Shown piece after piece: positions 1 through 64,000 of a stretch of 64,000 nt of DNA. This stretch comes from Desulfoferula mesophila. Its GTDB lineage: Bacteria > Desulfobacterota > Desulfarculia > Desulfarculales > Desulfarculaceae. The stretch spans positions 3,611,501-3,675,500 of the forward strand of contig NZ_AP028679.1 of the NCBI RefSeq assembly GCF_037076455.1. Direction: 5' to 3'. A program made the position numbers and the translations under genes. Positions within the stretch are counted from its first letter, which is position 1. Each line of letters begins with the position of its first letter. The notes below the pieces were generated by a model. That model had not been told where the DNA came from. It did no database searches and saw only the letters and a list, made by a program, of their open reading frames with translations.

Positions 1-1604
1 TCTTTCCGGCCAAGAGCCAGCGCCAGTCGGGCCTGCTGGCCCCCTCCTTCGGGCAGGGTCAACGCGACGGCTTCAGCTTCAGCCTGCCCTATTACCAGAC
101 CCTGGGCGACAGCCAGGACATGACCTTCATCCTCAACTACTACACCAAGCGCGGCGTGGACCTGGGTCTGGAATACCGCTACGCCCTGGACGACCAGTCC
201 AAGGGCATGTTCATGATCGACTGGATGCCCCACGACGATAACGGCGATGCCCTGTTCAACGAAGGCGAAAGCTCCCAGGTCTACGACAACAACCGCTACT
301 GGTTCCGCGGCATGGCCGACCAAAAGTTGTTCAACGGGACCATGGACTTGAAGGCCAACATCGACCTGGTGAGCGACCCGGACTACCTGAGGGAGTTCAC
401 CTTCGGCTACAGCGGCTACAACGCCAGCGACCGCCGCCTGTTCGAGTGGTTCGGCCGCAACCTGGACCCCAACACCTCCACGGTGCGCACCAACACCATC
501 AACCTCTCGCGCTCCTGGTCTTCGTCCACCTTCAACGCCGGCATCCTGTATTACGACGACACCACCGGAAACAACGACTACGTCCTGCAGTCGCTGCCCA
601 GCATCACCTTCGATGCCACCACCCAGCAACTGGGCAACACCGCCTTTTACTTCGGCATGGGTTCGTCGTTTACCTACTACTATCGTGAAAAAGGCAGCAC
701 CGGGGCCATCAGCGACGTGGCCCCATACATCAGCCTCCCCCTTAACTTCAACGATTACATCGAGTTCGAACCTAGCTTCACCTGGCGGCAACGCTTCTAC
801 GCCGTGGATACCGACGATCTGAGCGGCGACCCCCAGAGCACCGGCACCAACCAGGTGTACAACTTCAGCGCCACGGCCAGCACCTACCTGTATCGGGTGT
901 TCGAATTCGGCTCGGCGGAAGATCCCTTCAAGATCAAACACGCCTACCGGCCCTTTGTCACCTATGACTACCGGCCCAGCCTGGCCGAGAACGACATCCC
1001 GGACCTGGCGCAATTCGGCAGCGAGCGCACCAACCTGCTCTCCTACGGTATCAAGAACACCCTGACCTCCAAGACCATGGCCCCCACCGGGGAAAACGGC
1101 GCCATGGAGGCCTCCTACCGGGAGTTCCTGCGCCTGAACCTGTATCAAAGCTTCGACGTGGACGCCTACCGCACCGACGTGGACGCCGACGCCTATTGGG
1201 GCGAGATAACCATGGCGCTGGAGTTTTTGCCCACCGACAAGCTCTACTTCCAGAACACCACCTCCGTCGACCCCAACGACGGCACCTTCACCAGGGCGGA
1301 CTTCCTGACCCGGGCTTCCGACAGCCGGGGCGACAGCATCACCCTGGACTACCGTTACGACAACGACGGAGTGAACCAGCTCAACACCTGGATCAAGGTG
1401 GCCTTGACCCAGGAGTGGTACGCCGGTTTCATCAATCGCCACGATTTCGACGGGGAGATCGATTTCCAGACCCAATACGAGCTGGGTTATCAAAGCCAAT
1501 GCTGGGGCTTCAAGGCCTATTACGTGGACGACATCACCCAGCGCGGCTTTTTCATCGTTTTCTCCCTGGGCGGATTCGGCGACATCCTGACCTTCAGCCA
1601 GTAG
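1..1604 (+). CDS. lptD: LPS-assembly protein LptD, C-terminal part (5' truncated by window edge)
   Basis: LptD is the outer-membrane beta-barrel that, with LptE, inserts lipopolysaccharide into the outer leaflet. The reading frame is open from base 3 to the stop at 1602-1604, giving about 533 residues of barrel; the N-terminal LptA-like domain must lie upstream of the window. The first visible residues (FPAKSQRQSGLLAPSFG, then SFSLPYY) match the conserved start of the LptD barrel, and the rest is rich in alternating Tyr, Phe and Trp beta strands. Near the C-terminus the segment YQSQCWGF carries one Cys where E. coli LptD has a Cys-Cys pair used for disulfide maturation. The next gene, rplM, has its own promoter, so lptD probably ends its transcript here. 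The family call is firm. Confidence 0.9.
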   Translation, partial: FPAKSQRQSGLLAPSFGQGQRDGFSFSLPYYQTLGDSQDMTFILNYYTKRGVDLGLEYRYALDDQSKGMFMIDWMPHDDNGDALFNEGESSQVYDNNRYWFRGMADQKLFNGTMDLKANIDLVSDPDYLREFTFGYSGYNASDRRLFEWFGRNLDPNTSTVRTNTINLSRSWSSSTFNAGILYYDDTTGNNDYVLQSLPSITFDATTQQLGNTAFYFGMGSSFTYYYREKGSTGAISDVAPYISLPLNFNDYIEFEPSFTWRQRFYAVDTDDLSGDPQSTGTNQVYNFSATASTYLYRVFEFGSAEDPFKIKHAYRPFVTYDYRPSLAENDIPDLAQFGSERTNLLSYGIKNTLTSKTMAPTGENGAMEASYREFLRLNLYQSFDVDAYRTDVDADAYWGEITMALEFLPTDKLYFQNTTSVDPNDGTFTRADFLTRASDSRGDSITLDYRYDNDGVNQLNTWIKVALTQEWYAGFINRHDFDGEIDFQTQYELGYQSQCWGFKAYYVDDITQRGFFIVFSLGGFGDILTFSQ

Positions 1605-1636
1605 AGAGGATCCCGGGGCTTATTTGCATCAGCCCC

Positions 1637-1665
1637 TTGACAGAATCGCGGACAACCCCTATAAA
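1637..1665 (+). promoter_or_regulatory. Sigma-70 promoter of rplM-rpsI
   Basis: TTGACA at 1637-1642 and TATAAA at 1660-1665 are separated by exactly 17 bp, close to the ideal sigma-70 consensus. It sits 69 bp upstream of the rplM start, in the gap after lptD, as expected for a strongly expressed ribosomal protein operon. Confidence 0.8.
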
Positions 1666-1733
1666 TACAGCTTCGACAAGCGAGGGCGAGTTGCGCCCTT
1701 TACGCCCGACATTACATAGTTAGGCTTGAGATC

Positions 1734-2165
1734 ATGAAGAGCTTTGTAGCCAAAAAACAAGACATCAACCAGGAATGGTTCGTGGTGGACGCCACCGACC
1801 TGATCCTGGGCCGTCTGGCCAGCGAAGTGGCCCGCCGCCTGCGGGGCAAGCATAAGGCCATCTTTACCCCCAACGTGGACACCGGCGACTTCGTCATCGT
1901 GGTCAACGCCGACAAGATCCGTTTGAGCGGCCGCAAGATGGACCAGAAAATGTACCATCGCCACAGCGGCTACCCCGGCGGCATCACCTCGGTCACCGCC
2001 CGGCGCATGATGGACACCTACCCCGAGCGCGTGATCACCAACGCGGTGCGCGGTATGCTGCCCAAGAATCGCCTGGGGCGCCAACTGATCAAGAAGCTGA
2101 AGGTTTATGCGGGACCCGAGCATCCCCATGAGGCCCAGCAGCCCCAGCCGTTGAGCCTGGCCTAA
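1734..2165 (+). CDS. rplM: 50S ribosomal protein L13
   Basis: L13 is an early-assembling large-subunit protein that binds 23S rRNA. The 143-residue product has the usual length and family signatures: [16 protein letters not shown] near residues 15-30, [16 protein letters not shown] in the middle, then [10 protein letters not shown] and [14 protein letters not shown]. The start is ATG at 1734, downstream of a consensus promoter. rpsI follows after 20 bp, the near-universal rplM-rpsI arrangement, so the two are surely co-transcribed. The C-terminal tail ([11 protein letters not shown]) is a little longer and less charged than in many homologues. Confidence 0.97.
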
Positions 2166-2185
2166 GGGGAGGAGCGTTAAAGACT

Positions 2186-2581
2186 ATGAGCGACACGCGA
2201 GTATACGCCACCGGTAAACGCAAAACCTCGGTGGCCCGTTGTTGGTTGATCCCCGGCGGCAGCGGCCAGATCTACATCAACCGCCGCGTTGCGGACACCT
2301 ACTTCACCCGGCCGACCCTGCTGCAGGTGATCCGTCAGCCCCTGAGCCTGACCGACAACCTGGACAAGTTCGACGTCATGGCCACGGTGCGCGGCGGAGG
2401 CCACACCGGCCAGGCCGGCGCCCTGCGCCACGGCATCGCCAAGGCCCTGGCCGAGCAGAACCCCGAGCTGCACAAGGCCCTCAAGAAGGCCGGTTTCCTT
2501 TCTCGCGACGCCCGCAAGAAGGAGCGCAAGAAGTACGGCCAGCCCGGCGCCCGCGCCCGCTTCCAGTACTCCAAGCGCTAA
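2186..2581 (+). CDS. rpsI: 30S ribosomal protein S9
   Basis: S9 lies in the 30S head, and its basic C-terminal tail reaches the P-site tRNA anticodon. The 131-residue product has the family start ([15 protein letters not shown]), the [19 protein letters not shown] core and the arginine/lysine C-terminus ending in FQYSKR. A GGGGAGGAGCG ribosome-binding site lies upstream of the ATG at 2186. It is the second gene of the rplM-rpsI operon, and a hairpin terminator follows about 25 bp after the stop. Nothing is unusual apart from the tail reading [14 protein letters not shown] where many species have a more basic stretch. Confidence 0.97.
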
Positions 2582-2606
2582 GAGCGCGGCCACTACCGGC
2601 AATTCA

Positions 2607-2638
2607 GGGGAAGGTCCGCTCGGGCCTTCCCTTTCTTA
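2607..2638 (+). terminator. Intrinsic terminator of rplM-rpsI
   Basis: GGGAAGG and CCTTCCC arms close a hairpin at 2608-2631, followed by a T-rich run at 2632-2638. It lies between rpsI and argC, ending the ribosomal operon. Confidence 0.65.
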
Positions 2639-2654
2639 TGGTGGAGAGGTTTCG

Positions 2655-3692
2655 ATGATACCCGTCGCTATCATGGGAGGTTCCGGCTACACCGGAGTGG
2701 AGCTCATGCGGCTCATCGCCGGGCACCCGGAGCTGGAGCTCGTTGCCGTAAGCTCCGGCCAATTCAAGGGCCAGGCCGTGGACCAGGTGTTCGGTGCCCT
2801 GGAAGGGGCCGTCAACCTGTCTTTCGTGGACCACGACGCCCGGGCCCTGGCCCAGGGGGCCGCGCTGGTGTTCTTGGCCGTGCCCCACAAGGCGGCCATG
2901 GCCGCCGCGCCGGACCTCTTGGCCGCCGGGGCCAAGGTGGTGGACCTCTCGGCCGACTTCCGCATCCACGACGTGGCGGTGTACGAAAAATGGTACGCCC
3001 CCCACAGCGCGCCCGAGCTTTTGGCCCAGGCGGTGTACGGCCTGCCCGAGTTCTACCGGAACCAGGTCAAGGGCGCACAGTTGGTGGCCAACCCCGGCTG
3101 CTACGTGACCAGCGTGTTGGTGCCCCTGGTGCCCTTGCTCAAGGCCGGTCTGGTGGAGCCCCAGGGCCTCATCGCCGATAGCGCCTCCGGAGTCTCGGGG
3201 GCCGGGCGCAGCGCCAAGCTGGGCCTGATCCACGGCGAGGTGCACGAGAACTTCAAGGCCTACGCGGTGGACGGCCACCGGCACACCCCGGAGATGGAGC
3301 AGGAGCTCTCCCTGGCCGCCGGCGCCGAGGTGCGGCTCACCTTCACCCCCCACCTGCTGCCCATGGACCGGGGCATCCTCTCCACCATCTACGCCCGGCC
3401 CCGGGCCGGGGCGGACGCCGAGGCGGTACGGGCCTGCTGGCAAAAGGCCTACGGCGAAGAGCCCTTCGTGCGGGTGTTGCCGCCGGGACGGCTGCCGGCC
3501 ACCAAGGAGGTGCGGGGCACCAACCGGGTGCAACTGGGCGTGGCCGTGGACCCGCGCTCCGGGCTCATCAAGCTTTTCTCGGCCCTGGACAACCTGACCA
3601 AGGGGGCCAGCGGCCAGGCCATGCAAAACGCCAATCTCATGCTGGGCCTGGACGAAACCGCCGGCCTGCGCGAGCTGGCCCTCACCCCCTAG
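2655..3692 (+). CDS. argC: N-acetyl-gamma-glutamyl-phosphate reductase
   Basis: ArgC makes N-acetylglutamate semialdehyde by NADPH-dependent reduction of the acyl phosphate, the third step of arginine biosynthesis in the cytoplasm. The 345-residue protein opens with the Rossmann motif GGSGYTG (residues 8-14) and has the catalytic Cys149 in ANPGCYVTS. The dimerisation half contains LIADSASGVSGAGR and ENFKAYAVDGHRHTPE. The ATG at 2655 follows GGTGGAGAGG. Other arg genes are not adjacent; truA begins 5 bp after the stop, so the two are probably one transcript. The sequence looks intact. Confidence 0.96.
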   Translation: MIPVAIMGGSGYTGVELMRLIAGHPELELVAVSSGQFKGQAVDQVFGALEGAVNLSFVDHDARALAQGAALVFLAVPHKAAMAAAPDLLAAGAKVVDLSADFRIHDVAVYEKWYAPHSAPELLAQAVYGLPEFYRNQVKGAQLVANPGCYVTSVLVPLVPLLKAGLVEPQGLIADSASGVSGAGRSAKLGLIHGEVHENFKAYAVDGHRHTPEMEQELSLAAGAEVRLTFTPHLLPMDRGILSTIYARPRAGADAEAVRACWQKAYGEEPFVRVLPPGRLPATKEVRGTNRVQLGVAVDPRSGLIKLFSALDNLTKGASGQAMQNANLMLGLDETAGLRELALTP

Positions 3693-3696
3693 GCTC

Positions 3697-4593
3697 GTGA
3701 ACCACGCCGACACCCCAGGGCTCTGGCCGCGCCTGTGCGGCGACTTCCCGCCCTTGGACGTACCCTTTCTGGAGCGGGAACCGGACGGCCCCACCCGCCA
3801 TCTGGCCCTGGGCCTGGCCTATCGCGGAGACGGCTTCTTGGGCTGGCAGGTGCAGCCCAAGGGCCCGACCGTGCAGGGAGCCATTGAGGCGGCGCTGACC
3901 AGGCTCTGCGACGAACCCATCCGGGTGTTCGCCTCGGGCCGCACCGACACCGGGGTGCACGCCTGGGGCCAGGTGGCCAGCTTCAGCACCACCAGCGGCC
4001 TGCCCTTGGAGCGCATGCTCCGGGGGCTGCGCTCCCTGCTGCCGCCCTCGGTGTGGGTGCGGGCCCTGGGGCCGGTGCCCGAGGACTTCCACGCCCGCTA
4101 CAGCGCCCAGGGCAAGACCTACCACTATTACCTGTGGCCCCAGGCCCAGGGCGGGCTGTTCCTGGACGGCCTGTGCTGGCCCCTGCGCGCGGCCCTGGAC
4201 CCGGAGCCCATGGCCCGGGCCCTCAAAGGCCTGCTGGGGCCCTTGGACATGGCCGCCTTTGCCAGCGCGGGGGGCGACCCCGGCGAGAGCACCGTGCGGG
4301 AGTTGCACCGGGCCGAGATTTCTCAGGTGCCCGGCGGCCTGCTGGAGGTGCGCCTCACGGCCAGCGGATTTTTGCGCCACTGCGTGCGCAACCTGGTGGG
4401 CAGCCTGGTGCAGGTGGGCCGGGGGCAGATGGACCCCACGGAGATGGCCCGCATGGCCCGGGCGGGCAAGCGCCTGCGCCCCGGGCCCAAGGCCCCGCCG
4501 TATGGGCTCTATCTGGCCAAGGTGTTCTATACCGGCTTCGCCAGGCAGCGGGATACCGCGTTGCCGGCATCGCTCCAGCCTCGACGTAGCTGA
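3697..4593 (+). CDS. truA: tRNA pseudouridine synthase A, with repeat-derived C-terminal tail
   Basis: TruA isomerises uridines 38-40 in tRNA anticodon arms. The GTG start at 3697 gives 298 residues. The catalytic Asp is D84 in SGRTDTGVHA, and YRGDGFLGWQ, KTYHYYLWPQ and FLRHCVRNLVGSLV are family blocks. The first 30 or so residues precede the conserved domain and may be untranslated. The conserved C-terminal block ends near YGLYLAKVFY; the last 20 or so codons (from about 4532) lie inside a copy of a dispersed palindromic repeat, so the tail and the stop codon appear to come from the repeat. The gene is convergent with the small gene at 4939-5127. The enzyme core is complete. Confidence 0.93.
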   Translation: MNHADTPGLWPRLCGDFPPLDVPFLEREPDGPTRHLALGLAYRGDGFLGWQVQPKGPTVQGAIEAALTRLCDEPIRVFASGRTDTGVHAWGQVASFSTTSGLPLERMLRGLRSLLPPSVWVRALGPVPEDFHARYSAQGKTYHYYLWPQAQGGLFLDGLCWPLRAALDPEPMARALKGLLGPLDMAAFASAGGDPGESTVRELHRAEISQVPGGLLEVRLTASGFLRHCVRNLVGSLVQVGRGQMDPTEMARMARAGKRLRPGPKAPPYGLYLAKVFYTGFARQRDTALPASLQPRRS

Positions 4594-4651
4594 ACCACGC
4601 CTGCGGCTGTCGCTCGCCGGACGCCTTGTCTGCCGCCGCCTGGCTGTGCCG
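4532..4651 (-). repeat. Dispersed palindromic element, copy 1 (inverted), overlapping truA 3' end
   Basis: About 120 bp. Its reverse complement aligns along its length with copies at 4808-4928 and 16927-17048. The shared layout is a GCGGCAYAGCCAGG-like left end, then GGCAAGGCG, a short inner stem around GCGTA..TACG, and GCGGCATRGCGC-GCCTGG at the right end. The outer halves are near-complementary, so the element can fold into one long hairpin. It covers the last codons and stop of truA. Confidence 0.8.
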
Positions 4652-4663
4652 GGGGAGAGGTTT

Positions 4664-4694
4664 GTTGGGTTTCGCTTTGCTCTACCCAACCTAC
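4664..4694 (-). repeat. GTTGGGT hairpin repeat, copy a (inverted)
   Basis: A 31-bp unit of the form GTTGGGTTTCGC..GCTCTACCCAAC. The GTTGGGT and ACCCAAC ends pair. The same unit occurs at 4723-4760 and 16536-16566. Similar motifs are widespread intergenic repeats in bacteria (general knowledge). Confidence 0.7.
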
Positions 4695-4722
4695 GCCATC
4701 TCATAAAAAGTACAAAATCATG

Positions 4723-4760
4723 CAGGTTGGGTGGAGGGCTTCCCAGCCCGAAACCCAACA
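4723..4760 (+). repeat. GTTGGGT hairpin repeat, copy b (variant)
   Basis: AGGTTGGGTGGAGGGC..CGAAACCCAAC, in the opposite orientation to copy a about 30 bp away. Its centre differs (GGCTTCCCAGCC), so it forms its own hairpin. Together, 4594-4938 holds repeats only, with no credible gene. Confidence 0.65.
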
Positions 4761-4807
4761 ATTCCAATGAATTCCTAGAAAAGCATCAGTGACGACAAGG
4801 CATTTTT

Positions 4808-4928
4808 GCGGCATAGCCAGGTGGTGCTAGGCAAGGCGGCGGCAAGCGCAGACTGCAGGCGTATTGTTACATACGCCGAGGTCTAAGCGACGCCGCCAAC
4901 GCGGCATAGCGCCGCCTGGCGAAGCCGC
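4808..4928 (+). repeat. Dispersed palindromic element, copy 2
   Basis: The same roughly 120-bp family as 4532-4651 and 16927-17048, here in direct orientation. The left end reads GCGGCATAGCCAGG and the right end GCCGCCTGGCGAAGCCGC, with an inner GGCGTA..TACGCC stem. It ends 10 bp from the stop of the convergent small gene at 4939. Confidence 0.8.
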
Positions 4929-4938
4929 ACGCTACCAG

Positions 4939-5127
4939 CTACTTTTTGTCGTCCTCGGCCATGGTCTTGCTCAGGGCTTTGTAGACCTGGGGGAAGGCTT
5001 CCTCAAAGGCGGCCACCGACATGCGTCCGCTTTCGATGAACTTGACGATGATCTCCTTGGAGGCCTTGAGCAAGGCTTCCTGACGAGGGCTGAGGCGATC
5101 CTGGGGCGGCTCTTTTTTTTGGCTCAT
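4939..5127 (-). CDS. Small hypothetical protein, 62 residues
   Basis: I do not recognise a named family. The product starts MSQKKEPPQDRLSPRQEALL, is largely helical and charged, and has no signal peptide or membrane segment. The middle (KEIIVKFIESGRMSVAAFEEAFP) reads like a short helical domain. AAGGA lies 8 bases upstream of the ATG, a good ribosome-binding site, which with the non-random composition argues that the gene is real. It is divergent from mutL, and its 3' side faces the repeat-filled gap after truA. No function can be assigned. Confidence 0.6.
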   Translation of the reverse strand: MSQKKEPPQDRLSPRQEALLKASKEIIVKFIESGRMSVAAFEEAFPQVYKALSKTMAEDDKK

Positions 5128-5319
5128 GATCGATCCTTGGTTCTAGCCGGGCCGCCCCGCCGGAAGGAAGAAGGCACACCATTATTCCCGGCGGGGCCCC
5201 GGCCCGAAGATAAACCCTGCAAGGCCCATCCCCGGCCCGGCCAGCTTACAACACTCCCGCCGGCCAGGCAAGGCCCGGCGCTGGCCAGGCTAGGCGGGGC
5301 TGTGCTATACCTTCTAGCC

Positions 5320-7122
5320 ATGGAAACGCAGTCCAACCCCAAGCCCATCCGCCTGCTGCCCGAAGAGGTCTCCAACCAGATCGCCGCCGGCGAGGTGGTG
5401 GAACGCCCGGCCAGCGTGCTCAAGGAGCTGGTGGAAAACTCCCTTGACGCCGGAGCGGGGCGCATCGGAGTGGAGGTGGCCGCCGGGGGCCGCCGCCTCA
5501 TCCGGGTGGTGGACGACGGTACGGGCATGCTGCCCGACGATCTATTGCTGGCCCTGGAGCGCCACGCCACCAGCAAGGTGGCCCGGGCCGAGGACTTGAC
5601 CCACATCTCCTCCCTGGGCTTCCGGGGCGAGGCCCTGCCCTCCATCGCGGCGGTGAGCCGCATGAGCCTGCGCTCGCGCACCCGGGACGCCGAGGCTGGT
5701 GGCCTGGTGGGGGTGGAAGGCGGCAAGGTCATGGCCGTGGAGGAGGTGGGCTGCCCGGTGGGCACCCTGGTGGAGGTGCGGGACCTGTTCTTCAACACCC
5801 CGGCCCGGCGCAAGTTCCTTAAAAGCCAGGCCACCGAGAGCGGCCATCTGGCCGGGGCCCTGGTGCGCCTGGCCCTGGCCCAGCCCCAGGTGGCCTTCCG
5901 CTACACCGTAGGCACCCAGGTGACCTACGATCTGCCCGCCGGCCAGGATCTGGCCTCCCGGGCGGGCTCGCTTTTGGGCCGGGCCACCGCCGAGAACATG
6001 GTGCGCCTGGAGGAAGAGGAAGGCCCCCTGCGCCTCATGGGCCTGGCCGGGCTGCCCTCCCTCAGCCGCACGGCGGCCGACCAGATCTATACCTTTGTCA
6101 ACGGCCGCTTCGTGCGCGACAAGGTGCTGCTGCACGCCATCTACCAGGCCTACCGGGGGCTCATGCCCGACGGCCGGAGGCCGGTGGTGGTGCTGCACAT
6201 CACCCTGGACCCGGCCCTGGTGGACGTGAACGTGCACCCGGCCAAGACCGAGGTGCGCTTCACCCAGCAGCAGGAGGTGCACCAGGCCCTGGCCGGAGCC
6301 CTGCGCCGGGGCTTGGGGCGCAGCCGCGCGGCCCGGCCCGCCCCTCGGCCCATGGTGGGCGCGGCCTCTCTGGCGCGGCCCCAGCCCTTGCCCGAGCGCG
6401 GTCCCATCGCCCCGCTGCGGCCCCCGGCTCCGGCCGGGCGGGTGGCCGAGCCCTGTGCCCCGGCCGCTTTGGACGAGCCCTGCATCTTCCCGGCCGGCGG
6501 GGCCAACCGCTTGCGGCCCCTGTACACCCGGGCCGAGGAGCTCACGGTGATCGGCCAGCTGCACGGCCTGTACGTGCTGTGCTCCTCGCCCCAGGGCCTG
6601 GTTTTGGTGGACCAGCACGCGGCCCACGAGCGCCTGACCTACGAGCGCCTCAAGGCCGGACTGGCCCAGGGCGAGCTGCCCCGCCAGGGCCTTCTTACTC
6701 CCCAGACGTTGGAGCTGACCCCCGGCGAAGCGGCCTGGGCCACCGAGCAGGCGGCCCAATGGGCCCGCCTGGGCCTGGAGCTGGAGCCCTTTGGCGGCAA
6801 CACCTGGGCCATCCGGGCGGTGCCGCCCCACCTGGCCGGAGGCGATCCCCGCCCGGCGGTGCGCGACCTGCTCAGCCAGATGAGCGCATCCGGCCTGCCG
6901 GTGGACACCCCCGAGTTCGTGGAGACCGCCCTGCGATCCCTGGCCTGCCACGGCTCGGTGCGCCAGGGCCAGCGCCTCAAGCCCGCCGAGCTGGAGGAGC
7001 TGGTGGACCGGATCTGCGCCCTGCCCCCGCCCCTGACCTGCCCCCACGGCCGCCCGGTGATGCTCCTGCTCTCGCGCCACGAGCTGGACCGCTCCTTCAA
7101 GCGTAGCGCGGAGCCGGCTTGA
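5320..7122 (+). CDS. mutL: DNA mismatch repair protein MutL
   Basis: MutL couples MutS mismatch recognition to strand incision. The 600-residue protein starts at ATG 5320; the frame is open further upstream, but family similarity begins only here. The N-terminal GHKL ATPase shows E39-N40 in LVENSLDAGA, DDGTGM, and GFRGEALPSI. After a Pro/Ala-rich linker (about residues 335-400) comes the C-terminal dimerisation domain. It holds DQHAAHERLTYE, which fits the metal-binding DQHA-x2-E-x4-E endonuclease motif, together with ACHGSVR and CPHGRP. This implies a nicking MutL that needs no MutH. The stop overlaps the miaA start by one base. Confidence 0.96.
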   Translation: METQSNPKPIRLLPEEVSNQIAAGEVVERPASVLKELVENSLDAGAGRIGVEVAAGGRRLIRVVDDGTGMLPDDLLLALERHATSKVARAEDLTHISSLGFRGEALPSIAAVSRMSLRSRTRDAEAGGLVGVEGGKVMAVEEVGCPVGTLVEVRDLFFNTPARRKFLKSQATESGHLAGALVRLALAQPQVAFRYTVGTQVTYDLPAGQDLASRAGSLLGRATAENMVRLEEEEGPLRLMGLAGLPSLSRTAADQIYTFVNGRFVRDKVLLHAIYQAYRGLMPDGRRPVVVLHITLDPALVDVNVHPAKTEVRFTQQQEVHQALAGALRRGLGRSRAARPAPRPMVGAASLARPQPLPERGPIAPLRPPAPAGRVAEPCAPAALDEPCIFPAGGANRLRPLYTRAEELTVIGQLHGLYVLCSSPQGLVLVDQHAAHERLTYERLKAGLAQGELPRQGLLTPQTLELTPGEAAWATEQAAQWARLGLELEPFGGNTWAIRAVPPHLAGGDPRPAVRDLLSQMSASGLPVDTPEFVETALRSLACHGSVRQGQRLKPAELEELVDRICALPPPLTCPHGRPVMLLLSRHELDRSFKRSAEPA

Positions 7123-8039
7123 TGCCCGCCCCCGCCTTGGTGGTGCTGGCCGGGCCCACCGCCGTGGGCAAGACCGGCCTGTCCCTGGAGCTGGCCCGGC
7201 GCTTCGGAGCCGAGATCGTGGGCGCGGACAGCGTGCAGGTCTATCGGGGCCTGGACATCGGCTCGGCCAAGCCCACCGCAGACGAGCAGGCCCGAGCCCG
7301 CCACCACCTCATCGACATGGCCGATGCAAACGAAAACTTCAGCGCGGCCCGCTACGCCCACCTGGCCGACGAGGCCATCACCGACATCGACGCCAGGGGT
7401 AAAAGGCCCTTGGTGGTGGGCGGCACCGGACTCTATTTGAAGGCCCTGATCTTCGGCCTGGCCCCCACCCCGCCGGTGGACCAGGCCCTGCGCGAACGCC
7501 TGCGCCGGGAGTGGGAGCAGCAGGGCCCCCAGGCCATGCACCAGCGTCTGGGCGAGCTGGACCCGGCGAGCGCGGCCAAACTGCACCCCAACGACCGCCA
7601 GCGGGTGCTGCGGGCCCTGGAGGTGTGCCTGCAGACCGGCGCGCCCCTGAGCCGCCGCCAAAAATCCCACGGCTTTGCCCAAGCGCGCTATCCTTATCTA
7701 ATGATCGGCCTGGAGCGGCCTCGGCCGGAGCTGAACAGGCGCATAGAGGAGCGGGCCCGGGCCATGTGGCAAGAAGGCCTGCTGGAGGAGACGCGGGCCC
7801 TGCTGGAGGCGGGGGTGCCTCCCCAGGCCCCCGGCCTGGCCAGCCTGGGCTATCGCCAGGCGGTGGCTTTTTTGCGCGGGCAAATGCGGTCCGAAGACGC
7901 GCTGTTTGATATGATTAAGAAAACCAAGGCCTATGCCAAGCGCCAGCTCACCTGGTTTCGCGGGGTGGAGGGCCTGATTTGGCATCATGCCGAAGACTTT
8001 GAAGGAATCGGACGCCGGGTGGCGGATTTCTGGTCTTGA
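7122..8039 (+). CDS. miaA: tRNA dimethylallyltransferase
   Basis: MiaA transfers a dimethylallyl group to the N6 of A37 in tRNAs reading UNN codons. The P-loop is GPTAVGKT near the N-terminus, followed by DSVQVYRGLDIGSAKPT and the YLKALIFGL segment; the C-terminal half carries NDRQRVLRALEV and YAKRQLTWFRG. ATG 7122 overlaps the mutL stop (TGATG), so the two are translationally coupled; a TTG one codon earlier is the alternative start. Its product is the substrate for MiaB, encoded at 51667-53007. Length (305 residues) is typical. Confidence 0.96.
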   Translation: MPAPALVVLAGPTAVGKTGLSLELARRFGAEIVGADSVQVYRGLDIGSAKPTADEQARARHHLIDMADANENFSAARYAHLADEAITDIDARGKRPLVVGGTGLYLKALIFGLAPTPPVDQALRERLRREWEQQGPQAMHQRLGELDPASAAKLHPNDRQRVLRALEVCLQTGAPLSRRQKSHGFAQARYPYLMIGLERPRPELNRRIEERARAMWQEGLLEETRALLEAGVPPQAPGLASLGYRQAVAFLRGQMRSEDALFDMIKKTKAYAKRQLTWFRGVEGLIWHHAEDFEGIGRRVADFWS

Positions 8040-8048
8040 ACGAGGACG

Positions 8049-9326
8049 ATGATGAAGCTTGCACTCAGAATCCTGCTGGTCGCGCTGCTGTTGTTGCCCG
8101 CCTTGCCCGCCGGGGCGGAGACTCTCCTGGTGTTGGGACGGGCCCCCCTGGCCGGAAACGCGGCCCAGGCCAAGGAGCGGGCCGTGGCCGACGCCCTGAC
8201 CCGGGCGGTGGCCCAGGCCGCGGCCGCCAACCTGGACCCGGCCACCCTGCGCGACAACCTGGCCACCTTGAATCAGAAGGTATTGCAGGACGCCCAGCGC
8301 TACGTGAGCAACTTCAGCCTGGTGGCCTCGACTGCCACCAAGGGCGAATTCCTGGCCCTGGTTTCGGTCAGCATAGATGAACGCGCCCTGGGCAAGAGCC
8401 TGATCCAGGCCGCGCTCAAGACGCCCACCACCCATCTGGGGCCCATCCTGGTGATGGTAAGCGAGGAGACCGCGCCGGGGCGGCCGCCGGTGTATTGGTG
8501 GTCCGGTCTACCCGGTGCGCCGGATCTCCCGGCCCCGGTGGCCAAGGTTCTCAAAAAAATGGGGGCGCGCACCATCAACCCCAACCAGGTCAAGCCCATG
8601 CTCAATCCGGGCATGAACCAGGCGGTGCTCAATGAGTCGCAGGCCCTGGAGGTGGGCCGGCAGGCGGGGGCCCAGGTGGTGATTTTGGGCAGCGTGCGCA
8701 CGTTCCCCCTGGTCACTCCGGACAAGGTGACCCCGCCGCCCTTGGCCCAGCTGCTGGCCCTGGACGCCAAAACGGGCCAGGTGGCGGCCATGGAAGAGAC
8801 CGATTCGCCGGTGTACCACAGCACCCCCGCCCCTGAGGACGCCCAAAAGGTGCTGGATCTGGTGGAAGACGCGGTGCGCAAGCTCATGGCCGGTCTGGCC
8901 GCCAATCTGACCGAGGCGGCCCCCGCCGCCCAAGAGGCGTCCCTCCAGGTAACCGGCGTGCGTTCCCTGGCCCAGCTGGTGCGCCTGGAAAAGGCGTTGC
9001 TGGCCCAGGGCGATTTGGTGGCGCAAGCCTGGCCGACCGGCGCCGGGGCGGGCCAGGCCTCTTTCCGGCTGAAGCTCAAGGGCTCGCCCAGCCAGTTGGC
9101 TGACCGGCTAATGGTTCAGGATTACGGTGATTTTTTGGTTAACGTCGTGGAGGGCGACGCCACGGGGCTAAAGGTGGTGATCATACCTCGCCAACCGGGA
9201 GCCGCCCCGGCGCCCATGCCCAAGGCCGGCCCGGCCGGGTCGAAGGCCGCCCCGTACCCGGGCGCAGCGCCCTCCCCGGCTCCGGCGGCCGCGCCGGCGC
9301 CCCAAACAACGGGCGCCGGGCAATGA
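8049..9326 (+). CDS. Exported protein, FlgT/LPP20-like layout, function unknown
   Basis: A Sec signal peptide (LALRILLVALLLLPALPAGAE) covers residues 3-23. The next section, rich in AKERAVADALTRAVAQAA-type helix, resembles the N-terminal domain of FlgT/LPP20-like periplasmic proteins. It is followed by a mixed alpha/beta middle with EVGRQAGAQVVILGSV, a C-terminal repeat-like domain (VTGVRSLAQLVRLEKAL) and an Ala/Pro-rich tail of about 45 residues. No flagellar genes are nearby, so a flagellar role is not supported. It starts 10 bp after miaA and may be the last gene of mutL-miaA. The family assignment is weak; the export signal is clear. Confidence 0.6.
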   Translation: MMKLALRILLVALLLLPALPAGAETLLVLGRAPLAGNAAQAKERAVADALTRAVAQAAAANLDPATLRDNLATLNQKVLQDAQRYVSNFSLVASTATKGEFLALVSVSIDERALGKSLIQAALKTPTTHLGPILVMVSEETAPGRPPVYWWSGLPGAPDLPAPVAKVLKKMGARTINPNQVKPMLNPGMNQAVLNESQALEVGRQAGAQVVILGSVRTFPLVTPDKVTPPPLAQLLALDAKTGQVAAMEETDSPVYHSTPAPEDAQKVLDLVEDAVRKLMAGLAANLTEAAPAAQEASLQVTGVRSLAQLVRLEKALLAQGDLVAQAWPTGAGAGQASFRLKLKGSPSQLADRLMVQDYGDFLVNVVEGDATGLKVVIIPRQPGAAPAPMPKAGPAGSKAAPYPGAAPSPAPAAAPAPQTTGAGQ

Positions 9327-9333
9327 TCCCGGC

Positions 9334-9362
9334 TTGACAGTGCCCGGCCCGGCTGGTAGAAG
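9334..9362 (+). promoter_or_regulatory. Sigma-70 promoter of tRNA-Val
   Basis: TTGACA at 9334-9339, a 17-bp spacer, then TAGAAG at 9357-9362, placed 15 bp before the tRNA 5' end. Confidence 0.65.
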
Positions 9363-9376
9363 AAGGTTTCAATTTC

Positions 9377-9451
9377 AGGCACGTAGCTCAGGGGGAGAGC
9401 GCCACCCTGACACGGTGGAGGTCCCGGGTTCAAATCCCGGCGTGCCTACCA
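9377..9451 (+). tRNA. tRNA-Val (anticodon GAC)
   Basis: A 75-nt cloverleaf. The 7-bp acceptor stem pairs AGGCACG with CGTGCCT, followed by discriminator A and an encoded CCA. The D-arm begins TAGCTCAG. The anticodon stem CCACC/GGTGG carries loop CTGACAC (anticodon GAC), and the T-arm has GGTTCAAATCC. thrS begins about 75 bp downstream. Confidence 0.95.
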
Positions 9452-9526
9452 GACCCGCCCTGGATGACGGGTACCTACCAGCCGGCAAACGCCGGCCGGG
9501 GGCACTTGCGTCAGGGAAAGGGGGAT

Positions 9527-11461
9527 TTGTTTGTTTTGGCGCCTGAGATGAGTCACATAGAGCAAGGACAAAGCACCGCCGCGGAGGTCTTGGCCCAACA
9601 AGACCCCAAGGCCGCCAAAAAGGCCATCGCCGCCAGGGAAAACGGGCGGTTGGTGGACTTGTCCGCCCCGGCGGGCCCCCACGACCAGCTCACCCCGGTT
9701 TTGCCGGGAGAGCCCGAGGCCTTGGAGGTGCTGCGCCACAGCGCGGCCCACATCATGGCCGAGGCGGTCAAGGAACTCTTCCCCGGCGTGAAGGTGGCCA
9801 TCGGCCCGGCCATCGAGGACGGCTTTTACTACGATTTCGACTACGAGCGGCCCTTCACCCCGGAGGATCTGCCGGCCATCGAAGAAAAAATGCGCGAAAT
9901 CGTCAAGCAAAACGCCCCCTTCGAGTGTGAGGCCTGGGGCCGGGACAAGGCCCGCCAACACTTCGCCGACCAGGGCGAAAACTTCAAGGTGGAGTTGATC
10001 GACGATTTGGATGCCGAGCAAGTGGGCATCTATCGCCAGGGCAACTTCACCGACCTGTGCCGGGGGCCCCACCTGCCCTCCACCGGGCGCCTGGGGGCCT
10101 TCAAGCTCCTGAGCGTGGCCGGGGCCTATTGGCGCGGCGACGAGAAGCGCCCCATGCTCAGCCGCATCTACGGCACCGCCTTTTTCGACAAGAAGGAGCT
10201 CAAGCAGCACCTGGCCCTCATCGAGGAAGCCAAGAAACGCGACCATCGCAAGCTGGGCCGCGAGCTGGAGTTGTTCTCCTTCCACGACGAGATCGGCGCG
10301 GGCCTGGTGGTGTGGCACCCCCGGGGCATGATCCTGAGGACCATCATCGAGAACCTGGAGCGCTCCGAGCACCTAAAGCGGGGCTACTCCATGGTGCAGG
10401 GCCCCCAGATTCTCAAGCGGGAGCTGTGGGAGCGCTCGGGGCACTTCGACAACTACCGCGAGAACATGTACTTCACCGAGGTGGACGAGGTGGCCTACGG
10501 GCTCAAGCCCATGAACTGCCTGGCCCACATGCTGATCTACAAGTCTCAGCTGCGCTCCTACCGCGACCTGCCGCTTCGGTTCTTCGAGCTGGGCCTGGTG
10601 CACCGCCACGAAAAGAGCGGCGTGATGCACGGCCTGACCCGGGTGCGGGCCTTTACCCAGGACGACGCCCACCTCATCTGCCGCCCCGACCAGCTGGAGG
10701 AGGAGATCCTGGGGGTGATGGATTTCATCACCGACTTCATGGAGCTGTTCGGCTTCGAATACTCCCTGGAGCTCTCCACCCGACCGGAAAAATCCATCGG
10801 CAGCGACGAGGACTGGGAGCGGGCCACCGCCGCCCTGACCAAGGCCCTGGAGGCCAGCGGCAAGGACTACGACATCAACGAGGGCGACGGCGCCTTCTAC
10901 GGCCCCAAGATCGACTTCAAGCTCACGGACGCCCTCAAGCGCTCCTGGCAGTGCGCCACCATCCAGTGCGACTTCACCCTGCCCGAGCGCTTCGAGCTCA
11001 CCTTCATCGACCGCGACGGCGAGCCCAAGCGGCCGGTGATGCTGCACCGGGTGATCCTGGGCTCCATCGAGCGCTTCATCGGGGTGCTCATCGAGCACTT
11101 TGCCGGAGCCTTCCCCCTGTGGCTGGCCCCGGAACAGGTGCGGGTGCTCACGGTCACCGAGCGGGCCGACGACTGGGCCAGGGAGATCACCCAGGCCCTG
11201 GTGGACGCCGACCTCAGGGCCGAGGTGGATTTGCGCAACGAAAAGCTGGGGGCCAAGGTGCGCGAGGCCCAGATGATGAAGGTGCCCTACATGGTGATTT
11301 TGGGCGACCGCGAAGTGGAAGAGCGGATGCTCACCCCCCGGCTGCGAAACGGCAAGAACCTCCAGGCTCAATCCCTGGAGGAGTTCATAACCCTGCTTAA
11401 GGAGGAACAAGCCGAGCCCTTGGATCGTCTGCGCCGGCGGCGCCAAAGCCGCCGCGCCTAG
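9527..11461 (+). CDS. thrS: Threonine-tRNA ligase
   Basis: ThrRS charges tRNA-Thr and edits mischarged Ser. It has an N-terminal TGS domain, the editing domain ([47 protein letters not shown]), the class II catalytic core with zinc-ligand Cys in [11 protein letters not shown] and motif 2 around [22 protein letters not shown], motif 3 in [13 protein letters not shown], and the anticodon-binding domain. I favour TTG at 9527, because AGGGA at 9513-9517 is well spaced and the residues MFVLAPEM align with the first TGS strand. ATG 9548 is the alternative and lacks a ribosome-binding site. I see no T-box leader. Confidence 0.93.
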
Positions 11462-11509
11462 AGCGATAGGCTCGGCTTCTGATAAACGGTTGAAGAGGAG
11501 GACACGGCC

Positions 11510-12031
11510 ATAGCCAAGCAAGATCGCGTGCGGGTAAACTCGCAGATTCGCTCCCCCATGGTCCGGTTGGTAGACGCGGAAGGGGAACAGGTGGGAGTGG
11601 TATCGGTGGAACAGGCTCTCAGCGCCGCCACGGAGGCGGGACTGGACTTGGTGGAGGTGGCGCCCAACGCCGAGCCTCCGGTTTGCCGGGTCATGGACTA
11701 CGGCAAGTACAAGTATCAGCTGGCCAAAAAGGCCCAAGAGGGCAAGAAACGCCAGAGCCTGACCCAGGTGAAGGAAGTCAAGCTGCGCCCCAAGATCGAG
11801 GACCACGACTTCGGCTTCAAGATGCGCAACGCCAGGCGCTTTTTGGAGGACCGCAACCGGGTCAAGATAACGGTGCAGTTCCGGGGAAGGGAGATCGCCT
11901 ATCCCGACCTCGGACGAGAACTACTGCGCCGGGTGGTGGAAGATTTGGCCGACGTGGGCCAGGCGGACGGCGATGCCCGCATGGAAGGCCGTTTCATGCA
12001 TGTGTTTATTACGCCCAAGGCGGGCAACTAA
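11510..12031 (+). CDS. infC: Translation initiation factor IF-3, non-canonical AUA start
   Basis: IF-3 binds the 30S subunit, blocks premature 50S joining and rejects non-AUG starts. Family similarity ([20 protein letters not shown]) begins immediately after an ATA codon at 11510, which follows GAGGAGGA (11495-11502) at a 7-nt spacing. No ATG or GTG gives both a full N-terminus and a ribosome-binding site; GTG 11528 would remove six residues and lies 25 nt from the Shine-Dalgarno. Other infC genes use AUU or AUC for autoregulation, so AUA fits. The 173 residues include the linker helix ([18 protein letters not shown]) and the C-domain ([20 protein letters not shown]). rpmI and rplT follow. 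Confidence 0.92.
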
Positions 12032-12059
12032 GCCCCCGGGGCAGCTTACGGAGCAGATC

Positions 12060-12257
12060 ATGCCCAAGATCAAGACCAACCGCGCGGCGGCCAAGCGTTT
12101 CAAGGTCACCGGCAGCGGGCGCATCAAGCGCAACAAGGCTTACGCCAGCCACATTTTGACCAGCAAGACCACCAAGCGTAAGCGCAACCTGCGCCAGAGC
12201 GCCTTGGTGGACAAGACCAACGAACGGGGAATCAAGCGCCTGTTGCCCAATCTGTAG
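12060..12257 (+). CDS. rpmI: 50S ribosomal protein L35
   Basis: L35 is a small, highly basic large-subunit protein. The 65-residue product begins [20 protein letters not shown] and has [19 protein letters not shown], both diagnostic. The ATG at 12060 lies 28 bp after infC and 24 bp before rplT, the classic infC-rpmI-rplT order. In E. coli, L20 represses this operon by binding the rpmI leader; I could not identify that RNA structure here by eye. Confidence 0.97.
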
Positions 12258-12281
12258 GGCGGCGCGGGAGACTTATAAAAA

Positions 12282-12635
12282 ATGCCTCGAGTAAGACGCG
12301 GATTCAAAGCCCGGCAACGGCGCAACAAAGTGCTCAAAATGGCCAAGGGCTACGTGGGTGGCCGCCGCAAGCTGTACCGCACCGCGGTGGACAGCGTGCA
12401 GCGCGCCCTGGTTTTCGCCTACCGCGACCGCAAGGTCAAGAAGCGTGAGTTCCGCAAGCTGTGGATCGTGCGCATCAACGCCGCGGTGCGCGAGCACGGC
12501 CTGAGCTACTCTCGTTTCATCGACGGACTCAACAAGTCCAAGGTGGCCCTGGACCGCAAGGTTCTCTCCGAGCTGGCCATCAGCGACCCCGCCGGTTTCG
12601 CCAAGGTGGTGGAGCTGGCCAAGCAAGCCGCTTAG
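12282..12635 (+). CDS. rplT: 50S ribosomal protein L20
   Basis: L20 binds 23S rRNA early in 50S assembly and often represses its own operon. The 117-residue product has the full signature: [20 protein letters not shown], then [21 protein letters not shown] and [20 protein letters not shown]. It lies third in infC-rpmI-rplT, and pheS starts 13 bp after the stop, so the run continues into the phenylalanyl-tRNA synthetase genes without a terminator. Confidence 0.98.
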
Positions 12636-12648
12636 GCGCGGGCTCGCC

Positions 12649-13662
12649 ATGCGCCAACAGCTCCTGGAGCTAAAGGACCAGGCCCTGGCCCAGTTGGCCG
12701 AGGCCAACGACGAAGCGGCCCTGGACGAGTTGCGCACCCGCTTCCTGGGGCGCAAGGGCCTGCTCACCGGACTGCTGCGCCAAACCGGCACCCTGCCCCC
12801 CGAGGAACGCCCGGCCTTCGGCCAGTTGGCCAACCAGGTGAAGCAGGAGCTGGAGGCGGCCCTGGAGACGGCCACGGCCGAGCTGGGGCGCAAGAGCCGG
12901 AGCCAGGCCGCCCGGCCGGGGGTGGACCCCACCCTGCCGGGCATCCGGCCCCGCCGGGGACGCCTGCACCCCATCACCCAGACCGAGCGCCTCATCCTGG
13001 AGGTGTTCACCCGCATGGGTTTCAGCGTGGTGGACACCCCGGAGGTGGAGACGGACTGGTATTGCTTCGAGGCCCTGAACATGCCCCCGGACCACCCGGC
13101 CCGGGACATGCAGGACACCTTCTACCTGTCCAACGGGGTGGTGCTACGCACCCACACCAGCAGCTCCCAGATCCGCACCATGGAGAAAGAGCCGCCGCCC
13201 ATACGCATCGTGTGTCCGGGCAAGGCCTTCAGGCGCGATTCCGACGCCACCCACACCCCCATGTTCCACCAGGTGGAGGGGCTCATGGTGGGCGAGGACA
13301 TCTCCTTCGCCGACCTCAAGGGCGTGCTCATCAACTTGGTGCACCAGGTCTTCGGGCCCGAGGTGCCGGTGCGTTTCAGGCCCAGCTTCTTCCCCTTCAC
13401 CGAGCCCAGCGCCGAGGTGGACATCGGCTGCGTGGTGTGCGGCGGCGAGGGTTGCCGGGTGTGCAGCCACACCGGCTGGCTGGAGATCCTGGGCTCGGGG
13501 ATGGTGGACCCCAACGTGTACAAGAACGTGGGCTACGACCCGGACAAGGTGACCGGCTTCGCCTTCGGCATGGGCATCGAGCGCATCGCCATGCTGCGCT
13601 GGGGCATCGACGACCTCCGCTTGTTCTACGACAACGACCTGCGTTTCCTCCGCCAGTTTTAG
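12649..13662 (+). CDS. pheS: Phenylalanine-tRNA ligase alpha subunit
   Basis: PheS carries the class II catalytic site of the alpha2-beta2 synthetase. The N-terminal 90 residues are a predicted tRNA-binding coiled coil (LRTRFLGRKGLLTGLLRQ). Then come LHPITQTERLILEVFTRMG, the DTFYL segment, motif 2 (KAFRRDSDATHTPMFHQVEG) and motif 3 (GFAFGMGIERIAMLRWGIDD). The 337-residue length is normal. The ATG at 12649 closely follows rplT, and pheT follows after 9 bp with AGGAG between them. No attenuator was seen. Confidence 0.97.
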   Translation: MRQQLLELKDQALAQLAEANDEAALDELRTRFLGRKGLLTGLLRQTGTLPPEERPAFGQLANQVKQELEAALETATAELGRKSRSQAARPGVDPTLPGIRPRRGRLHPITQTERLILEVFTRMGFSVVDTPEVETDWYCFEALNMPPDHPARDMQDTFYLSNGVVLRTHTSSSQIRTMEKEPPPIRIVCPGKAFRRDSDATHTPMFHQVEGLMVGEDISFADLKGVLINLVHQVFGPEVPVRFRPSFFPFTEPSAEVDIGCVVCGGEGCRVCSHTGWLEILGSGMVDPNVYKNVGYDPDKVTGFAFGMGIERIAMLRWGIDDLRLFYDNDLRFLRQF

Positions 13663-13671
13663 GAGTAGCCA

Positions 13672-16092
13672 ATGCTCGTACCGCTGAAATGGCTGCGGGA
13701 GATGGTCGCCTTTGACCTGAGCCCGCAAGAACTGGCCGACCTGTTGACCAACTCCGGCCTGGAGGTGGACGGCGTAATCGAGCGTCACGGCGGCCTGGAC
13801 AAGGTCATCACCGCCAAGCTCCTGGAGGTGAACCCCCACCCCAACGCCGACCGCCTGCGCCTGGCCACGGTGGACTGCGGCGGCGGCCGCACCGAGACGG
13901 TGGTATGCGGCGCGCCCAACCTCACCGTGGGCATGATCACCCCCCTGGCCCAAATAGGGGCCAAGCTGGGCGAGGAGGGCCAGGAGGTCACCAAGGTCAA
14001 GATTCGCGGCGTGGAGAGCAAGGGCATGCTCTGCTCCGAGCGCGACCTGGGGCTCAGCGACGACCACAGCGGCCTGATGGTCCTGGACCCCGGCCTGGAG
14101 CCGGGTCTGCCCCTGGCCCAGGTCCTGAATCTGGAGACCCAGGTTCTGGAGATATCCATCACCCCCAACCGGGGCGACGCCCTGTCCATCCTGGGAGTGG
14201 CCCGCGACGTGGCCGCCCTGGTGGGCGCCGAGCTGGTGCTGCCCCCCTGCGAACCCGAGGAGGTCGAGCCGGGCATCGAGGGCCAGGCGGCCATCGAGGT
14301 CCTGGACGCCAAGGCCTGCCCCCGCTACACCGGGCGGCTGGTCAAGAACCTCAAGATCGGCCCCTCGCCGCTGTGGATGCGCGACCGGCTCATGGCCTGT
14401 GGCGTGCGGCCCATCAGCAACGTGGTGGACGTGACCAACTACATCCTCCTGGAGCTGGGCCAACCCCTGCACGCCTTTGACTTCGCCCAGGTGGGCGGGT
14501 CCAAGATCGTGGTGCGCATGGCCGCCCAGGGCGAGAAGTTCGTGACCCTGGACGGGCAGGAACGCACCCTGACCGACCAGGATCTGATGATCTGCGACGC
14601 CGACAAGGCGGTGGGCCTGGCCGGGGTCATGGGCGGCCTCAACAGCGAGGTGACCGACGACACCGGCGCGGTGCTCATCGAAAGCGCCTTTTTCGATCCC
14701 CTGACCATCCGGCGCACCTCCAAGCGCCTGGGCTTGTCCACCGAGGCCAGCTACCGCTTCGAGCGGGGCATCGACCTGGAGGGCTGCGCCCGGGCGGGTA
14801 GCCGGGCGGCCCTGTTGATGCAGCAGCTGGCCGAGGGCCAGGTGGCCGCGGGCATCATCGACCTGTACCCCGCGCCCTACCAGGCCCCGAGCATCCCCCT
14901 GAGCATCAGCCGCACCGCCCGCTATCTGGGCATGGAGCTGACCAAGGAGCAGGTGAAGGGCCAACTGGAGCGCCTGGGCCTCATCGTGAGCGACGGCCCG
15001 GACGACGACAGCATAGTGGCCCAGCCCCCGGCGGCGCGCACCGACCTGGAGCGCCCGGTGGACCTCACCGAAGAAGTGGCCCGCATGGTGGGCTACAACA
15101 ACATTCCCGCGCGCCTGCCCCAGGCCGAGATCGGGGCCCCGGCCCGTCCCTGGCCCCAGCGGGTGCGGGCCCTGGCCCGCGACGCCATGGCCGCCCAGGG
15201 CCTGGACGAGGCCATCAGCTTCTCCTTCGAGCACCCCAAGGCGGCCGACCGCTTGAGCCTGGCGGCCGACGACTACCGCCGAAGCACGGTGAAGCTCATC
15301 AATCCCCTGAGCGAGGAGCAGTCCGAACTGCGCACCAGCCTGCTGCCGGGCCTGTTGGCCGCGGCGGCGCGCAACCTGGCCCACCGGGTGCCCGACGTGG
15401 GCCTGTTCGAGATCGGGCGGGTGTTCGTGGCCCAAGCGGACCAGCCCCTGCCCGAGGAGACTTTCCGCCTGGGGGTGGTGCTCACCGGCCTCATGGCCCC
15501 GGCCTCCTGGTGGGCCGGCGAACAGCCGGCCAGCCTGAGCCACGTCAAGGGCGCGGCCCAATACCTGGCCGAGGCCCTGGGCATAAGCGGCCTGGCCTTT
15601 GACACCGAGACCGAGTCCCCGCCCTACCTGGACCCGGCCGAGTGGAGCCGCCTTACCCTGAACGGCGAGACCCTGGGCGAGATGGGCCGCCTGGACAAGC
15701 GGGTGGCCGCCAACTTCGACCTGGACCGCCCGGTGTACGTCTTGGACGTCCACTTCGACCGCCTGGCCGAGCTGGCCCCGCGCCAAAAGGTCTACGCCCG
15801 CCTGCCCCGCTTCCCGGAGCTGGTGCGCGACGCGGCCCTGGTGGTGCCCGAGGCCCTGCCCGCCGGCGAGATGCTCGCCCAAGCCCGGGCCTTTGAGGAC
15901 CCCTGGCTGCAGTCGGTGGAGATCTTCGACGTCTACCGGGGCAAGCCTCTGGAAAAGGGCCAGAAATCTCTAGGACTGCGCTTTACCTACCGGGCCGAGG
16001 ACCGCACCCTCACCGAGGAGGAGGTCACTCCCGGCTACCGGGCCCTGGTGGAGCAGGTGATGCAAAGCTTCGAGGCCACCCTGCGCGGGTGA
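13672..16092 (+). CDS. pheT: Phenylalanine-tRNA ligase beta subunit
   Basis: PheT binds tRNA-Phe and edits Tyr-tRNA-Phe. Domains visible in order are an N-terminal B1 region; an OB-fold EMAP-like tRNA-binding domain (about residues 40-150, LEVNPHPNADRLRLATVDCG); B3/B4 editing (about 210-390, with VTNYILLELGQPLHAFD and LAGVMGG); B5 (about 400-470); a catalytic-like domain (about 480-690); and a C-terminal ferredoxin-fold anticodon-binding domain (PRFPELVRDAALVVPE to the end). 806 residues is typical. The merR-like gene downstream is often found next to pheT. Confidence 0.97.
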   Translation: MLVPLKWLREMVAFDLSPQELADLLTNSGLEVDGVIERHGGLDKVITAKLLEVNPHPNADRLRLATVDCGGGRTETVVCGAPNLTVGMITPLAQIGAKLGEEGQEVTKVKIRGVESKGMLCSERDLGLSDDHSGLMVLDPGLEPGLPLAQVLNLETQVLEISITPNRGDALSILGVARDVAALVGAELVLPPCEPEEVEPGIEGQAAIEVLDAKACPRYTGRLVKNLKIGPSPLWMRDRLMACGVRPISNVVDVTNYILLELGQPLHAFDFAQVGGSKIVVRMAAQGEKFVTLDGQERTLTDQDLMICDADKAVGLAGVMGGLNSEVTDDTGAVLIESAFFDPLTIRRTSKRLGLSTEASYRFERGIDLEGCARAGSRAALLMQQLAEGQVAAGIIDLYPAPYQAPSIPLSISRTARYLGMELTKEQVKGQLERLGLIVSDGPDDDSIVAQPPAARTDLERPVDLTEEVARMVGYNNIPARLPQAEIGAPARPWPQRVRALARDAMAAQGLDEAISFSFEHPKAADRLSLAADDYRRSTVKLINPLSEEQSELRTSLLPGLLAAAARNLAHRVPDVGLFEIGRVFVAQADQPLPEETFRLGVVLTGLMAPASWWAGEQPASLSHVKGAAQYLAEALGISGLAFDTETESPPYLDPAEWSRLTLNGETLGEMGRLDKRVAANFDLDRPVYVLDVHFDRLAELAPRQKVYARLPRFPELVRDAALVVPEALPAGEMLAQARAFEDPWLQSVEIFDVYRGKPLEKGQKSLGLRFTYRAEDRTLTEEEVTPGYRALVEQVMQSFEATLRG

Positions 16093-16133
16093 GCCCGAAC
16101 GTGCTATAGTCACCGTAGCCTCAGGGAGAAGCG

Positions 16134-16463
16134 GTGGCCGACAGAATTCCGGAAAAACCCTACCTGCGCATCGGGGAGGTGGCCCGCCTTTTGGGCACCC
16201 AGACCCATGTGCTGCGCTACTGGGAGGATTGCTTCCCCCAGCTCAAACCGGTGCGCGCCGCCAGCGGCCAGCGCCTGTTCCGCAAGCCCGACCTGGAAAC
16301 CCTGCTGCTCATCCAGAGCCTGCTGCACGAGGAAGGCTACACCATCGCCGGAGCCCGCAAGCGCCTGGAGGAGCTGGAGCAGTCCCAGCCCACCAAACAG
16401 GCCCCCCCCGAACTGGGTCAGCTCAAGGACGAGCTAAAGGACATCCTGCGCCTGCTGGACTGA
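16134..16463 (+). CDS. MerR-family transcriptional regulator
   Basis: A 109-residue protein beginning at GTG 16134, after AGGGAGAA. The N-terminal 75 residues form a MerR winged helix-turn-helix: YLRIGEVARLLGTQTHVLRY, WEDCFPQLKP, then RLFRKPDLETLLLIQSLLHE and GYTIAGARKRLEELE. The short C-terminal helix (LGQLKDELKDILRLLD) is a dimerisation coiled coil without an effector-binding domain or metal-ligand cysteines. Position directly after pheT is a common arrangement in Deltaproteobacteria and other phyla; the target is unknown. It is convergent, across a repeat-filled gap, with the methyltransferase at 17056. Confidence 0.88.
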   Translation: MADRIPEKPYLRIGEVARLLGTQTHVLRYWEDCFPQLKPVRAASGQRLFRKPDLETLLLIQSLLHEEGYTIAGARKRLEELEQSQPTKQAPPELGQLKDELKDILRLLD

Positions 16464-16535
16464 GGCGGGCTGACGGGATTCGGGGCCCCAGGCCCCTTTG
16501 GCCAAACCGGGCCGTCATTCATTTAGCAAAACAGC

Positions 16536-16566
16536 GTAGGTTGGGTAGAGCGCAGCGAAACCCAAC
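16536..16566 (+). repeat. GTTGGGT hairpin repeat, copy c
   Basis: GTAGGTTGGGTAGAGCGCAG..CGAAACCCAAC, nearly identical in reverse complement to the unit at 4664-4694. Confidence 0.75.
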
Positions 16567-16598
16567 GTTACGTTTACCCTCCCAATGCAGTAATAGCC

Positions 16599-16646
16599 GT
16601 CATCACGAGGAGCATCTCCGCAAGAGATGCGACGTGGTGATCTTCG
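16599..16646 (+). repeat. GAGGAGC-type intergenic repeat, long variant
   Basis: Reads GTCATCACGAGGAGC, an inner ATCTC..GAGAT stem, then GCGACGTGGTGATCTTCG. It resembles the widespread bacterial repeat GTCATTGCGAGGAGC..GCGACG..GCAATCTC. Confidence 0.6.
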
Positions 16647-16880
16647 CTTTCCCCCAGGCGGGATGGATCGTGCCGTGGATGGCGGCTGGGCCTTGTCCGG
16701 CCAACCCAGGCATGACAAGGGAAATGGAAGATGGCCACGGCCGGGCAGACCAGGCAGCCTGGTCCCTACGAACCTTGGCCGCTGCCCGTCCTCGCCATGA
16801 CTGCTATTGGCTGGAAGTTAGGGCTGGATGGATTGCATTCTAGTCAGACTTTGAGCTCACGGCGAGGCATCACTTCCGCC

Positions 16881-16916
16881 CCGAGATTGCTTCGTCGCTC
16901 TGCTCCTCGCAACGAC
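16881..16916 (-). repeat. GAGGAGC-type intergenic repeat, short variant (inverted)
   Basis: The reverse complement reads GTCGTTGCGAGGAGCAGAGC and continues GACGAAGCAATCTCGG, the same family as 16599-16646 in the opposite orientation. Confidence 0.65.
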
Positions 16917-16926
16917 AAGATCGCCA

Positions 16927-17048
16927 GCGGCACAGCCAGGGAGTGCCAGGCAAGGCGTTCGGCAAGCGAAAGCCGGAGGCGTAGCCAAAGCTACGTCGAG
17001 GCTTGAGCGCCGCCGACAACGCGGCATGGCGCTGCCTGGTTGCGCCGC
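16927..17048 (+). repeat. Dispersed palindromic element, copy 3
   Basis: Aligns end to end with 4808-4928 and with the reverse complement of 4532-4651. Left end GCGGCACAGCCAGG, inner GGCGTAGCC..GCTACGTC stem, right end GCGGCATGGCGCTGCCTGG. It stops 7 bp short of the methyltransferase gene's stop codon. Confidence 0.8.
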
Positions 17049-17055
17049 CTAAACG

Positions 17056-17778
17056 TTAAGCGGCTTGTTTGGCGGTAAGGGCGTACAGATAAACCATAAC
17101 CGGCTCGTCTTCGTCGCCGCCGCCGATGCGGCTGGTGGTGCGCCGCACGGTGAAGCGCTCCTGGGCCAGATCGAAAAAGGCGATGGCAAAGGGCCGCTCC
17201 TGGTGGCTGATGAAAGCGGTGCCGCCGGGGGCCAGCAGGCGGCCCAACAGCCCCACCAGGGTGGGATAGATGGGGGGATGGTAGAGCACCTCGGCCCCCA
17301 GGATGGTGGAGAACACCCCCAGCTCCCGGTCCGGGGCCTCCCAGTCCAGGGAGGACACCTCCACCAGATCGCCCAGGCCGTTTTTTTCGGCCGCCGCCCG
17401 GGCAAACTCCAGGGCGTCGGGGTCCAGGTCGGTGATCACCACCGGGCGCCCTCCGGCCGCGGCCACCAGGGCGGGCAGGCCCAGCCCGGCCCCCAGTTCC
17501 AGCACCGGGCCCTCGCCCTTGTGCAGGCGCAGGGCGAACTGGGCCAGCACCATGGCCGCGGGCCACAGCTTGGTCCAATAGGGCAGCTCGGTGAGGCCGT
17601 AATGCCCCTGGCTGATGCGCTCGTCGATGTAGGCCGAGGGGTCGGCCAGTTCGGGCAGTTGCAGGCGGTGGGGCCCCACGCCCAGCTCGGACCACACCAA
17701 CTTGAAACGCCGGGACACGCGCTCCAAGGCGCCGGGGCTGCCCGGCGTGGCCCCCTCGGGGGTCAGCACACCGCTCAT
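17056..17778 (-). CDS. Class I SAM-dependent methyltransferase
   Basis: A 240-residue Rossmann methyltransferase. Motif I is VLELGAGLGLPALVAA (about residues 90-105), followed by the acidic ribose-binding strand VVITDLDPDALEFA and a post-motif DWEAPD. The downstream segment TILGAEVLYHPPIYPTLVGLL resembles the protein-lysine methyltransferase (METTL21/MTF16-like) family, in which the D/E-x-x-Y motif is typical; the substrate is unknown. The ATG at 17778 follows AGGAGA and overlaps the stop of the upstream YihY-type gene (ATGA), so the two are translationally coupled. The earlier open frame reaching 18591 is antisense-like composition, not coding. Confidence 0.8.
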   Translation of the reverse strand: MSGVLTPEGATPGSPGALERVSRRFKLVWSELGVGPHRLQLPELADPSAYIDERISQGHYGLTELPYWTKLWPAAMVLAQFALRLHKGEGPVLELGAGLGLPALVAAAGGRPVVITDLDPDALEFARAAAEKNGLGDLVEVSSLDWEAPDRELGVFSTILGAEVLYHPPIYPTLVGLLGRLLAPGGTAFISHQERPFAIAFFDLAQERFTVRRTTSRIGGGDEDEPVMVYLYALTAKQAA

Positions 17779-19160
17779 GATTTCTCCTGGGAGGGGGATT
17801 GGTTCAGGTTGCAGCCGGTGGGCGCGCCCGGAGCGGGGATGTCGGCCACCTCTAGCAGGCGCAGGCCGCCCAGGGCCTTTTGTTCGGCGCTGAGCACCTT
17901 GTCCATGAGGGCCACCAGGGCCGGGTCTTCGGGATGCTCCTGGGGATCGCGCCCCTCTTCCAGGCCGCCGCGCACCGCGGCCAAGACCTCGCACACCAGC
18001 AGGTTTTCCAGGGCCCGTCCGGGCACCACCAAATCGTCCTGGTTGAGCTCGGCCAACAGCCCGGCCGACACCAGGTCGTCCACCACCCGCCACACCTCGC
18101 CCTTGGAGACCTTGAGCTCCTTGGCCAGCTGGGCCACCGACCAGGGCTCCTGGCCGGCCTGGAAGCGGGCGGCGGTCTTTTGCATGAGGCCCAGGGCCAG
18201 GGCCTCGCGCTGGGCCGGGTTGAGGCGATGGGCCACGTCCTTGGGCGGAGTGCCCTTGGACACCAGGTTGTGGGCGTGGGCCAGTTCGGCCCCGAAGAGC
18301 AGCACCTGCCAGCTCACCTGGAGCCAGACCATGAACAGGGGCAGCGAGGCGAAACCGCCGTAGATGGCGTTGTAGCGCGACACCCCCACCTGGAACTTGA
18401 TGTAGATGCTCTGCACCGTCCACCAGAGGATGGCGGTGATGGCCCCGGCCAACAGGGCCGAGAAAAAGGGCACCTTGGTGTTGGGCAAGAACAGGTACAG
18501 GAACATGAAGGCGGCCACCAGGATGAACAAGGGGGCCAGCTTGACGCTCTGGGCGGCCACCGGCCCCAGCCAGGGGGTGTCCAGAATCCACTGCACCACC
18601 GAGTGGGAGGCGATGCCGGCCCAGGTGGCGGTGCTGGCCAGCACCAGCAGGGGGCAGATCACCAACACCGAGAGATAGTCGGTGAACTTGCGGGGCCAGG
18701 AGCGGCTGTGGGGGGCCTCCCAGATGCGGTTGAAGGTCTCCTCCACGCTGGAGAGGGTGAGCACCAGGGTGACCACCAGCATGGCCAAACCCACCATGCC
18801 CAGGGTGCCCACCTTGGTGTTTTGCACGTAGTTGATGATGTACTTGAGCACCTCGGTCTGGCTGGCCGTGTACTCGTTGATGATCAGGCCTTCCAGGGAA
18901 TCGGCGAAGCCCAGGCCCTTGGCCAGGGCAAAGCTGAGGGCCAGGGCGGGCACCAGGCCCAGCAGGGTGATGAAGGTCAGGGCGTTGGCCTGGAAGGGCA
19001 GGCGGTCCAGGTAGGAATTGCGCACCGCCAGGTAGGCCACCTTGAGCGAGCCCAGCAAATAGCGACGCGGGCCGTCAAGGGCGCGGCCTGTGTTCCAAAG
19101 CCAGGCCAGGATCTTGCGATCGGTTTCGCTGAACCAATCCTGCTCTTTTTTGCGCGCCAC
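17775..19160 (-). CDS. YihY/UPF0761-type inner-membrane protein with C-terminal winged-helix-like region
   Basis: A 461-residue integral membrane protein. Family blocks include LPFQANALTFITLLGLVPAL, the SSVEETFNRIWEAPHSRSW segment and the last membrane stretch YGGFASLPLFMVWLQVSWQV; six hydrophobic segments can be counted between residues 60 and 300. Members were once annotated as ribonuclease BN, a role since reassigned, so the function is unknown. Beyond residue 310 the protein is soluble, with LAKELKVSKGEVWRVVDDLV resembling a winged helix. The ATG at 19160 follows GGAGG. It overlaps the methyltransferase gene by four bases. Confidence 0.85.
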   Translation of the reverse strand: MARKKEQDWFSETDRKILAWLWNTGRALDGPRRYLLGSLKVAYLAVRNSYLDRLPFQANALTFITLLGLVPALALSFALAKGLGFADSLEGLIINEYTASQTEVLKYIINYVQNTKVGTLGMVGLAMLVVTLVLTLSSVEETFNRIWEAPHSRSWPRKFTDYLSVLVICPLLVLASTATWAGIASHSVVQWILDTPWLGPVAAQSVKLAPLFILVAAFMFLYLFLPNTKVPFFSALLAGAITAILWWTVQSIYIKFQVGVSRYNAIYGGFASLPLFMVWLQVSWQVLLFGAELAHAHNLVSKGTPPKDVAHRLNPAQREALALGLMQKTAARFQAGQEPWSVAQLAKELKVSKGEVWRVVDDLVSAGLLAELNQDDLVVPGRALENLLVCEVLAAVRGGLEEGRDPQEHPEDPALVALMDKVLSAEQKALGGLRLLEVADIPAPGAPTGCNLNQSPSQEKS

Positions 19161-19231
19161 GCCGTCCTCCCTGAACTTTGGGGCAGCTTAACATTCCGCT
19201 CCAAGTGATGCAAACCGGGCACTTAGCCCGC

Positions 19232-21034
19232 TCAGCCCAGATTGGCCAACTCCTGGTAGCGCCGCCAGCGCCGGTCCCGCGGCTCCCGGCGCCCGGCCAG
19301 GGCCGTCACCCGGCCCCGCAGCCAGGCCCCCAGCGGCGCGAAGCCCTGGGTGGTGAGCAGCCAGTCCGGCGGCTCGTCCCGGCCCCAGGGGGCTTCGAAG
19401 TCGGCCAGACCGGCCAGGGCGGTCCCGGCCAAGAGCTGGGACGCGCCGTCGCGGCTGGCCGGGGTCAGGGGGCGGTCCAACTCGCGACCCTGGGCGTGGG
19501 CGGCCAGAGAGGCCTCGGGATGCCCGCCCGGCGCGGGGCGCAGGGCCACCAGGTGGGCCCCTGGGGCGGCCCGCAGCACGGCGGCGGCCAGGTCGCGTGG
19601 CTCGGGCTCCCCGGCAAAGGAGCCCACCCCCCGGAGCACCAGACCGGGATGGCGGGTCATGGCCCCGGCCAACACCTGGGTCAGGGAGGGAAAGCCGGGG
19701 TGGATGGTCTGGTCTATCAGCAGCAGCAAGGGCGCGGGTTCCAGGCGGGCCATCAGGGCCACCAGATGCACCAGGTATAAATGGTCCCCGCCCTTGGCCG
19801 TGGAAGCTGCGAATTTGTCGGCCCAGGGCAACACCAGCGGGGCGCGGCCTTGGGCGGCCAGGCCATAGAAGAGCCGCAGCGCCCCCCGGCCCCGAGACTC
19901 CAGGGCGCGGCAGCGCTCCAGGGCGGCCCGGGCCTCTCGCAGGGCCTGGGCCCAGGGCGGGCCTTCCAGGGAAAGCCCCAGGCTGTCCTGGGCCAGGTTC
20001 GCCAGGTCGCGCGGCTTGAGCCAGGGGGCGGCCTGGTCAAACAGGTTCTGCCAGCGGCCCAGGCCCCGCCCGGCCAGGCGGCAGGCCGCCCGCGCCCGCC
20101 ACAAAGAGCGGAGCAGCCCCCCGGCCCCCAGGCGGTGGGCCCGCAGCCAGGCCAAACGGCTCACCTCTGTGGCCGGGGGCGGAGGCAAAGTCCCCTCTGT
20201 CAGCTCCCCGCCCCGCTCCTGTTGCCAGGGGCCGGGCGCGGCCCAGATAGGCGGGCCGCCCAGGGAGGCGTTGCCCAAAAGGAGCACCACCCGGCCCAGC
20301 TCCTCTGAGACTCTTTGGGCCACGGCAAAGGCCTCGCCCCCCTCTTGGGCGGTGAGGCGGGCCATGGCCTCCAGGGCGCTCAGGGCCTTGGACCCGGCGG
20401 GCCAGGCCAGGACCTCGGCCTCGGCGGCGCCGGGATTCGCCCCCAGGGCCGCCTGGATCACCCCCAGGGCCAAGGGACCCTGCTCGGCCAGGGAGGCCCA
20501 GCGCTCCTGCCGGGCCAAGCCCAGGGCCCGCCTGAGCAGTGTGCGCCCCAGCGCATGGCGGGCCAGCCAGGTTTGGGGGCCGTGTCCACCGGGCAGGCGG
20601 GCGTCCGGGGGCAGCAGGCCCACCACCTGACGGGCCCAGGCGTGCCTGCGGGCCAGGCCCAACAGCCTGCGCAGGGGCGTGCCGCCCCGGGCGTAATACA
20701 GGTCGGCCAGGCCCTCCAGGAGCCAGGGCTCGGGCAGGCGGGCGGCCAGGCCGGTCAGGGCCTCCAGCTCCGCCAGCAGGCGGCGGCGCAGGGCCAGCTC
20801 GTCGGCGGCCTCGGGCGCGAAGAGCCACAGCCCGGCCCCTTCCCGCGCCCGGGGCGAAAGCGAGGGCAGCAGCCCCAGCACCCGGCCCAAGGCAGCCGGA
20901 TCGGCCATGCACCACAGGGCCAGACGGCGGCGAGCCCGGCGAGGCCCCGCCTCCTCGCCCCCGCCGGCCGTCTCCAGCAACCCGGCCAGGTCGGCCCGGT
21001 CGCGAGGCGCGGTTATGGTTTCGCCACCAGCCAC
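19232..21034 (-). CDS. Unrecognised 600-residue protein coupled to adenine deaminase
   Basis: I recognise no family. The frame starts at GTG 21034, whose first base is the last base of the ade stop codon (TAGTG), so it is probably translated by re-initiation; ATG near 20909 is an alternative start. The product is Leu/Ala/Arg-rich and helical, without signal peptide or membrane segments. The N-terminal two thirds look like stacked helices (RRRLLAELEALTGLAARLPE, LARRHAWARQVVGLL). The last 200 residues contain strand-like pieces (APLLLLIDQTIHPGFPSL, GLVLRGVGSFAGEPEPRDLA) that could be an alpha/beta domain. Strong codon bias toward G/C at third positions supports coding. The role is unknown, perhaps tied to purine salvage by position only. 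Confidence 0.6.
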   Translation of the reverse strand: MAGGETITAPRDRADLAGLLETAGGGEEAGPRRARRRLALWCMADPAALGRVLGLLPSLSPRAREGAGLWLFAPEAADELALRRRLLAELEALTGLAARLPEPWLLEGLADLYYARGGTPLRRLLGLARRHAWARQVVGLLPPDARLPGGHGPQTWLARHALGRTLLRRALGLARQERWASLAEQGPLALGVIQAALGANPGAAEAEVLAWPAGSKALSALEAMARLTAQEGGEAFAVAQRVSEELGRVVLLLGNASLGGPPIWAAPGPWQQERGGELTEGTLPPPPATEVSRLAWLRAHRLGAGGLLRSLWRARAACRLAGRGLGRWQNLFDQAAPWLKPRDLANLAQDSLGLSLEGPPWAQALREARAALERCRALESRGRGALRLFYGLAAQGRAPLVLPWADKFAASTAKGGDHLYLVHLVALMARLEPAPLLLLIDQTIHPGFPSLTQVLAGAMTRHPGLVLRGVGSFAGEPEPRDLAAAVLRAAPGAHLVALRPAPGGHPEASLAAHAQGRELDRPLTPASRDGASQLLAGTALAGLADFEAPWGRDEPPDWLLTTQGFAPLGAWLRGRVTALAGRREPRDRRWRRYQELANLG

Positions 21035-22752
21035 TATCGCTGGAAAAGCCCCACCGGGGCGAAGGCGTCCACGTCGATGAGCCCCCGGTCGCTGATCTTG
21101 AGATGGGGGATCACCGGCAGGGCCAAAAAGGACAAGGGCATGAAGGGCTCGGGGTGAGCGCAGACCCGGCCCACGGCGGAACTCAGCCCTTGCAGCCCGG
21201 CCAGCACCGTGTCCAGGGGTTGGTCGCTCATGAGCCCGGCCAGGGGCAGGGGCAGCTCGGCCAGCACCTGGTCGCCCCGGGTAACCACCCAGCCGCCGCC
21301 CAGCTCGACCAGCCGCCGGGCCGCGCAGAGCATGGAGGCGTCGTCCATGCCCGCCACCATGAGGTTGTGGCTGTCGTGGGCCACGGTGGAGGCCAAGGCT
21401 CCCTCTCTTAACCCCAGGCCCTTGACCAGGCCCAGGCCGATGCGCCCGTTGGCCCGGTGGCGCTCCACCACCGCCAGGCGGGCCAGGTCGCGGGCCGGGT
21501 CGGCGGTCAGAAAGCCGTCCCGCTGGGGGGTGTCCTCCACCAGGCTCTCGGTGACGAGCTGGTCCGGCAGCAGGCCGATGACCCTCGCCCGGCGGCCCTC
21601 CACCGCAACCCGGAAGCTCCCCGGCCCCAGGGGGGCCACCCGCACACTGCCGCGAGCCACCTCGGGGAATGGGGTGGCGCAGGGATGCAGGCAGCGGCCC
21701 TCCTGGGCCACCAGCTCCCCGGCGTGGTACACCGCTCGCACCCGGAAATCCTTGAGGTCCGTGAGGACCACCAGGTCGGCCCGCCAGCCGGGGGCCACCG
21801 CCCCCCGCCGGGGCAGGCCGAAGCGCCGGGCCGGGTTGAGGGTGACCAGGCGCAGGGCGGTGATGGGGTCCAGACCATGGCCCACGGCCAGGCGCAACAG
21901 GTGGTCCAGATGGCCCCGCCGGGCCAGATCGTCGGCCTGCAGATCGTCGCCGACCAGCAGGCAGCGCCGCTCGGTCGCAGGGTTTACCAGGGGGAGCAGC
22001 TCGGCCAGGTTCTTGGCGCTGGTGCCCTGGCGGATCATCAACCACATGCCCCGGGCCAGCTTTTCCGTCCCCTCTTGGCGCTCCAGGGCCTCGTGGTCGC
22101 TGTCGGGTCCGGCGGTGAGGTAGGCGTTGAGCTCCCTGCCGGAGAGCAGGGGGGCGTGGCCGTCGATGGGGCGGCCCCAAAAGGCCTTGAGCTTGGCCAG
22201 CACCCCGGGGTCGCCGCCCAGCGCACCGGGGAAGTTCATCATCTCGGCCAGGCCCAAAATGCGCTCGTGGCGGGCCAGCTCCTCCAAGTCGCCGGCATCC
22301 AGCACCGCGCCGGAATCTTCCAAAGGGGTGGCGGGCACGCAGGAAGGGGCCATGAAGAAAAAGTCCAGGGGCAGATCGCGCCCGGCCTCCAGCATGGCCC
22401 GCACCCCGGCCAGGCCCAGCACGTTGGCGATCTCGTGGGGGTCGCCCACCAGCGCGCCGGTGCCATGGGGCACCATGGCCTTGGCCAGCTCGGCCGGGGC
22501 CAGCAGGCTGGACTCCACGTGGATGTGGCCCTCCACAAAGGCCGGGGCCAGGTAGGCCCCCCGTAGCTCCACCCGCTGCCGCCCCTGGTAGGCCCCCAGG
22601 CCCACCACCCGGCCGTGATGCACCGCCACGTCCAGCTCTTCCAGCGCGCCGCTGAACAGGTTGACCACCTGGCCGCCGCTGAACACCAGATCGGCCGGGA
22701 TATCCCCGCGGGCCGCCGCCAGGCGCTCCTTTTGCAGCTCAGTCCAATCCAC
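21034..22752 (-). CDS. ade: Adenine deaminase
   Basis: Ade hydrolyses adenine to hypoxanthine and ammonia in purine salvage. The 572-residue protein is of the AdeC/YicP amidohydrolase type. It has an N-terminal composite domain (DLVFSGGQVVNLFSGALEEL), the metal-binding motif VEGHIHVESSL, GDPHEIANVLG, EMMNFPGAL, GHAPLLSG, and the C-terminal block with STVAHDSHNLMVAGMDDASM. GTG at 22752 is chosen because GAGGAG ends 6 bases upstream and similarity begins there (DWTELQKERLAAARGDIPAD); the frame remains open further but without similarity. The upstream kinase gene ends 2 bp before, and the unknown downstream gene overlaps the stop, giving a three-gene unit. Confidence 0.93.
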   Translation of the reverse strand: MDWTELQKERLAAARGDIPADLVFSGGQVVNLFSGALEELDVAVHHGRVVGLGAYQGRQRVELRGAYLAPAFVEGHIHVESSLLAPAELAKAMVPHGTGALVGDPHEIANVLGLAGVRAMLEAGRDLPLDFFFMAPSCVPATPLEDSGAVLDAGDLEELARHERILGLAEMMNFPGALGGDPGVLAKLKAFWGRPIDGHAPLLSGRELNAYLTAGPDSDHEALERQEGTEKLARGMWLMIRQGTSAKNLAELLPLVNPATERRCLLVGDDLQADDLARRGHLDHLLRLAVGHGLDPITALRLVTLNPARRFGLPRRGAVAPGWRADLVVLTDLKDFRVRAVYHAGELVAQEGRCLHPCATPFPEVARGSVRVAPLGPGSFRVAVEGRRARVIGLLPDQLVTESLVEDTPQRDGFLTADPARDLARLAVVERHRANGRIGLGLVKGLGLREGALASTVAHDSHNLMVAGMDDASMLCAARRLVELGGGWVVTRGDQVLAELPLPLAGLMSDQPLDTVLAGLQGLSSAVGRVCAHPEPFMPLSFLALPVIPHLKISDRGLIDVDAFAPVGLFQR

Positions 22753-22754
22753 GC

Positions 22755-24380
22755 CTACTCCTCGTCTTGCCTTTCCCGAATGTATCCTTGCTCCCGCAAC
22801 TTGGCAATAAGCATGGACATTTTGGGCTCGATCGCCATGCCGCCGTCCACCCGGGTCCAGTGGGCCGCCGAGCGGGCCGAGGCTTCCTGCCAGTTGGCTT
22901 TTTGCACCGCCACCAGCTCCAGGCGGCCGTCGCTGGGCGAGCCCCCCTTGACCTCGCGGCGCAGCAGGCGCTCGCGCACCACCTTCGGCGCGGCGTACAC
23001 CTGGACCAGCAGCGGCACGGCCCCCTGCTCCTGGGCCAGGTCCAAAAAACGCTCCCGCCACGCATCGTGGGTAAAGGAGGCGTCCACGATGACGCTGGCC
23101 CCCATCTCCAGGCGCGAGCCCGCCCGGCGCAACAGGGTCTCGTAGGTGTCCGTGGTGGCCGCCGGGCCGTAGAGCCCTTGGCCCCAAGCGTCGCGGCTGG
23201 CCTGGCCGGGGCTCAGGCCCGCCCGCTGCTTGCGCACCACGTCGGAGCTGAGGCGGGGCCAGCCGGTGGCCTGGGCCAGGCGCTTGGCCAAATAGCTCTT
23301 GCCCGTGCCCATCAGGCCCATGAAACACACCAGGAAATAAGGCGGCTCGCCCCCGGCGTAGCCCGCCGCCTGACGGAAATAGGCCCGGGCCCGGCCCAGG
23401 TCGCGGAAGCGCTCGGCAAACTCCAGGCCGGGGTCCTCGTGCATGAAGCCGTAGACCTTGGCCCGCACCACCGCCCGGTAGCACATGTAAAAACCGAGCA
23501 CCCTGAAGAGGTCGCGGTCCCCGCTGGCGGTGATGTATTCGCTCACCAGCGCCTCGCGCAGGTCGCGGCGTCTGTGGTGATCCAGGTCCATGGCCAAGAA
23601 GGCCAGGTCGCAGGCCGCGTCCAGCCAGCGGAAACGCTCATTGAACTCGATGCAGTCGAAGACGATGGGCTCCCCGCCCAGGGGCAGGTTGATGTTGCCC
23701 GAGTGCAGATCGCCGTGGCCGTCCTTGACCCTCCCCTGCTCCACCCGCTGTTTGAACAAATCGCGCTGTTCACGCAAAAAGCCCAGGCTGAACTCGCGCA
23801 CCGCCCGCCAGCGGGCCGGGGACACGCAGATACCCTGATAATCGCGGGTCTGGCGAAAGTTCTCCTCCACGTTGAGGCGCACCTGGGAGGGCCGCCCGGC
23901 AAAGGACACCTGGGGCCCGCCCGGCTCCTCCGCGTAGAAACGGGCCAAGAGGCGGCCCAGCTGCGCCACCTGCTCCGGGCCCACCTCGCCCCGCTCCAGC
24001 AGGCGGTCCATCATGCGTTCCTGGTCCATCTGGGTCATCTGGACCACGTAGTCCAGCACCTCCCCGCCGGGGTCGTCCCAGGGGGCCAGGGCTGCCCGGC
24101 CGCCGTGCAGGACCACGGCCAGCACCTGGCGGTAAACGGCCGGGGCCAGGCGGCGGTTGAGTCTTAGTTCCTCCAGGCAATAGCGCCGGCGCTGCTCCAG
24201 GGTGCGAAAATCCAAAAAACCCAGGTCCACCGGCTTCTTGAGCTTGTAGGCCATGGGTCCGGTGAGAAAGACGTGGCTTATGTGGGTCTGCAGGTGCTCT
24301 ACGGCCCGCACCGGATGAGGGTATGTCTCCGGCAGACTCAGGGCCGTCAGCACCCGAGCATCACTTTGGGCTCGTTCCAT
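22755..24380 (-). CDS. Fused APH-type phosphotransferase / P-loop ATPase
   Basis: A two-domain protein of about 541 residues. The N-terminal half is an aminoglycoside-phosphotransferase/kinase fold: TYPHPVRAVEHLQTHISHVF, then the catalytic-loop motif VKDGHGDLHSGNI with the metal-binding region IVFDCIEFNERFRW. The C-terminal half is a nucleotide kinase-like P-loop domain with GLMGTGKSYLAKRLA and a DASFTHDAWRERFL segment. Such fusions are annotated as bifunctional AAA/APH proteins, and the substrate is unknown; this is not evidence of drug resistance. GTG 24404 is an alternative start. The gene ends 2 bp before ade, with tight coupling, and is divergent from tamA. Confidence 0.8.
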   Translation of the reverse strand: MERAQSDARVLTALSLPETYPHPVRAVEHLQTHISHVFLTGPMAYKLKKPVDLGFLDFRTLEQRRRYCLEELRLNRRLAPAVYRQVLAVVLHGGRAALAPWDDPGGEVLDYVVQMTQMDQERMMDRLLERGEVGPEQVAQLGRLLARFYAEEPGGPQVSFAGRPSQVRLNVEENFRQTRDYQGICVSPARWRAVREFSLGFLREQRDLFKQRVEQGRVKDGHGDLHSGNINLPLGGEPIVFDCIEFNERFRWLDAACDLAFLAMDLDHHRRRDLREALVSEYITASGDRDLFRVLGFYMCYRAVVRAKVYGFMHEDPGLEFAERFRDLGRARAYFRQAAGYAGGEPPYFLVCFMGLMGTGKSYLAKRLAQATGWPRLSSDVVRKQRAGLSPGQASRDAWGQGLYGPAATTDTYETLLRRAGSRLEMGASVIVDASFTHDAWRERFLDLAQEQGAVPLLVQVYAAPKVVRERLLRREVKGGSPSDGRLELVAVQKANWQEASARSAAHWTRVDGGMAIEPKMSMLIAKLREQGYIRERQDEE

Positions 24381-24488
24381 GCCTCTCAAGACTCCCGTGG
24401 CCACCTGGCGGACGCCCCCAAGGCGGGGGTCGTTTCAATTGCCGCACCGGCTTGTTGCCGGGGCACTGATAGCATATCATCAATATTT

Positions 24489-26357
24489 ATGGGCAAGTTC
24501 CTCTTCATAACCTTGGCGCTGCTGTTGGTGCTGTGCCTGACCCCGGCTTATGGGGCGGATGATGAATTTTACTCCATGGACGGCTTCGACCAACCCGCCG
24601 CCGCTCCCAAAGGCCCCGTGCCCTGGTACATAAGCGGGGTCAGCTACCAGGGCTTCAAGGTGGTCACCGTCGCCGAGGCCGAGGAGGTGGTGGAGAGCAA
24701 GCCCGCGCCGGCCCTGGCCCTGCGTCAAGGCGAGCCCTACAGCTCCTTCAAGGTGGAGGGAGACCTGCGGCGCCTGCGGGTGTTGTTTCAGGAAAAAGGC
24801 TATTTCAACGCCGAGGTGAGCGCAAGCGAGCAGCGCGACCAGGCCAACCACACCCTCAAGCTGGTTTTCACCGCCAAACAGGGGCCACCCACCCTGGTGG
24901 AAAAAACCACCCTGCTCTGGAGCGACGAACAGGACCGCCGGCTGTGGGAAGACGACGTCAACACCTTGCTGATCCTGCAGCCGGGGCAACGTTTTTCGCT
25001 TAGGGACTACGAGCAGACCAAACGCGACATCGCCACCTTTTTCGCCAACCAGGCCAGGCCCCGCAACCAGGTCTTGGGGCAGGTGCGGGTTTACTCCGAG
25101 CGCCAACGGGCCGAAATCGTGTTCAAGGTCAAGCCCGGCCCGCGCTATCTGTTCGGCGACAGCCAGGTAAAGGGCAACAAAAGCCTGGGGCGCAAATTCA
25201 TTCTGGAAGAGGCCACCTACACCCGGGGCCAGCCCTTTTCCCCCAGCGCCCTGGAGGAGACCCAGCGGGCTCTGCTGAACACCGGGTTTTTCACCTCGGT
25301 AACCCTGCTGCCCCAGTATAAGGAGGCCAAGGACAACCAGGTGCCCATCCTGGTGGAGGTGCGCGAACGCGACCCCTACAGCATCCATTTGGGCGTGGGC
25401 TGGGGCACCGAGGATCATTTCCGGGTGCGCATCCAAGAGGTCAACCGCAACGTGTTGGGCCTGGATGAGACCATCACCATAGAAGGCAAGCTCAGTTCCA
25501 TCTACACCGGCCTGGTGGGCACCCTGAAAAAGCCCTACCTGTTCAACCGCCTGTCCACCCTGTTGCTCCGGGGCGGCATCGAGCAACCCGACACCGAAGC
25601 CTACATCAACAACCGCCTGTTCATTTCCCCGCTCCTGGAATACGCGGTGGACAACCAATGGACCTGGTACCTGGGTTACAACTGCGAACAGGACCATCTG
25701 CGCGAGCTCAAGACCAAGGTGCCCGACCCCGGCTATGAGTTGCAGTACTTTTTCATCTCCTCCATTCCCGTGGGCCTGATCTATGACGGCCGCAACTCCA
25801 TCCTGGACTTCACCAAGGGCACCTATTTCAGCCTGGACGTGGAAAACGCCCTGCAGGCCTTGGGATCGGAAGTGTCGTTCATCCGAGCCCTGGGCGATTT
25901 GCGCCACGTTTGGCCTATGCCCTGGGAAAACTGGTATCTGGCCGCGCGGGCCCAGGTGGGGATGGCGTACGATCTGCCGGGAAGCAGCCCGGTGCCCATA
26001 ATCCGCAAATTCTTCCCCGGCGGCCCCAACTCGGTGCGCGGCTATCCCTACCAGCTCTTGGGCCCCCTGGACAGCAGCGGCAAGCCCCTGGGCGGCCTGT
26101 CCATGGCCGTGGGCAGCCTCGAGGCGCGCTTTCCCATCTACAAGGCCCTGGGCGGCGTGGTCTTCGCCGACGCCGGCAACGCCTGGGAGGATTTGGAAAA
26201 CACCTTTACCAGCATCCGCTACACCACAGGCTTCGGCCTGCGTTACAACACCCCGGTGGGCCCCATTCGCCTGGACATCGGTTATCAGCTCAACCCGCCC
26301 TCCGGCGAGCCCTTTGACCGCTACGCGATCTACCTCAGCGTGGGGCAGGCGTTCTAA
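24489..26357 (+). CDS. tamA: TamA-type outer-membrane assembly factor (BamA/Omp85 family)
   Basis: TamA with TamB forms the translocation and assembly module linking the two membranes. The 622-residue protein has a signal peptide (FLFITLALLLVLCLTPAYGA) ending near residue 22. POTRA-like repeats follow to about residue 310 (EGDLRRLRVLFQEKGYFNAEV; VKGNKSLGRKFILEEATYTRG), then a 16-strand Omp85 barrel. FFPGGPNSVRGYPYQLLGP contains the conserved RGY of loop 6, and the C-terminus ends in YLSVGQAF with a terminal Phe. ATG 24489 is chosen because the signal peptide begins there, although no strong ribosome-binding site is visible. The last base of the stop is the first base of tamB. Confidence 0.9.
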   Translation: MGKFLFITLALLLVLCLTPAYGADDEFYSMDGFDQPAAAPKGPVPWYISGVSYQGFKVVTVAEAEEVVESKPAPALALRQGEPYSSFKVEGDLRRLRVLFQEKGYFNAEVSASEQRDQANHTLKLVFTAKQGPPTLVEKTTLLWSDEQDRRLWEDDVNTLLILQPGQRFSLRDYEQTKRDIATFFANQARPRNQVLGQVRVYSERQRAEIVFKVKPGPRYLFGDSQVKGNKSLGRKFILEEATYTRGQPFSPSALEETQRALLNTGFFTSVTLLPQYKEAKDNQVPILVEVRERDPYSIHLGVGWGTEDHFRVRIQEVNRNVLGLDETITIEGKLSSIYTGLVGTLKKPYLFNRLSTLLLRGGIEQPDTEAYINNRLFISPLLEYAVDNQWTWYLGYNCEQDHLRELKTKVPDPGYELQYFFISSIPVGLIYDGRNSILDFTKGTYFSLDVENALQALGSEVSFIRALGDLRHVWPMPWENWYLAARAQVGMAYDLPGSSPVPIIRKFFPGGPNSVRGYPYQLLGPLDSSGKPLGGLSMAVGSLEARFPIYKALGGVVFADAGNAWEDLENTFTSIRYTTGFGLRYNTPVGPIRLDIGYQLNPPSGEPFDRYAIYLSVGQAF

Positions 26358-29300
26358 TGGCCGGAAGCAAGTCATCCTACCTGGTCAAGGGCCTGCTGGC
26401 CCTGGGCCTGATCCTGGCGGTGCTGTTGACCGCCGCCTGGGCGGTGGGGCGCAGCGAGGCCTTCCGCACCTGGCTGGTGGGCCAGATCCAGACCCAGGTG
26501 GCCCAGGCCACCGGCGGGCAATTGCACATGGGCCCCCTGGAGGGCAACCTGCTTTTCGGGGCCCAGGCCAACAACCTCAGCTTCACCCACCAAGGGCGGC
26601 AGATCCTGGGGGTGGAGCGCCTGGAGCTGTCCTACAATCTTTTGTCGATCCTGGGCGGGCGTCTGAGGATATCCTCCATCACCCTGGTGCGGCCCCGCTT
26701 GAGCCTACCCCTGCCCCAGTTGCCGGAGCAGCAAGGCGGCGCGGGCCTGGCCCTGAGCATCAAGGAGTTGAATGTCTCCCAGGGTAGTCTGGAGCCCGGG
26801 GGCGAGCTGGGAGCCCTGCAAGGGGTCAGCCAAATCGATTTGAGCGGCCGCCTGGTCCTGGACGCCAGGGGGCTGAAGGCCAGGATCAGGCTGTACAGGA
26901 GCCTGCTTTCGGTGCAAGACCTGGCCGAGCCCGTGCTGGTCAGCCTGGAGGGCACCTTGGCGTCCGGGCGCCTGAAGCTGGCCCGCCTGATGGCCGCCAG
27001 CGGCCCCAATCAGGTGGAAGCGAGCGGTGAAATGGAGCTGAAGGCTCCCTACCGCCTGCGCGCCACCCTCAAGGCCCCCCGCGTCGTCACCACGGAACTG
27101 CCCCTGCCGTGGCCCCTGCCCGCCCCGCCCAGCGGTCCCTTGGCCCTGGAGGCCACCGCCGCGGGTTCTCTGCGGCGCCTGAACCTCCAGGCGTTGATCA
27201 GCCAAGGGCCCCAGGCCTTGGAAATGAACGGCTGGCTGGAGCCGCAAGGCGGGGCCCTGAGCTTGCGCGGCAACTTCAAGCAGGTGGCCCTGGCCGACTG
27301 GGGCCTGCCCCAGGCCCCGCTACGGCTCAACGGCGGCTGGAGCCTGCGGAGCCCGGCCTGGCCCGACGGGGAGGCTCCCCTGGAGCTGACCCTGGACCTG
27401 GACCGGGCCGCCTGGCAAAAGCTTGCCGCCGGCCCGCTGAAAGCCCAGGCCAAGTGGCAAGGCGAGCACATCGTGGTGAGCGAGCTCAACCTGGCCTCCT
27501 CCTGGGGCGCGATACAAGCCCGGGGACGGCTGGGGCTGCCCCGGGGCGACGGACCGGTCACTTTGGATGCCCAAGCCGACTTCAAGGATCTGGCCCTGCC
27601 ACCGGAATCGGGCCTGGCCCTGCCCGCCGGCTTGGCCCAGGCCAGGCTGGGCGGCCGGATCAAGGCCCAAGGTCCGGTTGACAACCTGGGCCTGGAGGTC
27701 GATCTGGGCGCTTCCCGCGTCGCGCCGGGCCTGGATATCGACTCCTTGCAGGCCCGGGCAAGGCTCCAGGGCGGCACCGCGCGCCTGGAGGAAGCGCATC
27801 TTAAATCCGCGCTGGCCACCCTGGACGCCAAGGGCCAGGCTGACCCGGAGCGGGTCGACCTGCGCTACAAGCTGGCCGTGCCGGACATGGCCCAGTTGAT
27901 CACCCGCCTGGTGGAGGCCAAGCTGGCCCCGCCGCTGGCCGTGGCCGGGGCCCTGGAGGCCAAGGGCAGGCTCAAAGGGCCCTGGAGCAATCCGGACCTC
28001 AGGGTGGAAATGAGCCTGGAGCGCTTGTTCACCCGCCACGCCCAGGCCCAGCAGGTTCACCTGGAGGCCAACCTGAAAAACCTGGGGCCCGCCCCCAGGG
28101 GTTGGGCCCAGATGACCGCCTCCGGCTGGAGTTCCGGGGAAATCCTGTTGGAGCGGGCCGCGGTGCGGGCCGAGTTCATGGAGGGCAAGGAAGTGGTGCT
28201 GGTGCAGGGCGAAGGGCCCGATACCGGAATCAACTTCAAGCTGACCAGCCCCAGCCTGCTCAAACTGCCCCTGCGGGCCACCATCAGCGAACTTTGGTTC
28301 AAGCGGGGAAACCTGGGCCGCTGGGAGCAGGAAGGCCGGGCCGGTCTGCTTCTGGGCGGCGAAGAGATCAAGGTGGACGGCCTAAAGATCCGCCAGGGCG
28401 AGGAGCGGATCAAGCTTGACGGCCAGTTCATGCTGGCCGGCAAGATAAACGCCGCCCTGGAGCTGTCGGGCATCCGGATGAACCACGTGGTGGGGCCAAA
28501 CTCCGGCCTGCCGGAAAAGTCGCGTCTGGAAGGCAAGACCACCCTGAGCGGGACCCTGGAGCAGCCGGTGATCGATATCGCGGGCAAGGTGCGCCACCTG
28601 GAGCTCAAGAACATGGAGCCCATGACCGCCGAGTTTTCGGCGCGCTACCTGGGCGAGGACATCACCGTGGAGGGCCGGGTGAACTACGGAACCCGCCAGG
28701 TGATGGAGATGAGCGGCGGCGCCGGCCTGAAGGTCAGCCTGCGGCCCCCGGTATGGGAGCCCACCGGCAAGGGCATCCGGCTCAAGGCCACGGGCCAGGA
28801 CTTGCCCCTGGGGCTGGCCGCCTCCATGGTGCCGGGAATCCGGGACCTCAAGGGGCAAGCCCGGCTTGAGATGACGGTGGGCGGCACCTTCAGGCAGCCC
28901 ACCCTGGCCGGTTGGCTGACCCTCAAGGACGGTTCCCTGGTGGTGGCCGCCACCGGCCAGCAGGTCACCAAGATCGACCTGGATCTGGAGCTGCGGGGCA
29001 ACCGGCTGAGCATCAAGAGAGCCCACGCCCAGAGCGACGGCGAGGTGGACATCAAGGGCAGCCTGAGCATGCCCTTCAAGGACGCGGGCGCCCTGGAGCT
29101 GGAGCTGACCAGCGAGAACCTGTTGGTGGTGGCCGGCGACTACGCCCAAATGGACATCACCTCCAACATCCGCCTGGAGGGGGATTTCGAGCACCCGGTG
29201 ATCCAGGGGCGTATCGGCGTCTCCGACATCGGGGTGCGGGTGGGCCTGTCGTCGCCGGCGGGCATCGAAGACGTGGTGATCCTCAAGAATGGCGAAAAGC

Positions 29301-30205
29301 CGCCCCCCCTGGAGGCCAGGGACAAACGCTTCAAGCTGCCTCCGGCCCTGGACCCGCTCCGCGCCCACCTGGAGGTTACCCTGGGCCGGCGGGCCCACAT
29401 AACCCTGGACGAAGGATGGCTGGACGCCACCGGAGGCATGCTGGTGACCAAGGAGCCGGGCCAGCCCCCCATCTTCGGCGGTTTGATAACCATCACCAGG
29501 GGGTTGATCCTTTTGTCCGGGCGGCGCTTCGAGGTGCTGGGGGGTAATTTGAATTTCGCGAACAAGAACCAGCCCGACCCCGACCTCTACGCGGAGGCCC
29601 GGCTGCAAATGGGCGAGACCACCGTGTTCGTCGAGGTGTCGGGCACGGCCAACAATCCGGTGTTGAGCTTCAACTCCCTGCCGCCCATGAGCCAGGCCGA
29701 TATTCTGAGCACCATCATCTTCGGCAGGCCCTCCTCCGAGCTGAACAAGGGCCAGAGCAAGGACCTGTCGGCCAACGCCCTGGCCCTGTTGGGCCAGGCG
29801 GGGCAAAAGGAGATGGCCAGGCTGTTCGGCTCGGACATGAGCCCCGACGTGGTCACGGTGCACAACACGCCGTCGGCCGGGCCCTCCCTGGAGGCGGGCA
29901 AGTACCTCAACGACAGCCTGTACTTGCGCTACCGCCAAAACCTGGGTCCGGACGGCGGGCAAAACGTGGGCCTGGAATACCGCTTTACCGGTTATTTCTC
30001 CATCGAAAGCACCCTGGGCAACACCCGCGACGACGGCGTGGACCTGGTGTTCACCAAGGACTTCAACTTTTCCGAGGACGACAAAAAGGACGCCAAGCCC
30101 GGGCCAGGCAAGCCCGCCCCCGGGGCGGAGCCCCAGCGCGAAACCACCCCGGCCGAACCTGTTCCGGCCCAGGCCCCGTCCCCGGCTCCGGCTCCGGCTC
30201 CCTAA
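26357..30205 (+). CDS. tamB: TamB-type translocation/assembly module protein (DUF490)
   Basis: A 1282-residue AsmA/TamB-family protein: an N-terminal membrane anchor (residues 8-28, LVKGLLALGLILAVLLTAAW), then a very long run of short beta strands expected to form a hydrophobic groove across the periplasm. The conserved C-terminal DUF490 domain includes LNFANKNQPDPDLYAEARLQ, VSGTANNPVLSFNSLPPMSQ and ADILSTIIFGRPSSELN. The family is implicated in moving phospholipids or outer-membrane proteins. It overlaps tamA by one base (TAATG), so the two are coupled. The tail is a Pro/Ala-rich low-complexity stretch ending APAPAP, longer than usual for the family. Confidence 0.9.
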   Translation: MAGSKSSYLVKGLLALGLILAVLLTAAWAVGRSEAFRTWLVGQIQTQVAQATGGQLHMGPLEGNLLFGAQANNLSFTHQGRQILGVERLELSYNLLSILGGRLRISSITLVRPRLSLPLPQLPEQQGGAGLALSIKELNVSQGSLEPGGELGALQGVSQIDLSGRLVLDARGLKARIRLYRSLLSVQDLAEPVLVSLEGTLASGRLKLARLMAASGPNQVEASGEMELKAPYRLRATLKAPRVVTTELPLPWPLPAPPSGPLALEATAAGSLRRLNLQALISQGPQALEMNGWLEPQGGALSLRGNFKQVALADWGLPQAPLRLNGGWSLRSPAWPDGEAPLELTLDLDRAAWQKLAAGPLKAQAKWQGEHIVVSELNLASSWGAIQARGRLGLPRGDGPVTLDAQADFKDLALPPESGLALPAGLAQARLGGRIKAQGPVDNLGLEVDLGASRVAPGLDIDSLQARARLQGGTARLEEAHLKSALATLDAKGQADPERVDLRYKLAVPDMAQLITRLVEAKLAPPLAVAGALEAKGRLKGPWSNPDLRVEMSLERLFTRHAQAQQVHLEANLKNLGPAPRGWAQMTASGWSSGEILLERAAVRAEFMEGKEVVLVQGEGPDTGINFKLTSPSLLKLPLRATISELWFKRGNLGRWEQEGRAGLLLGGEEIKVDGLKIRQGEERIKLDGQFMLAGKINAALELSGIRMNHVVGPNSGLPEKSRLEGKTTLSGTLEQPVIDIAGKVRHLELKNMEPMTAEFSARYLGEDITVEGRVNYGTRQVMEMSGGAGLKVSLRPPVWEPTGKGIRLKATGQDLPLGLAASMVPGIRDLKGQARLEMTVGGTFRQPTLAGWLTLKDGSLVVAATGQQVTKIDLDLELRGNRLSIKRAHAQSDGEVDIKGSLSMPFKDAGALELELTSENLLVVAGDYAQMDITSNIRLEGDFEHPVIQGRIGVSDIGVRVGLSSPAGIEDVVILKNGEKPPPLEARDKRFKLPPALDPLRAHLEVTLGRRAHITLDEGWLDATGGMLVTKEPGQPPIFGGLITITRGLILLSGRRFEVLGGNLNFANKNQPDPDLYAEARLQMGETTVFVEVSGTANNPVLSFNSLPPMSQADILSTIIFGRPSSELNKGQSKDLSANALALLGQAGQKEMARLFGSDMSPDVVTVHNTPSAGPSLEAGKYLNDSLYLRYRQNLGPDGGQNVGLEYRFTGYFSIESTLGNTRDDGVDLVFTKDFNFSEDDKKDAKPGPGKPAPGAEPQRETTPAEPVPAQAPSPAPAPAP

Positions 30206-30208
30206 AGG

Positions 30209-31027
30209 CTATGGCAGAAACTTGCTCATGGTGGGCGAGACCTCCAACAGCGAACTGACCCGCTCCACCCCGTCCACCGTGGCGGCCAGCTCCCGGGCCT
30301 GGTCCACGCCGGCCCGGTCGGCCGCGTAGCCCTTGAGCACCACCGCCCCCCCTTGGCTGTTCACCTCCAGGGCGTGCAGGTCCAGCTCGGCCACCAGCAG
30401 CCGGCGCACCCGGGAGGCCAGCACCGTGTCGGCCAGCAGGCGCCGGCTTTCGGAGCTGAGCTGGAACTCGGCGTGGGCCGCCAGATCCAGCATGGTGGTG
30501 GCCGCTTGGTCCAGGCTCAGGCGCCCCATGTTGAGCACCAGGTCGTAGTTCAAGGGGCTAGACCAGTCGGCCCCGAAGACGTGAGCGATGTAGGCGCGGC
30601 GCTGCTGGTCCACCACCGTGGCCAGCTGGCGGGCCCGGTCCAGGCCCAGGCCTTCCTGCCGGGCCAGGCGCTGGGCCCGTATCTCCAGCGGGCTGACGGT
30701 GCGCACCCTCAGCACGCCGGGCACATCCCGGAGCAGCAGGTTGGCCCCCCGTCCCACCAGCACCGCCTTGCCCCGCTGGGCGTATTGCAGCGCCACCGAC
30801 TCCAGAAATGCGGCGAACACCTGGCGGTGGCGCTGGTTCAGGTCGAGCAACGCCGGCCCCTGCTCGGCCAAGAGCTGATGCTCGTCGCGGGAGATGTCCA
30901 CCAGCCCGGCCACCGCCTCCATCAGGGTGCGGCGGTCCACGCACTCCATCCCTCCCCGCCGGCAGACGTACTCGGCCAGCTCGTCGCGAAGGGAACCCAT
31001 CTCGCCTGATAAGGTGATAATGCTCAT
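30209..31027 (-). CDS. Cytidylate-kinase-like protein with C-terminal BON domain
   Basis: 272 residues. The first 200 residues match the cytidylate-kinase-like (AAA_26) family: the start MSIITLSGEMGSLRDELAEY, then VLVGRGANLLLRDVPGVLRV, RIRAQRLAR-type helices and DYDLVLNMGRLSLDQA-like substrate-loop residues (here NYDLVLNMGRLSLDQAA). The N-terminal phosphate-binding loop is degenerate (GEMGSLRDEL, lacking a GKS/T lysine), so kinase activity is doubtful. Residues 200-272 form a BON domain (RVRRLLVAELDLHALEVNSQ, GAVVLKGYAADRAGVDQARE) of the kind that binds phospholipid or mediates interactions. It converges on tamB with a 3-bp gap. No nearby partner was recognised. Confidence 0.75.
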   Translation of the reverse strand: MSIITLSGEMGSLRDELAEYVCRRGGMECVDRRTLMEAVAGLVDISRDEHQLLAEQGPALLDLNQRHRQVFAAFLESVALQYAQRGKAVLVGRGANLLLRDVPGVLRVRTVSPLEIRAQRLARQEGLGLDRARQLATVVDQQRRAYIAHVFGADWSSPLNYDLVLNMGRLSLDQAATTMLDLAAHAEFQLSSESRRLLADTVLASRVRRLLVAELDLHALEVNSQGGAVVLKGYAADRAGVDQARELAATVDGVERVSSLLEVSPTMSKFLP

Positions 31028-31182
31028 GGCAGACCTCCCAAGCCGTGGTGCCGGTTAGCCCCCCTGTCTACAGGGTAGCAAAAACACCGGCGCCGGGGAC
31101 AGAGGCCGGGCGGGAACCTGGAGGGGATCTTTGGCGCGGACCGCGGCCGGGCGACGGGCGCGGCCTTGGAGCGGACTAGGGG

Positions 31183-32541
31183 CTAAAAGGAGCGCTTGCC
31201 GCGCTGCAGGGCGGCCTGGCGGGCCTGTTGCTGCACCTTTTCAAGTTCCCGGCTGGGGGTTATCGTCAGGGGGCGGGGGTCCAGCAGGCGCAAACAAGGC
31301 TCGGGCAGGGTGGCCTTCTGCTCCTGGAAGCGCCGTTGGGCGTCTTGCCAGGTGGGTAGCGGCCCGGTGGGCTGTCCCCCGGCCATGACCCGCTGGAGCA
31401 GTGGCTCGCCCGCGAGCTTTTCCTCGCGCAGGCCCAGCACGTCCCGGGCGATGCGGCCATCGCCGTCCAGGGTGCGCCAAAGCTGCTTGGGGCAGGCCCA
31501 GGTTTCCTTGCCGGTGCTGAGCTTCAAGGTGGGACGGCCGTCGTAGGTCACCAGCTTGTAGGCCAGGTCCAGGTAGGGAGCGTCGGCCGAGGAGCCCATC
31601 TTGGTGCCCACCCCGAACACGTCCACCATGGCCCCCTGGCTCATCAGCTCGGCCATGCGGAACTCGTCCAGGCTGCCCGAAACCACCACCCTGGTCTCTT
31701 CCAGGCCGGCGGCGTCGAGCATCTGACGCGCCTGGCGGCTCATGCCCACCAGATCGCCGGAATCCAGACGCACCCCCACCAGGCGCTTGCCTTTTTGGCG
31801 CAGCTCGCCGGCGATTTGCACCGCCTGGTGCAGGCCCTCCACGCTGTCGTAAGTGTCCACCAACAGCACGGTGCCGTCGGGGAAGGTGTCGGCGAAGGCC
31901 CGGAAGGAGGCCGACTCGTCGCCAAAGGCCTCCACGTAGGCATGGGCCATGGTGCCCACGGGGACCGTGCCCAAAATCCGGCTGGCCTCCACGTTGCTGG
32001 TGCCGGTGAAGCCGGCGATGGCCGAGGATCGGGCCGCGGCCCAGCCGGCCTCGCGGCCCTGGGTGCGGCGCAGGCTGAAGTCCACACAGACGCGGCCGTC
32101 GGCGGCCTGGGCGCAACGGGCCGCCTTGCTGGCCAGGGTGGAGTGCAGGTTGATGAGCTGGATCAGGCGGGTCTCCACCAGTTGGGCCTCGATGAGCGGG
32201 GCGGTGACCTCCATGAGCGGCTCGCCCGCGAAGCACACCGTGCCTTCGGGCAGGGCCCACACCTCGCCGCTGAACCTGAGCCCGGCCAGCATCTCCAAAA
32301 AGCTCGGGTCAAAGCGGTTCAGGGAGGCCAGGTATTGCACCTCCTCGCTGGTAAAGCGGAACCGGCGCAAATACTCCAGGGCGTCGGCCAGGCCCGCGGC
32401 CAGGATGTAGCCCCGCTGGGCGGGCAGATCGTGGGGGAACAGGCTGAAAGTAGCCTCTGCGTTCATGCCCTTTCGGTGATAAACCGCGGACATGGTGATC
32501 TGGTAGAAGTCGGTATGCAGGGCTGCGTAGGATTCGCTCAT
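31183..32541 (-). CDS. pncB: Nicotinate phosphoribosyltransferase
   Basis: NAPRTase joins nicotinate to PRPP in the Preiss-Handler route to NAD. The 452-residue protein starts at ATG 32541 with SYAALHTDFYQITMSAVYHR, the family N-terminus, and contains YILAAGLADALEYL, TRLIQLINLHSTLASKAAR, the catalytic-core segment DFSLRRTQG, GFTGTSNVEASRILG and VDVFGVGTKMGSS. Its own sigma-70 promoter diverges from that of the response regulator gene. NAD kinase lies 24 kb away in the same window. The ribosome-binding site is weak (AAGAAAGCGG). Confidence 0.95.
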   Translation of the reverse strand: MSESYAALHTDFYQITMSAVYHRKGMNAEATFSLFPHDLPAQRGYILAAGLADALEYLRRFRFTSEEVQYLASLNRFDPSFLEMLAGLRFSGEVWALPEGTVCFAGEPLMEVTAPLIEAQLVETRLIQLINLHSTLASKAARCAQAADGRVCVDFSLRRTQGREAGWAAARSSAIAGFTGTSNVEASRILGTVPVGTMAHAYVEAFGDESASFRAFADTFPDGTVLLVDTYDSVEGLHQAVQIAGELRQKGKRLVGVRLDSGDLVGMSRQARQMLDAAGLEETRVVVSGSLDEFRMAELMSQGAMVDVFGVGTKMGSSADAPYLDLAYKLVTYDGRPTLKLSTGKETWACPKQLWRTLDGDGRIARDVLGLREEKLAGEPLLQRVMAGGQPTGPLPTWQDAQRRFQEQKATLPEPCLRLLDPRPLTITPSRELEKVQQQARQAALQRGKRSF

Positions 32542-32587
32542 GTCTGCCGCTTTCTTGGGGAATTCACGCACCGTCGGGTATGGCCCA

Positions 32588-32616
32588 AAACTAGACCCAA
32601 ACCGGGGATGTGTCAA
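32588..32616 (-). promoter_or_regulatory. Sigma-70 promoter of pncB
   Basis: On the minus strand TTGACA (32616-32611), a 17-bp spacer and TAGTTT (32593-32588), 47 bp before the pncB start. Confidence 0.55.
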
Positions 32617-32640
32617 TGCCGGGCCCCTCACCGGCGTCGG

Positions 32641-32669
32641 TTGACACCCGGCATGGGGAAATGTAAAAA
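32641..32669 (+). promoter_or_regulatory. Sigma-70 promoter of the NtrC-type regulator gene
   Basis: TTGACA at 32641-32646, 17-bp spacer, TAAAAA at 32664-32669. With the pncB promoter it forms a back-to-back pair whose -35 boxes lie 24 bp apart and read as an inverted TGTCAA..TTGACA repeat. Confidence 0.5.
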
Positions 32670-32689
32670 ACGTAACAAGCAAAAACAGG

Positions 32690-34099
32690 TTGAGCAAAAG
32701 GCCCCGCCGGGCCGTCGGGACGGCTGATTTGGTTAGCAAGAATCTCAAAATCCTGGTGATAGACGACGACTTCACCATGCGCGAGGCCTGCCAGGAAACC
32801 CTCCGGCGGGTGGGGCACGAGGTGGAGCTGGCCGAGGGCGGCCGCCAGGGGCTGGCCTTGCTCAGCCGCTGGGCCTACGACGTGGTGTTGTTGGACCTGC
32901 GCATGCCCGACATGGACGGCCTCACCGTGTTGCGCCACATCCGCGAACAGGACCCCGAGGCGGTGGTGATCATCATCAGCGGCCACGGCTCCATCGCCAC
33001 GGCGGTGCAGGCCATGAAGCTGGGGGCCTTTGACTACGTGGCCAAGCCCTTCACCCCCGAAGAGCTGCGCCAGGCGGTGGACAAGGCCGGAGAAAAACGC
33101 CGCCTGGAGCTGGAAAACGCCTACCTCAAGGCCGAGCTGGAACGGCGCACCGCCATGACCCGGCTCATCCACGGCAGCCGGGCCATGGCCCAGGTCATGG
33201 AGACCGCCCTCAAGGTGGCCCCCACCGACACCACGGTGATGCTCACCGGAGAGTCGGGCACCGGCAAGGGCCTGTTGGCCCGCCTGCTGCACGAGCACTC
33301 CAGCCGCGCGGACAACCCCTTCGTGCCGGTGGACTGCTCCACCCTGGTGCCCACCCTGTTCGAGTCGGAGCTTTTCGGCCACGTCAAAGGCTCTTTCACC
33401 GGGGCCCAGGACGACAAGATCGGCAAGTTCGAGTTGGCCGGCGGGGGGACCTTGTTCTTCGACGAGGTGGGTAACATCAGCCTGGAGATTCAGGCCAAGC
33501 TCCTAAAGGCGGTGGAGGAGCGCTCCATCTGCAAGGTGGGCAGCAATCGGGTGATCCGGGTGGACACCCGGCTCATCGCCGCCACCAACCAGGACCTGAC
33601 CCAGGCGGTGGCCGACGGCGCTTTTCGCAAGGACCTTTTCTACCGGCTGAACGTGGTGCAGATCCATTTGCCGGCCTTGCGGGAACGGCCCGAGGACGTG
33701 CCCATCCTGGCCGAGCATTTTTTGGAGCGCTTCCGTTACCTGGCCCCCACCCGGGTGCGGGGCTTCACCCCCCGGGCCCTGGAGGCCCTGAGCAAATACC
33801 CTTGGCCGGGCAACGTGCGCGAGCTGGGCAACGCGGTGCAGCGCCTGGTGGTGCTGGCCAGCAAGCCTTTGATCGACCGCTCCGACCTGGAAGCGGCGGG
33901 CACCTGCAAGGTGGAGCGCAACCAAGAAAGCTCCCTGAGCCTGGCCGAGGTGGAGCGCCGCCACATCATGGAGACCCTCAAGCGCCTGGGCGGCCGCCGC
34001 AGCGAAACCGCCGAGGCGCTGGGCATCGACCGCAAGACCCTGCGCAACAAGATCCGCAAGTACAACCTGGACGACGAGTTGGCCTTGCCGGCCGGCTAG
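32690..34099 (+). CDS. Sigma-54-dependent response regulator (NtrC family)
   Basis: Three domains. A receiver comes first (residues 18-130, acidic pocket IDDD and phospho-acceptor D69 in [10 protein letters not shown]). An AAA+ sigma-54 activator follows, with Walker A GESGTGKG (the usual Glu after Lys is Gly), [11 protein letters not shown] where most members read GAFTGA, Walker [11 protein letters not shown], and the R-finger region [14 protein letters not shown] Fis-type helix-turn-helix ends the protein ([20 protein letters not shown]). Start is uncertain: TTG 32690 or TTG 32729, neither with a strong ribosome-binding site. No partner kinase is adjacent; the orphan histidine kinase at 55458 is a candidate only by presence. 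Confidence 0.9.
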
Positions 34100-34118
34100 G
34101 CCGGGCCTATTCGCTGGA

Positions 34119-34769
34119 TCAAGGGCGCCCCTGCATCAGGGCCCGCCGAAGCTTCACGGCCCACCCGACAAAGGCGTCCTCCACCTGGCCCCAGTTGGTC
34201 CACACCTGGTTGCCCTGGCCCTGGCGGCCCTGGTCGCTCATGAGCAGTTCCGCCATCACCCGGCCACCCAGGCTGTCGCTGAGCTTGGCCTCCAGCGCGG
34301 CCCCGCCCACCTCCAGAGGCACCCGCAGCGCGTCCGGCGCCGCCGAGCGGGCCGAGGGCGCAAAGGGCCGGACGCGCACCAGAGCCACCTTCAGGCACAT
34401 CACTCCCGGCGCGGGGCGGGCGACCAGGGGGAAGTTGCCCTGCAGGGATTTGCCGATCAGCCCGCGCAACTTGGCCCCCAACCGTTCGGCCTCTTTCGGG
34501 TCGAGTCGCTCGCCGGCCCGGGGGTCCGGGGCCACCGTCACCTGGTCGATGAACAGGCCGTGGTAATCCTGCCAGTTGATGCCCTTGCCGACCCACCAGT
34601 AAAGCCCGTCAACCTCGGGATCGGGGGCCAGGGCCTGGTAGTCGCTCAGAAAGCCCGACGCGGTCGGACGAGGGGCCGTGGCGCAACCCGTCCAGGCCAA
34701 CAGGCCCAGGATCAGGAGTACGGCGAGGCCCGTCCCTCCCCGCATACGACGCGGATTGCTTGCTCTCAT
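34119..34769 (-). CDS. DUF3313-type lipoprotein
   Basis: 216 residues with a lipoprotein signal: Arg-rich start MRASNPRRMRGG, hydrophobic LAVLLILGLLAW, then TGC as lipobox (Trp at -3 is unusual). The mature part SGFLSDYQALAPDPEVDGLYW matches the opening of DUF3313 lipoproteins, and the later stretch GGAALEAKLSDSLGGRVMAEL matches the domain's EaklvDa-like region. It is predicted to be periplasmic or outer-membrane anchored; function unknown. The ATG at 34769 follows GGGGTGAG. It converges on the response regulator gene with a 19-bp gap. Confidence 0.75.
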   Translation of the reverse strand: MRASNPRRMRGGTGLAVLLILGLLAWTGCATAPRPTASGFLSDYQALAPDPEVDGLYWWVGKGINWQDYHGLFIDQVTVAPDPRAGERLDPKEAERLGAKLRGLIGKSLQGNFPLVARPAPGVMCLKVALVRVRPFAPSARSAAPDALRVPLEVGGAALEAKLSDSLGGRVMAELLMSDQGRQGQGNQVWTNWGQVEDAFVGWAVKLRRALMQGRP

Positions 34770-34892
34770 ACTCACCCCGCCTTTCAGGTTTGGCCATGGT
34801 GCCACCGCCTTCCGCCCGGGTCAAGCGTCGGCGGCCCCTTTTTGCGCGCCGGGCCTTTTCCCCCGGCCCCGGCTGGGGTAAGGTCATATTCT

Positions 34893-35510
34893 ATGAACGA
34901 GCAATTCACCCAGCGCCAACTAGCGGTGGCCCAGGCCCTGTGCCAAGCCCTGGAAAACCACCGGCCCGGCCGTGAAAGTCTGGAGCAGGTGCGCCCCGCC
35001 GCGGTGCTCATGCCGCTTTGGGACGACGGCAAGCGGGTCCAGGTGGTGTTCACCAAACGCACCGAAACCCTGCCCTCCCACGCGGGTCAGATATCCTTCC
35101 CCGGCGGCATGGTGGACCCCGAGGACCCGGACCACAAGACCACCGCCCTGCGCGAGACCCACGAGGAGGTGGGGGTGCCGCCCCGGGAGGTGGAGCTGAT
35201 CTCCCGCCTGGACCAGGTGGTGACGGTGACCGGTTTCCTGGTCACCCCCTATCTGGGGCTGATGGACCCGGCGGCCCGTTTCAAGCCCAACCCGGTGGAG
35301 GTGGAGCGGGTGGTGCTGGTGCCCCTGGCCCGCTTGCTGGAGAAGAAAAACTACCAGACCGTTGACATGACCTGGGAGGGCATGCCCCTCAGGCAAATCG
35401 CCTTGTACCAGGGCCAAGACATGATCTGGGGAGCCACCATGCGCATCCTGCTCAACTTCCTCGAAGCGGTGGGACCCGCCGCCGGACAAATAGCTGCGTT
35501 GGCCGGATAA
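34893..35510 (+). CDS. CoA pyrophosphatase (Nudix hydrolase, NudL type)
   Basis: 205 residues. The UPF0035-type segment LPSHAGQISFPGGMVDPED runs directly into a Nudix box, whose core REthEEVG is ALRETHEEVGVPP with two extra residues relative to the canonical spacing, typical of CoA-diphosphatases that split CoA into phosphopantetheine and 3',5'-ADP. The ATG at 34893 is preceded by TAAGGT. It is a single gene divergent from the lipoprotein gene and followed by tRNA-Pro. An intact, conventional member. Confidence 0.88.
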   Translation: MNEQFTQRQLAVAQALCQALENHRPGRESLEQVRPAAVLMPLWDDGKRVQVVFTKRTETLPSHAGQISFPGGMVDPEDPDHKTTALRETHEEVGVPPREVELISRLDQVVTVTGFLVTPYLGLMDPAARFKPNPVEVERVVLVPLARLLEKKNYQTVDMTWEGMPLRQIALYQGQDMIWGATMRILLNFLEAVGPAAGQIAALAG

Positions 35511-35517
35511 AAAGGGC

Positions 35518-35546
35518 TGGACAGAAGCGGGGCCCTGCGGTAGACA
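35518..35546 (+). promoter_or_regulatory. Sigma-70 promoter of tRNA-Pro
   Basis: TGGACA at 35518-35523, 17-bp spacer, TAGACA at 35541-35546; the tRNA starts 14 bp later. Confidence 0.55.
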
Positions 35547-35559
35547 AGTAAACCCATGT

Positions 35560-35636
35560 CGGGACGTGGCTCAGACTGGTAGAGCACTGCGTTCGGGACG
35601 CAGGGGTCGCTGGTTCAAATCCAGTCGTCCCGACCA
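35560..35636 (+). tRNA. tRNA-Pro (anticodon CGG)
   Basis: A 77-nt cloverleaf. Acceptor CGGGACG pairs with CGTCCCG, with discriminator A and encoded CCA. The anticodon stem CTGCG/CGCAG holds loop TTCGGGA (anticodon CGG), and the T-arm has GGTTCAAATCC. An intrinsic terminator follows at once. Confidence 0.95.
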
Positions 35637-35651
35637 TCCAAGACCGCGCGA

Positions 35652-35690
35652 GTCAGGGGCTCCTTAACCGGAGCCCCTGACTTTATTTTC
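35652..35690 (+). terminator. Intrinsic terminator of tRNA-Pro
   Basis: A perfect 12-bp stem (GTCAGGGGCTCC with GGAGCCCCTGAC), loop TTAACC, then TTTATTTTC. Confidence 0.85.
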
Positions 35691-36099
35691 GCTTTCCATC
35701 CCCCCCAGGACATGGCAGACCCGCCCCGGGGCCCTCCACTTTTCGAGCGGTTTTTAGAGCTTCATGCCCCAGCGGCAAAAAGGCTTTGAATAACCGCGCC
35801 GCCTGGACGCGTCTTCCCTGTTCAGCAACCATTTGATCTTGCTATTTAACGGCAATATTACCGTATTTTAAGCTGCTATACGATTATTTGCATGCTATGC
35901 ATTTGTATTGCTATTTAGTTTAAACGACTGTTATTTATTTCATTTATATTTTGCTAGACGGACTACGGCCCGTTACGGTTGGTCGGCAACAAGGCAGGGG
36001 TGAGCCCGCGAGCCTCCAGCCGGAAAGGTGGCGCTTGGGGTCAGGAGAAAGCGAATGACCGAGCGCGCTGCTTTTAATTCTTTAAGGAGAAAAAGGCAT
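35691..36099. other. AT-rich island and leader upstream of porin gene 1
   Basis: No gene. Bases from about 35835 to 35960 are strikingly AT-rich in this GC-rich genome (runs such as TTATTTATTTCATTTATATT), then the leader becomes GC-rich until TTTAAGGAGA, the ribosome-binding site of the gene at 36100. It probably holds the promoter and UP-type elements. The 25-nt inverted repeat of porin leaders 2 and 3 is not found here. Confidence 0.6.
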
Positions 36100-37254
36100 A
36101 TGAAAAGGCTAGTAATCATTGCCGTCGCGGTCATGATGGCTATGTCGGTGGCGATTCCCGCCTTGGCGGCGGAAGCACCGACTTACACCTTCGAGATGGC
36201 CGCCCGCATGCTGACCGACATTGGTTGGGATCAGCAGAGTGCCGAGCAGACCCGCAACAAGGAAACCTCCGTCGGCAGCTGGTTTGTCAACATGCCCGGC
36301 CACAGCTACCTGCAAGCCCGCTTCTACAGCGTGGACAAGAACGTGGGTGGCCGTGTCGAGTTGGGCCTCGCCTCTTATAACGGCTCCGCCACCACCAGCC
36401 TGCGTTACGCGTACGGCTACTGGCGCGTGGGCAACTGCCGCATTCTGGCCGGCCAGACCGACAACTGGTTCGGCTCCCTGGCTTACCACATTCAACAGTA
36501 CGTGGGTCTCAACGAGAGCGCCCACCTGTTGATGTTCGGCTGGGGCTTCCTGTGGCCCGGTCGTGTGCCCCAGGTGCAGTTCACCTACAACACCGAGCAG
36601 TGGGGCGTGCAGTTCGCCCTGGAGCAGCCCACCAGCACCTCCGACACCTTCTGGGAGGGCACTGTCATTCCGGCCGCCACCACGGACTTCTACTATCAGG
36701 TGCCCCGCATGAGCTTGACCTTCATGTTCAAGTTCGGCGGCTTCATGACTCACCCCGGCGTCATGTGGAGCCAACACCAGTATGAGCAGGGCGACAACCT
36801 GGGCTTCGGCGAGAACTGGGACACCTGGGCCTTCGTGCTCCCCATCAAGTACACCGCCGGCGCCTTCACCCTGAAGTTCCAGGGCCACTACGGCCAGAAC
36901 TTCTTCGGTGAGATTCCCTTCTACACCAAGGACACCACCGCTCCCACGGTCAACGCCAGCGGCGAGGTCGAGGACACCATCATCTACGGCGGCGTGATCG
37001 CCGGCGAGTACACCATCGGCAAGATCATGATCACCGGTGGTTTCGGCTACGAGAACTTCCAGAACGACCAGTGGTCCGTCAACGGCGACGACACCATCAG
37101 CCGTTGGGGCGCCTTCATCGCGGTGCCCTACCAGTTCACCAAGAACTTTGGTGTGCACCCCGAGTTCAGCTACTATGACTACGACAACAACTCCAATGGC
37201 ACCGACGCCGGCAACGAGTGGTTGCTGGGTGTCCAGTTCCGCTTCGTCTTCTAA
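36100..37254 (+). CDS. Porin-like outer-membrane protein, tandem paralogue 1
   Basis: 384 residues. Signal peptide MKRLVIIAVAVMMAMSVAIP with cleavage after ALAA. The mature part is a Tyr/Trp/Phe-rich beta barrel (YAYGYWRVGNCRILAGQTDN, WGVQFALEQPTSTSDTFW) ending FRFVF, the aromatic C-terminus recognised by the BAM complex. I do not recognise a substrate; the layout is of a general porin of Desulfobacterota type. ATG 36100 follows AAGGAGA. It is the most diverged of three adjacent paralogues (36100, 37649, 39204), with its own leader and terminator. Use of abundant codons suggests high expression. Confidence 0.75.
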   Translation: MKRLVIIAVAVMMAMSVAIPALAAEAPTYTFEMAARMLTDIGWDQQSAEQTRNKETSVGSWFVNMPGHSYLQARFYSVDKNVGGRVELGLASYNGSATTSLRYAYGYWRVGNCRILAGQTDNWFGSLAYHIQQYVGLNESAHLLMFGWGFLWPGRVPQVQFTYNTEQWGVQFALEQPTSTSDTFWEGTVIPAATTDFYYQVPRMSLTFMFKFGGFMTHPGVMWSQHQYEQGDNLGFGENWDTWAFVLPIKYTAGAFTLKFQGHYGQNFFGEIPFYTKDTTAPTVNASGEVEDTIIYGGVIAGEYTIGKIMITGGFGYENFQNDQWSVNGDDTISRWGAFIAVPYQFTKNFGVHPEFSYYDYDNNSNGTDAGNEWLLGVQFRFVF

Positions 37255-37284
37255 GACGATCCTGAACTCTTAAAAAATCACCCC

Positions 37285-37320
37285 AAAGCGGCCGGGGCCT
37301 CGCGCCCCGGCCGCTTTTTT
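37285..37320 (+). terminator. Intrinsic terminator of porin gene 1
   Basis: AAAGCGGCCGGGGC pairs with GCCCCGGCCGCTTT around a short CTC-containing loop, then T6. The same stem ends porin gene 2. Confidence 0.9.
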
Positions 37321-37536
37321 GCCCCACTGCCCGAATCCCTGCCCAACAGCCCGCCTGCCAACGCCCGTCAACCGGCAAGGCTCAATCCGGTTTATTTTAG
37401 CTATGTAAACAAGTTCGCCGTTTATTCACACAAATTTAGTTGCTAATTTATATGATATTAATTTCATTTACTTTTTAATGTGCCACTTATCGCTTGCCTT
37501 TTGAATTTATTACAAGGTAAAAACACATAGAACATC

Positions 37537-37561
37537 GTTCGGTAGCTATACAACACCGGAC
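37537..37561 (+). promoter_or_regulatory. 25-nt inverted repeat over the putative -10 of porin gene 2
   Basis: GTTCGGTA-N9-CACCGGAC contains TATACA (37547-37552), a likely -10 box without a consensus -35. The matching site at 39093-39117 reads GTTCAGTA-N9-TACTGGAC, so the fifth pair changes from G-C to A-T and keeps pairing. Confidence 0.6.
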
Positions 37562-37564
37562 ACG

Positions 37565-37588
37565 AGGCCTTGCCCGGCAGCAGGGCCT
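37565..37588 (+). promoter_or_regulatory. 5' leader stem-loop of porin gene 2
   Basis: A 9-bp stem AGGCCTTGC / GCAGGGCCT with loop CCGGCA, directly after the inverted repeat; probably at the very 5' end of the mRNA, where it could stabilise it. Confidence 0.5.
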
Positions 37589-37648
37589 TGAGGAGCGTCT
37601 TCCAAGGGGGAAGGCGCATGACACCTAGGAGAAAACGGAGAAAACATC

Positions 37649-38806
37649 ATGAAGAAGCTGATTACTATTTTGGTGGCGTTGGCGGCCATGCTGGCCGTCG
37701 CCGTCCCGGCCATGGCTGCGGCTGCGCCGAGCTACACTTTTGAGATGGCCGCTCGTATGCTGACCGACATCGGATGGCAGCAGCAAAGCGCCGAGCAGAC
37801 CCGCAACGGCGAGACCTCCGTGGGCAGTTGGTTCGTCAACGTGCCCGGCCACAGCTACCTGCGGGCCCGCTTTTACAGCGTGGACAAGAACGTGGGTGGC
37901 CGCATCGAGTTGGGCCTGAAGTCCCTCAACGGCTCCGCCACCACCAGCCTGCGTTACGCCTACGGCTACTGGCGCGTGGGCAACTGCCGGATCCTGGCCG
38001 GCCAGACCGACAACTGGTTCGGCTCCTCGGCCTACGCTCCCAAGCAGTACGTGGGTCTCAGCGAGAACTCGCACCTGCTGATGTTCGGTTGGGGCTTCGT
38101 GTGGCCCGGCCGTATCCCCCAGGTGCAGTTCACCTACAACACCGAGCAGTGGGGCATCCAGTTCGCCCTGGAGCAGCCCAGCAGCGCCTCCGACACCTTC
38201 TGGGACGGCACCGTCATTCCGGCCGCCACCCAGGACTTCTACTACCAGGTGCCCCGCATGAGCTTGACCGCTATGTTCAAGTTCGGCGCCTTCATGACCA
38301 GCCCCGGCGTCATGTGGAGCCAGCACCAGTATGAGCAGGGCGACGACCTTGGCTTCGGCGAGAACTGGGACACCTGGGCCATCGTGTTGCCCGCCAAGTA
38401 CACCGCCGGCGCCTTCACCCTGAAGTTCCAGGCGCACTACGGCCAGAACTTCTGGGGTGAGATTCCCTTCTACACCAAGGACACCACCGCTCCCAAGGTC
38501 AACGCCAGCGGCGAGGTCGAGGACACCATCGTCTACGGCGGTCTGCTGGCCGGCGAGTACACCATCGGCAAGATCATGATCACCGGTGGCTTCGGCTACG
38601 AGAACTTCCAGAACGACCAGTGGAGCACTGGCGGCGGCGACGACAGCATCAGCCGCTGGGGCGCCTTCGTGGCCGTGCCCTACCAGTTCACCAAGAACTT
38701 CGGTATCCACCCCGAGTTCAGCTACTACGACTACGACAAGAACTCCGACGGCACCGACGCCGGCAACGAGTGGTTGCTGGGTGTCCAGTTCCGCTTCATC
38801 TTCTAA
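37649..38806 (+). CDS. Porin-like outer-membrane protein, tandem paralogue 2
   Basis: 385 residues, very similar to the product of 39204-40361 over its whole length and somewhat less to 36100-37254. Signal peptide MKKLITILVALAAMLAVAVP, cleavage near AMAA. The barrel segments (RIELGLKSLNGSATTSLRYA, DFYYQVPRMSLTAMFKFGAF) and the C-terminal FRFIF are shared. The ribosome-binding region AGGAGAAAACGGAGAAAAC is the same as in copy 3. Differences among copies cluster in short loop-like stretches (for example SAYAPKQYVG against LAYHIQQYVG in copy 1), as expected for surface loops. Likely function is diffusion of small solutes; substrate unknown. Confidence 0.75.
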   Translation: MKKLITILVALAAMLAVAVPAMAAAAPSYTFEMAARMLTDIGWQQQSAEQTRNGETSVGSWFVNVPGHSYLRARFYSVDKNVGGRIELGLKSLNGSATTSLRYAYGYWRVGNCRILAGQTDNWFGSSAYAPKQYVGLSENSHLLMFGWGFVWPGRIPQVQFTYNTEQWGIQFALEQPSSASDTFWDGTVIPAATQDFYYQVPRMSLTAMFKFGAFMTSPGVMWSQHQYEQGDDLGFGENWDTWAIVLPAKYTAGAFTLKFQAHYGQNFWGEIPFYTKDTTAPKVNASGEVEDTIVYGGLLAGEYTIGKIMITGGFGYENFQNDQWSTGGGDDSISRWGAFVAVPYQFTKNFGIHPEFSYYDYDKNSDGTDAGNEWLLGVQFRFIF

Positions 38807-38834
38807 GACGATCCTGAACGCCTAAATAGCGCCC

Positions 38835-38870
38835 AAAGCGGCCGGGGCCTCGCGCCCCGGCCGCTTTTTT
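38835..38870 (+). terminator. Intrinsic terminator of porin gene 2
   Basis: The same stem and T6 tail as at 37285-37320. Confidence 0.9.
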
Positions 38871-39092
38871 GCCCCCACCGCCTCGCCCGCCACCGGACAA
38901 TCCTCCCAGGCCCCCGCCCATCCGCGGCAGGCGCCCTCATCCTTTTTGTTTAAGCTTATTAATAAAAAATGTTAATTAGTCACATATTATTGGTGCCTAA
39001 TCATTTATATGATTGTTTTTACTGTTAAATAAATTATTAAATTTTCTGCTTGCAATTTGAAATAAATGAGAGATATATAACATAAGACTTTT

Positions 39093-39117
39093 GTTCAGTA
39101 GCTATACAATACTGGAC
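39093..39117 (+). promoter_or_regulatory. 25-nt inverted repeat over the putative -10 of porin gene 3
   Basis: GTTCAGTA-N9-TACTGGAC with TATACA at 39103-39108; counterpart of 37537-37561. Confidence 0.6.
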
Positions 39118-39119
39118 AC

Positions 39120-39145
39120 AAGGCCCCGTTCGGCAGCGGGGCCTT
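39120..39145 (+). promoter_or_regulatory. 5' leader stem-loop of porin gene 3
   Basis: AAGGCCCC and GGGGCCTT arms around a 10-nt loop, in the same position as the stem-loop of porin gene 2 but with a different stem sequence. Confidence 0.5.
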
Positions 39146-39203
39146 GGGAGGCGCCCTCGATGGTGGGGGCGCATACCATCAAGGAGAAAACGGAGAAAAC
39201 ATC

Positions 39204-40361
39204 ATGAAGAAGCTATTGACTATTTTGGTGGCGCTGGCGGCCATGCTGGCCATCGCCGCCCCGGCCATGGCGGCGGAAGCGCCGAGCTACACCTTTGACA
39301 TGGCCGCTCGTATGCTGACCGACATCGGCTGGCAGCAGCAAAGCGCCGAGCAGACCCGCAACGGCGAGACCTCCGTGGGCGGCTGGTTCGTCAACTTGCC
39401 TGGGCACAGCTACCTGCGGGCCCGCTTTTACAGCGTGGACAAGAACGTGGGTGGCCGCATCGAGTTGGGCCTGAAGTCCCTCAACGGCTCCGCCACCACC
39501 AGCCTGCGTTATGCCTACGGCTACTGGCGCGTGGGCAACTGCCGCATCCTGGCCGGCCAGACCGACAACTGGTTCGGCTCCTCGGCCTACGCTCCCAAGC
39601 AGTACGTGGGTCTCAGCGAGAACTCGCACCTGTTGATGTTCGGCTGGGGCTTCGCGTGGGGTGGTCGTATCCCCCAGGCGCAAATCACCTACAGCACCGA
39701 GCAGTGGGGCGTGCAGTTCGCGGTGGAGCAGCCCACCAGCGCTTCCGACTCCTTCTGGGAAGGCACCATCATTCCGGCCGCCACCCAGGACTTCTACTAT
39801 CAGGTGCCCCGCATGAGCTTGACCGGTATGTTCAAGTTCGGCGCCTTCATGACCAACCCCGGCGTCATGTGGAGCCAGCACCAGTATGAGCAGGGTGACA
39901 ACATCGGCTTCGGCGAGAACTGGGACACCTGGGCCATCGTGCTGCCCGTCAAGTTCAGCGCCGGCGCCTTCACCGCCAAGTTCCAGGCTCACTACGGCCA
40001 GAACTTCTTCGGTGAGATTCCCTTCTACACCAAGGACACCACCGCTCCCACGGTCAACGCCAGTGGCGAGGTCGAGGACACCATCATCTACGGTGGCCTG
40101 CTGGCCGGCGAATACACCATCGGCAAGCTCATGATCACCGCGGGTTTCGGCTACGAGAACTTCCAGAACGACCAGTGGAGCACCGGCGGCGGCGATGACA
40201 GCATCGAGCGCTGGGGCGCCTTTGTGGCCGTGCCCTACCAGTTCACCCAGAACTTCGGTATCCACCCCGAGTTCGCCTACTACGACTACGACAAGAACTC
40301 CGACGGCACCGATGCCGGCAACGAGTGGCTGCTAGGCGTTCAGTTCCGCTTCATCTTCTAA
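39204..40361 (+). CDS. Porin-like outer-membrane protein, tandem paralogue 3
   Basis: 385 residues: signal peptide MKKLLTILVALAAMLAIAAP with AMA-A cleavage, then the same barrel as copies 1 and 2, ending FRFIF. Distinctive replacements include IPQAQITYSTEQ for VQFTYNTEQ and LPVKFSAGAFTAKFQ for LPAKYTAGAFTLKFQ. ATG 39204 follows AAGGAGAAAACGGAG; an upstream in-frame ATG at 39144 would place non-signal sequence before the signal peptide and is rejected. It is the last gene of the array and is followed by a different hairpin terminator. The three genes are separate transcription units. Confidence 0.75.
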   Translation: MKKLLTILVALAAMLAIAAPAMAAEAPSYTFDMAARMLTDIGWQQQSAEQTRNGETSVGGWFVNLPGHSYLRARFYSVDKNVGGRIELGLKSLNGSATTSLRYAYGYWRVGNCRILAGQTDNWFGSSAYAPKQYVGLSENSHLLMFGWGFAWGGRIPQAQITYSTEQWGVQFAVEQPTSASDSFWEGTIIPAATQDFYYQVPRMSLTGMFKFGAFMTNPGVMWSQHQYEQGDNIGFGENWDTWAIVLPVKFSAGAFTAKFQAHYGQNFFGEIPFYTKDTTAPTVNASGEVEDTIIYGGLLAGEYTIGKLMITAGFGYENFQNDQWSTGGGDDSIERWGAFVAVPYQFTQNFGIHPEFAYYDYDKNSDGTDAGNEWLLGVQFRFIF

Positions 40362-40392
40362 GCTCGACCAACCAGTCTAGAACTGAACGACC

Positions 40393-40425
40393 GAGGCCGG
40401 GGCCCAGCGCCCCGGCCTCTTTTTC
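40393..40425 (+). terminator. Intrinsic terminator of porin gene 3
   Basis: GAGGCCGGGGC pairs with GCCCCGGCCTC, followed by TTTTTC; it lies 14 bp before the stop of the convergent permease gene and may serve both. Confidence 0.8.
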
Positions 40426-40438
40426 TTGGCGTTGCGGC

Positions 40439-41656
40439 CTAGGCCGGCCAGCGCAGCCAGAGCCAGGCCGCGGCCATCCCCAGGGTGAGCAGAGTGACCG
40501 GCGCCCCCACGCTGGCGTGCTGGCCCCAGGATACCCGCACCCCCAGGCGCGCGGCCTGCTCCACCACGATGATGTTGGCGATGGAGCCCACGATGAACAG
40601 GTTGCCCGCCAGGGTGGAGGACAACGCCAGCACCGCCCCCCCTCCCGGTGCGGTGGCCGAAGGCAACAGCAGCATCACCGCCGGAACGTTGGACACCAGG
40701 TTGGACAGCAGGGCGCACAGGGCGAAAAGCCAGGCCGATTGAGCCAGGTCCACCCCCATGGCGGCCAAGCCCCCGGTAAGGCGCGCCAAAAGGCCCGACT
40801 GGGCCAGACCGTAATTGACCACGAACAGGCCGATGAACAGCACCAGCAGGGGCCAGTCCACCAGGCCCAGGATGCGGCCGGTGTTCATACGGCGCGAACA
40901 GAGCAGAAGGCCCGCCCCGGCCAGGGCCGCCGCCTCGCGGGGCCAGGGGCTGAACAAAAAGGCCCCCACCAGGCTCAGCAGCACCGCCGCGCCCTTGAGG
41001 GTCTGCCAAAGCTCGAAGGGCGGGGTCTCCAACCGGGGGACCGGAGTGGACCCCCGCCAACGGCCCCGAAAGCTCAGGGCCACCACCAGCCACACCGCGG
41101 CCAAGCCGGCCCCGGCCGGGAGCAGGGCGTCGGCCAGGTAGCCGGCAAAGGGCACCCCCAACACCTGGCCGATGAGCATGTTCTGGGGATTACCGATGAG
41201 GGTGGCCGCGGAGCCCACGTTGGCGGCGCAGGCCAGGCCCAGCAGATAGGGCACCGGGTTCAGGCCCCGCCGGGCGCAAAGCTCCACCAGGACGGGGGCC
41301 ATGGCCAAGCAAACGATGTCATTGGCCAAAAGCGATGACAGTACCCCGGCGACGGCCACGATCTGGGCCAAAAGCACGACCGGGGAATGGTGCAGCCGGG
41401 CCAGGCGGCGCACCACCCAGGTGTAGAAACCGCCCAGGCGCAGTTGGGTCGATACGATCATCAGGCCGAACAAGAGGGCCAGGGTGGGTAGATCCACCGC
41501 CAGGCCCACCCGCTCCATGGGCACTTCCCCGGTGGCCACCAGGACGATGGCCCCCAAGAGGGCCACTCCGGTGCGGTCCAAGGCCAGGCCGGGAATCCGC
41601 CCCAGGAACATGCCCAGGTATACCAGGAACACCACCGCCGCAATCAAGCCGCTCAT
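40439..41656 (-). CDS. SLC13/ArsB-NhaD superfamily permease
   Basis: 405 residues with about ten hydrophobic segments. Two repeat halves carry the ion-transporter signatures LSSLLANDIVCLAMAPVLVE (NDxx) and CALLSNLVSNVPAVMLLLPS (SNxxSNVPA), and between them ANVGSAATLIGNPQNMLIG, the hallmark of the ArsB/NhaD/SLC13 group. It may move a carboxylate, sulfate or another anion, or act as an antiporter; the substrate cannot be told from sequence. The ATG at 41656 is the natural start (MSGLIAAVVFLVYLGMFLG). prmA lies upstream on the same strand with a 30-bp gap, so co-transcription is possible. Confidence 0.82.
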   Translation of the reverse strand: MSGLIAAVVFLVYLGMFLGRIPGLALDRTGVALLGAIVLVATGEVPMERVGLAVDLPTLALLFGLMIVSTQLRLGGFYTWVVRRLARLHHSPVVLLAQIVAVAGVLSSLLANDIVCLAMAPVLVELCARRGLNPVPYLLGLACAANVGSAATLIGNPQNMLIGQVLGVPFAGYLADALLPAGAGLAAVWLVVALSFRGRWRGSTPVPRLETPPFELWQTLKGAAVLLSLVGAFLFSPWPREAAALAGAGLLLCSRRMNTGRILGLVDWPLLVLFIGLFVVNYGLAQSGLLARLTGGLAAMGVDLAQSAWLFALCALLSNLVSNVPAVMLLLPSATAPGGGAVLALSSTLAGNLFIVGSIANIIVVEQAARLGVRVSWGQHASVGAPVTLLTLGMAAAWLWLRWPA

Positions 41657-41686
41657 GCCGCCGCGCCCTGGGCTCGCCGCCCGCCC

Positions 41687-42535
41687 TCAAGCTTGTTTAC
41701 AAAGACCCAGGGCCAGCCAACCCCCGGCGCGCCGCCGGGCCTGCGCCACCAGCCCCAACCCCTCAAAAAAGCGGATTATATCCTCATCAGCCTCTTCGCG
41801 AAAGCCGCTGGCCACCAGCCAGGCCCCAGGCATCAGGGCCCGGACCAGAGTGGGGCCGGCCAGTTTGAGGATGGGCCCCGGCAGGTTGGCCGCCACCAGG
41901 GCGCAGGGCCCGGCCAGGGCCCGGTGGTCGGCCAGGGCGAAGCCCACCAGGGGGCCGGCCAGGGGATTGAGGGCCTGGTTGCGGGCCGTGGCCCGGCGGC
42001 TGGCCGGGTCCGGGTCCAGGGCCAGCACCGGCCTCTCGGTCTTGAGGGCCAGGGCCAAAGCCAGCACGCCGGTGCCCGCCCCCACGTCCGCCGCCGGGCC
42101 GGAAGGCAAACGGCCATGCTCCCCGGCCGCCAGACGGGCCAGCAACTCCAGGTTGAGCAGGGTGCTGGGGTGATCGCCCGCCCCGAAGGCGGTTCCAGGA
42201 TCGATAATCAATATTTTTTTCGTTGCCCTGATACCCATCCAGGCCGGCGCCAAGGCCAGGCCCGGACCCAAGGGAATGGGCCGGGAAGAACACCAGGCCT
42301 GGGCCGGATCCGGGGCCTGGATAAGCTGGGTGCGGGGCGGGTCCAGGCGTTGTTCCCTGGCCAGGTCCTCCAGTCGCTGGGCCAAGCCATCTACCTGTGA
42401 CCACAGGGAAATCATCTCCGGTCCCTGCTGCATCAGCTTGAGGGCGCCCGCTTGGCGCAGCCGGCGCCCCAGGGCCCGGCCCTCCTGGGCCGTGGGCAGA
42501 TGAAAACGGGCCTCCAGCCAGGCATCGGGGCTCAT
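41687..42535 (-). CDS. prmA: Ribosomal protein L11 methyltransferase
   Basis: 282 residues. The SAM fold appears as DPGTAFGAGDHPSTLLNLEL (the PrmA signature, usually DPGLAFGTGTHPTT), then ADVGAGTGVLALALAL (motif I), VLALDPDPASRRATARNQAL, and the active-site-like motif VAANLPGPIL, normally N-I-x-A. PrmA trimethylates Lys and the N-terminus of ribosomal protein L11. The N-terminal substrate-recognition domain is shorter and more diverged than in E. coli, so a sister methyltransferase cannot be ruled out. It is divergent from the HesB-like selenoprotein gene. Confidence 0.82.
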   Translation of the reverse strand: MSPDAWLEARFHLPTAQEGRALGRRLRQAGALKLMQQGPEMISLWSQVDGLAQRLEDLAREQRLDPPRTQLIQAPDPAQAWCSSRPIPLGPGLALAPAWMGIRATKKILIIDPGTAFGAGDHPSTLLNLELLARLAAGEHGRLPSGPAADVGAGTGVLALALALKTERPVLALDPDPASRRATARNQALNPLAGPLVGFALADHRALAGPCALVAANLPGPILKLAGPTLVRALMPGAWLVASGFREEADEDIIRFFEGLGLVAQARRRAGGWLALGLCKQA

Positions 42536-42699
42536 GAGACTGCCCCCTGCCGGCCCCCGGCCACCCCCCTCAAGTGAGGAATTTCACACCAAAATAGTAG
42601 AAAAATCAATTTGGCCACTTGCGAAAGGCCTTTTCAATTGCCATATTCTATGACATAGAGATGAACTCTAGAAAGTTCCCAGTACGGAAAGGATACATC

Positions 42700-43038
42700 A
42701 TGGTCGAAGTTACCCCCGCGGCCAGCAAAGCCATCCAGGGCTTTATGAAGGAAAAGGATCTGGACCAGCCCTTGCGGGTTTTCCTGCAAAGCGGCGGCTG
42801 AGGTGGCCCCAGCCTGCGCTTGGTTCTGGATGAACCAAAGGAAAACGACGACAAGTACGAGGTTGACGGTCTGACCTACCTTATCGACAAGGATCTGTCC
42901 TCCAACAGCGGCAAGATCACGGTGGACTTCGTGGACAACGGCTGGCAACAGGGCTTCACGGTAAACGCCGAGAAACCCCTGGTCTCCGAGGGCGACAGTT
43001 GCTCCACCAGCGGCGGCTGCTCCAGCTGCGGTCACTAG
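42700..43038 (+). CDS. HesB/IscA-like selenoprotein (in-frame UGA read as selenocysteine)
   Basis: A-type iron-sulfur carriers hold Fe or an Fe-S cluster with three Cys. Translating through the TGA at 42799-42801 gives 112 residues with the HesB fold: VTPAASKAIQGFMKEKD, LRVFLQSGGUGGPSLRLVLD, a central strand region, and a tail with Cys101, Cys107 and Cys110 (CSTSGGCSSCGH). Sec34 takes the place of the first conserved Cys (IscA C35, motif GGCSG). The frame, similarity and composition continue without a break after TGA, and a hairpin lies just downstream, so this is not a nonsense mutation. HesB-like selenoproteins are a described family. ATG 42700 follows GGAAAGGA. Confidence 0.85.
42809..42829 (+). 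promoter_or_regulatory. Candidate bacterial SECIS hairpin
   Basis: Stem CCAG/CTGG plus CC/GG (bulged TT) with a 7-nt loop TGCGCTT, starting 8 nt after the UGA, the region where bacterial SECIS elements lie. Fold inferred by eye. Confidence 0.5.
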
Positions 43039-43093
43039 ATATAAGACCTGCATAATCCGGAGGCGGGCCTCATTGCCCGTCTCCGGGATATTT

Positions 43094-43555
43094 TCAGGGA
43101 TGCAAGGCGGCCAACTGGCTCCGCAAATCCCCCGCGGAGTTGCCTGCTTTTTCCAAGGCCCCGTCGATGGCCGCCAGGCAGGACTTGATCACCGGGTTTA
43201 GGGGACGGCTGCGCCCCAGGGCCGCCCGCAGGGTGGCCAGGTCCGCCTTGAGGTCTCTGGCGGCGGTGGGGCCCAGATCCAGGCTCCAGCCGGCGATGCG
43301 ATTCAAAAGCGCCTCCAGGTCCGGGGCCTTTTCGGCCTCTGCCGCGCCCTGCAATTCCTCGCCGCCCTTGGCGGTCAGGCGTATGGCCCCGCTGAGGCTG
43401 GCCATCTCCAGATAGCCCTGGTCCATCAGCTCCAGGCTCAGGCTTTCCGTGGCCCCCCGGTCCAGGCCCACCGTCTCGCCGGCGCTCCACATGTTGGCCT
43501 TGTCCCCGGCGGCGGCTACGGCCCTGAGGAACTCCAAGTTTTTTACCTCATCCAT
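43094..43555 (-). CDS. Hypothetical protein with an N-terminal winged-helix-like region
   Basis: 153 residues, family not recognised. The first 70 residues (MDEVKNLEFLRAVAAAGDKA, then VGLDRGATESLSLELMDQGY, LEMASLSGAIRLTAKGGEEL) follow the pattern of a winged-helix domain including a beta wing ending in LTAKG. The rest is helical with many Ala and Leu residues. No signal peptide. It is convergent with the selenoprotein gene and divergent from the radical SAM gene; a DNA-binding role is possible but unproven. The ATG at 43555 follows GGGAGAAACC. Confidence 0.6.
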   Translation of the reverse strand: MDEVKNLEFLRAVAAAGDKANMWSAGETVGLDRGATESLSLELMDQGYLEMASLSGAIRLTAKGGEELQGAAEAEKAPDLEALLNRIAGWSLDLGPTAARDLKADLATLRAALGRSRPLNPVIKSCLAAIDGALEKAGNSAGDLRSQLAALHP

Positions 43556-43684
43556 GGTTTCTCCCGCTGGTTGTGGCTCCCACGGCGCATCCCCGCCCCT
43601 TGGCCCATGCCGGGCCTATAACGGGGGCCTGTGCTATATTTACACTACTTAGGCCGACTTACCAAAGCAAAGGATTATCCGCCC

Positions 43685-45421
43685 TTGCCCTCCTCCACCT
43701 GGCCCCTGGCCCAACATCATCGCGCCCTGCTGGACGCCGAAACCGGCGCGGTGGTCAAGGACCCCGGCGGGCGGCTCAACGTGGCCCTGATCTTTCCCAA
43801 CACCTACCAGGTGGGCATGGCCAACCTGGGCCTGCACGCCATCTACCGCATCATCAATCAGCGCTCGGACGCCCTGTGCGAGCGGGCCTTTTTGCCGGGC
43901 CGGGCCGAGGAGCCCCTCTACGCCAAGAGCGGCGCCCCCCTGCTCACCCTGGAGTCCTCGCGGCCGGTGGCCTCCTTCGACCTGGTGCTGGCCAGCCTTT
44001 GCTTTGAAAACGACGCCCCCAACCTCATCAAGATGCTGGCCCACGCCGGGCTGGGCACCCGCCGGGCCTCGCGGCGGGGCCCCTGGGTGGTGGCGGGGGG
44101 GGTCTATCCCATGCTCAACCCCGAGCCCCTGGCCGAGGTGATGGACGCCTTTGTGCTGGGCGAGGCCGAGGTGGTGCTGGAGCCCTTTTTGGAGGCCTTC
44201 ACGGCCCTGGGCGGCCTAGGCCAGGAAGAGGCCCTGCGCGCCATGGCCCAACGGGTGCCGGGCTTTTACGCCCCCTCGCTCTACCAGGCCGCCTACGCCC
44301 CGGACGGCACCCTGGCCTCCTTTACCCCGGAAGAGGGCCTGCCCCCCCAAGTGGCCGCTCCCAAGTACCGGGGCCCGGCGGCGGGCCTGGCCCGCAGCGT
44401 CATCAGCGCCCCGGGGGTGGAGTTCGGGGAAATGACCCTCATCGAGGTGGGCCGGGGTTGCGGCCACGGCTGCCGTTTCTGCGCCGCCGGGCACATCTAT
44501 CGCCCGCCCCGCCTGGGCCAGGCATCCGACTTCGCGCCCCTGGCCCTGGCCACCGCGGCCCAAGGCGGCAAGCTGGGCCTGGTCTCGGCGGCGGTGAGCG
44601 ACATCGAGGACGTGGCCAGATTGGCGGGGGAGATCGTGGCCGCCGGGGGCAGCCTGTCGGTGTCCAGCCTCCGGGCCGACCGCCTGAGCCCGGAGCTGGC
44701 CGCGGCCCTGGCCGCCAGCCGCCACCAGACCGTGGCCCTGGCCCCGGAGGCGGGCAGCCAGCGGCTGCGCGACATCATCAACAAGCACCTGGACCAGGAC
44801 GACCTGGGCCGGGCGGTGGAGACCCTGATCAGCGCCGGGGTGCCCAACCTGCGCCTCTACTTCATGGTGGGCCTGCCCGGCGAACAGGAGGGGGACATCG
44901 ACGAGCTCATCGACCTGGTGCGTTCCCTGCGCCAGCAGGTGGTGAGCTTCTCCCGGGCCAAGGGGCACCTGGGGCGGGTGACCGTGAGCCTCAACGCCTT
45001 TGTGCCCAAGCCCTTCACCCCCTTCCAGTGGGAGCCCATGGCCCCGCTGAAGCTCATCAAGGCGCGGGTCAAGAAGGTGCAAAAGGCCCTGGCCGGGGCG
45101 GCCAACCTCAAGGTGATCAGCGACGTGCCCAAGTACGCCCGTTTGCAGGCGGTGCTGGCCCGGGGCGACCGCCGCCTCACCCCCCTGCTGGAGATATTGG
45201 CCCAGGGGCTGCCCGCCGAGAGGGCCTACGGCGAAGCCGGCGTGGACCCGGAGTTTTTCGCCCACCGCCGGCGGGAAAAGGACGAGCTTTTACCCTGGGA
45301 CTTTATTGACCACGGCATAAGCCGCGACTATCTTTGGAATGAGGCCGAGCGGTCCCGGACCCAAAAACAAAGCCCGGTCTGCGCACCGGACACCTGCCGC
45401 CGCTGCGGCGCATGCTCCTGA
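43685..45421 (+). CDS. Radical SAM protein of the TIGR03960/YgiQ-like type
   Basis: About 578 residues. The N-terminal 200 residues form a B12-binding-like Rossmann domain (LNVALIFPNTYQVGMANLGL, VVAGGVYPMLNPEPLAEVMD, FVLGEAEVV). The radical SAM core carries GRGCGHGCRFCAAGHIY (C-x3-C-x2-C for the 4Fe-4S cluster), APEAGSQRLRDIINKHL and YFMVGLPGEQEGDIDELI. A Cys-rich tail (CAPDTCRRCGAC) ends the protein. The reaction is unknown. TTG 43685, 10 bases after AAAGGA, is my start; the frame also contains GTG 43631, but that would place the start on a TATATT -10-like box. It lies 6 bp before the DUF6178-like gene. Confidence 0.8.
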   Translation: MPSSTWPLAQHHRALLDAETGAVVKDPGGRLNVALIFPNTYQVGMANLGLHAIYRIINQRSDALCERAFLPGRAEEPLYAKSGAPLLTLESSRPVASFDLVLASLCFENDAPNLIKMLAHAGLGTRRASRRGPWVVAGGVYPMLNPEPLAEVMDAFVLGEAEVVLEPFLEAFTALGGLGQEEALRAMAQRVPGFYAPSLYQAAYAPDGTLASFTPEEGLPPQVAAPKYRGPAAGLARSVISAPGVEFGEMTLIEVGRGCGHGCRFCAAGHIYRPPRLGQASDFAPLALATAAQGGKLGLVSAAVSDIEDVARLAGEIVAAGGSLSVSSLRADRLSPELAAALAASRHQTVALAPEAGSQRLRDIINKHLDQDDLGRAVETLISAGVPNLRLYFMVGLPGEQEGDIDELIDLVRSLRQQVVSFSRAKGHLGRVTVSLNAFVPKPFTPFQWEPMAPLKLIKARVKKVQKALAGAANLKVISDVPKYARLQAVLARGDRRLTPLLEILAQGLPAERAYGEAGVDPEFFAHRRREKDELLPWDFIDHGISRDYLWNEAERSRTQKQSPVCAPDTCRRCGACS

Positions 45422-45427
45422 GGAATA

Positions 45428-47176
45428 ATGGCTAACCAGACCCCCCCCAGCCCCGCTCCAGGGCCCGCCGCCCTGTTGAAACTGGCCCAGGACGACCCCC
45501 GCCGGGCCGAGGCCGTGTGGCACGGCCTTAGCCGCGAACAGCGCCTGCGCACCGTGCTGGCCGCCAAGGGCGTGGAGCGCGAGCGCCTCATCGTCCTGGC
45601 CGCCGACAGCCGGGAGCTCGCCCAACAGCTGCCCCCGGACGAGTTCGCCACCACCGTCCTGGAGGTGGGCCCCGAGGACGCCGGGGCGCTCATCGAGCTG
45701 TGCAGCGACGAGCAGCTGACCTACCTGTTGGACCTCACCGGCTGGTGGAAGGAAAACTTCGCCCCGGAGCGCTACCAGATCTGGCTGCCCATGATCCTGG
45801 ACGCCGGGGCCAAGCGCCTGCAGCGCTGGCTGGCCAACACCGACATGGAGGTGCTGGCCCTGCTGCTGCGCCATTGGGTGCGCATCGTCAAGTTTTTGCC
45901 CAGCCAGGAGCAGCAGGAGCCGCCCGACGATCTGCCCGAGTTCACCATCGACGGGGTGTATTTCTTCGAGTTCGTGGACCCCAAGGTCCAGGGCTTCGTG
46001 GCCCAGGTGTTGGTGCTGCTAAAGAGCGAGATGCCCGAGGCCTACTACCGGACCCTGGAGGCCGCCCTGTGGGAGCAGACGGCCGAGCTGCAGGAATACG
46101 CCAACCGCTGGCGCTCCGGCCGCCTGGCCGATCATGGCTTCCCCACCCGCCTGGAGGCCCTGGAGCTGTGGGCCGCCCCGGCGCCGGGGGAGAGCGCCTG
46201 GCAAGACCTGCCCCCCAAGGCCTCGGTCACCGAGCGCGCCGCGCCCCGCTCCGACCGCCTGAGCGCCATGTTGCCCGAGCAGGAATTTTTGCCCGCCTTG
46301 GCCGGGGAGCTCACCGGCGAGGCCGGGGACCTGCTGCGGGCGGAGTTGGCCTACATCGCCTCCTGCGGGGTGGCCGCCCTGGAGGCCGACCCGGCCCACC
46401 CCGAGGAGGTGGAGCGGGCGGCCCGCGAAAGCCTGGGCCTGGTCAACCTGGGCCTGGGGGTGCTCTCGGGGGGCGATCCGGTCAAGGCCCGCGAGGTGGT
46501 GAGCCGCCTGAGCCTGGCCGCCCTGGCCCGCCAGGGCGCGGCGGCCGTGCGGGATCTGAACCGCCGGGCCTGGGCCCTGGCCAAGGAGGGCTGGCTGAGC
46601 CGGATGCCCACCGGCCTGCACATCCTGGAGCCGCCCCTGGACCGCTGGCTGGCCGGGCTCGTCTACGCCCGACCCCGCTGCTACGACCCCAATCTGGGGC
46701 AAAACCGCGAGTACCGGGCCTTCATCAACCTGGCCGATGTGGAGACGGCGGACAGCGCCATCAAGCAGGCCGCCTTCTGGGGCACTTTGCTCTTGGAGCT
46801 TTTGGCCCTGAAGGTCGAAGACATCCGCGGGCTCTACCAGGGCGAGCACCTCTCGCCCGAGGACCCCACCGACATCAAGCTGAGCCACGTGCTGGGCACC
46901 TGGCTGGCCCGCCGCGAGCTGGGGCTGGAGGGCCTGGCCCCCATACCGGCGGCGCGCCTGCGCGAGGCGGTCACCGCCCTGCAAAAGGCTCTCAAGCACG
47001 GCCTGGAGGACGAACTGGCCGAGTCGCTGCGCGCCCTGCCCGACCCGGCCCAGGCCTCCCTGGCCGGGCGCGCCCTGCGGGGGGTCTTGCAGCACCTGAG
47101 CCTGGAGCTGGCCCGTCTGGACCCCGAGGGCGAGATGGACCCGCGCTTCATCGCCGGATTGGTGGTGGAGGCGTGA
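45428..47176 (+). CDS. DUF6178-like protein, function unknown
   Basis: 582 residues, soluble, helical and acidic, without signal peptide. I believe it belongs to the DUF6178 group, found in Deltaproteobacteria, judging by FLPALAGELTGEAGDLLRAE, LSLEHLA-like blocks and the WWKENFAPERYQIWLPMILD stretch; this is recall, not a search. Distinct blocks are FTIDGVYFFEFVDPKVQGFV and FINLADVETADSAIKQAAFW. The gene starts 6 bp after the radical SAM gene, and its stop (TGA 47174-47176) overlaps the ubiE GTG start, so all three are probably one translationally coupled operon. Role unknown. Confidence 0.6.
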   Translation: MANQTPPSPAPGPAALLKLAQDDPRRAEAVWHGLSREQRLRTVLAAKGVERERLIVLAADSRELAQQLPPDEFATTVLEVGPEDAGALIELCSDEQLTYLLDLTGWWKENFAPERYQIWLPMILDAGAKRLQRWLANTDMEVLALLLRHWVRIVKFLPSQEQQEPPDDLPEFTIDGVYFFEFVDPKVQGFVAQVLVLLKSEMPEAYYRTLEAALWEQTAELQEYANRWRSGRLADHGFPTRLEALELWAAPAPGESAWQDLPPKASVTERAAPRSDRLSAMLPEQEFLPALAGELTGEAGDLLRAELAYIASCGVAALEADPAHPEEVERAARESLGLVNLGLGVLSGGDPVKAREVVSRLSLAALARQGAAAVRDLNRRAWALAKEGWLSRMPTGLHILEPPLDRWLAGLVYARPRCYDPNLGQNREYRAFINLADVETADSAIKQAAFWGTLLLELLALKVEDIRGLYQGEHLSPEDPTDIKLSHVLGTWLARRELGLEGLAPIPAARLREAVTALQKALKHGLEDELAESLRALPDPAQASLAGRALRGVLQHLSLELARLDPEGEMDPRFIAGLVVEA

Positions 47177-47880
47177 GGGACGAGGCCACCCAGATCAGCC
47201 AGGTGCGGCGCATCTTCAACCAGGTGGTGCCGGTCTACGACCTGCTCAACCACGTGCTCAGCGCGGGGCAAGACCTGCACTGGCGCGATTTCACCGCCCG
47301 GGCCATGCGCCTGGGGCCGGGGGCCAAGGTCTTGGACGTGGCCACCGGCACCGGCGACCTGGCCCTGGCCGAGGCCGCCCTGCCCCAGAAGCCCCTGGTG
47401 GTGGGTCTGGACCTGGTGCCGGCCATGCTGGGCCCGGCCAAGGCCAAGGTGGCCCGCCGGGGAGCCCGGGTGCGGCTCATGGCCGGGGACGGCACCGCCC
47501 TGCCCTTTGCCGCGGCCACCTTCGACGCGGTGAGCATCGCCTTCGGCATCCGCAACATCCCCCGCAGGGTGGCGGCCCTGACCGAGGTGCGCCGGGTGCT
47601 GCGGCCGGGCGGGCGGGTCTACGTGCTGGAGTTCACCACCCCCCAGCGGCCCCTGGTGCGCCGCTTGTACCGGCGCTACCTCATGCACCTGTTGCCCAAG
47701 ATCGGGGGGCTGATCTCCGGCGACGAGTTCGGCTACCGTTACCTGGCCGAGACCATCATGGAATTCCCCACCCCGGCCGCCTTCCGGCAGGAGATGGCCG
47801 AGGCCGGGCTGGTGGCGCCGCGCAGCCATGCCCTCACCAAGGGCGTGGCCTGGCTGCACGTGGCCGAGCGACCGCTGTAG
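47173..47880 (+). CDS. ubiE: Demethylmenaquinone methyltransferase (UbiE/MenG)
   Basis: Catalyses the last C-methylation in menaquinone (and ubiquinone) synthesis. Signatures are FNQVVPVYDLLNHVLSAGQD, the SAM motif VLDVATGTGDLALAEAALP, VVGLDLVPAMLGPAK, MAGDGTALPFAAATFDAVSI, GIRNIPRR and FTTPQRPLVRRLYRRYLMHL. 235 residues from GTG 47173, which overlaps the preceding stop (GTGA). In an anaerobe the quinone is presumably menaquinone. No other men genes are in the window. Confidence 0.93.
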   Translation: MRDEATQISQVRRIFNQVVPVYDLLNHVLSAGQDLHWRDFTARAMRLGPGAKVLDVATGTGDLALAEAALPQKPLVVGLDLVPAMLGPAKAKVARRGARVRLMAGDGTALPFAAATFDAVSIAFGIRNIPRRVAALTEVRRVLRPGGRVYVLEFTTPQRPLVRRLYRRYLMHLLPKIGGLISGDEFGYRYLAETIMEFPTPAAFRQEMAEAGLVAPRSHALTKGVAWLHVAERPL

Positions 47881-47894
47881 GGATTTACGAAAGA

Positions 47895-48095
47895 CTAGAT
47901 GGGGCGGGGCACCACGCTGACCTTCTTGTCCAACACCTTGCCGTAGAGGCGCACCGCCTCCTCCAGATAGTCGGCAAAGGGCACGCGGTGCCGAGCGGCC
48001 TTGTTGCGGGCGCGCTCCAGGGCTTCGGCGTCCATGACCAGGTAGGCCGCCACCCGCAGGGGTTCCTTTTCCTTGGCGAGGTTGTTTTTGGCCAT
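47895..48095 (-). CDS. Small hypothetical protein, 66 residues
   Basis: No family recognised. The product MAKNNLAKEKEPLRVAAYLV continues with MDAEALERARNKAARHRVP, FADYLEEAVRLYGKVLDKK and a basic C-terminus. The VAAYLVMDAEALERARNKAAR pattern is compatible with a ribbon-helix-helix-like short strand plus helices, but that is speculative. No membrane or export signal. It is convergent with ubiE (14-bp gap) and divergent from the metallo-hydrolase gene. The ATG at 48095 has GGGGAG about 12 bases upstream. Confidence 0.5.
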   Translation of the reverse strand: MAKNNLAKEKEPLRVAAYLVMDAEALERARNKAARHRVPFADYLEEAVRLYGKVLDKKVSVVPRPI

Positions 48096-48168
48096 GGCTT
48101 TGTGTAGCTCCCCAAGAGTGCTAAATTGATCGCCAGGGGGCCGTGGCGGCCCTTGGGGAGAGTATAAC

Positions 48169-49098
48169 ATGGAGTTGATTTTTCTGGGCACCGGCGGGGC
48201 CTGGGGCCTGCCGGAGCACCGCTGCCCCTGCGCCACCTGCCGCCATCTGCGCGCCATCGGCGAAAGCCGCACCCGCACCAGCCTGTGGCTCGACGGCCCG
48301 GCCCGTCTGCTCATCGACCCCGGACCGGACCTGCGGGCCCAGCTCATGCGCGAGGACCTGCCCCGGCCCGACGCGGTGCTCATCACCCACGAGCACGGCG
48401 ACCACTATCTAGGCCTGGACGAACTCTTGTGCTTCCGCCGGGCCGTGCCGCCGGGGGACTGGCAACCCATCCCGGTCTACGCCACGGCCTCGGCCTGGGA
48501 GCAGATCGAGCCCCGTTTCGGCTACCTGTTGGGCAGCCTTCTGGAAAAGCGCCTGGCCGTGCCGGGGGAGGAACTCATTGGCTCGCCCTTTGGCCCCGCG
48601 CTGGCCGCCCGCCCGGTAAAAACCTATCACGGCGCCATGGCTAAGGGCGCGGTGGGCTACGTGCTCACCCTGGCCACCGATCAGGGTCCCCTGCGCCTGG
48701 GCTACACCAGCGACCTGCTGCGGGTGGAGGCCCCCCAGGGCTTCGCGGGCCTGGACCTCCTTGTGTGCCAGAGCCACTTCGTGCACGAGCCCCAGGAGAA
48801 CCGGGCCAACCACCTGAGCCTGCAACGGGCCTTGCCGCTGCTCGCCGCCTGGCGACCGAAGCGGGTCTACCTGGCCCACCTCTCCTGTCAGGACTTCGTC
48901 CCCGGCGACGAGCCCGCCAACGCCATCCTTAAAAAATACGCTCCCGGCGATCCCCTCAAGGACCCCAAAGGCGAGCCCTATCCCGTACCCCGCGACCAGG
49001 CCTCCTGGCAGGCCCTGGCCCAGCGGGTCTTCGCGGACCAGGGCCTGGGCATGCCGGTAACCGTGGCCCACGACGGGCTCCGGGTACCCCTGCCATGA
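48169..49098 (+). CDS. Metallo-beta-lactamase-fold hydrolase (PhnP-like)
   Basis: 309 residues. N-terminal strand MELIFLGTGGAWGLPEHRCP followed by CPCATC, as in PhnP-like cyclic-phosphodiesterase proteins where these Cys and His residues sit near the metal site. The core metal motif is LITHEHGDHYLGLDEL (HxHxDH), with later ligands in VKTYHGAM and GYTSDLL, and VYLAHLSCQDF near the end. It probably cleaves a phosphodiester; the natural substrate is not clear. The stop overlaps the ATG of the nuclease gene by four bases (ATGA). Confidence 0.8.
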   Translation: MELIFLGTGGAWGLPEHRCPCATCRHLRAIGESRTRTSLWLDGPARLLIDPGPDLRAQLMREDLPRPDAVLITHEHGDHYLGLDELLCFRRAVPPGDWQPIPVYATASAWEQIEPRFGYLLGSLLEKRLAVPGEELIGSPFGPALAARPVKTYHGAMAKGAVGYVLTLATDQGPLRLGYTSDLLRVEAPQGFAGLDLLVCQSHFVHEPQENRANHLSLQRALPLLAAWRPKRVYLAHLSCQDFVPGDEPANAILKKYAPGDPLKDPKGEPYPVPRDQASWQALAQRVFADQGLGMPVTVAHDGLRVPLP

Positions 49099-49682
49099 GG
49101 CGCGCGGCGATATCCCGAGGCGGCGCGTTCCTGCTGTGCCTGCTCTGCCTGGCCCTGCCGGCCCGGGCCGGGGGCTTCAGCGCCGAGGTGGCCCGGGTCA
49201 ACGACGGCGACACCCTCACCATCCACTATCAGGGCAAGACCGAACTGGTGCGCTTCATCGGGGTGGACGCGCCGGAGACGTCCCACAGCAAGTCCCTGGC
49301 CCGCAAGGCCAAGAACGCCGGGCGCAGCGCCACCCAGGAGGCCCAGGCGGGCGCGGCCAGCCGCCAGGCCCTGCTAAAGATGGTGGCGGTGGGCGACACG
49401 GTGCGCCTCAAGGAAGGGCGGCCCCAGAGCCACAAGCGCGACCGTTACGGCCGCCTGCTGGCCTTCGTGTATATCGCCGACGGGCGGATGCTCAACCAGG
49501 AGATGATCGCCCAGGGCTGGGCCAAGGCCTACCGGTCCTTTAATTACCGGCACAAAAGCGCCTTCATGAATGCGGAAAGCGAGGCCCGCTGGGAGCGGCG
49601 GGGGCTGTGGGCCCCTGGAGAGGCCTATTATCTGGAACGCAGGACCGGGGACACCCCCTTCAGGCTCAACTCCAAGCCGTAG
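49095..49682 (+). CDS. Secreted thermonuclease-family (SNase) protein
   Basis: 195 residues. Signal peptide ISRGGAFLLCLLCLALPARA. The OB-fold nuclease domain shows VARVNDGDTLTIHYQGKTEL, VRFIGVDAPET (catalytic Arg/Asp pair), HKRDRYGRLLAFVYI and GWAKAYRSF, with ARWERRGLWAPGEAYYLERR closing the fold. Catalytic residues typical of staphylococcal-type nuclease are present, so an extracytoplasmic nuclease is likely. It is coupled to the metallo-hydrolase gene (ATGA). Its last 55 bp overlap the convergent YkgJ-family gene. Confidence 0.88.
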   Translation: MRRAAISRGGAFLLCLLCLALPARAGGFSAEVARVNDGDTLTIHYQGKTELVRFIGVDAPETSHSKSLARKAKNAGRSATQEAQAGAASRQALLKMVAVGDTVRLKEGRPQSHKRDRYGRLLAFVYIADGRMLNQEMIAQGWAKAYRSFNYRHKSAFMNAESEARWERRGLWAPGEAYYLERRTGDTPFRLNSKP

Positions 49683-50473
49683 TTGGCCGCCACCTCAACG
49701 GCCGGGCGGCCCAGCACCAAGTACAGCGCCTGGGGGCGGTAGCCGTAGCGCTCGGCGATGGCCTGGCGCAGGTGGTGATCCAGCTCCAAGAGGCTCAGGG
49801 CCGGAGCCTGATCCCTGCCCCGGGCCACCTGGGCCAGGGCCTGGTGCAGCGCCTCGGCGGGCAGCTTCACCTCGTACTCCTTGGCCAGGGCCAGGGCGGT
49901 GGGGTCGTCGGCCAAAAGTTCCGCCCGGCTCAGGCGGGGGCGCTCCTCCAGTTGCCCGGCGTGACGCCCGGACCAGCACTCCAGCCAGCGGCATTGCAAG
50001 GGACGCTGCTCGTAGATGCGGCAGCCGCCCCCTCCCAGCCAGGCGCAACTGCCACCCCGCTCCCGCAGCTTGATCAACTCCCGCTCCAGGGTTTGCAAGC
50101 CCCCCAGGCGGGCGGAGTGCACCCGCTCCCCGGCCCGCAGGGTGACCAGGCTCTCCCATCCCAGCCCGACGGCCTTGAGGCGGGGCAGGTCCTCGGCATA
50201 GAGGGTGGGGCTGGAGGCGCGGCAGCAGGTGGCGCAGCCCAGGCAGCGCTTTGCCCGGGCCAGGTCGGCCAGGCAGGCGGCCAGGCGGGCGGCCGGGGCC
50301 GCCTCGGCGATGAGCCCGGCTAGCGCGCGGTCGTGGCCCACGGCGCGGGCGGCGGCGGCCGAATCCACCCCCCTGGCCTCGGCCAGCAGAGCGGCGCAGG
50401 CCTGGGCCAGGGCGCCGGGCCCCGCCTGGCGGGCCCGCTCCAGCCGCTGGGTCATCTGTTGCTGGTCGGTCAA
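49628..50473 (-). CDS. YkgJ-family cysteine-cluster protein
   Basis: 281 residues. The family's metal-binding cysteines appear as CLGCATCCRASSPTLYAEDL, then GGSCAWLGGGGCRIYEQRPL followed by QCRWLECWSG, the CxxCxxCC / C-x-C pattern of YkgJ proteins, which bind zinc or an Fe-S cluster. The N-terminal helical region (ALAQACAALLAEARGVDSAA) and the C-terminal YEVKLPAEALHQALAQVARG part are less conserved. Function unknown. The tail overlaps the 3' end of the nuclease gene on the other strand. ATG 50473 is preceded by no strong site; TTG or GTG starts were not preferred. Confidence 0.8.
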   Translation of the reverse strand: MTDQQQMTQRLERARQAGPGALAQACAALLAEARGVDSAAAARAVGHDRALAGLIAEAAPAARLAACLADLARAKRCLGCATCCRASSPTLYAEDLPRLKAVGLGWESLVTLRAGERVHSARLGGLQTLERELIKLRERGGSCAWLGGGGCRIYEQRPLQCRWLECWSGRHAGQLEERPRLSRAELLADDPTALALAKEYEVKLPAEALHQALAQVARGRDQAPALSLLELDHHLRQAIAERYGYRPQALYLVLGRPAVEVAANYGLELSLKGVSPVLRSR

Positions 50474-50511
50474 GCGTGCCTTCCCGGCCTAGCCCGCACG
50501 TCGCGCGAGAG

Positions 50512-51171
50512 CTAGACGTTGACCCCCAGGGCCCGCTCCACCAGGGCCCGCGAGCGGGCGAAGCACTGCTCCACCTCCTCCCCGCTCAGTCCGGCAAAGC
50601 GTCCCACCCTTTGGGCGTAGGCGTGGTCGATGAGATCGCGGGGGGCGTGGGAATCGGTGTTGATCACCAGGCCCGCCCCGGCGGCTCGCCCCAGGGAGGC
50701 CACCCGGCCGTTGCCCAGGCTGTGCCCGCCCCGGGCGCTGATCTCGAGCATAACCCCCTTGTCGGCGGCCAGGGCGCATTCCTCGGGGGTGATCATCCCC
50801 GGATGGGCCAGGATGTCCACCCCGGCCTCGATGGCCGCCCGGTTGGTGCCCGGCGCCACCGGCTCCACCGGGCTCTCGCCGTGCACCACCACGATCTGGG
50901 CCCCCATGGCCCGGGCCTTTTGGGTATAGGGGCCAATGAGCGCCGGCGGCAGGTGGGTCAGCTCCACCCCGGCCAGCAGGCGCATGGCGTGGTGGCGGTC
51001 CAACTCCGCCGCCGCGGCCAGCAGGCGGGGCAAAACCATCTCCAGGTTGCTCATGTCCGCGTGGTCGGTGAAGGCCAGGGCCTCCAGGCCCAAGACCTGG
51101 GCCCGCTGGGCCAGCTCGGCGGGCAGGAGCTCGCCGTCGCTGAACAAGGTGTGGGTGTGCAGATCGATCAT
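50512..51171 (-). CDS. PHP-domain phosphoesterase (histidinol-phosphatase family)
   Basis: 219 residues. Metal-binding motifs: MIDLHTHTLFSDGELLPAEL at the N-terminus, FTDHADMSNLEMVL, and later GVELTHLP, VVVHGESPVEP, DILAHPGMITPEE and INTDSHAPRDLIDHA. This is the trinuclear-metal PHP fold of histidinol phosphatase and related sugar or nucleotide phosphatases; the substrate is not assigned. The ATG at 51171 lies after GGAGAAGTCCC. The DUF151 gene is upstream on the same strand with a 25-bp gap. Confidence 0.85.
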   Translation of the reverse strand: MIDLHTHTLFSDGELLPAELAQRAQVLGLEALAFTDHADMSNLEMVLPRLLAAAAELDRHHAMRLLAGVELTHLPPALIGPYTQKARAMGAQIVVVHGESPVEPVAPGTNRAAIEAGVDILAHPGMITPEECALAADKGVMLEISARGGHSLGNGRVASLGRAAGAGLVINTDSHAPRDLIDHAYAQRVGRFAGLSGEEVEQCFARSRALVERALGVNV

Positions 51172-51196
51172 TAGGGACTTCTCCGGGTGGGCCTGG

Positions 51197-51670
51197 TTAC
51201 ATCTTATATTTGCCGAAGTCCTCGGGGTCCATGGACTCCAGCAGGTCCTTCCACTCCTTGTCACCCTGGGCCGGGGACGCGGCGGCGGTGGCCAACACCT
51301 CCTCGGCCACCAAGATAGGAGCCTGGGCCCTGAGGGCCAGGGCGATGGCGTCCGAGGGCCGCGAGTCCACGGTGCTCACCTCTCCGGCGGCGTCCTGCAA
51401 ATACAGTTGGGCGTAAAAGGTGTTGTCCTGGAGCGCGGTGACCTCCACCTTGAGAATCTTGCGGCCCATGTGGGTTATCAGGCTCAAGGCCAGGTCGTGG
51501 GTCATGGGCCGGGAAAAGGTTACCTTTTCCAGTTCGCTGGCAATGGCGGTGGCCTCCAGCAGGCCGATCCAGATGGGCAAGGTGCGCTCGCCGGTCAGCT
51601 CCTGCAAAATTATGATGGGGCTGTTGGTGGCCGGATCGATGGTCAATCCCTGTACCTTCATATGGATCAT
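51197..51670 (-). CDS. Bifunctional nuclease family (DUF151) protein
   Basis: 157 residues. The single DUF151 domain starts HMKVQGLTIDPATNSPIIIL and has PIWIGLLEATAIASELEKVT, RPMTHDLALSLITHMG, and VDSRPSDAIALALRAQAPI, the most conserved block. The family includes plant and bacterial proteins reported to have RNase and DNase activity; the role in bacteria is poorly known. The C-terminal 25 residues (LATAAASPAQGDKEWKDLLE) are variable. Start ATG 51670 overlaps the miaB stop (ATGA), so it is coupled to miaB; ATG 51661 is also possible. Confidence 0.85.
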   Translation of the reverse strand: MIHMKVQGLTIDPATNSPIIILQELTGERTLPIWIGLLEATAIASELEKVTFSRPMTHDLALSLITHMGRKILKVEVTALQDNTFYAQLYLQDAAGEVSTVDSRPSDAIALALRAQAPILVAEEVLATAAASPAQGDKEWKDLLESMDPEDFGKYKM

Positions 51671-53007
51671 GCCGAAATTGCTCCTGGGGCCGGCAGCAGC
51701 TCACCGGCCAGAGAGTTTTCCCTTCCCTCGGTGATGCGCACCATCACCAGGCTCTCGGCCAACTCCGGCGTACCGGGAAAGTTGACCACCCGGCCGGCGC
51801 GCGTGCGCCCGCTCATGAGGCCCTCGCCGTGTCTGGCCGGGCCTTCCACCAACACCTCTTCCAGCTTGCCCGCCTGGGCCTGGTGCTCGGCCAGGCCGAT
51901 CTCCCTTTGCAGGGCCTGCAACTCCACTAGGCGCTCGCTCTTGACCTCTTCCTCCAGCTGGTTCTCCAAACGGCCCGCCTTGGTGAAGGGCCGGTCGGAA
52001 TACTTGAAGCTGTAGAGGAAATCGTAACGGACTTCCCTTAGCAGACTCAAGCTCTCTTCGAAATCCTGGCGGGTTTCTCCGGGGAAGCCCACGATGATGT
52101 CGCTGCCCAGGGCCACCGAGGGCACCTTTTGCCTAAGCAGGTTCACCTGCTCCAGATAGCGCTCCCTGGTGTAGCCCCGATTCATGGCCTTGAGCATGCG
52201 ATTGCTGCCCGACTGGGCGGGCAGGTGCATCTGCTCCATCACCTTTTCCAGCCCGGCCATGGCCTCGATGAGGCTGGGGCTCAGGTCCTTGGGGTGGCTG
52301 GTGGTGAAGCGGATGCGCCAAAGCTCCGGCACGTCGTTGACTCGCCCCAGGAGCCCCGCGAAGTCCAGGCCGCCGTCCGGGTCGCGGTAGGAGTTAACGT
52401 TCTGGCCCAGCAGGGTTATTTCGCGCGCTCCCGCGGCCACCAAGGCGGCCACCTCCTCAAGCACCTCGCCGGCCGGCCGCGAGCGCTCCCGGCCCCGCAC
52501 ATAGGGCACCACGCAGTAGGAGCAGAAGTTGTCGCAACCGGTCATCACCGTGACCATGGCCCTGAGGCCGGGCTCGGCGGGCACGATGATCTGGGCCGGG
52601 GCCGAGGGCGGCCCCAGCTTGGTCAGGGCCTGGCGCTTGCCCTTGGCGGCCTGGGTCACCAGCTCGGGCAGGCGGTTCAGGGCGTCGGGGCCGAAGACGA
52701 AGTCCAGGTGGGGCAGGCGCCTCAGCAGCTTGTCGCCCTCTTGCTGGGCCACGCAGCCGCCCACCCCGATCAAAAGCCAGGGCTTCTCCCGCTTGAGGCG
52801 CTTGAGCTCGCCCACGTAGGAGTAAACCTTCTCCTCTGCCAGGCGGCGCACCGAGCAGGTATTGAGCACGATCAAATCGGCCGCTTCCGGCTCCGCCACC
52901 TGGGCGTAGCCCATCTCGGCCAGCATGCCCGCCATGCGCTTGGAATCATAGGCGTTCATCTGGCAGCCGAAGGTGCGCAGACAAACCTTTTTCTTGGTTT
53001 CTATCAT
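51667..53007 (-). CDS. miaB: tRNA-2-methylthio-N6-dimethylallyladenosine synthase
   Basis: MiaB adds a methylthio group to i6A37 made by MiaA. 446 residues with three modules. The MTTase domain is RTFGCQMNAYDSKRMAGMLA with Cys ligands in LNTCSVRRLAEEKV and GVGGCVAQQEG. The radical SAM core is MTGCDNFCSYCVVPYVRGRE (C-x3-C-x2-C), followed by TSHPKDLS, MHLPAQSGSNRMLKAMNRGY and DIIVGFPGET. A C-terminal TRAM domain ends the protein. Start ATG 53007. Two 4Fe-4S clusters are expected. It is the first gene of miaB-DUF151, with PHP close behind. Confidence 0.96.
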   Translation of the reverse strand: MIETKKKVCLRTFGCQMNAYDSKRMAGMLAEMGYAQVAEPEAADLIVLNTCSVRRLAEEKVYSYVGELKRLKREKPWLLIGVGGCVAQQEGDKLLRRLPHLDFVFGPDALNRLPELVTQAAKGKRQALTKLGPPSAPAQIIVPAEPGLRAMVTVMTGCDNFCSYCVVPYVRGRERSRPAGEVLEEVAALVAAGAREITLLGQNVNSYRDPDGGLDFAGLLGRVNDVPELWRIRFTTSHPKDLSPSLIEAMAGLEKVMEQMHLPAQSGSNRMLKAMNRGYTRERYLEQVNLLRQKVPSVALGSDIIVGFPGETRQDFEESLSLLREVRYDFLYSFKYSDRPFTKAGRLENQLEEEVKSERLVELQALQREIGLAEHQAQAGKLEEVLVEGPARHGEGLMSGRTRAGRVVNFPGTPELAESLVMVRITEGRENSLAGELLPAPGAISA

Positions 53008-53021
53008 ACTAATATTCTACG

Positions 53022-53948
53022 CTAATCAGCCGGGGATGGCTTGTCCGCGACGCTAAAATGATCATAGGCCGCCCGCGCGATGGCCGCGATGGCCTTTTCG
53101 CCGGTGGCGCGGTTTTCCCGGCAGTCGCTCACCAGCACCGCCACGGCCAGATGCCCGCCGCTGGGCAAGGTGATGATGCCCACGTCGTTCAAGGCGGCCC
53201 TCACCCCGTCCCTGGTGCCCGAGGTGCCGGTCTTGTGGGCCACCGGGGTTCCTGGGGGCAGGTTGCCCTTGATCCGTTCAGCCCCCGCTTGGGTGTTAAG
53301 CATCACTTCCAGGAGAAAAGCGGTGCTGGGGGGCGACAAAATTTTGCCCTGATAAAAAAGCCGCAGCAGGCGGGCGAGCGCCAGGGGCGTGCTCCAGTTG
53401 GCGAACTGGGCCTGCCAATCCCGCTGCATCCGCGCCTCGTCGTAGCGGATGGCCATGTCCTTTATGCCCAGGCCGTGGATGAAATCGTTCACCGTGGCCG
53501 GACCGCCCAGGAGCCCCAGCAGGATGTCGCAGCCGTTGTTGTCGCTCTGGGCCACGGTGTAGCGCAGGATCTCGGCCAAGGGCAGCCTGGCGCCCTGGGG
53601 ATATTTCTCCCGGAGGGGGCTCCAGGTATGGGGCCGCAGGTCGCCGGGGCTGACGACTATCTCCTGCTCCAGGGCGAGCCGCCCCTGATCCACCGCGCTG
53701 AGCACGGCCAGGGCCACGGGAAGCTTGAACACGCTTTGCATGGGAAAGCGCTGATCGCCGTGAAAGCTCACCACCCGCCCGTCCTCGATCATTATTAGGC
53801 CCACCCCCACCCGCATCTTCAGGGGCGCGGCGATGGCCGCGATGCGTTTGGCCAACGCATTGCCCTGGGCCAAGGCCGCCGGGGCCGTAGGCACCGCGAG
53901 CAGGCCGGCCAAAAAGAACGCTATGACAACGACCCGGACCTGGCGCAC
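53022..53948 (-). CDS. Class A beta-lactamase, PER/CfxA-like (subclass A2)
   Basis: 308 residues. GTG 53948 follows GAGG and is chosen because the signal peptide (VVVIAFFLAGLLAVPTAPAA, cleavage after ALA) begins there; the open frame extends to 54005. Active-site motifs: S72-V-F-K75, S135-D-N137, E171 in YDEARMQRDW (omega loop), and K239-T-G in AHKTGTSG. The E-x-x-M pattern where class A1 enzymes have E-x-x-L-N, and the stretch AERIKGNLPPGTPVAHKTGT, point to subclass A2 (PER, CfxA, CblA). It is periplasmic and predicted to hydrolyse beta-lactams, with no expression or activity shown. No mobile-element genes flank it, so it looks chromosomal. Confidence 0.88.
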   Translation of the reverse strand: MRQVRVVVIAFFLAGLLAVPTAPAALAQGNALAKRIAAIAAPLKMRVGVGLIMIEDGRVVSFHGDQRFPMQSVFKLPVALAVLSAVDQGRLALEQEIVVSPGDLRPHTWSPLREKYPQGARLPLAEILRYTVAQSDNNGCDILLGLLGGPATVNDFIHGLGIKDMAIRYDEARMQRDWQAQFANWSTPLALARLLRLFYQGKILSPPSTAFLLEVMLNTQAGAERIKGNLPPGTPVAHKTGTSGTRDGVRAALNDVGIITLPSGGHLAVAVLVSDCRENRATGEKAIAAIARAAYDHFSVADKPSPAD

Positions 53949-54133
53949 GGGAGATACCTCGGCAATAATCAACAAAACCGCGTTATTGGGACGATCAGCC
54001 GCCACGAAAGGCGATCATCTTGTATTATTTGAGGCTGGGGCGCGAGCCTGTTCCTCGGCAAATATGCTAAAAACTATACCCATGGCCCCCACCGGCGCAA
54101 GCGCGGGCCGGCAACCGGAGCACAGGAGCCGTC

Positions 54134-54823
54134 TTGATACCCATCCGCGACGAAAATCCGCTCCAGGGAACCCCTTACGTCACCCTGGGCCTCATCGCGC
54201 TCAACGTGCTGGTCTATCTTTACCAGTTCACGATGTCGCCCCAGCAGGAGATGATCTTCGCCTACCAGTACGGCGTGGTGCCCGCCCTGCTCACCGGCGC
54301 GCTGGAAGTGCCCCAGCCCCTGGCCTGGTTTCCCCAGCCCCTGACCCTGGTCACCTCGGTCTTCTTGCACGGCGGCTTTTTGCACCTGGCGGGCAACATG
54401 CTCTATCTGTGGATTTTCGGCAACAACGTGGAGGACCGCCTGGGGCCGGTGCGCTTCGTGGTTTTCTATCTGGTGGGCGGGGTGCTGGCTTCCCTGGCCC
54501 ACGTGCTGGCCGATCCCGCCTCGCAGCTGCCCATGATCGGGGCCTCGGGAGCCATCGCCGCGGTGCTGGGGGCCTATTTCCTCTTGTACCCCCGGGCCAA
54601 CGTGGTGGTGCTGATCTGGTTCTTCTTTTTCGTACAGTTGATCCGGGTGCCGGCGGTGATCGTGCTGGGGGTCTGGTTCCTGTTCCAGATTTTGGGCAGC
54701 GGCGGGCCGGGGGTGGCCTGGATGGCCCATATCGGAGGCTTCGTGGTGGGACTGGTGCTTATCCGCTTTTTCCTGCCCCGCGCGGGCGGGCCCCGGAGTC
54801 GCGGCCCGCGCCTGGTCTCCTAA
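54134..54823 (+). CDS. Rhomboid-family intramembrane serine protease
   Basis: 229 residues with six or so membrane helices. The catalytic serine is S138 in MIGASGAIAAVLG, the catalytic histidine H199 in AWMAHIGGFVVGL; HGGFLHLAGNMLYLWIFGNN is the conserved loop 1 and helix 2. Such proteases cut transmembrane segments of substrates in the inner membrane; the substrate is unknown. The start is TTG 54134, which follows CAGGAG by 6 bases; no ATG fits. It is convergent with a small exported-protein gene, overlapping by four bases. Confidence 0.9.
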   Translation: MIPIRDENPLQGTPYVTLGLIALNVLVYLYQFTMSPQQEMIFAYQYGVVPALLTGALEVPQPLAWFPQPLTLVTSVFLHGGFLHLAGNMLYLWIFGNNVEDRLGPVRFVVFYLVGGVLASLAHVLADPASQLPMIGASGAIAAVLGAYFLLYPRANVVVLIWFFFFVQLIRVPAVIVLGVWFLFQILGSGGPGVAWMAHIGGFVVGLVLIRFFLPRAGGPRSRGPRLVS

Positions 54824-55251
54824 TCGTGCTTGACGCCCCGTAGCTTGATGCTGCCCACCTCTTCCAGGGGAATGCGGTAGTTGCCGTAAGAGGTCTTGCC
54901 GGTGGCCTTCAGGCTGCCCTTGACGCTGATGGTCACGGTCTTGCCGTCTTTCAGGGCCACCTCGGCCTTGTACTCGCCCTCATGGTGCCGGATGAGCACC
55001 TCCTTGACCTGGTCCAATGGAACGGCCAGCTCGCCCCGGCCCATGTCTCCGGCCAAAAAGGCCACGCCCGCGATGGAGAAGTGGCTCAGCTCCACCGAGG
55101 TGCCGCCCAGGTCGGTCAGGGTGACCAGATAGTTGACCTTGGGCTCGGGGATGCGGGTGGGCACTTCGTCACCCCCCGTGCCCATGGCCATGATCAGAGG
55201 CATCGTCACAAGCAAGGCGCACAGAACTATGACTCTCAGGCTGCGGGGCAT
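54820..55251 (-). CDS. Exported hypothetical protein
   Basis: 143 residues with a signal peptide (SLRVIVLCALLVTMPLIMAM). The mature part has about eight short strands (NYLVTLTDLGGTSVELSHFS, RGELAVPLDQVKEVLIRHHE, YKAEVALKDGKTVTISVKGS) suggesting a beta-sandwich or barrel-like fold, and a C-terminal NYRIPLEEVGSIKLRGVKHD motif of two more strands. No recognised family. It is not a lipoprotein (no lipobox Cys). The ATG at 55251 follows AAGGAG. The 3' end overlaps the rhomboid gene by four bases. Confidence 0.6.
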   Translation of the reverse strand: MPRSLRVIVLCALLVTMPLIMAMGTGGDEVPTRIPEPKVNYLVTLTDLGGTSVELSHFSIAGVAFLAGDMGRGELAVPLDQVKEVLIRHHEGEYKAEVALKDGKTVTISVKGSLKATGKTSYGNYRIPLEEVGSIKLRGVKHD

Positions 55252-55457
55252 GGGGATTCTCCTTGTATATTGCCGGTGAGGGCCGCCCCTTTGGAACCGA
55301 GGCGTCCTTATCCGCTCATATTAAAAGATTTGGTAGCACGCCGCCACCCCCGGAGCCAAGTAAAAACACATCCTCTTCTTGGCCCGGTTCCTGGGGGGTG
55401 CTATGCTGAAATAGCCCGCACGGCCAATCAGCAGTACCAAGGGGAGTTCAGGCAGTA

Positions 55458-56516
55458 ATGCTCGATGAAATGCGCCGCCGCTGGAGCGTGATCCCGACCT
55501 GGATCAAGGTGGTGCCGGTGGCCGGCCTCTTGGTCGGGTTGGGCCTTGCCAACTGGTGGCTGCTACCCCTGCGGCCCGATCTTGCCGCCTTTGTGCAGCG
55601 CCTGTTCTTTTTGCCCCTGTTCATGGCCAGCCTGCTCTTTGGTCTCAAGGGCGGGCTCATCTGCGCCGCGCTGATCGGCCTCAACTACCTGGACTTCTTC
55701 CACGACCCCGCCAACGGCCGCGCCGCCACCTATTTGATGGCCCTTGAGCTGTCGCTCTACTTCTTCACCGGCGCCCTCACCGGCTTTTTGGTGGACCGGG
55801 AGCGCCGCGAGGCCAAGCGACTCAAAGAGGCTGAAAACCTGGCTCTTTTGGGCCAAGCCGCCGGGGCGGTGGCCCATGAGCTCAAAACCCCCTTGATCGC
55901 CATAGGCGGCTTTGCCCAGCGCATCCAGCGCGACCTGCCCCCGGACCACCCCTACCGCCATCAGCTGAAGATCCTCGTGGACCAGGTAAGCCACATGGAG
56001 GCCCTGTTGCGCCAGATGCTGGACTACACCCGGCCCCTGGAGTTGCGTCCGGTGCCGGTGGACCCGGCCGAGTTGGTCCAGGAGGTCTTTCTCCTCACCG
56101 AGGCCATGGCCAAGAAACGGGCGGTGCGCCTGGCCCACGAGCTGGGCGGCAAAGAGCTCACTGTGCCCGCAGACCGCATCCGGCTCAAGCAGGTGCTCAT
56201 AAACCTGGTGCAAAACGCGGTGCAGGCCTCGCCCCGGGGCGGGGTGGTGGTGGTCAGGGCCCTGGAAGACAAGGAACACCTCACCCTGGAGATAATGGAC
56301 CAGGGTCCGGGCATCGCCCCGGAAGAACAGAAAAACATCTTCCTGCCCTTTTTCACCACCAAAAAGGGGGGAACCGGCCTGGGCCTGGCCATCACCCGCA
56401 AGAACGTGCTGGCCCATCATGGCGAGTTGGTTCTGCAAAGCGCCCCGGGCAAGGGCAGCACCTTCCGGGTGGTCCTGCCCCGCGCCGGCGAAGGCGCTGC
56501 CGCCGCCACACCCTAG
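55458..56516 (+). CDS. Membrane sensor histidine kinase (orphan)
   Basis: 352 residues. Four hydrophobic segments lie before residue 115 (IKVVPVAGLLVGLGLANWW, RLFFLPLFMASLLFGLKGGL, ICAALIGLNYLDFF, LELSLYFFTGALTGFLV) with little periplasmic sequence between them. The dimerisation/phospho-acceptor domain has H140 in AVAHELKTPL. The ATPase shows an N box (LINLVQNAVQAS), G1 (IMDQGPGIAPEE), F (FLPFFTTKKGG) and G2 (GTGLGLAIT). With no periplasmic domain it may sense membrane or cytoplasmic state. No response regulator lies next to it; the NtrC-type regulator at 32690 is the only one in the window. Confidence 0.88.
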   Translation: MLDEMRRRWSVIPTWIKVVPVAGLLVGLGLANWWLLPLRPDLAAFVQRLFFLPLFMASLLFGLKGGLICAALIGLNYLDFFHDPANGRAATYLMALELSLYFFTGALTGFLVDRERREAKRLKEAENLALLGQAAGAVAHELKTPLIAIGGFAQRIQRDLPPDHPYRHQLKILVDQVSHMEALLRQMLDYTRPLELRPVPVDPAELVQEVFLLTEAMAKKRAVRLAHELGGKELTVPADRIRLKQVLINLVQNAVQASPRGGVVVVRALEDKEHLTLEIMDQGPGIAPEEQKNIFLPFFTTKKGGTGLGLAITRKNVLAHHGELVLQSAPGKGSTFRVVLPRAGEGAAAATP

Positions 56517-56574
56517 CGCTTCCCGGAGCAAGCCCGAGCGCGGCTTTGGGCCGCGGGCCGCCCTCTTATACCGG

Positions 56575-57429
56575 CTATCCCCAGCGCAGCTTGGTTTTGA
56601 GAATCTCGAAGTAGTCCTTGAAGGGTGACTGAATAAGATGGACCGTGTGCTCCGAGCGCTGGAAGCGGATCTCGTCGCCCGGTTCCAGCTCCAGGCCCAC
56701 CTGCCCGTCGCAGGTCAGGGTGGTTTCCTGGGCCCTCTTGCCAAGGGTCACTCCCAAGACCATCTCCGGGGCCAGAAGCAGCGGGCGGTTGCTCAGGGTG
56801 AAGGAGCAGATGGGGGCCACCACGATGCAGTTGAGGGAAGGATGGCAGATGGGCCCGCCCGCCGAGAGGTTGTAGGCGGTGGATCCGGTGGGGGTGGAGA
56901 CGATCAGGCCGTCGGCCTGGAAGGTGGTCAGCGGGCGGCCGTCCACCACCGCCTCCAGTTCCACGATGCGCGCCAAGGCGGCCTTGTTGATAACCAGGTC
57001 GTTGAGAGCTGTGAACCGGGCCAGCTGGACGCCGCTCCGGCGCACCACCGCGTCCAGCATGAGCCGGGGGGAGGCTTGGTAATGCCCCTGGAGCACCTTT
57101 TCCATGGCCGGCAAAAGTTCGCCGGGGGCCAGGGCGGTAAGAAAGCCCAAGCCGCCCAGGTTCACCCCCAGGATGGGCACCCGCTCCAGGCCGCAGGCCA
57201 CCACCTGGCGCACCGCGCCCAGCATGGTGCCGTCGCCGCCCAGTACCACCACCAGCCCGGTGTCCGGGGGCAGGGGCCTTTCCGCCCCGTTGTCGGCCCC
57301 GGGTTCGCCGCCCTTGGCCTCCAAAAGGTGGACCGCAGAGCCGCGCCCGGCCAGCCACTGCCCCAGGCTCTCGGCCTGCTCTTGGGCCGCGGGGGTTTTG
57401 GCCTTGTAAATTATAGTAACCTTGGGCAT
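56575..57429 (-). CDS. nadK: NAD kinase
   Basis: Phosphorylates NAD to NADP. 284 residues with GGDGT at 64-68 (VVLGGDGTMLGAVRQVV), GVNLGGLGFLTAL, then LNDLVINK, where the common pair is N-E (here N-D), DGLIVSTPTGSTAYNLSAGG and the C-terminal LEPGDEIRF region. N-D instead of N-E occurs in some homologues, so activity is still expected. The ATG at 57429 has GGAG nearby (GGAGCTTCCACA). Located alone between the histidine kinase gene (convergent) and a divergent hypothetical gene. Confidence 0.93.
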   Translation of the reverse strand: MPKVTIIYKAKTPAAQEQAESLGQWLAGRGSAVHLLEAKGGEPGADNGAERPLPPDTGLVVVLGGDGTMLGAVRQVVACGLERVPILGVNLGGLGFLTALAPGELLPAMEKVLQGHYQASPRLMLDAVVRRSGVQLARFTALNDLVINKAALARIVELEAVVDGRPLTTFQADGLIVSTPTGSTAYNLSAGGPICHPSLNCIVVAPICSFTLSNRPLLLAPEMVLGVTLGKRAQETTLTCDGQVGLELEPGDEIRFQRSEHTVHLIQSPFKDYFEILKTKLRWG

Positions 57430-57505
57430 TGTGGAAGCTCCTTGGGGGCAAACCTAACAAAAAGCGCCCTTTCTAACAACCAGTATGCCACCACGGGGAA
57501 TTTCG

Positions 57506-58213
57506 ATGGGGGATGATGATTTCATTCAGGCCCTGAACCAGGCGGTCAAGCAGGAGATAGTGCAGAACTATTTCCGTGAGCGCCGCATCATAGAGGAAGA
57601 GATCCAGCTGGTCAACGAGGCGGTCAGCGGCCTGCAGGGAGGGCTTTACGCCTGGGAAAAGCATAGGGCCCGCCTGGGCCGGGCCCTGGGCGACGCGGAC
57701 ACCCGCGAGAAATTCTTCGCCGCCGCCGATCTGGTTTCCCCCCGCCCCGAGTCGGTGGCCGCCTCCGCTCCGGCGGTGGGCCTTTCCCCACCCCGGGGGC
57801 TGACCAGGACCTCCCGCTACACCAGCCTGATTCGCGGGCTCTACAAGGTGTTGGTGGACGAGGCCGCCTCCCTGGAGGACGAGCGCCAAAGGGCGCTGAA
57901 GCTCATGAAGGAAGTCAACCAGGACATCGCGGCCTTCGAGGCCAACCACGACCTGATGATGCTGGCCAGCTACCTGCGCTCGCTAAGCCCGGAAACCCTG
58001 CAAAAGCGCAAGATCCTGGGGGTAAACTTCACGGCCCAGGAAAAGGCGCTCTCCGCCGCGGCCCTTTCCTTCCGGCAGCTCAGGGCCAAGGATCTGAGCC
58101 TGGACGCCCCCCTGCCCAAGCCCAAACCAGTTTCCCAGGTCATGGAAGAAGTAAGCGGGCTGCTCAAGCAGTCGCTGAAACGCAATCCCCAGGCCGGCAA
58201 GGATTTCTTTTGA
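57506..58213 (+). CDS. Hypothetical coiled-coil-type protein
   Basis: 235 residues, no recognised family. The N-terminus MGDDDFIQALNQAVKQEIVQ is followed by long helices (NYFRERRIIEEEIQLVNEAV, then RALGDADTREKFFAAADLV), a Pro/Ser linker near residues 80-105, and a second helical part (YKVLVDEAASLEDERQRALK, KEVNQDIAAFEANHDLMMLA) ending in a basic tail (KQSLKRNPQAGKDFF). No signal peptide. ATG 57506 follows GGGGAAT; GTG or ATG starts 21 bases upstream are weaker. It is divergent from nadK; function unknown. Confidence 0.6.
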   Translation: MGDDDFIQALNQAVKQEIVQNYFRERRIIEEEIQLVNEAVSGLQGGLYAWEKHRARLGRALGDADTREKFFAAADLVSPRPESVAASAPAVGLSPPRGLTRTSRYTSLIRGLYKVLVDEAASLEDERQRALKLMKEVNQDIAAFEANHDLMMLASYLRSLSPETLQKRKILGVNFTAQEKALSAAALSFRQLRAKDLSLDAPLPKPKPVSQVMEEVSGLLKQSLKRNPQAGKDFF

Positions 58214-58284
58214 AGCATCCCGCTTGCGGCCCGCCGGGCCGATCTGCTATTGCTGAGTAGCTCGCATCCTGCCTAGGGAGGTAC

Positions 58285-59211
58285 ATGGCCAAGGCGCGCC
58301 ACAAGGTTAAAAGCTTGTCCCAAGCGGTGGGCGAATTGGTGCGCCCCGGCGACAGCGTGGCCCTTTCCGCCGCCCTGGAGGGCTGCATCCCCTACGCCGC
58401 GGCCCATGAGATCATCCGCCAGGGCATCGGGCCTCTCACCCTGGTGGCCCCCATCAGCAACATCAGCATCGACCAGATGATCGGCGCCGGCCTGGCGGAG
58501 CGGGTCATCGCCGCCTGGGTGGGCAACGTGAGCACCGGCATCGGCTACAACTACCGCCGGGCGGTGGAACAGGGTCTGCCCCGGCCCCTGGAGGTGCTGG
58601 ACCACAGCAACTTCTCCATCACCCTGGCCCTGGAGGCCGGAGGCCGGGGCCTGCCCATGGCCGTGGGACGCTCGCCCATGGGCAGCGACATGGCCCTGAA
58701 CAACCCTCAGTTCAAAAGCTTCTCCTGCCCCCACTCCGGCCAGAAGCTCCTGGCCATCCAGGCGCTCAACCCCGACGTGGCCCTGCTCCACGTGCAGCGG
58801 GCCGACGCCCAGGGCAACTGCCAGGCCTGGGGGGCCAGCGGTTTCGCCAGGCAGGCGGCCATGGCCAGCCGCCGGGTGCTCATAACCTGCGAAGAGGTGG
58901 TGGACAGCGAGGTGATCCGCCGCGACCCGGACCGCACTCTGGTGCCGGGGCTGTTGGTGGACGCGGTGTGCGAGGTGCCCTGGGGGGCCCATCCCGCCCC
59001 GGTGCAGGGATACTACGACCTGGACAACCAGTTCTACCTGGACTATGCGGCCGCCACCCGCGAGCCCGCCGGGGCCCGGGCCTGGCAAACCGAGTGGGTG
59101 GACGGGCTGGAAGGCCGCGAGGCCTACGTGGCCAAGCTGGGCGGCGAGCGCCTGCGCTCGCTCATGGTGAGCCACAGCCGCCCCAGCGCGCCGTTGGAGT
59201 ACGGCTGGTGA
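58285..59211 (+). CDS. CoA-transferase subunit A, glutaconate CoA-transferase family
   Basis: 308 residues of the GctA-like family (class I CoA-transferases). Blocks include LVRPGDSVALSAALEGCIPYA, ERVIAAWVGNVSTGIGYNYR, FSITLALEAGGRGLPMAVGR, DVALLHVQRADAQGNCQAWG and the C-terminal LEGREAYVAKLGGERL. It pairs with the downstream beta subunit, whose GTG start lies inside this stop (GTGA), so the two make one heteromeric enzyme. The acid substrate is uncertain; in Bzd-type aromatic degraders related pairs could act on C5-C7 dicarboxylic acids. ATG 58285 follows GGGAGG. Confidence 0.85.
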   Translation: MAKARHKVKSLSQAVGELVRPGDSVALSAALEGCIPYAAAHEIIRQGIGPLTLVAPISNISIDQMIGAGLAERVIAAWVGNVSTGIGYNYRRAVEQGLPRPLEVLDHSNFSITLALEAGGRGLPMAVGRSPMGSDMALNNPQFKSFSCPHSGQKLLAIQALNPDVALLHVQRADAQGNCQAWGASGFARQAAMASRRVLITCEEVVDSEVIRRDPDRTLVPGLLVDAVCEVPWGAHPAPVQGYYDLDNQFYLDYAAATREPAGARAWQTEWVDGLEGREAYVAKLGGERLRSLMVSHSRPSAPLEYGW

Positions 59212-59963
59212 CGGACTACACCCCGGCCGAGATCATGGTGACCGCCGCCGCCCGGCAGATACGCGACGGCGAGGTGGTGTTCGTGGGCATGCGCCTGCCG
59301 CTGTTGGCCTTCATGCTGGCCAAAGAGACCCACGCGCCCCATGCCCTGGGCCTTTTTGAAAACGGGGTGCTGCGCGACCAACCGGCCACCGCGCCCATCA
59401 TCACCATGGGCGACGCGCCCAACCAGTGCGGGGCGCTCAAGGTCTGCGGCCTGGACGAGGTGATGAGCCTGCTCTCGGGCGGGCGGGTGGATCTGGGTTT
59501 CATCGGCGGGGCCCAGGTGGACCAGTGGGGTAACGTGAACACCCATCTGGCCCCCAAGCCGGACGGTAGGGCGGTGCGCCTGCCCGGCTCGGGCGGCGGG
59601 GCGGACATCGCCTGCCTGGCCGGCCGCCTGCTCATCATCATGAATCACGAGCGCCGCCGCCTGGTGCCCCAGGTGGACTATGTCACCTCCCCCGGCTGGG
59701 GGCCCCATCCCGGCTGGCGCGAGGAGCAGGGGCTCACCCGGGGCGGGCCGGCCGCCCTGATCACCTCCCTGGGGGTGTTCAGCTTTCCCCGGGGACGGGC
59801 CGAGTTGAGCTCGGTGCACCCGGGGGTGAACCCGGAACAGGTGGCCCGGGAAACCGGTTGGGAGCTGACCCAGGCGCCCGGGCTGGGAACCACCCCGGAG
59901 CCCACGGACCGGGAACTGGCCATAATCAGGCGCTTTGATCCCAACCGGTTCTGGACCGCCTGA
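59208..59963 (+). CDS. CoA-transferase subunit B, glutaconate CoA-transferase family
   Basis: 251 residues of the GctB-like family. The catalytic Glu is E51 in LFENGVLRDQ, the residue that forms the glutamyl-CoA thioester. Other family blocks are VVFVGMRLPLLAFMLAKETH, APIITMGDAPNQCG, SLLSGGRVDLGFIGGAQVDQ and GNVNTHLAPKPDGRAVRLPG. GTG 59208 overlaps the subunit A stop (GTGA). The enzyme likely moves CoA between an organic acid and acetyl- or glutaconyl-CoA. Downstream lie the DUF2080/GNAT cassettes, then bzdN and bzdO, placing the pair beside aromatic-degradation genes. Confidence 0.85.
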   Translation: MTDYTPAEIMVTAAARQIRDGEVVFVGMRLPLLAFMLAKETHAPHALGLFENGVLRDQPATAPIITMGDAPNQCGALKVCGLDEVMSLLSGGRVDLGFIGGAQVDQWGNVNTHLAPKPDGRAVRLPGSGGGADIACLAGRLLIIMNHERRRLVPQVDYVTSPGWGPHPGWREEQGLTRGGPAALITSLGVFSFPRGRAELSSVHPGVNPEQVARETGWELTQAPGLGTTPEPTDRELAIIRRFDPNRFWTA

Positions 59964-59974
59964 TTTTTTTGGGG

Positions 59975-60003
59975 TTGACAATTTTGGGGCGCTGACCTAT
60001 CGT
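59975..60003 (+). promoter_or_regulatory. Sigma-70 promoter of DUF2080/GNAT cassette 1
   Basis: TTGACA (59975-59980), 17-bp spacer, TATCGT (59998-60003). The operator repeat begins 9 bp after the -10, overlapping the expected start site. Confidence 0.65.
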
Positions 60004-60012
60004 CACAAAATA

Positions 60013-60036
60013 GCTACAAATTAGTCATTTTGTAGC
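60013..60036 (+). promoter_or_regulatory. Operator-like inverted repeat, cassette 1
   Basis: GCTACAA-N10-TTGTAGC, a perfect 7-10-7 dyad. The identical arms and spacer length recur at 61137-61160 in front of cassette 2, in the same position relative to the promoter. Confidence 0.7.
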
Positions 60037-60103
60037 ATAGATTCTTGGACGATTCGCACCAGGATCAGGGCCCCAACCCCAAAACCGCCGAGGCCTCAGG
60101 AGC

Positions 60104-60304
60104 ATGAGCGAAACTGAAAATGCAGCCCGCCGGAAGCGTTCCGGAGCCGAGGAAAAAGCCTCCGATGCCCGTCACAAGGCCAAGTTCGAGGTCTATGGCG
60201 AGGAGATGATCGAAAAGGAGGTCAAGCAAAGCGGCAATTCCGGCAGGGTATACCTGCCCCCGGAGTGGGTTGGCAAAAACGTAAAAATCATCCGCATTGA
60301 TTAA
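60104..60304 (+). CDS. DUF2080/AbrB-like small protein, cassette 1
   Basis: 66 residues. A charged N-terminal tail (MSETENAARRKRSGAEEKAS) precedes KAKFEVYGEEMIEKEVKQSG and SGRVYLPPEWVGKNVKIIRID. The last part has the AbrB/SpoVT-like swapped-hairpin pattern (KxxGNSGRVYLPxEWVGKxVKII) of DUF2080, small proteins that are often found near transposons in other genomes. Here there is no transposase; it precedes a GNAT acetyltransferase gene by 14 bp and follows a promoter with a dyad operator, so it may be the DNA-binding partner of the pair. A near copy is encoded at 61253. Confidence 0.75.
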   Translation: MSETENAARRKRSGAEEKASDARHKAKFEVYGEEMIEKEVKQSGNSGRVYLPPEWVGKNVKIIRID

Positions 60305-60318
60305 AGGCGAGGCGACAA

Positions 60319-60750
60319 GTGCCCTTGAATCTGCGCCCCATGACTCAAGAGGACCTTAGCGAGGTCCAACGCATTCAGGCCCGCATCACCCGGCAGCCGG
60401 TTCCCCAACCCTGGATGGACATGCTGGCCGAGCATGTGGACAATACCTACCGCCTGGGCTACGTGGCCGAGGAAAGCGGCGCGGTGCTGGGTTTCATCCT
60501 GGGTGAGATCAAAATCGGCGGTTTCGGCACCGAGCTGTCCGGCTGGCTGGAGCTGGTGGGGGTGGAGCCCAACCACATGGGCTCGGGCATGGGCGCGGCC
60601 CTGGTGGAAGCCCTGTTCAACGCCCTCCGGGAGCGGGGCGTGCAGGAAATCTACACCGCGGTGCGCTGGGACTCCGGCGACATGCTGGCCTTTTTCAAGA
60701 AGCTGGGCTTTGACCAAAGCGCCTTCATCAACCTTCGCCTGAAAGACTGA
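60319..60750 (+). CDS. GNAT-family N-acetyltransferase, cassette 1
   Basis: 143 residues from GTG 60319 (AGGCGAGG upstream). GNAT motifs: strand and loop VLGFILGEIKIGGFGTELSG, acetyl-CoA pyrophosphate loop VEPNHMGSGMGAALVEALFN (pattern xxGxGxA), and C-terminal EIYTAVRWDSGDMLAFFKKL ending in FDQSAFINLRLKD. The substrate is unknown. It is preceded by the DUF2080 gene in the same transcript. Its near-twin at 61485-61916 shares most residues, including all motifs; differences lie mainly at the termini. Next to bzd genes, a regulatory or ligand-modifying role (compare BadL in Rhodopseudomonas) is conceivable. Confidence 0.85.
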   Translation: MPLNLRPMTQEDLSEVQRIQARITRQPVPQPWMDMLAEHVDNTYRLGYVAEESGAVLGFILGEIKIGGFGTELSGWLELVGVEPNHMGSGMGAALVEALFNALRERGVQEIYTAVRWDSGDMLAFFKKLGFDQSAFINLRLKD

Positions 60751-60956
60751 CCCCCCGTCAACGCGCGGCCCCGGAGCCCCCGTCGGGGCCCGGCTTCGTT
60801 TGTGCGCCAAGCATCGGCCCCCGCCGCGTGGCGGCGGTCTTTTCAGCCTGCCCCCCAAACCGGCCAACCCGGGTGGGCAATCAGTATAACCAATAGATAA
60901 TTAAGTAATTATTCAGCCATTCCCTTGGGGAGGCGGAGTGAATTTGTTTGTTTTGT

Positions 60957-60974
60957 TATGTCATAAATGACATA
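60957..60974. promoter_or_regulatory. Palindrome TATGTCA-N4-TGACATA, site 1
   Basis: A perfect 7-4-7 inverted repeat in an AT-rich stretch; its twin begins 28 bp downstream. A likely dimeric regulator site; the regulator is unknown. Confidence 0.6.
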
Positions 60975-60984
60975 CTTCATTTGC

Positions 60985-61002
60985 TATGTCAAAAATGACA
61001 TA
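60985..61002. promoter_or_regulatory. Palindrome TATGTCA-N4-TGACATA, site 2
   Basis: Same arms as site 1 with spacer AAAA instead of TAAA. It is followed by a T7 run. Confidence 0.6.
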
Positions 61003-61097
61003 TTTTTTTGAAGACTAATATGGAAGGTAATTTCCTGTAATTATTGATTATTGAAGTTTGCACCCGCCGAGCGCCCCTGACGGGGAAAAAATTCCGG

Positions 61098-61125
61098 TTG
61101 ACATCCCCCGCGAGCCCTCTATAAA
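61098..61125 (+). promoter_or_regulatory. Sigma-70 promoter of cassette 2
   Basis: TTGACA (61098-61103), 16-bp spacer, TATAAA (61120-61125). Confidence 0.7.
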
Positions 61126-61136
61126 GTCACATTATA

Positions 61137-61160
61137 GCTACAATCTAGTTGTTTTGTAGC
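61137..61160 (+). promoter_or_regulatory. Operator-like inverted repeat, cassette 2
   Basis: GCTACAA-N10-TTGTAGC, the same dyad as 60013-60036. A further TTGTAGC half-site lies at 61176-61182. Confidence 0.7.
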
Positions 61161-61252
61161 GCTGATGTAACTGCTTTGTAGCTATCGGAAAGGACAATGC
61201 CAAGGCCGAACCGGCCGACGCGCCGCCAAGTCACTCAAGGGAAGAAAACGAC

Positions 61253-61462
61253 ATGGAACCCAAACGAAACCCAGCCAAGCGGCCCGGCCTAGCGGGGCCA
61301 AACGCCGCCCAAAAGCCCGGCGGCTTCAGCGGCAAGACCAAATTCGAGGGCTACGGCGAAGAGATGATCGAAAAGACCGTAAGTCAAAGCGGTAGCTCCG
61401 GCCGGGTGTACCTGCCTCCGGAGTGGGTCGGCAAAAACGTGAAGATCATTCGCCTCAACTAA
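61253..61462 (+). CDS. DUF2080/AbrB-like small protein, cassette 2
   Basis: 69 residues, a paralogue of the protein at 60104. A basic, Pro/Ala-rich N-terminal tail (MEPKRNPAKRPGLAGPNAAQ) differs entirely from cassette 1, while KFEGYGEEMIEKTVSQSGSS and GRVYLPPEWVGKNVKIIRLN are almost the same. The divergence of the tail against a conserved AbrB-like core suggests the core is the selected part. It is followed by the acetyltransferase gene after 22 bp. The ATG follows AAGGGAAG. It lies downstream of a promoter with the same dyad operator plus an extra half-site. Confidence 0.75.
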   Translation: MEPKRNPAKRPGLAGPNAAQKPGGFSGKTKFEGYGEEMIEKTVSQSGSSGRVYLPPEWVGKNVKIIRLN

Positions 61463-61484
61463 AGACCAGACGAGGAGCCCAGCC

Positions 61485-61916
61485 GTGAATTTGCGCCCCA
61501 TGCAACAAAAAGACCTGCCCGAGGTCAAGCGCATCCAAGACCGCATCACCCGCCAGGAGGTCTCCCAATCCTGGGTGGACATGCTGGCCGCGCACGTGGA
61601 CAAAACCTACCGCCTGGGTTTCGTGGCCGAGGAAGACGGCGAGGTGCGCGGCTTCATCCTGGGTGAAATCAAGATCGGCGGCTTCGGCACCGAACTCTCC
61701 GGCTGGCTGGAGCTTTTGGGCGTGGAGCCCAGACTCATGGGCTCCGGCGTGGGCGCGGCCTTGGTGGAGACCCTGTTCGCGGCCCTGTGGGGGCGCGGGG
61801 TGCGCGAAATCTACACCGCCGTGCGCTGGGACTCCGGCGACATGCTGGCCTTCTTCAAGAAGATCGGTTTTGACAAGAGCCCATTTATCAATCTTAGGTT
61901 CGAGCAACCACTTTAG
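61485..61916 (+). CDS. GNAT-family N-acetyltransferase, cassette 2
   Basis: 143 residues from GTG 61485, preceded by GAGGAG. Very similar to the cassette 1 enzyme: VRGFILGEIKIGGFGTELSG, VEPRLMGSGVGAALVETLFA and EIYTAVRWDSGDMLAFFKKI are shared. The C-terminus is RFEQPL rather than RLKD. All motif residues for acetyl-CoA binding are present, so both copies should be active. A duplicated pair, each with its own operator, suggests dosage or divergent specificity. bzdN begins 318 bp downstream. Confidence 0.85.
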   Translation: MNLRPMQQKDLPEVKRIQDRITRQEVSQSWVDMLAAHVDKTYRLGFVAEEDGEVRGFILGEIKIGGFGTELSGWLELLGVEPRLMGSGVGAALVETLFAALWGRGVREIYTAVRWDSGDMLAFFKKIGFDKSPFINLRFEQPL

Positions 61917-61966
61917 CTTTAACCGGTCCGGCCATCCGCCAGGCAGCGGAAGGCCGAGGCCAACCA

Positions 61967-61994
61967 CCGCGCCCGCCCCCCCGACGATCTGCGG
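61967..61994 (+). repeat. 28-bp direct repeat, unit 1, upstream of bzdN
   Basis: CCGCGCCCGCCCCCCCGACG followed by ATCTGCGG; differs from unit 2 at two positions. Confidence 0.65.
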
Positions 61995-62062
61995 TTCAAG
62001 CAAACAGTGCAACCCATGGGTTGCCCAAGCGCCCGGCCCCGGCCGGGCCCAGGGATGAACCG

Positions 62063-62090
62063 CCGCGCCCGTCCCCCCGACGCTCTGCGG
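62063..62090 (+). repeat. 28-bp direct repeat, unit 2, upstream of bzdN
   Basis: The same 28 bp as unit 1 with two changes (GTCCCCCC and GCTCT), starting 96 bp later. Confidence 0.65.
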
Positions 62091-62234
62091 CCCAACCGAC
62101 CCCGCTACCAAGGACCAGGCCCTCCGGCCGGAGCCGGAGGCCTGAGCAACAATCGACCCCGCCGAAAGCGCCGTTCTCCGGTTCAAGGGAAAGCGCCGGA
62201 ACGGGGCCTCAGAGACTACCTAGGAGGTTTGGCC

Positions 62235-63362
62235 ATGATCGAAATGTTCGAGGAGTGGTACAAGTCCCGCCACGAATACGCCAAGGAGTGGAAGGACAAA
62301 ACCGGCGGAAAAGTGATGGGCTTCTTCTGCACTTATGTGCCCGAGGAAATCCTCTTGGCCGCCAACGTGTTGCCGGTGCGCATTTTGGGCTCCCACGAGC
62401 CCCAGAACGTCACCGAGCCCCACATTTTCGGCATGTACTGCCCCTTCTGCCGCGACTGTCTGGCTCAGGGGCTGCTGGGGCGCTACGACTATCTGGACGG
62501 CATGATGATCGCCCAGAGCTGCCTGCACATCCGCCAGGCCTTCACGTCCTGGAAAAAGCACATGCCCCCGGAGTTCACCTATTACCTGCCCATGCCCCAT
62601 CAGGTGCAGAGCCCCCGCTCCATCCCCTTCCTGCGCTCGGAGTTGGAGACTTTCAAGGGCGCCGTGGAGCAGTGGGTGGGCAAGGAGATCACCGACGCGG
62701 ACCTGGACCGGGGCATCGAACTGATGAACGCCTCCCGCCAGGCCATGCGCGATCTCTACGACACCCGCAAAAGCGCCAACTCGCCCATGACCGGCCTGGA
62801 GGCCATGTACGCGGCGGCGAGCAATCAATGGATCGACAAGGCCGAGCACACCGCCGCGGTGCGTGAGGCGCTGGCCAAGGAGTTGGTGGGGCGCGACCTG
62901 GGCCTGGGGGACAAGACCCGCCTGATGATCCTGGGCTCCGAGGACGACGACACCGCCTTCGTGAACATGGTGGAGGGCTGCGGCTCGGTCATCGTCACCG
63001 ACGACCACTGCACCGGCAGCCGCTATTTCTGGAACCAGGTGGAGCCCGAGGAAGACCGCCTGCTGGCCATCGCCAAGCGCTACATCAACCGTCCCGCCTG
63101 CCCCACCAAGGACTGGCCCCAGCGCACCCGCCTGGAGCACGTGCGCATGCTGGCCCAGGAATGGAACGTGGCCGGGGCCATCATCATCCAGCAGAAGTTC
63201 TGCGACCCCCACGAGTTGGACATCCCCGAGCAGCGCAAGAGCCTGGGCGAAATCGGTGTGCCCACCCTGTTCCTGGAGCTGGACGTCACCGTGCCGGTGG
63301 GGCAATTCAAGATCCGCGTGGAGGCCTTCCTGGAAATGTTGGCCGAAGAGGATCTGTTCTAG
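62235..63362 (+). CDS. bzdN: Benzoyl-CoA reductase subunit, BzdN/BcrC type
   Basis: A subunit of the ATP-dependent (class I) benzoyl-CoA reductase, which dearomatises benzoyl-CoA. 375 residues. The N-terminal MIEMFEEWYKSRHEYAKEWK is followed by GFFCTYVPEEILLAANVLPV, then YCPFCRDCLAQGL (C69, C72, C75, candidate Fe-S ligands), GSEDDDTAFVNMVEGCGSVI, DDHCTGSRYFWNQVEPEEDR and IIIQQKFCDPHELDIPEQRK. From memory, these blocks match Azoarcus BzdN better than generic 2-hydroxyacyl-CoA dehydratases. ATG 62235 follows TAGGAGG. bzdO is next, and bzdP and bzdQ probably lie beyond the window. Confidence 0.88.
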   Translation: MIEMFEEWYKSRHEYAKEWKDKTGGKVMGFFCTYVPEEILLAANVLPVRILGSHEPQNVTEPHIFGMYCPFCRDCLAQGLLGRYDYLDGMMIAQSCLHIRQAFTSWKKHMPPEFTYYLPMPHQVQSPRSIPFLRSELETFKGAVEQWVGKEITDADLDRGIELMNASRQAMRDLYDTRKSANSPMTGLEAMYAAASNQWIDKAEHTAAVREALAKELVGRDLGLGDKTRLMILGSEDDDTAFVNMVEGCGSVIVTDDHCTGSRYFWNQVEPEEDRLLAIAKRYINRPACPTKDWPQRTRLEHVRMLAQEWNVAGAIIIQQKFCDPHELDIPEQRKSLGEIGVPTLFLELDVTVPVGQFKIRVEAFLEMLAEEDLF

Positions 63363-63398
63363 GGACCACACATTGCTGTGTATCGGGAGGTTTTTAAA

Positions 63399-64000
63399 AT
63401 GGCCAATTACCCCACGGAAACCCTGTTGTCTTGGAGCAAAGCCAAGGAGATCAGGGAGACCTATTACAAAAACTACGCCGCCGCCCACGACAAGGGCGGC
63501 ATCCGCTGGGTGGGCGGAGCCTGGACTTTCGACGCGGTGCCCGCCGGGTTGGGGGGCAACGTCTACTCCCTGACCAGTGAGCCCTACGGCGCTTCCTGCG
63601 CCTTTAACAAGGACTTCTCCACCCGGGCCATGGAGGCGGCCGAGACCGCCGGCTACGCCCGGGACCTGTGCGCCTACATGCGCAACTACTGGGGCTCCAT
63701 CCTCATGGACGAGTACGCCTTTGGCGGCCCCTTCCCCAAGCCGGACTTCATCTGGCAGGACCACATCTGCTGCTCCCACGCCAAGTGGTACCAGGTGGTC
63801 AGCGAGTTGGAGGGCGGCATCCCCATGTTCTGCGTGGACGTGGCGGTGGGCCCGGCGGAGCCCTTCGGGACGCTCACCGACTCCAAGATCGACTACGTGA
63901 CCGGGCAGATCCTGGACGGCATCGAGTGGCTGGAAAAGACCACGGGGCGCACCTACGACGACGAGCTGTTCATCGAGGCCTGTTGGAACGACTTCCGCAG
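63399..64000 (+). CDS. bzdO: Benzoyl-CoA reductase subunit, BzdO/BcrB type (3' truncated by window edge)
   Basis: Paired with bzdN as the catalytic half of benzoyl-CoA reductase. About 200 residues are visible: MANYPTETLLSWSKAKEIRE, then TYYKNYAAAHDKGGIRWVGG, DAVPAGLGGNVYSLTSEPYG, GYARDLCAYMRNYWGSILMD, EYAFGGPFPKPDFIWQDHIC and CCSHAKWYQVVSELEGGIPM. The Cys pair in DHICCSHAKWY and the BzdO-like opening are clear. The ATG at 63399 follows GGGAGG. The frame is still open at base 64000, so the C-terminal half is missing. Confidence 0.88.
   Translation, partial: MANYPTETLLSWSKAKEIRETYYKNYAAAHDKGGIRWVGGAWTFDAVPAGLGGNVYSLTSEPYGASCAFNKDFSTRAMEAAETAGYARDLCAYMRNYWGSILMDEYAFGGPFPKPDFIWQDHICCSHAKWYQVVSELEGGIPMFCVDVAVGPAEPFGTLTDSKIDYVTGQILDGIEWLEKTTGRTYDDELFIEACWNDFR

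Follow-up and report, generated by a model that had tools for sequence, protein, structure and literature searches.

Evidence for a HesB/IscA-like selenoprotein gene in Desulfoferula mesophila, a further member of a known family

Introduction

As early as 2005, HesB was named among the known selenoproteins (PMC1242214). A 2006 survey listed 11 bacterial HesB-like selenoproteins, several of them deltaproteobacterial, and described conversion of selenocysteine (Sec) to cysteine among them (PMC1794560). More recently, a 2026 review gave the motif UxGP for these proteins and used the model TIGR01911 for the entire HesB-like family (PMC13188914). Mutagenesis and 75Se labelling identified the HesB-like selenoprotein of M. 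maripaludis; disrupting the gene left nitrogen fixation unimpaired, and the protein's function was termed unclear (PMC11097638). A literature search that had most subscription journals outside its scope brought up no work on the function of any bacterial HesB-Se protein.

Here we analyse a candidate member of this family in Desulfoferula mesophila, whose genome (4.48 Mb, one contig, completeness 98.7%) contains the 64,000-nucleotide stretch studied here, referred to as the window. The gene resembles the bacterial HesB-like selenoproteins in its family score above the cut-off, the UxGP motif, the alternation of Sec with Cys, the downstream bSECIS hairpin and an anaerobic deltaproteobacterial host. 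Many members of NF038090 have a tail that ends in CGxSCSC, whereas the tail here is CSTSGGCSSCGH; we saw no other difference of substance. The M. maripaludis protein is likewise HesB-like and contains Sec, a likeness that we draw by description, but it is archaeal and has an archaeal-type SECIS, whereas the gene described here is bacterial (PMC11097638). IscA, SufA and ErpA agree with the present protein in predicted fold and in where the first cluster cysteine lies; unlike them, it would carry Sec in place of that cysteine and has a Cys tail that is longer and variable, and its scores lie far under their equivalog cut-offs.

The first-pass annotation of this DNA treated HesB-like selenoproteins as an established family, which is sound given that their cataloguing goes back to 2005 or earlier (PMC1242214, PMC1794560, PMC13188914). 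As anaerobic bacteria are already known to have this family, the gene is a further example and not a discovery. Its description corrects the annotation to one gene in place of two fragments and adds a well-supported case of recoding.

Results and Discussion

One reading frame across an in-frame UGA

At this locus a mechanical list of open reading frames contains two fragments only, 42619-42801 and 42820-43038, exactly those into which the first-pass annotation expected standard gene calling to split the gene. On re-reading the sequence, the boundaries it had assigned and the in-frame UGA were right (Table 1). On the plus strand the frame opens with ATG at 42700 and closes with TAG at 43036-43038, and the read-through protein is MVEVTPAASKAIQGFMKEKDLDQPLRVFLQSGGUGGPSLRLVLDEPKENDDKYEVDGLTYLIDKDLSSNSGKITVDFVDNGWQQGFTVNAEKPLVSEGDSCSTSGGCSSCGH. 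Both neighbours sit on the minus strand, so the gene is probably transcribed alone. We found no sigma-70 consensus promoter 5' of it, and an Rfam scan of the 64-kb window returned two tRNAs only.

Table 1. Features of the candidate selenoprotein locus, in window coordinates
Feature	Position	Strand	Evidence
Shine-Dalgarno-like GGAAAGGA, 6 nt 5' of the ATG	42686..42693	+	sequence inspection
Predicted CDS, HesB/IscA-like selenoprotein, 112 residues, Sec at residue 34	42700..43038	+	NF038090 114.9 bits, dN/dS
UGA, putative Sec codon, residue 34, UxGP motif, first IscA cluster Cys	42799..42801	+	family sample, IscA alignment
Predicted bSECIS hairpin UUGGUUC-UGGAU-GAACCAA, loop from 26th base after the UGA	42820..42838	+	Sec/Cys contrast, covariation
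Cys-rich tail: C101 (43000-43002), C107 (43018-43020), C110 (43027-43029)	43000..43029	+	tail Cys conservation
Terminator-like hairpin, 13 pairs, then ATATTTT	43056..43087	+	1 found vs 0.9 by chance (weak)

The two fragments are also what would be obtained if the UGA were a true stop, as in a pseudogene, after a sequencing error or between two unrelated short reading frames. Comparison with protein families argues for a single product. Scored against NCBIfam NF038090 ("IscA_HesB_Se"), the read-through protein reaches 114.9 bits, above the curated cut-off of 85, while the halves alone reach 26.3 and 60.1 bits and cover successive parts of the model. The cut-off of Pfam PF01521 is just reached. 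Against TIGR01911 (HesB_rel_seleno), a model of related HesB-like (seleno)proteins, the score of 43.1 bits is below the cut-off of 66.35, and we therefore file the gene under NF038090. The equivalog models for IscA, SufA and ErpA give 36.3, 35.6 and 29.5 bits against cut-offs of 150.6, 136.2 and 117, respectively. The UxGP motif reads UGGP here, with Sec on the first HesB cluster cysteine.

The UGA alternates with cysteine codons only

We searched for the NF038090 family across 395 genomes of the phylum and 63 of the class, and aligned 150 different read-outs from the fetched loci for a comparison of codons; the rows were picked by score, so the sample leans toward good family members. At the Sec position, 101 rows carry UGA and 48 a Cys codon, none has any other residue, and one distant row is gapped. 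Some UGA rows are one gene with differing read-out tails, and the distinct rows of downstream DNA number 97. Among near relatives, which are recorded as Desulfarculus and Desulfarculaceae and include genomes from the genus and the family of D. mesophila, the UGA is kept at 65-93% identity. A random residue in close relatives, which the first-pass annotation would have taken as evidence against its reading, was thus found nowhere in the sample, and set beside HesB selenoproteins and Cys homologues the position alternates between UGA and Cys exclusively.

Against the near relatives, dN/dS is 0.09-0.26 after the UGA and 0.04-0.31 before it (where computable), which indicates purifying selection on both sides of the codon. 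The values 3' of the UGA imply that the downstream half is protein. With the NF038090 model spanning both halves and dN/dS well below 1, the frame and the HesB similarity run past the UGA as originally proposed.

Genomes of the class that have the Sec form also have selA, with the exception of G437 (no match, 71% completeness) and of G427 and G439 (partial matches). Those with the Cys form only include some with selA and some without.

A bSECIS hairpin confined to the UGA genes

The hairpin downstream of the UGA lies within all of the published bSECIS limits, which are a loop of 3-9 nt, a stem of 4-16 bp, a distance of 16-37 nt from the UGA, a G within the first two loop bases and an energy of -7.5 kcal/mol or lower (PMC13188914). 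Here the loop UGGAU has 5 nt, the stem 7 bp, the distance from UGA to loop is 25 nt and the energy is -10.3 kcal/mol. Within the window, the 19-mer of the hairpin occurs once against 0.01 expected (with up to 3 mismatches).

The same structure recurs in the relatives. In 95 of the 97 distinct Sec rows, base 26 downstream of the UGA is the first of a five-base loop, UGGAY, and the five stem pairs closest to this loop are retained in 95-97 of the 97 rows. A bSECIS-like test was passed by 96 of 101 Sec genes compared to 14 of 48 Cys genes (Fisher p 3e-17). One stem pair covaries, being C-G in 73 rows and T-A in 23; its partners are the second position of a Val/Ala codon and the third position of a Glu codon. 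The exchange of GTT..GAA for GCT..GAG thus couples an amino-acid change to a synonymous one, which is unexplained by selection on the protein. In the Sec genes the six-pair total of 562 exceeded all 2000 column shuffles (mean 540, sd 1.9), while the total of 119 in the Cys genes (shuffled 108.6, sd 5.7) was reached by 87 of 2000. Shuffle tests of this kind are inflated when rows are related, as they are here, and the contrast between Sec and Cys genes is for this reason the better argument.

Folding energy of the single sequence is unremarkable, with z = 0.09 over 60 nt from the UGA onward and -0.98 for the hairpin window; neither is significant, and we rejected this measure as evidence for the hairpin. 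A 51-nt fold gave z = -2.22, but a second hairpin, with pairing across the UGA, forms part of it, and we set this value aside. Of the hairpin noted in the first-pass annotation, then, the presence held up, with conservation and covariation in Sec genes, whereas the energy of the 60-nt fold lent it nothing. The hairpin is convincing through this comparative evidence and not through single-sequence energy.

Sec-decoding genes of the genome

The first-pass annotation made its reading depend on Sec machinery elsewhere in the genome. Our search found every component sought: a tRNA-Sec with anticodon TCA, selA, selB and selD.

Taken together, the finding that 101 sampled genes share the UGA and every other aligned gene has Cys there, the low dN/dS after the UGA, the hairpin specific to Sec genes and the complete machinery refute a true stop or pseudogene as far as sequence allows, and we consider that explanation highly improbable. 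It could also be argued that UGA is reassigned in this lineage, for example to Trp, or suppressed, and is not recoded to Sec. We found no support for this in the material analysed; against it stand the exclusive exchange of UGA with Cys, the tRNA-Sec and SelB of the genome and a hairpin limited to genes with UGA. We rejected this explanation as well, and rate it as even more improbable than a true stop. The gene, its recoding signal, the Sec machinery and the family membership are strongly supported by these comparisons, and we put the probability that 42700-43038 is a real HesB/IscA-like selenoprotein gene of the known family at about 95%.

The selD gene is itself a selenoprotein gene, with an in-frame TGA in the active-site motif AAGUAAKI (G000 C1:3726958-3727884; L018:1486-2529, plus strand). 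Because selD has its own in-frame TGA, the genome contains at least two selenoprotein genes. A gene for a LysR-type regulator lies directly 5' of selD (L018:76-969).

Predicted fold and candidate ligands

In phmmer alignments the UGA residue falls on the first conserved cysteine of E. coli IscA (1r94/1s98) and of AQ_1857, the position at which it had been placed at first reading. An AlphaFold2 model of the protein has a mean pLDDT of 82, with the tail below 50 and disordered. The best PDB matches of this model in Foldseek are IscA and SufA (E 6.9e-8 to 5e-7), and the protein as modelled has the A-type (IscA) fold. The Cys-rich tail that had been predicted is present as C101, C107 and C110. At least three tail cysteines occur in 98 of the 101 Sec proteins and C101 is nearly invariant. 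Compared to the A-type ligand set of one core cysteine and a tail C-x-C, Sec34 stands at the first position, while the three tail cysteines are otherwise spaced and lie in the disordered part of the model.

We propose the following mechanism. SelB with Sec-tRNA-Sec would decode UGA 42799 as selenocysteine under the direction of the bSECIS hairpin at 42820-42838. The product would be a protein of 112 residues with an A-type (IscA) fold. The retention of the tail cysteines in 98 of 101 Sec proteins makes a ligand set of Sec34 and tail cysteines plausible, and these residues probably ligate iron or an Fe-S cluster. If selenium does ligate a cluster in a carrier, this would be chemically unusual. 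The protein would most likely act as an A-type carrier alongside a separate all-Cys paralogue, a role toward which we lean with some reserve, as the tail is disordered in the model and unlike that of IscA.

A-type proteins in the genome and the phylum

A-type proteins of the genome were counted with TIGR00049; a genome search with PF01521 missed even the HesB-Se gene. TIGR00049 finds two such proteins, both under its cut-off, namely HesB-Se and the Cys paralogue, and no canonical IscA, SufA or ErpA above its family cut-off is found in the genome. The all-Cys HesB paralogue (G000 C1:4184329-4184637; L093:5009-5338, minus strand) is 43% identical to HesB-Se. It adjoins an HmcF/HdrC-like gene, and a VhuD-like gene lies farther on.

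Among the 395 genomes of the phylum sample, NF038090 is found above its cut-off in 167 and a canonical A-type protein in 19, with both in only three (G088, G357 and G376). Fisher's test on this co-occurrence gives p 0.017, uncorrected for relatedness among species that are not independent. The near-exclusion fits a replacement of canonical A-type carriers by HesB-Se. By these cut-offs, 212 of the 395 genomes have neither, so that many evidently do without such a carrier.

Alternatively, the product could be a genuine selenoprotein with a function other than that of a cluster carrier, acting as a redox enzyme or as a binder of soft metals or metalloids (Hg, As, Se) with a reactive or binding Sec. 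A redox function is assumed for the majority of selenoproteins and metal binding has been suggested for some newer families (PMC13188914), and the many tail cysteines would suit such a role. An ArsB-like transporter gene also lies two genes upstream on the opposite strand, although its match is far below the cut-off (72.7 against 457 bits). The IscA fold with Sec on the cluster cysteine, the lack of a canonical A-type carrier above cut-off in the genome and the rare co-occurrence of the two types across the phylum all argue against this, and we regard a non-carrier function as unlikely, though worth keeping in mind.

Tandem pairs of Sec and Cys genes

In the phylum and class searches, 13 genomes carry adjacent Sec and Cys copies on the same strand (G014, G015, G088, G117, G171, G213, G277, G297, G340, G391, G427, G432 and G436; loci L055, L056, L063, L065, L066, L024-L026, L033, L046, L050 and L051). 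G428 has two Sec copies, and the D. mesophila genome has no tandem Sec/Cys pair. The partners in G427 are 79% identical to each other and at most 67% identical to any other sequence; that some partners are mutually closest points to a repeated origin of the pairs. A tree built from 97 columns, with many open forks, needs 14 changes between Sec and Cys, at least four of them forced by starred branches.

It could be speculated that HesB-Se proteins are the main A-type carriers in many anaerobic relatives without IscA, SufA and ErpA, using selenium as a ligand of cluster or iron, and that the tandem pairs provide mixed Se/S carriers or a selenium-dependent swap. We hold this wider proposal to be doubtful, somewhat more so than a non-carrier function. 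The near-exclusion with canonical carriers and the repeated tandem pairs are nonetheless testable leads for the family, and worth more than the gene itself.

Neighbourhood in the window

The genes around HesB-Se offer no clear functional pointer. Three tandem paralogous genes on the plus strand at 36028-40361 (36028-37254, 37649-38806 and 39144-40361), very alike by eye, encode outer-membrane beta-barrel or porin-like proteins of about 400 residues with weak, sub-cut-off Pfam matches only. At 43631-45421, on the plus strand, lies a gene for a B12-binding radical SAM protein near TIGR03960, with a score under the cut-off (384.2 against 462.3 bits).

Follow-up and report, generated by a model that had tools for sequence, protein, structure and literature searches.

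The window, a 64,000-nucleotide stretch of the genome of Desulfoferula mesophila, contains two tandem cassettes at about positions 59975-61916, in each of which a sigma-70 promoter precedes a DUF2080 gene and a gene for a GNAT-family N-acetyltransferase. All genes and promoters described here lie on the forward strand. The first promoter (59975..60003) combines TTGACA at 59975-59980 and TATCGT at 59998-60003 across a 17-nt spacer, and is followed by DUF2080a (60104..60304, 66 residues), a putative MazE/AbrB-like DNA-binding regulator, and, 14 nt past it, by GNATa (60319..60750, 143 residues, GTG start). The second cassette comprises a promoter (61098..61125; TTGACA at 61098-61103, 16 nt, TATAAA at 61120-61125), DUF2080b (61253..61462, 69 residues) and GNATb (61485..61916, 143 residues, GTG start). 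Two CoA-transferase subunits are encoded just 5' of the cassettes (58285..59963; 58285-59211 and about 59208-59963), and two HGD-D genes (2-hydroxyacyl-CoA dehydratase / benzoyl-CoA reductase-like; 62235..64000) follow downstream, the second truncated by the end of the window. The open reading frames and family scores agree with the two adjacent cassettes described in a first-pass annotation of this DNA, and both of the promoters that it proposed are present; because the first TTGACA lies at 59975-59980, cassette 1 starts earlier than position 60001, where that annotation had placed its beginning. Two ATGTCANNNATGACAT palindromes 28 bp apart (60958..61001) are located between the cassettes as a putative site of another regulator; they occur 5' of the second DUF2080 copy only, and also in two relatives (L033/G005 and L021/G015).

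The unit is a tandem duplicate in this genome, with both copies kept. The annotated pattern of conserved cores and divergent DUF2080 tails was borne out: GNATa and GNATb are 78.7% identical, and 35 of the 40 core residues of DUF2080a and DUF2080b match by our own count, while their tails are unrelated. DUF2080a consists of a 40-residue core and a variable tail, and a natural minimal version of 43 residues occurs in G215. DUF2080a and DUF2080b score 74.2 and 66.2 bits against NCBIfam NF033496 (cut-off 22), and 29.0 and 20.2 bits against Pfam PF09853, respectively above and just below its cut-off of 21.5. MazE/AbrB family PF04014 matches 18 of 20 DUF2080 members weakly, with a best E value of 0.0089, below the Pfam cut-off. 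The AF2 monomer model is poor (pLDDT 58), and a profile search of PDB structures matched no solved homologue. A basic loop of DUF2080, VKQSGNSGR, aligns with the first part of the MazE domain model, in the region that we take to be the DNA-contact segment of MazE. We read DUF2080 as a small DNA-binding protein, probably of the MazE/AbrB-like kind. DUF2080 is not a ribbon-helix-helix (RHH) protein; the AbrB-like fold that the first-pass annotation put in place of an RHH antitoxin is weakly indicated by the PF04014 matches below cut-off. Membership of the GNATs in their family is clear from PF00583 scores of 48 and 41 bits for GNATa and GNATb (cut-off 20.7).

In 395 genomes of Desulfobacterota, a DUF2080 gene is directly upstream (16-63 nt) of 54 of the 56 close GNAT homologues (139 bits or more) and of none of the 11 next-best GNATs. 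Rare adjacency of the two genes in other genomes, which the first-pass annotation had named as grounds for dropping its proposal, was not found across the phylum. DUF2080 often occurs without an adjoining GNAT. The DUF2080-GNAT unit is chromosomal, is found in many families, and often lies within a bam operon; Desulfosarcina widdelii is one cultured degrader that has the pair. DUF2080 and bamB are both present in 49 genomes, DUF2080 only in eight, bamB only in 56, and neither in 282, tests of this co-occurrence being made without regard to phylogeny. The pair is often directly 5' of bamBCD, and bamB directly follows it in eight of 18 chosen loci; the bamB product beside the pair is BamB, matching 4z3w at 1264 bits versus 220 for the next entry. 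CoA-transferase B is also encoded 5' of the pair in some other families. Among the genomes read, bamB loci that lack DUF2080 have a TetR gene or other GNATs in its place. A scan for bamB by name returned no locus of Geobacter.

Each cassette has a strict dyad, GCTACAA-N-TTGTAGC, at 60013-60036 and 61137-61160, with no other copy in the 4.48 Mb genome and none in shuffled window sequence. Each dyad belongs to an array in which TAGYTA-like half-palindromes recur in 11-bp steps, beginning at the -10 box: array 1 (60000..60037) overlaps the -10, and array 2 (61124..61185) has about five phased units. In 79 distinct DUF2080 upstream regions the half-sites are spaced by 11 bp 58 times, 22 bp 20 times and 33 bp five times, whereas shuffling gave the 11-bp spacing 0.1 times on average and once at most. 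A simple isolated dyad was considered as the operator, and the spacing counts replaced it with the phased array. Of the annotated dyad right after each -10, the two strict copies stand, not as separate elements after the -10 but as parts of the overlapping arrays; the self-operator that the annotation proposed is conserved. An operator model finds array 1 with an E value of 2.0e-5 and array 2 with 3.6e-7 in the genome. TTGACA is located 23-26 nt 5' of the operator in 39 of the 56 relatives with a strong operator. The operator is missing from about 22 of 80 DUF2080 upstream regions.

The operator model, built from sequence alone, places sites upstream of a recurrent set of anaerobic aromatic and acyl-CoA genes: bamB (class II benzoyl-CoA reductase), dearomatizing had, paaK, iorA, glutaryl-CoA dehydrogenase, HGD-D dehydratases and CoA ligases. 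Four genomes of the genus have the operator 5' of orthologous iorA, HGD-D, paaK, SDR-had, bamB, acyl-CoA dehydrogenase and solute symporter genes, most of these in three or four of the four genomes. In other families it lies 5' of had, glutaryl-CoA dehydrogenase, iorA, bamB, AMP ligase and glcD-like genes. Two of these targets score above their family cut-offs, had with 464 bits to TIGR03201 (cut-off 339) and glutaryl-CoA dehydrogenase with 754 bits to NF045552 (cut-off 470). The loci at which the operator precedes bamB are L125, L128 and L282. A control model with the motif reversed gave three matches in 18 genomes, versus 39 in four and 52 in the other 14 of the same genomes for the true model.

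The gene pairing, the phased operator, the regulon and the dependence of the operator on DUF2080, all of which genome comparison brings out, make it likely that DUF2080 is a MazE/AbrB-like repressor of its own operon and of an anaerobic aromatic/aryl-CoA regulon, with the GNAT setting the switch. We infer from the sequence patterns that DUF2080 binds the operator and that its regulation is by repression. Dimers of DUF2080 would align along one face of the DNA at half-palindromes that are 11 bp, or one helical turn, apart; because the array begins at the -10 box, their binding should block transcription. Repression by DUF2080 would thereby act on the operon that encodes it and the GNAT, and on a dispersed regulon of bamB, had, paaK, iorA, acyl-CoA dehydrogenases, HGD-D dehydratases, CoA ligases and transporters. 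The GNAT probably produces or alters the inducer of DUF2080; in this it would parallel BadL, whose partner BadM is an Rrf2 repressor not related to DUF2080. The co-transcribed GNAT would most likely acetylate a small aromatic amine (DUF2080 is another possible substrate), such that repression would be lifted when both an aromatic substrate and acetyl-CoA are present.

It is possible, if rather unlikely, that DUF2080 regulates as proposed and the GNAT makes no inducer, acetylating enzymes of the pathway instead, such as the acyl-CoA ligase PaaK. Control of acyl-CoA ligases by GNATs is known, RpPat and AcuA being examples, and the operator is found at paaK and other AMP-forming ligases. The predicted model of the GNAT (pLDDT 86) has a GNAT fold with Z scores of 17-19 to many GNATs, and resembles the protein N-acetyltransferases Ard1 and RimI as closely as small-molecule ones; however, the fold is common to the whole superfamily, so the comparison is uninformative. 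Nor can anything be read from the absence of toxin GNATs among the top 50 fold matches, all at Z 17-19. The encoding of the regulator and the GNAT in one operon is closer to BadL/BadM.

A different transcription factor, for example one that is inherited together with DUF2080, might bind the 11-bp operator, leaving the DUF2080-GNAT operon as only one of its targets. Three lone DUF2080 genes of D. mesophila do lack the operator, as such an arrangement would allow, but it appears unlikely because the operator tracks DUF2080: it is present in 22 of 26 genomes with DUF2080, nine of these positive genomes having contributed sequences to the model, versus four of 40 without. It is absent from nearly all bamB genomes that lack DUF2080 and is kept where DUF2080 stands alone; one genome with DUF2080 and with no GNAT partner or bamB found (G213) has 16 operator matches, counted on both strands, at genes of the regulon type. 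The alignment of the VKQSGNSGR loop to the MazE model also points to DUF2080 itself.

A bolder extension of the repressor model, which we regard as a long shot, is that DUF2080 is the founding member of a family of master regulators for benzoyl-CoA-pathway genes across Desulfobacterota, and that an acyl-CoA of the pathway (benzoyl-CoA or another aryl-CoA) serves the GNAT as donor for the acylation of lysines in the DUF2080 core, in which case the pathway's intermediate would covalently lift the repressor off the DNA.

The first-pass annotation likened the cassette to either a GNAT toxin-antitoxin or a ligand-modifying regulatory module, and the latter is the better fit. As a type II toxin-antitoxin, the GNAT would be a toxin like TacT or AtaT and DUF2080 its autoregulating antitoxin. 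At the level of sequence this is a two-gene operon with the regulator first and a self-operator, the GNAT of this type is almost never without DUF2080, and in NetFlax DUF2080 domains have been validated as antitoxins against nuclease toxins (PMC10440598). Nevertheless, the toxin-antitoxin is rejected as the main reading, and seems very unlikely, because the operator occurs at a catabolic regulon even in the absence of the GNAT and there are genomes with DUF2080 and no GNAT partner; the unit is chromosomal, carried by many families and often placed inside bam operons, plasmid and phage searches found no copy at this similarity and only distant archaeal DUF2080s, and PADLOC matched GNATa weakly (E 0.0013) and DUF2080 not at all. 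PF09853/NF033496 are named for a transposon accessory ('transposase-associated') protein, a label that distant haloarchaeal plasmid DUF2080s also bear, but it is scarcely credible that the cassette is what remains of a mobile element, given those same plasmid and phage results, the lack of a transposase beside the pair in the loci read, and purifying selection between the copies (dN/dS 0.26 for GNATa/b and 0.07 for the DUF2080 core).

Sulfate-reducing and syntrophic Desulfobacterota degrade aromatic pollutants without oxygen, and to our knowledge no general regulator has been recognised for their class II benzoyl-CoA reductase pathways. If DUF2080 is the repressor proposed here, a protein now labelled 'transposase-associated' would be a named transcription factor whose operator can be read in sequence. 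Its targets could then be predicted straight from genome sequences, among them metagenome bins. After BadM/BadL, it would be the second switch for ring reduction to combine a repressor with a GNAT, built independently of the first, and acetylation-coupled control of benzoate catabolism would then be a solution that recurs.

The first-pass annotation knew of no described system with this make-up, which is nearly right: BadM/BadL follow the same logic with an Rrf2 protein (PMC6191541), DUF2080 has been described as an antitoxin (PMC10440598), and a paper of 2026 noted one such pair but left it uninterpreted (PMC13101534). The GNAT toxin-antitoxins TacAT and AtaRT likewise have a small DNA-binding protein 5' of the GNAT and a self-operator, but theirs is an RHH protein (DUF1778), whereas DUF2080 is not, also occurs without a GNAT, and has an operator that extends beyond its own promoter to a catabolic regulon. 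SpnP2/DUF2080 (D146), an antitoxin of the NetFlax network, is similarly a partner protein in a two-gene unit; its toxin is of a nuclease type rather than a GNAT, and no catabolic regulon is described there (PMC10440598). In the 'Magic' cluster of ORM2a, a benzene-degrading member of Desulfobacterota, a GNAT and a 'transposase-associated protein' beside bamQ are very probably a DUF2080-GNAT pair; neither protein was in the proteome, and the authors suggested that they may not participate, putting forward no operator or regulatory role (PMC13101534). In Geotalea daltonii, repression of anaerobic aromatic degradation via rpoN is reported for an AbrB protein that is described as being of the conventional kind, with a motif of the TGGNA type; DUF2080 and a GNAT partner go unmentioned in that report (PMC11497800). 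A further parallel is in Rhodopseudomonas palustris, where the GNAT BadL acetylates aminobenzoates and the product frees BadM from DNA; BadM belongs to the Rrf2 family and represses badDEFGAB, the genes of a class I reductase (PMC6191541). In the present system too, to judge from sequence, a GNAT is encoded with a putative repressor whose targets would include benzoyl-CoA reductase, but the regulator is DUF2080 rather than Rrf2, the operator consists of half-sites phased at 11 bp, and the reductase belongs to class II (BamB).

The four genes of the two DUF2080-GNAT cassettes proposed by the first-pass annotation are borne out: DUF2080a (60104-60304) and GNATa (60319-60750) form cassette 1, and DUF2080b (61253-61462) and GNATb (61485-61916) form cassette 2. 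At 74.2 and 66.2 bits, the small proteins pass the cut-off of 22 for NF033496 (DUF2080 family transposase-associated protein); the two enzymes fall into PF00583. The sigma-70 promoter assigned to each cassette can be read directly from the sequence, as TTGACA-17-TATCGT (59975-60003) in cassette 1 and TTGACA-16-TATAAA (61098-61125) in cassette 2. The contrast of conserved DUF2080 cores and differing tails also holds, with differences at five of 40 core positions (manual count) and unrelated tails; the GNATs are 78.7% identical. The duplication predates the split of Desulfoferula mesophila from the related genome G005, where both copies are present too (91% between orthologues, 79-82% between paralogues). 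Between the paralogues, dN/dS is 0.26 for the GNATs and 0.07 for the DUF2080 core, which indicates purifying selection. Two CoA-transferase genes flank the cassettes on one side and two HGD-D dehydratase genes on the other. Between the two cassettes lie two ATGTCANNNATGACAT palindromes, 28 bp apart (60958-61001), which are also found upstream of the second DUF2080 copy of G005 (locus L033) and once in locus L021 of G015; they are perhaps the operator of a second regulator, specific to the duplicate.

The dyad GCTACAA..TTGTAGC is indeed present in both cassettes (60013-60036 and 61137-61160). Chance does not account for it, and the whole 4,479,191-bp genome has no further strict copy. The dyad belongs to an array with an 11-bp period: in relatives, the DNA upstream of DUF2080 genes carries TAGYTA-like half-palindromes every 11 bp, starting in the -10 box, as in TAGTTACAATG TAGCTACATTT TAGTTATCATG TAGC. 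Among 79 non-redundant upstream regions, half-sites are 11 bp apart 58 times (against a mean of 0.1 and a maximum of 1 in dinucleotide shuffles), 22 bp 20 times, 33 bp five times and 44 bp three times, with other distances near chance. TTGACA precedes the strong array by 23-26 nt in 39 of 56 regions. Since the array covers the -10 box and start region, it suggests repression, and its spacing of one helical turn points to dimers lined up along a single face of the DNA.

A sequence-only model built from 24 operators (R1) was applied to four genomes of the genus, where, besides the pair, the same genes recur, each shortly preceded by a site: iorA, an HGD-D gene, paaK, bamB, an acyl-CoA dehydrogenase, a solute symporter, and an SDR plus a 6-hydroxycyclohexenecarbonyl-CoA dehydrogenase-like gene. 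Targets in other families include had (TIGR03201) and glutaryl-CoA dehydrogenase (NF045552), both over cut-off, as well as iorA, bamB, CoA ligase, CoA transferase and GlcD-like genes. Run in reverse, the model gave three matches in the 18 genomes that yielded 39 plus 52 with R1, palindromic sites possibly counting on both strands. The predicted operator marks a regulon.

With R1 matches at E 0.1 or better taken as positive, 22 of 26 genomes with DUF2080 are positive versus four of 40 without it (Fisher p 8e-10). All four exceptions match weakly, at E 0.024-0.084; among them is G100, whose genome is 67% complete and whose genus has DUF2080 in its other sampled members. About nine positive genomes supplied sequences to the model; by our own bookkeeping, 12 of the 16 tested DUF2080 genomes not used for it are positive. 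Only three of 36 bamB genomes without DUF2080 are positive, versus six of eight DUF2080 genomes without bamB. G213 has DUF2080 but no GNAT partner and no detected bamB; its 16 matches precede genes for a thiolase, HGD-D, a CoA ligase with iorA, an SDR with had, a TRAP transporter, a GlcD-like protein and succinyl-CoA ligase, much the same predicted regulon. On these counts the predicted operator goes with DUF2080, not with GNAT or bamB.

Adjacency of the two genes, which the first-pass annotation had proposed to check in other genomes, was surveyed in 395 evenly sampled Desulfobacterota genomes, with open frames as gene calls in the relatives. DUF2080 is present in 57, and 53 of these have the partner GNAT. 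The GNAT homologues counted are those with at least 139 bits, a line set after a gap in scores was seen, together with a single partial gene at the end of a contig. In 54 of these 56, DUF2080 immediately precedes the GNAT on the same strand, with gaps of 16-63 nt, versus none of the 11 next-best GNATs. Yet 43 of 97 DUF2080 copies stand alone or beside other genes, so the GNAT depends on DUF2080 more than DUF2080 does on the GNAT.

In eight of 18 loci of other families, picked for diversity, the pair immediately precedes an aldehyde-ferredoxin-oxidoreductase-like gene, after which come Fe-S genes. The product of the oxidoreductase-like gene (1264 bits to PDB 4z3w versus 220 to the next entry) is by sequence BamB, of class II benzoyl-CoA reductase. 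Across the 395 genomes, 49 have both DUF2080 and bamB, eight DUF2080 only, 56 bamB only and 282 neither, which gives an odds ratio of 31 (Fisher p 8e-25, phylogeny ignored). DUF2080 is within 10 kb of bamB in 31 of 80 named bamB loci, and directly before it in Desulfosarcina alkanivorans and D. widdelii. Desulfomonile-type genomes lack DUF2080 and have a TetR-like gene in its place next to bamB, consistent with swapping of regulators. A TetR-like regulator is divergent from bamB in three DUF2080-less genomes (L297 11711-12994, L298 7161-8444, L299 6559-7857). Because GNATs of another subfamily, possibly BadL relatives, lie near bamB in DUF2080-less genomes and in G215 (L285 5372-5875, L287 9396-9899, L277 824-1306), linkage of GNATs to bam genes seems wider.

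DUF2080 has an extremely conserved core (GEEMIEK.VKQSGNSGRVYLPPEWVG..VKIIRID). L169 and L170 offer an in-frame start from which a 43-residue, core-only protein (6238-6366) can be made, so the divergent tail is perhaps not required. Likeness to the MazE/AbrB antitoxin DNA-binding domain is weak but consistent: 18 of 20 members show it, the best with E 0.0089, which is still below the cut-off. Three lone DUF2080 genes in this genome lack the operator (L002 1393-1596, L004 1477-1668, L003 1498-1635); two adjoin near-identical molybdopterin hydroxylase large subunits, one of them followed by ThiS/MoaD-like and ThiF genes, and the third lies between a metallo-beta-lactamase-fold gene and a dihydrolipoamide-dehydrogenase-like gene. 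In relatives, a second DUF2080 copy without GNAT, lost or never present (L013 785-1051, L016 1051-1290), precedes a short unrelated ORF (REAQLS.QGW..QFMADEPRLSEAV..). A distant DUF2080 protein, annotated as hypothetical, occurs in the archaeal Methanoculleus virus Blf4 (L4768 24425-24544; hits H21, H22).

DUF2080 is most likely the protein that binds the operator, and its predicted link to operator and regulon is highly probable. The proteomic silence of the GNAT and 'transposase-associated protein' beside bamQ in the ORM2a 'Magic' cluster (PMC13101534) does not contradict its reading as a regulator with an autorepressed operon. The GNAT is modelled with a normal GNAT fold (pLDDT 86), from which its substrate cannot be read; tentatively, by analogy, it might make an inducer, as BadL does for BadM. 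Action of the GNAT on enzymes is an unlikelier role. That it is a toxin is very improbable. In the only paper found that names DUF2080, the domain serves as the antitoxin to toxins of nuclease type (PMC10440598). For the GNAT as inducer-maker, the best precedent is BadL/BadM of R. palustris (PMC6191541): the GNAT BadL acetylates aminobenzoates, and what it makes frees BadM, which represses the benzoyl-CoA reductase operon. The present unit would share this logic, but with an unrelated repressor and a different class of reductase.
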